Of a stretch of 12,193 nucleotides of DNA, positions 1 through 12,193 are shown piece after piece (within the stretch, counting starts at the first letter, position 1; every line of letters begins with the position of its first letter). Source of the stretch: Verrucomicrobia bacterium UBA4286 (GTDB lineage: Bacteria; Verrucomicrobiota; Kiritimatiellia; RFP12; UBA1067); the NCBI GenBank assembly GCA_002395905.1, contig DGVK01000105.1, positions 2,946 through 15,138 on the forward strand, in the 5' to 3' direction. The translations under genes were made by a program, and so were the position numbers. Under the pieces are notes generated by a model. That model was given only the letters and a program-made list of their open reading frames with translations. It did no database searches and had not been told where the DNA came from.

Positions 1-531
1 CGCAAGCGCTTCGTCCGCAGAAGGAGAGAAGAGCGCATCGTCGTCAAGCGAGACGGCCAGACCGCTCTTGACGGACAGAACGCGGTCGCCCTTCTTCGGC
101 GTGACGGAGCAGGGATACGCATCGTCGCGGTAGCGGACTTCGCCTTGAAACGCGAGCGTCCCCGCGTATGCGAACGCCGTGCGGTGGTAGACGAGCATCG
201 AAACGCCATCGCCCTCCGCCTGAAACGAAATATAGCCGTTCACATTGCCGCGCGTGTCGACGAGCGCGAGCCTCGTGCGCACGCCGTCTCGCGGCGAAAC
301 GACGCGCCAGGCCGCCATCGAGCCGTCCCTGCCGACACCTTCGCCTGTGACGCGCGCGGGGCCGGTCATGGAAAATTGCCCTTCTATCTCGGCGTGTCCG
401 TCGGCATGGCGCAGAACAAGCCGTTCATCCTCATCGGAGAACGAAATCCGCCAGCGCCATGCGGTGAACTCCGAATCAGCCCTCGCAGACGCGGCCAAAA
501 GAACCGCACATGACAGCAGTATCGCCTTCAT
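1..531 (-). CDS. Exported protein of unknown function (3' end cut by window edge)
   Basis: An open frame from ATG at 531 runs to the window edge without a stop, giving 177 visible residues. The start is a standard Sec signal peptide: MKAILL, a hydrophobic core to residue 14, and an ARA signal peptidase I site with cleavage expected after Ala18. The mature part is Gly/Asp/Arg-rich and looks beta-stranded (alternating stretches such as AWRWRISFSDEDERLVLRHA at 24-43, then GYISFQAEGDGVSMLVYH). I do not recognise the family; an N-terminal beta-sandwich of a secreted enzyme or surface protein would fit but is a guess. A Sec signal argues against a T3SS effector. It lies 31 bases after sigma factor A, with no clear ribosome site and its own predicted promoter, so it may be outside the T3SS operon proper. 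Confidence 0.8.
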   Translation of the reverse strand, partial: MKAILLSCAVLLAASARADSEFTAWRWRISFSDEDERLVLRHADGHAEIEGQFSMTGPARVTGEGVGRDGSMAAWRVVSPRDGVRTRLALVDTRGNVNGYISFQAEGDGVSMLVYHRTAFAYAGTLAFQGEVRYRDDAYPCSVTPKKGDRVLSVKSGLAVSLDDDALFSPSADEALA

Positions 532-537
532 GCGGTC

Positions 538-566
538 ATTATATCAAATTCCGCGGCTCCGGTCAC
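538..566 (-). promoter_or_regulatory. Sigma70-type extended -10 promoter for the last gene
   Basis: On the minus strand GTGACC (566-561; four of six match TTGACA) is followed by a 17-base spacer and TATAAT (543-538), preceded by TGA to make an extended -10, TGATATAAT. The -35 box overlaps the TGA stop of sigma factor A (565-563). Counting the last T of the -10 as position -7 puts the start at 531, the A of the next gene's ATG, which predicts a leaderless transcript. A perfect -10 with correct spacing is unlikely by chance in DNA this GC-rich. It resembles a housekeeping promoter, not an ECF one. Confidence 0.6.
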
Positions 567-1084
567 CTGCCGCCGGCGGACGGATTCGCGACATCTCCCA
601 GATCGGAAAGTATTTCGCGCAGCTTCTGCTTCGCGCGGAATATGCGCACCTTCACGAGATTGTCGGTGACACCCGTCTGCCGGGCTATGTCGCTTATCGA
701 CATTTCGGCGACCTGAAAGAGCGTGTATGCCTCCCGCAGCACAGGCGGCAGCCTGGCAAACGCCTCCTTGAGCCGCCTGCGCAGATACGCCGCGTCGGAC
801 GGCAGCGCGGCCGGGCCGGTCGTGCCGGCGTCTTCATCCTTTATCTCGTCCACGAACGTCATTCGCGAATCGTCGCGCGCGAGGTTCTTGCGCAGGTTGC
901 GGGCGATAGTGAATGCGAGGCCCGATACTGCCCCTTCGTCGTCGCGCAGATCGTCGCGCATCTTCCATATCTTGAGAAACGTGTTCTGGACGAGGTCGCA
1001 CGCCTCGTGGTAGCTGCTGCCGCTTGAAACGAGCCAGTTGGTCAGTTTCGGAGCGATCGAGTTGTAGTGCGCTTCGATTGTCAT
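563..1084 (-). CDS. ECF-type RNA polymerase sigma factor A (operon-embedded)
   Basis: A 173-residue ECF sigma factor with regions 2 and 4 only. Region 2 carries ACDLVQNTFLKIWKM (28-42) and LAFTIARNLRKNLARDDSR (56-74). Region 4 carries LPPVLREAYTLFQVAEMSIS and a helix-turn-helix ending NLVKVRIFRAKQKLRE. It is a clear paralogue of sigma factor B: both begin MT-[I/L]-EA-x-YN and share RDDSR, YLRRR and NLVKVR. ATG at 1084 overlaps the sctU stop (ATGA), with GGAGG 4 bases upstream. The last codons overlap the -35 region of the promoter at 538-566. No anti-sigma gene follows; the next gene is an exported protein. A role in controlling T3SS or effector genes is inferred from position only. Confidence 0.9.
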   Translation of the reverse strand: MTIEAHYNSIAPKLTNWLVSSGSSYHEACDLVQNTFLKIWKMRDDLRDDEGAVSGLAFTIARNLRKNLARDDSRMTFVDEIKDEDAGTTGPAALPSDAAYLRRRLKEAFARLPPVLREAYTLFQVAEMSISDIARQTGVTDNLVKVRIFRAKQKLREILSDLGDVANPSAGGR

Positions 1085-2181
1085 ATATCCTCCAACGAGA
1101 CGGCGTCAAGCTCCGCCTCTTCCTTTCTGGCGTCTTGTATGCGCTTGGCCCATTTAAGGACTTCTGCAACAGGCTCGATAAGAGAATCGGGTATGAAATC
1201 GTCTATCCTGCCTTCGGCGTACAGCGCGCGGGCCAGCGGGCGGTCCTCCATGACGGGAATCCCCTCCTCCATTGCCGTTTCGCGTATTATGCGCGCCGTC
1301 TTTCCTGCACCAAGCGCGCATATCCGCGGCAGCGGCGACTCTTCGGCTTCAAAGCGTATGCCGACGGCAAGATGCGTCGGGTTGGTCACGACCACGTTAG
1401 ACCGTTTTGCGGCCTTCACAGGGTCGGGGCCGTTCATGATTTCATCGCGGAACTGCCTCTGGGCCTGCTTGATCTCGGCAGAGCCTTCCATCTCCTTGTA
1501 TTCGCGCTTGACTTCATCCTTGGTCATCATCATCTGCTTGGTGAAGTTGCGCCCCTGGAAGAGGCGGTCCACGATGGCGATCACGATGTAGCCGAATGCG
1601 GTGTAGACCGCAAGGCGCTTCAGCATGACCTTCAGGCACGGGAAGATGTCGTCGATCGTGCCGTAGCACATGGTAAGGAGTTCGGGCACGCTGGCCCATA
1701 TTATCTTGTAGAGCAGATAGCTGAGGAACGAAACCTTGACGACGTTTTTGAGGAACTCGAAAAGATTCTTCATCGAGAATATCTTCTTGGCCCCTTCTAC
1801 GGGGTTGAGTTTCTCCATCTTTGGTATGATCGGCTCAAAAGTGAAAAGGAAGCCTATCTGCGAAACATTGCCGACGATTCCCACGACCGCCGCGACAAAG
1901 ACGAATATGAACGAATGCTTGCAGATCATGAGCACGGTGAGCGCCGAGGCCTGGCGCACGGTTCCGTCGACACCGCCGGACATCCCGCCGCCGATGAACT
2001 TCAGAAGCGTTTCCATGTCATCCGCAAGCGCAAGCCCCATCCAGGCGAGAACCGCGAAAAGCACTATCAGGATCGCTGTCGAGACTATGTCCTTGGAAGT
2101 GCAGACCTGCCCCTTCTCCCGCGCGTCGCGCAGTTTCTTGGGGGTAGGCATCTCTGTCTTCTCGCCGGACGACTCCGCCAT
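1081..2181 (-). CDS. sctU: SctU, autocleaving substrate-specificity switch
   Basis: Export apparatus protein that switches secretion from rod/needle subunits to later substrates (YscU/FlhB family), 366 residues. The N-terminus has the usual KTEMPTPKKLRDAREKGQV (8-26), followed by four membrane helices (about 32-52, 80-105, 144-165 and 185-205). The cytosolic part holds the autocleavage motif NPTH at 267-270, with cleavage expected between Asn267 and Pro268, in VVVTNPTHLAVGIRF. The C-terminal tail is acidic. ATG at 2181 has GGGAGGGGG upstream. The stop overlaps the start of sigma factor A as ATGA, so switch protein and sigma factor are translationally linked. Confidence 0.98.
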   Translation of the reverse strand: MAESSGEKTEMPTPKKLRDAREKGQVCTSKDIVSTAILIVLFAVLAWMGLALADDMETLLKFIGGGMSGGVDGTVRQASALTVLMICKHSFIFVFVAAVVGIVGNVSQIGFLFTFEPIIPKMEKLNPVEGAKKIFSMKNLFEFLKNVVKVSFLSYLLYKIIWASVPELLTMCYGTIDDIFPCLKVMLKRLAVYTAFGYIVIAIVDRLFQGRNFTKQMMMTKDEVKREYKEMEGSAEIKQAQRQFRDEIMNGPDPVKAAKRSNVVVTNPTHLAVGIRFEAEESPLPRICALGAGKTARIIRETAMEEGIPVMEDRPLARALYAEGRIDDFIPDSLIEPVAEVLKWAKRIQDARKEEAELDAVSLEDI

Positions 2182-2185
2182 AGCG

Positions 2186-2968
2186 TCAGCCCCCTCCCAG
2201 AAGTTTTCTTACAGGGCCGAGGATCGCGTCCTCCCTTGTGTACATGAGCATGTCGAGAATGAACGGGAGATATACGGCGAGCATCGCGACACCGAGGGCG
2301 GATTTCACCGGCATCGACAGAAAGAACACGTTGAGCTGCGGCGCGGTACGGTTCACAAGACCAAGGCCGAGCGTCGCCAGAAACATTATTATTATGACCG
2401 GCGCCGAGATGACGACCGTCACGCGAAGCATGCCGTCAAGCGAACCGAGAATCTGCACCGGCGCGTCCTTGGCGAACGAAACCCCGCTTGCGAAGACCGG
2501 CCATATGAAATAGCTGGAATATATCGCGCCGAGAAAGACAAACACCGCGCCGCACACGAAAAACAGCGTGGAGACGATCTGCGTGAAAAAGATTCCTGTC
2601 GTCGAGACCTGCGCCCCGGAAAGCGGCGAATACACCTCGCCCATAGTCGCGCCGCGCTGGTTGTCGATGAAGTTGCCGACGTTCTCGGCGATCCAGAAAG
2701 GGACGGCGGCGAAGAAGCCGAGCAGGAATCCGACAAGCGCCTCCTTGAAGGCGACGAGCGAGAACATCCATACGTTCGGCTCGCCCGGCGGCATTGCTGC
2801 GTGGATGAAAGGGACGGCAAGACAGGCGAAGGCGAAAACGGCCGCCCGCCTCGCCACGCCGGGAATCATGGAGTCGGTGAGCGCAGGACACACCGCGAAC
2901 GCGCCGCCGATCCGCGCCATCGCGAGGACCGCCGCCAGCACCCACCTATGGAATTCCACGTATGGCAT
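2186..2968 (-). CDS. sctT: SctT, export apparatus membrane protein
   Basis: Single-copy export gate subunit (YscT/FliR family), 260 residues with about six hydrophobic segments. Clear family blocks are EALVGFLLGFFAAVPFWIAE (76-95), NVGNFIDNQRGATMGEVYSP (96-115) and NRTAPQLNVFFLSMPVKS (206-223). There is no purine-rich site before the ATG, so translation probably depends on the TGATG junction with sctS. The stop is 4 bases before the sctU ATG. Confidence 0.97.
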   Translation of the reverse strand: MPYVEFHRWVLAAVLAMARIGGAFAVCPALTDSMIPGVARRAAVFAFACLAVPFIHAAMPPGEPNVWMFSLVAFKEALVGFLLGFFAAVPFWIAENVGNFIDNQRGATMGEVYSPLSGAQVSTTGIFFTQIVSTLFFVCGAVFVFLGAIYSSYFIWPVFASGVSFAKDAPVQILGSLDGMLRVTVVISAPVIIIMFLATLGLGLVNRTAPQLNVFFLSMPVKSALGVAMLAVYLPFILDMLMYTREDAILGPVRKLLGGG

Positions 2969-3234
2969 CAGCGTAGGAGCGCGAAGTGGGTGAAGATGTC
3001 CTGAGTGTAGAGAAGCAGGGACGAACCCATCCAGGACGCGCAGGCGAGAAGAGTAAGCGAAATGGCGATAAGCTTAACGGCGAAACCGAGCGTCTGCTCC
3101 TGGATCTGGGTAAGAGCCTGCAGAAGCGAAACGAGGATTCCTATGACGGTCGCCACCAGAATGGGAATGAGCGAGAGCCGCAGCACAAGCAAAAGGCATG
3201 TCTGCGCATAGTCCAGCAGCTGCGACTGACTCAT
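2968..3234 (-). CDS. sctS: SctS, export apparatus membrane protein
   Basis: Small two-helix membrane protein of the export gate (YscS/FliQ family), 88 residues, the usual size. It begins MSQSQLLDYAQTCLLLVL, with helices at about 10-38 and 50-75 joined by the conserved QALTQIQEQTLGFAVK loop. I chose ATG at 3234 over the longer frame from 3276: 3234 gives an ATGA overlap with sctR, has AGAGGA about 10 bases upstream, and matches the family's N-terminus; the extra 14 residues fall inside sctR. The stop shares one base with the sctT start (TGATG). Confidence 0.96.
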   Translation of the reverse strand: MSQSQLLDYAQTCLLLVLRLSLIPILVATVIGILVSLLQALTQIQEQTLGFAVKLIAISLTLLACASWMGSSLLLYTQDIFTHFALLR

Positions 3235-3944
3235 AGCGCGTATCCTCTTACAAGGCCCTGGATGAGAAGCGTCCACCCGTTGACCATCACGAACAGCAGC
3301 AGCTTGAACGGAAGAGAGATGGTCACAGGCGAGACCATCATCATGCCCATCGCCAGCAGGATGTTGGAGACGATTATGTCGATTGCAATGAACGGCAGGT
3401 AGACGAGGAAGCCTATCTGGAACGCCTTGGTGAGCTCTGAGACGCAGAACGAGGGCAGCAGTATGCAGAAACCGTCCGGGTCGACCGCGGCGGGAGCCCC
3501 GTCCTCCTTGGCCCAGAGGCGCTCTGCCGTGCGGACGAAGAACGCTCTTTCACGGTCGGATGTATGAGCGGCGAGCCAGTTTCGGAACGGTTCGGCCGCG
3601 GCGGAGAAATCTTCGGCTTCGATCGTCGAGGAGGAAAGAGCCTTCTCCTGCCCTTGAACGGCAGGCGCCGCCTGCCTCGCGACCTGCGACCGGCGCTGCT
3701 CCACACGGGACTGCACCAGCCCCCACGATTCCGACGCGACTGGCGCCATAATATAAAACGTAAGGATCATCGCAAGCGCGTTGATCACCATGTTCGGCGG
3801 TATGGACTGAATTCCGAGCGCATTGCGGATGAGCGACATCACAACAACTATCTTGAGATAGCTCGTCGCCACCATCGCCGCAAATGGAAGCAGCGAAAGC
3901 CCGACGAACATGACTATGAGCGCGAATGGGTCTGTCTGAAACAT
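3231..3944 (-). CDS. sctR: SctR, export apparatus membrane protein
   Basis: Core subunit of the SctR5-T1-S4 export gate in the inner membrane (YscR/FliP family), 237 residues. Family blocks are TSYLKIVVVMSLIRNALGIQ (27-46) followed by PPNMVINALAM (49-59), and LPSFCVSELTKAFQIGFLVY (163-182) followed by LPFIAIDIIVSNILLAMGMM. Four hydrophobic segments are near 7-28, 52-70, 168-200 and 205-228. The loop between the second and third (about 70-160) is polar, Ala/Gln/Glu-rich and a little long, matching the periplasmic domain of the family. The stop overlaps the sctS start as ATGA. FliP is excluded by the context. Confidence 0.97.
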   Translation of the reverse strand: MFQTDPFALIVMFVGLSLLPFAAMVATSYLKIVVVMSLIRNALGIQSIPPNMVINALAMILTFYIMAPVASESWGLVQSRVEQRRSQVARQAAPAVQGQEKALSSSTIEAEDFSAAAEPFRNWLAAHTSDRERAFFVRTAERLWAKEDGAPAAVDPDGFCILLPSFCVSELTKAFQIGFLVYLPFIAIDIIVSNILLAMGMMMVSPVTISLPFKLLLFVMVNGWTLLIQGLVRGYAL

Positions 3945-3947
3945 GAA

Positions 3948-4442
3948 TCATCCCTCCTTTAGATCGGCAAGCATCGGGCGCATGGCGCGTTTGGCGCGGC
4001 AGAGCCTCACCTTGACCAGGTTTTCGCTCGCGCCGGTAAGCGCGGCCGTTTCGCGGATGGTCCGTCCGCCGATTTGATAGAGCGTATACGTCTCGCGAAG
4101 AACCTCCGGCAAAGACGCGAGCGCGCCGGCGATGCGGCGGCGAAGGTAAAGAGAATCCGACGCGGCAGTCGCCTTCACACCGTCGGTCGTTCGCCTGTCA
4201 AGATCTTCAGGCCGCTCGACGACGGAAACGCGGCTGTCGTCGCGCACGCGGTTCGCCCGCAGGTTGCGGGCGGTTGTGAAAGCGAGGGCGCAAAAGTCGT
4301 CTCCCTCCCGCTCTCCGCGTGCGGCGATGCGGACGAAGGCGTCGTGCAGAATGTCACGCGCCGTCGCCTCATCGGTGCCGGTCGATACGAGATATCCGAC
4401 GATTTTCGGACCGGTCTCGTTGTATGCCGCCTCAAGCGTCAT
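3948..4442 (-). CDS. ECF-type RNA polymerase sigma factor B (operon-embedded)
   Basis: A 164-residue group 4 (ECF) sigma factor with only regions 2 and 4. Region 2 covers about 9-75, with [12 protein letters not shown] (28-39) and the -10 recognition helix block [19 protein letters not shown]. Region 4 covers about 100-160, with [15 protein letters not shown] and the helix-turn-helix ending [15 protein letters not shown]. It starts with ATGA overlapping the sctN stop and has a perfect AAGGAGG 10 bases upstream, located within sctN; it ends 3 bases before sctR. Ysc-type clusters have sctO-sctP-sctQ in this interval. By eye about four in ten residues match sigma factor A at 563-1084. No anti-sigma gene adjoins it. 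Its targets are unknown; it does not look like a simple copy of HrpL. Confidence 0.88.
3953..3959 (-). promoter_or_regulatory. Ribosome binding site of sctR
   Basis: AAGGAGG, 8 bases before the sctR ATG, lies within the last codons of sigma factor B. It is a full-strength site, so sctR can be translated well even though it follows a regulatory gene. Confidence 0.65.
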
Positions 4443-5770
4443 CCGGCGACGGCCTCCTTAAGCTTCTGTATCGTCTCGTCATAGACGGGCCGCTCGTCGA
4501 GACCCTGCTTCAGAAAAGCGTTGATCGCGCCGTTCTTGGCGATGGCTTCATCCGCCTCGGGGTCGGATCCCTTCTTGTATTCACCGATCTTCAAAAGCAG
4601 TTCCACCTCGGCGTATTTCGCAAGAAGCGTGCGCAGCTTCGCGGCGGCGGCTTTGTGATCCTTCGGGATGATGGCCGTCTGGCAGCGCGAAACGGAGGCG
4701 AGGATGTCTATCGCGGGATAGTGGTTCATCTGCGCGAGCTTGCGTGAAAGTATTATGTGACCGTCGAGAATGGAGCGGGTCTCGTCCGCTATAGGCTCGG
4801 TCATGTCATCGCCTTCCACGAGAACGGTATAGAGGGCCGTGATGGAACCTTTGGAAGAGTTGCCGGCGCGCTCCATGAGCTTCGGCAGTTCCGAAAAGAC
4901 GCTAGGCGGGAAGCCTCGTCGCGTGGGAGGCTCGCCCGCGGCGAGGCCTATTTCACGTTGCGCGCGGCCGAAGCGCGTCACGCTGTCCATCAACAGAAGG
5001 ACCTTCATGCCTCGATCGCGGAACGATTCCGCTATCGAGGTGGCCACATACGCGGCCTTGAGACGCTCCATGGAAGGTCTGTCGGAAGTCGAAATTACGA
5101 GAACCGATTTCTTGAGACCCTCCGGTCCGAGATCCTTTTCAATGAATTCGCGCACCTCGCGGCCTCGCTCGCCGATGAGGGCGAGGACCGTCACCTCGGC
5201 CTCAGTGTTGCGGATGATAGAGGCGAGAAGCGTCGACTTGCCGCCGCCTGCGGCGGCGAAAATCCCCATACGCTGGCCTTCGCCGCAGGTGAGAAGCCCG
5301 TCGATGGCACGGATGCCGAGAGAAATCGGCTTTGAGATGATGGTGCGTTCAAGAGGCGATGGCGGCGGCGCATAGACGGGGTAGTATCCGTCCGGACGGA
5401 GAGGCCCCTTCCTGTCGGCGTCCATCGGACGGCCCAGTCCGTCAAGAACACGTCCGAGCAGGTTCATCCCGACAGGCACCATCTGGACGCGCCTCGTGGG
5501 AATAACCTCAGTCTCGGCCGATATGCCTATCATGGGGCCGAGCGCCGTGAGAAGCGCGGCGTCTTTCGTGAAACCCACGACCTCCGCCTGAACCTCCAGC
5601 CCCTCCCATGGATTGCGCAGTATGCAGACCTCTCCCACTTTCACGCCCGGGACGGAAGCTTTTATTATAGTGCCGACGACCTGGATGACCTTGCCCTTTA
5701 CATCGATGGGCTGCGCGTCCTCGACGGCGCGGTTCAGCACTTCGGGAATATAGTCGAACACGCCGCTCAT
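4439..5770 (-). CDS. sctN: SctN, T3SS ATPase
   Basis: Hexameric ATPase that strips chaperones and unfolds substrates at the export gate (YscN/InvC/FliI family); 443 residues from the ATG. Walker A is AAAGGGKST at about 172-180, catalytic Glu lies in [10 protein letters not shown] (about 200-209), Walker B is VLLLMDS (about 257-263), and the T3SS/flagellar ATPase signature [16 protein letters not shown] is at about 288-303. The tail with [14 protein letters not shown] is also typical. Two starts are possible: GTG at 5773 and ATG at 5770. GAGG lies 6 bases before the ATG but only 3 before the GTG, so I prefer 5770, giving a TGATG junction with sctL. The stop overlaps the sigma factor start (ATGA). 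Confidence 0.97.
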
Positions 5771-6414
5771 CACTCACCTCTTGCCGCGGACGCGGGCGCA
5801 TGCCCTCCCATGATATGCCTGTCGAGCGAACGCTTGATCGCGGCGAGCTGCGTGTCGACCGAGGCGTCGGCGACGCCGGCCTCAGTCTCGAGAATGCACG
5901 CCGCGCCCTTGAGCCGCGGATCCTCCACGACGTCGAACGACTCGACCGTAGGGTATATCTGGCGAAATTCCGCAAGACGGTCTTTCACGACCCCCGTCAT
6001 CTCGGGCGCAACCTTGAGAGTCACATGACGCTGCGTACGGATCACCGCGCTCATCGTCTTGCGGACGATGTTGACCACCATCTCCCTGTCGCCGATCTCC
6101 ACTACGCACGTCTTGAGCGCCTTCATGACCACATCGGCCATCTTGCCTTCGACGCTCTCCATGAACTCCACCGACTTGTCGACGAGATCGAGCTTCTGCA
6201 TGGCGATTTCAAGCTTCCCCTTCTGAAGCCCCTCCTCGTAGCCGCGCTTCTTCTCCTCCTCGAAAGCGGCCTTGGCCTCTTCGCGTATTCTCTCCGCATC
6301 GGCTTCGGCCGCGGCGATGATCTCCTCTGCACTGCGGACGGTGGCAACATCCGCAGCCTTTATAACGCGCCTGTCGGAGACGAGCGTGAAATCAGGTTTG
6401 TTGATCAGCAGCAT
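5770..6414 (-). CDS. sctL: SctL, ATPase stator/regulator
   Basis: Stator of the T3SS ATPase (YscL/FliH family), 214 residues; dimers connect SctN to the SctQ/SctK pods. The N-terminus has VSDRRVIKA (12-20), then a charged Ala/Glu/Lys coiled coil (about 28-95, containing [16 protein letters not shown]) and a C-terminal ATPase-binding domain with the family block [20 protein letters not shown] (165-184) plus SVDTQL. ATG at 6414 has GGAGG 10 bases upstream and overlaps sctK by 10 bases. The TGA stop touches the sctN start. All expected features are present. Confidence 0.93.
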
Positions 6415-7088
6415 AGTGAATGCGCCTCCGGAAATTTAAGTTTTAAAAGACGTGCCAGCGCCGCGTCGAGGACGTCCCTCCCCTGCGGCGGAACCTTTGA
6501 AGCGGCGGATTTGAACGGAAAAGTCTTCGGCAGCTTGAGGGCGACTCTTTCTTTGACCTGCGCCGGCGCGTCGCCCAGCAGCGCGAGCAGCAGTTCACAG
6601 CCGGCCGCGACCACGCAGTCGACCGCGCTCTTGGACGGCGCGCCGTCCTCGGCCGCGCGGGCCTCGCCGATTTTAGTGAAATAGGCGGTGAAAGCGAGCA
6701 CGTCAGGATACACCCCGGGAAGAGCCGCCTTGAGCGAGCGCACCGTCGCGCCGTCGGTCACTTTTCTAAGCGACGGTGCGCAGGCCAGTGCTCCAAGCCA
6801 GAGGACGATCGACTTTATTACAGCGCCGTCCAGAAGCGCGAGCCTGCTCCAGTCGGATGCAGGGAAATCGTGAAAGAACGGCTCTGCGCCGAGCTGCGAC
6901 AGAATCCATGCCTTGACACGGGAAGACGGCATAAGACCTTCTGCCGGGACCGCGCCGCCGCCGATCCCTTCAAGCCAGCTCTTGTGGACCTGGGGCGCGA
7001 AGTTCCACAGGAAGTCCCTCGCGCGCGGCCACAGAACGCCGTCCGCCACAAGCGCACGGGCCTCGCTCATTTCAATCAGCCGACCCAT
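6405..7088 (-). CDS. sctK: SctK, sorting platform protein
   Basis: Cytosolic sorting-platform component (YscK/OrgA/PscK family) that links the SctD ring to SctQ-SctL pods; 227 residues, near the family's usual 200-230. The recognisable core is ALLDGAVIKSIVLWLGALAC (84-103) with SLRKVTDGATVRSLKAAL (106-123) and YPDVLAF (127-133), the SctK hallmark block. The C-terminal third is Lys/Ala-rich and ends with two Cys. ATG at 7088 is supported by AAGGAG about 10 bases upstream; the next Met (residue 7) has no ribosome site. The gene overlaps its upstream neighbour by 13 bases and sctL by 10, in the standard J-(x)-K-L-N order. Confidence 0.85.
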   Translation of the reverse strand: MGRLIEMSEARALVADGVLWPRARDFLWNFAPQVHKSWLEGIGGGAVPAEGLMPSSRVKAWILSQLGAEPFFHDFPASDWSRLALLDGAVIKSIVLWLGALACAPSLRKVTDGATVRSLKAALPGVYPDVLAFTAYFTKIGEARAAEDGAPSKSAVDCVVAAGCELLLALLGDAPAQVKERVALKLPKTFPFKSAASKVPPQGRDVLDAALARLLKLKFPEAHSLCC

Positions 7089-7417
7089 TGCCGTGAGGCT
7101 CCTTTCCTGAACTCAAGATAACGCGCCCAGCGCGACCGTGCCTCTGAACCTCTGCCCAAAAGACGCAGCGCGCGGGTCTCCAGGACTGCCTGCGCATAGG
7201 CCAGATGCCGCGGAAACTCGGCCGCGCGCAGGATTTCAACGGCTCGCGCGGGTTCTCCATCCGAAAGCATGATCTCTGCGAGCGCGGCCGCCGCAACGCC
7301 GTCCCGAGGACAGTCCTCGCAGAGCGCCTCGCAGACGCTGCGCGCGCGGTCGCGTCGACCATGCCTCATGAACATCCATGCGGCGGTCAGCAGAAACTGT
7401 CTCTCGACGCCGTTCAT
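7076..7417 (-). CDS. sctY: YscY-like small TPR chaperone
   Basis: A 113-residue helical TPR-type protein. The pattern RQFLLTAAWMFMRHGRRDRA (6-25) followed by a 'CEALC' helix, a 'GEPARAVEIL' helix and 'ARSRWARYLEFRK' near the end recalls Yersinia YscY (about 114 residues), the chaperone that holds the early substrate YscX and binds SctV. The comparison is from memory, not an alignment. It sits between sctJ and sctK, an unusual place: in Yersinia yscY lies next to yscX and yscV. No SctX-like gene is in the window. The start has AAAGG upstream, 3 bases after the sctJ stop; the end overlaps sctK by 13 bases. The alternative is a second YscG/SycD-like chaperone. Confidence 0.62.
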   Translation of the reverse strand: MNGVERQFLLTAAWMFMRHGRRDRARSVCEALCEDCPRDGVAAAALAEIMLSDGEPARAVEILRAAEFPRHLAYAQAVLETRALRLLGRGSEARSRWARYLEFRKGASRQWVG

Positions 7418-7420
7418 CCT

Positions 7421-8011
7421 TTACCTTCGCGGAGGCGAATCGCGGAATACCGTCACCATGATCTTCTCGGCCGTAAGGCCCTCGATCGAATTCTTTACGA
7501 GTCCTTTTATCGAAGGAATCGCATCTGTGATGTCGGCATCCCACCGCGAGCGTATCGCGACTGCGGCCGACGATGGCAGCGCGTGCCGCGCGAACGGATC
7601 GTTCTCCGGCAGGACGATGTGGACTCGGGCGTCGACCACGCCGTCGATCGCCGAAATCGTTTTCGCCAGATCCTGCGCAAGCGCGTCCATGAAGCGTATC
7701 CGCTCCTCGCTCGGCGAAGAGATCATGCCTGTCTTCTTGAACACCTCGCCGATTCCCTGATGAGGATTGCGCGGCAGCCCCCGGCGCTCCAGCAGGTTTA
7801 CCGCCTCGGCGAAACGGGACTCCACGACCGACACGTTCCATGTGCCCTCTTCGCCGGGGGACTTGTGGCATCCTATGCCGGCGTCGATAAGAGCCGCCAT
7901 GACCAGATTGGCCTGGCGCTCCTCCAGAGACGAGTGCAGTGTAGTCTCTTTGTCGCATCCGGCGAGCAGAAGCGCAATTGCGGCAAGAGCGGTGAATTGA
8001 GGCCGTATCAT
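7421..8011 (-). CDS. sctJ: SctJ, inner-membrane ring lipoprotein
   Basis: Inner component of the inner-membrane ring (YscJ/PrgK/EscJ, related to FliF), 196 residues. The N-terminus is a lipoprotein signal with lipobox LLAGC; Cys19 would be acylated. Ring-building domain 1 is about 22-78, with the family motif ERQANLVMAALIDAGI (31-46) and EAVNLLERRGLPR (69-81). Domain 2 is about 105-190, with LAQDLAKTISAIDGVVDARV (111-130) and VHIVLPE (130-136). The protein stops right after domain 2 with DSPPRR, so the C-terminal membrane helix seen in YscJ and PrgK is absent; EscJ is a known short type. The start at 8011 has GGGAGGGAG just upstream. It follows sctI by 16 bases and precedes the next gene by 3. 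Confidence 0.95.
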   Translation of the reverse strand: MIRPQFTALAAIALLLAGCDKETTLHSSLEERQANLVMAALIDAGIGCHKSPGEEGTWNVSVVESRFAEAVNLLERRGLPRNPHQGIGEVFKKTGMISSPSEERIRFMDALAQDLAKTISAIDGVVDARVHIVLPENDPFARHALPSSAAVAIRSRWDADITDAIPSIKGLVKNSIEGLTAEKIMVTVFRDSPPRR

Positions 8012-8027
8012 ATTCTCCCTCCCGAAA

Positions 8028-8408
8028 TCATTGATTCTTGATCAGCGTCTGAATCGCATTCGATGACTTGTCGGCGACTTTCGTCACGACCTCCTGCTGG
8101 AACGCGAGATTCATCACCTCGTATTGCAGCTCCACCATCTGCACAGCCGCGACATTGCCCCTGCCGTTCAGTTCGGCCAGCGCGCGTATGCGATGGATGA
8201 TCCCCTGGTTGTTCGCACGGGCCGAACGCCATGACGCCGCGACCTCCGACGCGAACGGAACCGGCTCTGCGGCCATCGCCGCCTGGAACCGGTTGACCGC
8301 CGACGGATCGGCGACCGCCGTCGCGGCCTGCGTGCCGGCCGTCTGGTTGAACTGCATCGCGTTGGCGCCGGTCGCCCGGATTGCCTCGATCATAATGGGG
8401 TCTGTCAT
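8028..8408 (-). CDS. sctI: SctI, T3SS inner rod protein
   Basis: Inner rod/adaptor subunit (YscI/PrgJ/EscI family), 126 residues, secreted early and assembled beneath the needle. The N-terminal part is Ala/Thr-rich and disordered, with the family-like DPSAVNRFQAAM at 34-45. The conserved C-terminal helix runs from about 86 (VQMVELQYEVMNLAFQQEVV) to TLIKNQ at the end, like the needle-type polymerisation helix. ATG at 8408 overlaps the sctG stop as ATGA and has AAGGA upstream. Its place directly before sctJ is the usual I-J order in Ysc, SPI-1 and chlamydial clusters. Confidence 0.88.
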   Translation of the reverse strand: MTDPIMIEAIRATGANAMQFNQTAGTQAATAVADPSAVNRFQAAMAAEPVPFASEVAASWRSARANNQGIIHRIRALAELNGRGNVAAVQMVELQYEVMNLAFQQEVVTKVADKSSNAIQTLIKNQ

Positions 8409-8773
8409 TTCATCAAGTCCTTTGCAAGTTGAACCGCCGCAGGATCTGATTCATCCGCAACAGCCTCGGAGAGCGAAACCATCGCCTCGCTCCTCCGGTC
8501 CATCCGCAAAAGCGCCATCCCTCTGAACGCCTTGAGCATGGCAGACTGCGGGAAGCGCGGCAGAGCCTCGCGATCGATGAATTCAACCGCGCCCGTAAAG
8601 TCCATCATGCTGATGAAAAGGATGGCGTTCGCCACAGCGACGGACGCCTCCTTGGGGCGAAACCGCCCCAGCACGGCGAGTATTTTCGCCGCGGACTGGA
8701 AGCGGTTCTGCCCTGTCGCCATCAAAGCGACGTTCAACAAGAGCCGTGCCTCTTCTGCGGTTATGTCAAGCAT
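8405..8773 (-). CDS. sctG: SctG-like TPR needle chaperone (YscG family)
   Basis: A 122-residue all-helical protein with TPR-like repeats (helix pairs near 7-36, 41-66 and 74-105; for example GRFRPKEASVAVANAILFIS and LKAFRGMALLRMDRRSEAM). YscG/PscG proteins are three-repeat TPR chaperones of about 115 residues that bind the C-terminal helix of the needle subunit together with YscE. Position immediately after sctF, overlapping it by one base, matches yscF-yscG. The ribosome site is weak (CAGG 2 bases before ATG), so translation probably depends on coupling to sctF. Other T3SS TPR chaperones (SycD or YscY type) are possible from fold alone; the neighbourhood decides. Confidence 0.8.
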   Translation of the reverse strand: MLDITAEEARLLLNVALMATGQNRFQSAAKILAVLGRFRPKEASVAVANAILFISMMDFTGAVEFIDREALPRFPQSAMLKAFRGMALLRMDRRSEAMVSLSEAVADESDPAAVQLAKDLMK

Positions 8774-9093
8774 TACCTGAAGTTGGAGGCGATCGAGTTC
8801 AGCGCGTCACCCATGTTCTTGTTGATGTTGGTCATCGTCGTGAGAGCAAGGTTCCACTGCTGCAGGTCGTACTGCAGCTGCTGGAGGTTCGCCTGCACGT
8901 CCGGATGCTTCTGGTAGTTTTCAAGCGACTCTTTCAGCTTGTCCTCCATGTGATTCGCCGCGTTGATAAGCGCATTGTAAACCGCGTCGGTATGTATGTT
9001 CTCCGCCGCTGTTCCGCTTTCGACGCGATACATATCCGTCGAATACGTCTGCAACGCGGGAACGCCTGTCGCCTGTGGTACTGTTGCTGCCAT
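8773..9093 (-). CDS. sctF: SctF, T3SS needle subunit
   Basis: Small secreted protein (106 residues) that polymerises into the extracellular needle (YscF/MxiH/PrgI family). The C-terminal half is the classic needle pattern: a helix ending in YQKHPDVQ (60-67, the Pro-containing turn), then a Gln-rich amphipathic helix with LQYDLQQWNLAL (73-84) and a terminal helix ending IASNF. There is no cleavable signal, as expected for a T3SS substrate. It is longer than the usual 80-87 residues because of a Thr/Ala/Ser-rich N-terminus of about 25 residues; a start at Met21 would give 86, but the strong ribosome site at 9100-9104 supports the long form. It is followed by sctG with a one-base stop/start overlap (TAATG). 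Confidence 0.9.
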   Translation of the reverse strand: MAATVPQATGVPALQTYSTDMYRVESGTAAENIHTDAVYNALINAANHMEDKLKESLENYQKHPDVQANLQQLQYDLQQWNLALTTMTNINKNMGDALNSIASNFR

Positions 9094-9099
9094 TTTATT

Positions 9100-9104
9100 C
9101 TCCT
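9100..9104 (-). promoter_or_regulatory. Ribosome binding site of sctF
   Basis: AGGAG lies 6 bases before the sctF ATG, within an unstructured A-rich stretch (CAAAAACCAAAAAAGG). This is one of the best-placed ribosome sites in the block and the only one lying in non-coding DNA, which fits a subunit needed in many copies. It also fixes the sctF start at 9093. Confidence 0.75.
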
Positions 9105-9122
9105 TTTTTGGTTTTTGTTGAA

Positions 9123-9149
9123 CGCCGCCTTCCGGCTGCGCTTTCGCGC
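9123..9149 (-). promoter_or_regulatory. Two small GNRA-loop hairpins in the sctE-sctF gap
   Basis: On the minus strand, GCGC-GAAA-GCGC (9149-9138) is followed at once by GCC-GGAA-GGC (9136-9127). Both stems close on GNRA tetraloops. An alternative fold pairs CGC with GCG around the second stem (9141-9123, with one A-G mismatch). They sit in the only intergenic gap above 50 bases in the operon, between the sctE stop and the sctF ribosome site. There is no U-run after them; the following bases are A-rich, so they are not an intrinsic terminator. A role in mRNA stability or processing that raises needle output is inference. Confidence 0.4.
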
Positions 9150-9150
9150 C

Positions 9151-9387
9151 TCATCCATCCACGCGGACGGTAAGCCGCAAAATCTTTCTTGCGAGGGTGT
9201 TGGCCTCCCTCAACGCCTCCACCTTCGGATAGTCATCCGGTGGCAGACCTTCTTTCAACGCAGATGCGATCCGCCGCTCAAGCGCGGCGAGGACTGCGTC
9301 ATAGCGAGCCAGGGCCTCGTTCCGCTCAGGCCCGGCCAGATCCTTTTCAATCTGCAGAAGTCTCAGAGGTTCCTTCACGGCTTCCAT
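9151..9387 (-). CDS. sctE: SctE-like needle co-chaperone (YscE family)
   Basis: Small 78-residue, almost wholly helical protein. Two predicted helices (about 4-46 and 54-73) are joined by GLPPDDYP, the helical-hairpin layout of YscE/PscE. In Ysc systems YscE and the TPR protein YscG together hold the needle subunit YscF as a soluble monomer in the cytosol. The gene lies in the Ysc order D-E-F-G, which is the strongest support. I chose ATG at 9387 rather than the longer frame from 9531. It has an AGGAAGG ribosome site about 5 bases upstream, overlaps sctD by 13 bases, and the extra 48 residues of the long form lie inside sctD and look like out-of-frame translation (Arg-rich, low order). A generic small coiled-coil protein cannot be fully excluded. 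Confidence 0.75.
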   Translation of the reverse strand: MEAVKEPLRLLQIEKDLAGPERNEALARYDAVLAALERRIASALKEGLPPDDYPKVEALREANTLARKILRLTVRVDG

Positions 9388-10598
9388 GTGAACCTTCCTG
9401 TTGAATTTGTAAGCGTGACGGAGTCCGCCTCGATCTTGAGAATCACGCTGTCGCCGAAAGCCGCCCCCTCGAGAAGGCGGGCGCCGTTCTTCATCACGAG
9501 ACAGGGATAGGGCGTCGTCAGGATTCCGCAAACCGGCATTGAAGCCCCGGCCTTCGCCGTCGATTTCGCCACAGCCCGCACGGCGGACGGCGCATACGGC
9601 GACTCGGCGGCGGCGGTCTCCTGCACCGCAGCCGGCGAAACGCCCGGATCTATCACAACGCCCGACACGTCGACATGTCTGAGTTTCGGCATGTCCGCAT
9701 TTAGAGCATCGACAACGCGCTTGAGCCAGAACGGCGAATTCGAAGCCCCGGCAAGCGCCACAACCCTGTTGGTCGCGGCCACGACCTTCAACGCCCCCTC
9801 GGTTAGAGTGAAAAGCGCGTCTTCCGCCGCCGTGTGCAGAGATTCGTCGTCTGTGAGATCAAGTTCAACCCCAGGCTGGGCATCATACGCCTCGGCTGTC
9901 GCGGACAGGCGCTCGCGGCGGGTCCTCAGATTGCCGTACAACCTGTCATCACCGTCGTTTTTCTCTAAAGTCAAACCGTATTTCGCCGCTATATCGGAAA
10001 GATCGACGGCACGGACGGTCGCCGCCGCCGCATCGGACGACGCCATCTTACCGACGATGAAGCTCCATCCCCTGGCGGCGTACGGCCGGGCCTTTTCCAC
10101 ATACGGGCTTGCCTTGTCGCGGAAGAACCAGCCCAGCACGGCCAAAGCGATCAGCACGAGAACGATTGCGGCAAAGCAGCCGAGGCATCCGCCGCGACGT
10201 TTGTTTCCGCTCGGCGCGGCGGCCTGCGTTTCTGCTTCGCCGCGGCGCACGTCGTCCTCGCCTGCCGCGGATTCCGCCGCCTTCCCGTCGCAGTCCGGCA
10301 GGTCGCGCCCCTTGGCCTCGGCCTGCGGCCAGACGAGATCACCCCACGGCGAATCTGCAGGACCGACAGCCAGCGACGTCGCGCCGAAAGTCTTCACCTG
10401 CAGAGGCTCCAGAGGCTCGCCGCCGACAGTCACGCCGTCGGCGCCGGCTGCGATGGTAACAGGCTCTTCCGGGAGAGTCGTATCTGCAAGCACTATGTCA
10501 CACGAGTCATTCTTGCCGAAAGTGACAGCGACGCCTTCCACGAGCGCTATCTCTGCGCCCTTGTTGGGTCCTTCTACTATCTTGAGCAGGAAATTCAC
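9375..10598 (-). CDS. sctD: SctD, inner-membrane ring protein with FHA-like domain
   Basis: Outer component of the inner-membrane ring of the injectisome (YscD/PrgH/CdsD type), 407 residues. Residues 1-90 look like a degenerate FHA fold (FGKNDSCDIVLADTTLPEEP at 27-46) that should contact SctK/SctQ in the cytosol. An acidic, Ala-rich linker (91-133) leads to KRR and one membrane helix at about 138-158. The periplasmic part holds ring-building-type segments (about 198-315), an Ala/Pro/Ser-rich linker and a small C-terminal beta domain (355-407, with NGARLLEGAAFGDSV) typical of this family's end. The start is GTG at 10598, supported by a GGGGAG ribosome site 9 bases upstream and by a GTGA overlap with sctV. 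The end overlaps sctE by 13 bases. Identification rests on architecture and position, since sequence conservation in this family is low. Confidence 0.88.
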   Translation of the reverse strand: MNFLLKIVEGPNKGAEIALVEGVAVTFGKNDSCDIVLADTTLPEEPVTIAAGADGVTVGGEPLEPLQVKTFGATSLAVGPADSPWGDLVWPQAEAKGRDLPDCDGKAAESAAGEDDVRRGEAETQAAAPSGNKRRGGCLGCFAAIVLVLIALAVLGWFFRDKASPYVEKARPYAARGWSFIVGKMASSDAAAATVRAVDLSDIAAKYGLTLEKNDGDDRLYGNLRTRRERLSATAEAYDAQPGVELDLTDDESLHTAAEDALFTLTEGALKVVAATNRVVALAGASNSPFWLKRVVDALNADMPKLRHVDVSGVVIDPGVSPAAVQETAAAESPYAPSAVRAVAKSTAKAGASMPVCGILTTPYPCLVMKNGARLLEGAAFGDSVILKIEADSVTLTNSTGRFTWKP

Positions 10599-12193
10599 AG
10601 TTTAAGTCTCCCCAGCGGCTGTATGTTTATCTCTGCGCTTAACTCCTGGAAAGAAAGGACCGGCAGTTCGTAGTAGTCCTTCTCTATCATCTTGCGGAAG
10701 TAGCGGCGGATGTCCACCGAAACGATGACAACCGGCTTCTGCGGAATCTTTGCGAGGTCGCCGATGGTGCGCTTCACAACGGCAAGGATTGAACGCACCG
10801 TCGCAGGATCCATCGCCAGGTAGCTGCCGCCGGACGTCTGACGCACCGACTTCCGAATCTTCTCTTCGAGCGACGGGTCGAGCAGGTACGCCGCCACTAT
10901 GTTCTGCCCGCCGGAGAACTTGTAGGAAATATAGCGCGACAGGGCCGCGCGAACATACTCCACAAGAAGGACGGAATCCTTCTCCTTCTGGCCCCATTCG
11001 ATAAGCGTCTGCGTTATGCGCTTGAGGTCGCGGATCGAAATCCCCTCCTGCACAAGGCGCTGAAGGACATCGGTGATCTTCTGAAGCGGCAGCACGCGCT
11101 GAACCTCCTTCACAAGTTCGGGAGCCTCCTTCTCCATGTGATCGAAAAGGATGCGGGTCTCCTGCAGCGAAAGGAATTCGTGCGAGTAGCGCCTGAGCAC
11201 GCTTGAGAGGTGGTATGTAAGAACGCCGCCGTTGTCGAGCGAGCGTATCCCGCTCTCGTCAAGACGAGGCTTGTCCTCCTCCTTGACCCAGCATGTCTCG
11301 TGGCCGGCGAGGAACGCCTTGCCCGTCTCATACGAAATTCCCGTCGCGGCGAGATTCTCCGGCTCTTCGAGAGCGAACACGAACCCTTTGCGCAGAGCGC
11401 CCTCGGAGACCGGGACTTCGTTGACCAGAAGGCGGTATCTGCCGTCGTGGAGCGACGGGTTGAGCGAAAGATTGATGCCTGGGAAAGGCACGCCGAGGTC
11501 GTGATACAAAGCGCGCCGCACCGCCATTATCTGGTCGTTCAACGCTTCATATGAAAGCGCGCCGCGTATATCCGCGTCGATGTCGACCGTAAGAGGCGTG
11601 ACCATCGAGAAGTCGTCGCCGTCCTTCTTCTTCGGGCGCGGCGCACTGCCTTCGGACGGCGCGGCCGCCGCCAGAGGATCCTCGGCCTGCGCAGCACGCG
11701 CGGCGGCGAGCTTCGCCTTGGCTTTAAGGCTCCAGCCGACAAGCGCGACGAACGCCGCAAGCCCGAATATCTGGATTTTCGGGAAGCCGGGGATGAGACC
11801 GATGGCGACGAGCATCACCGCGCCGAGCATGATCGCCTTGGGCTGGGCGAAGAACTGGTCGATGATGTCCTGGCCGAGCGGCTTGTTGTCGACATCTCCC
11901 ACGCGCGTCACGATCACGCCTGAAGTTATCGAAACGAGAAGCGCGGGGATCTGCGAAACCAGTCCGTCGCCGATCGTGAGAATACCGTACTTAGTGACGG
12001 CCCAGCTCACCTCCTTGCCGTTCATGAACACGCCGACGCAGATGCCGCCGACGATGTTTATCGCGGTCATGATGAGCCCCGCGATCGCGTCGCCCTTGAC
12101 GAACTTCATCGCGCCGTCCATCGCGCCGTAGAGCTGGCTTTCCTTGGCGAGTTCCGTGCGGCGCTGCTTGGCCGTCTCCTGGTCGATCGCGCC
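10595..12193 (-). CDS. sctV: SctV, T3SS export gate major protein (5' end cut by window edge)
   Basis: FHIPEP-family inner-membrane export gate protein (YscV/LcrD/FlhA relatives); its cytosolic part forms a nonameric ring that receives substrates and chaperones. The frame is open to the window edge, so about 532 residues are visible and roughly 150-170 N-terminal residues with the first membrane helices are missing. The visible start carries the family signature ESQLYGAMDGAMKFVKGDAI, followed by hydrophobic segments beginning GLIMTAINIVGG, YGILTIGDGLV and AIMLGAVMLVA. A charged linker (about 12 kDa into the visible part, PRPKKKDGDD) leads to the large cytosolic domain. The stop TGA overlaps the sctD GTG start by 4 bases (GTGA). 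Flagellar FlhA is excluded by the injectisome-only neighbours (needle, rod, SctJ lipoprotein). Confidence 0.96.
   Translation of the reverse strand, partial: GAIDQETAKQRRTELAKESQLYGAMDGAMKFVKGDAIAGLIMTAINIVGGICVGVFMNGKEVSWAVTKYGILTIGDGLVSQIPALLVSITSGVIVTRVGDVDNKPLGQDIIDQFFAQPKAIMLGAVMLVAIGLIPGFPKIQIFGLAAFVALVGWSLKAKAKLAAARAAQAEDPLAAAAPSEGSAPRPKKKDGDDFSMVTPLTVDIDADIRGALSYEALNDQIMAVRRALYHDLGVPFPGINLSLNPSLHDGRYRLLVNEVPVSEGALRKGFVFALEEPENLAATGISYETGKAFLAGHETCWVKEEDKPRLDESGIRSLDNGGVLTYHLSSVLRRYSHEFLSLQETRILFDHMEKEAPELVKEVQRVLPLQKITDVLQRLVQEGISIRDLKRITQTLIEWGQKEKDSVLLVEYVRAALSRYISYKFSGGQNIVAAYLLDPSLEEKIRKSVRQTSGGSYLAMDPATVRSILAVVKRTIGDLAKIPQKPVVIVSVDIRRYFRKMIEKDYYELPVLSFQELSAEINIQPLGRLKL

Follow-up and report, generated by a model that had tools for sequence, protein, structure and literature searches.

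The DNA analyzed here, referred to throughout as the window, is 12,193 nucleotides long and represents positions 2946-15138 of contig C101 (DGVK01000105.1) from the genome of the Verrucomicrobia bacterium UBA4286, an assembly of 2.37 Mb in 237 contigs that is 82.6% complete. Its minus strand carries a single type III secretion system (T3SS) operon with the gene order sctV-D-(small ORF)-F-G-I-J-TPR-K-L-N-SigA-R-S-T-U-SigB. The operon runs from sctV (10595..12193), which extends past the window and whose in-window part reaches 554.8 bits against TIGR01399, a model whose cut-off of 692 applies to the complete SctV protein, through sctD (9375..10598; matches below cut-offs) to the needle gene sctF (8773..9093; T3SS_needle_F, score at the cut-off), a gene for an sctG/HrpB1-like TPR chaperone (8405..8773; match below cut-off) and one for an sctI-like inner rod (8028..8408; matches just below cut-offs). 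These are followed by sctJ (7421..8011; TIGR02544), a gene for a TPR protein that is kept between sctJ and sctK in relatives (7076..7417; 47-67%), sctK (6405..7088; YscK) and the stator gene sctL (5770..6414; PRK06937), the three named models being matched above their cut-offs. The export ATPase gene sctN (4439..5773) matches ATP-synt_ab and T3SS_ATPase_C and exceeds the cut-offs of the SctN equivalogs. Behind it lies the gene for SigA (3948..4442; 164 amino acids), and then come sctR (3231..3944; TIGR01102), sctS (2968..3234, with its start set at an internal ATG; TIGR01403) and sctT (2186..2968; TIGR01401), again with scores above the cut-offs. The FlhB/YscU family export switch gene sctU (1081..2181; Bac_export_2, 346 bits; TIGR01404 above cut-off) encodes a protein with an NPTH motif, and the gene for SigB (563..1084; 173 amino acids) closes the operon. 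The start codon of SigB overlaps the stop codon of sctU, and that of SigA the stop codon of sctN, in each case as ATGA.

Both proteins match the Pfam model Sigma70_r4_2 above its cut-off (SigB, 53.4 bits; SigA, 45.1 bits) and the NCBIfam sigma70-ECF model TIGR02937 (68.0 and 48.0 bits; cut-off 42.9), while Sigma70_r2 is matched with 39.4 bits by SigB and with 22.1 bits, just below the cut-off of 24, by SigA. With region 2 and r4_2 and no region 3, both are assigned from these matches to the ECF family of sigma factors. An AlphaFold2 model of SigA is all-helical with a weak linker at residues 71-94 (mean pLDDT 81.6, pTM 0.42). SigA and SigB are 46% identical across 164 amino acids (E 3e-45) and, after themselves, are each other's best match in the source genome (47%, E ~1e-36), where the next-best sigma factor reaches E 7e-9 against SigB and 2e-5 against SigA. 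With further ECF factors from the genome or the genus serving as outgroup, trees place the two in one clade and not in unrelated ECF groups, the outcome that had been set to refute the original prediction. The original prediction of a paralogous sigma pair with the same ATGA coupling to the gene in front is thus borne out. Two other views of SigA were considered and abandoned: that it is a decaying duplicate, as a first tree suggested by placing it on a branch of 2.45 beside G073, until the inclusion of more homologues gave a separate clade; and that it replaces SctO, which conflicts with its sigma factor domains and with the presence of sctO itself on another contig, C225.

The coupling of a sigma gene to sctU is conserved across the genus. 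Of 61 genus genomes, 38 have matches both to sctU (E <=1e-30) and to the sigma family (E <=1e-12 with SigA as query), and the other 23 have neither match (Fisher 2.7e-17), a count from which a broken SigB remnant found in G027 with a SigB query was excluded. Of the 38 carriers, 32 have SigB immediately behind sctU in the same orientation; judged by match coordinates, the exact ATGA overlap occurs in at least 14 of them, and the gap is at most 98 bp in 30. It appears larger in G058 and G078 because the match spans only the 3' part of SigB, and the true gap in G058 is 65 bp. A GGAG resembling a ribosome site stands at the end of sctU, ahead of many SigB starts. Among the six exceptional carriers, three have sctU and SigB on separate contigs, G067 has them in convergent orientation, and G072 and G081 (loci L097 and L096, respectively) carry SigB between sctS and sctT. 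Four SigB genes that seemed to be split (G012, G023, G030, G033) proved to be one open frame each, with a longer linker and no frameshift. The orthologues of SigB in relatives are 54-83% identical to it. From this linkage and co-occurrence (38/38 versus 0/23), SigB fits the class of putative T3SS-dedicated sigma factors. In a scan of named genomes the best matches were MAGs labelled Kiritimatiellae, Kiritimatiellia, Verrucomicrobia, Victivallales or uncultured bacterium, several of them derived from rumen or gut, and by these names the group is of the Kiritimatiellae type. In G027, which has no sctU match, the broken sigma remnant (C77, 6217-6584; L042, L119) is followed by sml, the gene described below; its injectisome looks to have been lost or left unassembled.

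The two paralogues are not equivalent partners across the group: SigB alone is the norm and SigA is the rare one. A sigma family match was found in 79 of the 161 genomes of the order, and SigA in just two, the source genome and G096, a member of another genus whose SigA is 63% identical to that of the window. Comparison of 20 further loci of the order and 18 others with both clades gave 36 SigB-type loci among the 38 that were typed; the other two are the SigA of G096 and a second, divergent copy that G087 carries (L183, G087:C84), which is 37% and 39% identical to the two clades, fits neither well and looks like a third type of the family. Besides this divergent copy G087 has one SigB-type gene, and G128 has two, so that a second copy alone implies no new role. 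SigA nevertheless forms a single clade (support 100/100), and a protein database holds 84 SigA clusters at >=52% identity besides the window's own; three further clusters, 42-43% identical to SigA, group with SigB in the tree. The data neither call for monophyly of SigB nor reject it (p-AU 0.37). No SigA relative was found among viral contigs.

The position of SigA coincides with a rearrangement of the operon. In relatives whose operon is readable there, sctO-sctP-sctQ lie between sctN and sctR, the exceptions being G019, G059, G000 and G096. In the source genome these genes reside on C225: sctO at 4526-4996 (YscO above cut-off), sctP at 4998-6980 (HpaP above cut-off) and sctQ at 6967-7827, the last of which aligns with its relatives at E 5.5e-103 and has no Pfam or NCBIfam match. 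SigA occupies the vacated sctO-sctP-sctQ site behind sctN in both the window genome and G096, which likewise has the order sctN-SigA-sctR and a relocated sctO, and in which SigB lies beside sml. That this order recurs in an independent assembly from another genus, and that the sctN-SigA junction is an exact gene overlap, makes it most improbable that SigA entered the window through a chimeric contig, for all the fragmentation and incompleteness of the source assembly.

In many relatives the neighbor of SigB is sml, a gene for a protein of ~80-98 amino acids whose N-terminus varies while its end, DxALxRDDxLGxLVxAAFNLPPPPMPxF, is conserved. Of 26 sml loci, some of which come from near-identical genomes, 24 have an element of two blocks upstream of the gene, TGTAACCTTT-N10-CGTGTA-N-AC. 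With the block spacing left free at 12-17, it was 15 in 21 loci and 16 in three. The box abuts sigB in many genomes, its -35 half often falling within the last codons of that gene. In an exact scan of the 61 genus genomes, GTAACCT-N13-GTGTA occurs 220 times in the 38 carriers, a total that includes the boxes ahead of sml from which the pattern was taken, and 13 times in six of the 23 non-carriers (Mann-Whitney 9e-8), while the reversed control pattern has four sites in all 61 genomes. At least one exact box is present in 35 of the 38 carriers and none in the other three. The six genomes with these 13 boxes, G027 among them, are 59-91% complete, and no intact SigB was detected in them. In the source genome, GTAACC-N13-CGTGT has five exact sites and its reversal none; the five precede sml, smlA-sctOPQ (see below) and, by 36-47 bp, ORFs of 1185, 912 and 974 amino acids. 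No box within two mismatches exists on C101, the 21.4-kb contig of the apparatus operon, so that neither sigma factor is seen to drive that operon or itself; the operon looks independent of the box, although its start may lie past the contig end. Within the window the box that follows sigB elsewhere is gone. The place where sml would be is taken by a gene for a protein with, by eye, a signal-peptide-like start (1-531), and a segment just past the window and beside a run of N (C101:2747-2941) is 75% identical to the end of that protein.

The genes behind the box are those expected of a late T3SS regulon. We fetched all 59 listed box sites of seven genomes (G008, G012, G017, G022, G058, G061, G063); an ORF of >=60 amino acids starting with ATG lies within 120 bp at 56 of them, as compared with 54% when 3584 positions were drawn at random from the same loci, and the ORF start is 20-65 bp behind the box at 46 of the 59 sites versus 22% of random positions. 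Twenty of these ORFs, selected by length and completeness, were scanned: four are SseC translocators, two are IpgD-like, two match CesT above and one below the cut-off, and the remaining 11 have no convincing match. The two IpgD-like proteins (L280, 377-2689; L249, 135-2453; PF05925, 217-225 bits) come from two genomes of the genus. None of the 1185-, 912- and 974-amino-acid ORFs of the source genome matches a Pfam family above cut-off; by eye, the start of the 974-amino-acid ORF resembles those of ORFs that follow sml in G058 or a box in G009, G012 and G022. At the level of sequence, the boxes shared by SseC, CesT and IpgD-like genes are predicted promoters, and a SigB regulon of translocators, CesT chaperones, effector-like proteins and Sml is a well supported prediction. 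The box is probably the SigB promoter, and we have high confidence that SigB would be the factor reading it. One could also see in the boxes the sites of an unrelated regulator such as an activator, with the sigma factors as mere passengers of the operon, given that box and sigma are connected through sequence comparison and that 13 boxes sit in genomes without intact SigB; the two-block structure with its near-constant spacing (15 or 16 in 24/24), the distance of most boxes to a start codon and the co-occurrence of the box with the sigma gene that it so often abuts make this an improbable explanation.

For SigA, a target is suggested by the moved operon. On C225 a short Sml-like ORF of 55 amino acids, smlA, stands ahead of sctO and overlaps its start as TGATG; in G096 the smlA-like ORF has 41 amino acids, the same overlap, a box upstream and two possible longer starts. 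The resemblance of smlA to Sml amounts to E 1e-6 and 1e-4 in small searches. Both smlA boxes keep TGTAACCTTTT but end in CGTGTT, whereas the final A of CGTGTA is present in 29/29 boxes found without fixing that base (24 from sml loci, four from the source genome, one from G096); the contrast of 2/2 with 0/29 gives a Fisher value of 0.002 with related loci treated as independent. G019 and G059, which have moved sctO-sctP-sctQ and lack SigA, show no box in the 400 bp before sctO and no smlA match. We have moderate confidence that SigA reads the box of smlA-sctOPQ; since SigA is found in only two of the 161 genomes, this candidate target is defined by two promoters.

In a comparison of 78 SigA with 37 SigB sequences (a fixed difference requiring >=80% on each side), 17 columns are fixed differently and 46 are shared; within residues 1-40 (regions 2.1-2.2) the ratio is 11 differing to nine shared, elsewhere six to 37 (Fisher 0.0016), and 11 of the 17 differences lie within residues 11-38. 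The helix that reads the -35 element, ENLVKVRxxRAK, is common to both except for L/I. One fixed change, from Lys66 of SigB to Ala63 of SigA, is in the helix that reads the -10 block in ECF factors, and the altered half of the smlA boxes, CGTGTT, is likewise the -10 half. ECF factors contact core polymerase, and often an anti-sigma factor too, through region 2. For Bordetella, the anti-sigma factor BtrA has been modelled as lying on residues 21-38 of its sigma factor BtrS (PMC10732220). The identity of the -35 recognition helix in the two clades, and of the -35 half of the box, would also suit a regulon run entirely by SigB, smlA-sctOPQ included, with SigA being redundant or modulating, for example as a competitor with weaker core binding. 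His in the SigA clade in place of SigB Gln33, the region 2.2 Trp of SigB that, by eye, is not kept and the Sigma70_r2 score below the cut-off point the same way. Yet a conserved SigA clade with 84 other protein clusters is not simply decaying, and CGTGTT is seen only in the two genomes that have SigA; we regard a regulon run by SigB alone as rather unlikely, if worth keeping in mind.

The role of the Sml proteins is harder to judge. A search for Sml gave 505 proteins at E 0.01 among 7996 candidates scored; the 120 matches listed include none with a Pfam domain, those few that are named are called hypothetical protein, and the single organism shown is a Kiritimatiellae bacterium. The one member scanned, Sml of G017, matched no Pfam family at E 0.1, FlgM included, and a query of the protein database with smlA returned only smlA itself. 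The latter starts 9-10 bp behind its box (L123, 4325-4359; L289, 1341-1376), as compared with 20-114 bp at other sites, so that the message would be near-leaderless or smlA untranslated from there; being short, close to the box and matched by nothing else in the database, smlA might not be a translated gene. By its position Sml is a candidate for an exported anti-sigma factor, and an anti-sigma role, with or without export, is a speculative proposal. The chances are about even that Sml has no part in sigma control and is simply an early substrate of the T3SS or the cargo of a chaperone. The sml of the source genome, on C83, adjoins a CesT chaperone gene (PF05932, 56.6 bits); the N-terminus, by eye of low complexity as well as variable, resembles a secretion signal; and the protein that was scanned has no Pfam match. 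A partner of the sigma factors is suggested, in turn, by the position of sml next to sigB in many genomes and by the short core-only version that heads the SigA-tied operon in both cases. The two roles can coexist, as BtrA illustrates (PMC10732220).

The reading of these data that we favor, and hold to be somewhat more probable than not, is that two ECF sigma factors serve one injectisome, with SigB assigned to the translocators and effectors and SigA to sctOPQ. Translation of SigB would begin at the end of sctU, the export-gate gene, so that SigB is produced whenever the genes of the export apparatus are expressed. The motif, the co-occurrence and the kinds of genes behind the box lead us to infer strongly that it then directs RNA polymerase to the box promoters of translocators, CesT chaperones, effector-like proteins and Sml. 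SigA would be an old paralogue that shares the -35-reading helix and has an altered N-terminal, core- or partner-binding half. It would have settled behind sctN, in the place left by sctOPQ, and its most likely target is the relocated smlA-sctO-sctP-sctQ operon of the two genomes, read through the CGTGTT box. In that case the cell would switch the completion of its export platform (sctOPQ) and the making of cargo separately, as two steps. Sml proteins are plausible partners of the sigma factors, possibly exported anti-sigmas like BtrA, and this is the weakest step of the scheme. Of the two-step transcription program that had been proposed at the outset, a sequence of apparatus and then cargo is thus retained, on account of the promoter-defined late T3SS set, while a division into early and late substrates is not, given that the likely target of SigA is the moved smlA-sctOPQ operon. 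Nothing was found to support the other proposal, a heteropair with overlapping targets, nor is one needed, since ECF factors act singly.

A more elaborate version, which we put forward as a tentative idea and consider unlikely as it stands, has two sigma/anti-sigma modules, derived from a duplicated sigB-box-sml cassette, checking two successive steps of injectisome assembly. The cassette would have landed after sctN (sctN-sigA-box-smlA-sctO-P-Q-sctR), and transfer of the box-smlA-OPQ block would then have produced the layout of both SigA genomes. SigA-SmlA would release sctO-sctP-sctQ (stalk, ruler and sorting platform), and the Sml of SigB would be exported once the SctU-side gate works, releasing translocators and effectors.

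T3SS-dedicated ECF factors such as HrpL and BtrS are known from Proteobacteria. FliA of the flagellar system lies outside the ECF family, and in textbook systems its gene does not adjoin flhB, the homologue of sctU. The FliA-FlgM scheme, in which completion of the export apparatus gates the sigma factor that makes late genes, is similar in logic to what we propose; unlike FliA, SigB is an ECF factor that adjoins sctU, and the one Sml scanned has no FlgM match. BtrS of Bordetella is a T3SS-dedicated ECF sigma factor on which part of the apparatus genes depends little (PMC7498569, PMC10732220), and BtrA is described as an exported anti-sigma factor with the CesT-family chaperone BtcB (PMC10732220, PMC7498569). 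Our system resembles this one in having a putative T3SS-dedicated ECF factor and in the location of sml, often beside sigB and in the source genome beside a CesT gene. It differs in that BtrS has its gene in a btr locus of its own, alongside partner-switch proteins and under BvgAS, while SigB and SigA follow sctU and sctN, and in that Sml has ~90 amino acids, no Pfam match and a putative anti-sigma role; the likeness to BtrS/BtrA is drawn from arrangement. HrpL of Pseudomonas syringae is likewise a T3SS-dedicated ECF factor with a two-block box before effector genes (PMC3879358, PMC5263251); it also drives apparatus genes, and the second half of its box is CCAC (PMC3879358). Here the box reads GTAACC-N13-CGTGTA and is absent, within two mismatches, from the apparatus contig of the source genome, which sets SigB apart from the HrpL group. 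In the open-access literature we found no description of the regulation of Kiritimatiellae injectisomes and, in its titles and the beginnings of its abstracts, no two ECF sigma factors paired with type III secretion.

What distinguishes the present case is a T3SS ECF factor built into the core operon of a non-proteobacterial group and coupled to the export switch gene. Its promoter can be searched for as a pattern and provides a list of candidate translocators, chaperones and effectors for dozens of uncultured gut genomes of the Kiritimatiellae type. SigA offers a natural experiment in how the duplication of a sigma factor may rewire the order of assembly; if our reading is true, assembly and cargo production would be timed by two related switches.

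A previous study described T3SS genes from the sheep rumen, many of them unassigned, as well as T3SS genes of Succinimonas amylolytica (PMC5549432). Relatives of SigB with 42-44% identity occur in Succinivibrionaceae and Aeromonadales MAGs (L217, L218, L220-L224, L226), among them S. amylolytica (L220, 9923-10504; NZ_KB899642), and a 39% relative occurs in an uncultured Desulfovibrio (L219, 1774-2262). Nine such Succinivibrionaceae, Aeromonadales and Desulfovibrio loci with 39-44% relatives were scanned for the box and gave two loose pattern matches, none convincing. In L223, sctV lies ~9 kb from the SigB relative, while by eye the genes after it in L220 resemble an HlyD/ABC peptide export system and the Desulfovibrio gene is located a few kb from type VI secretion-like genes; from the neighbors of the latter, the SigB-related clade may serve several secretion systems.
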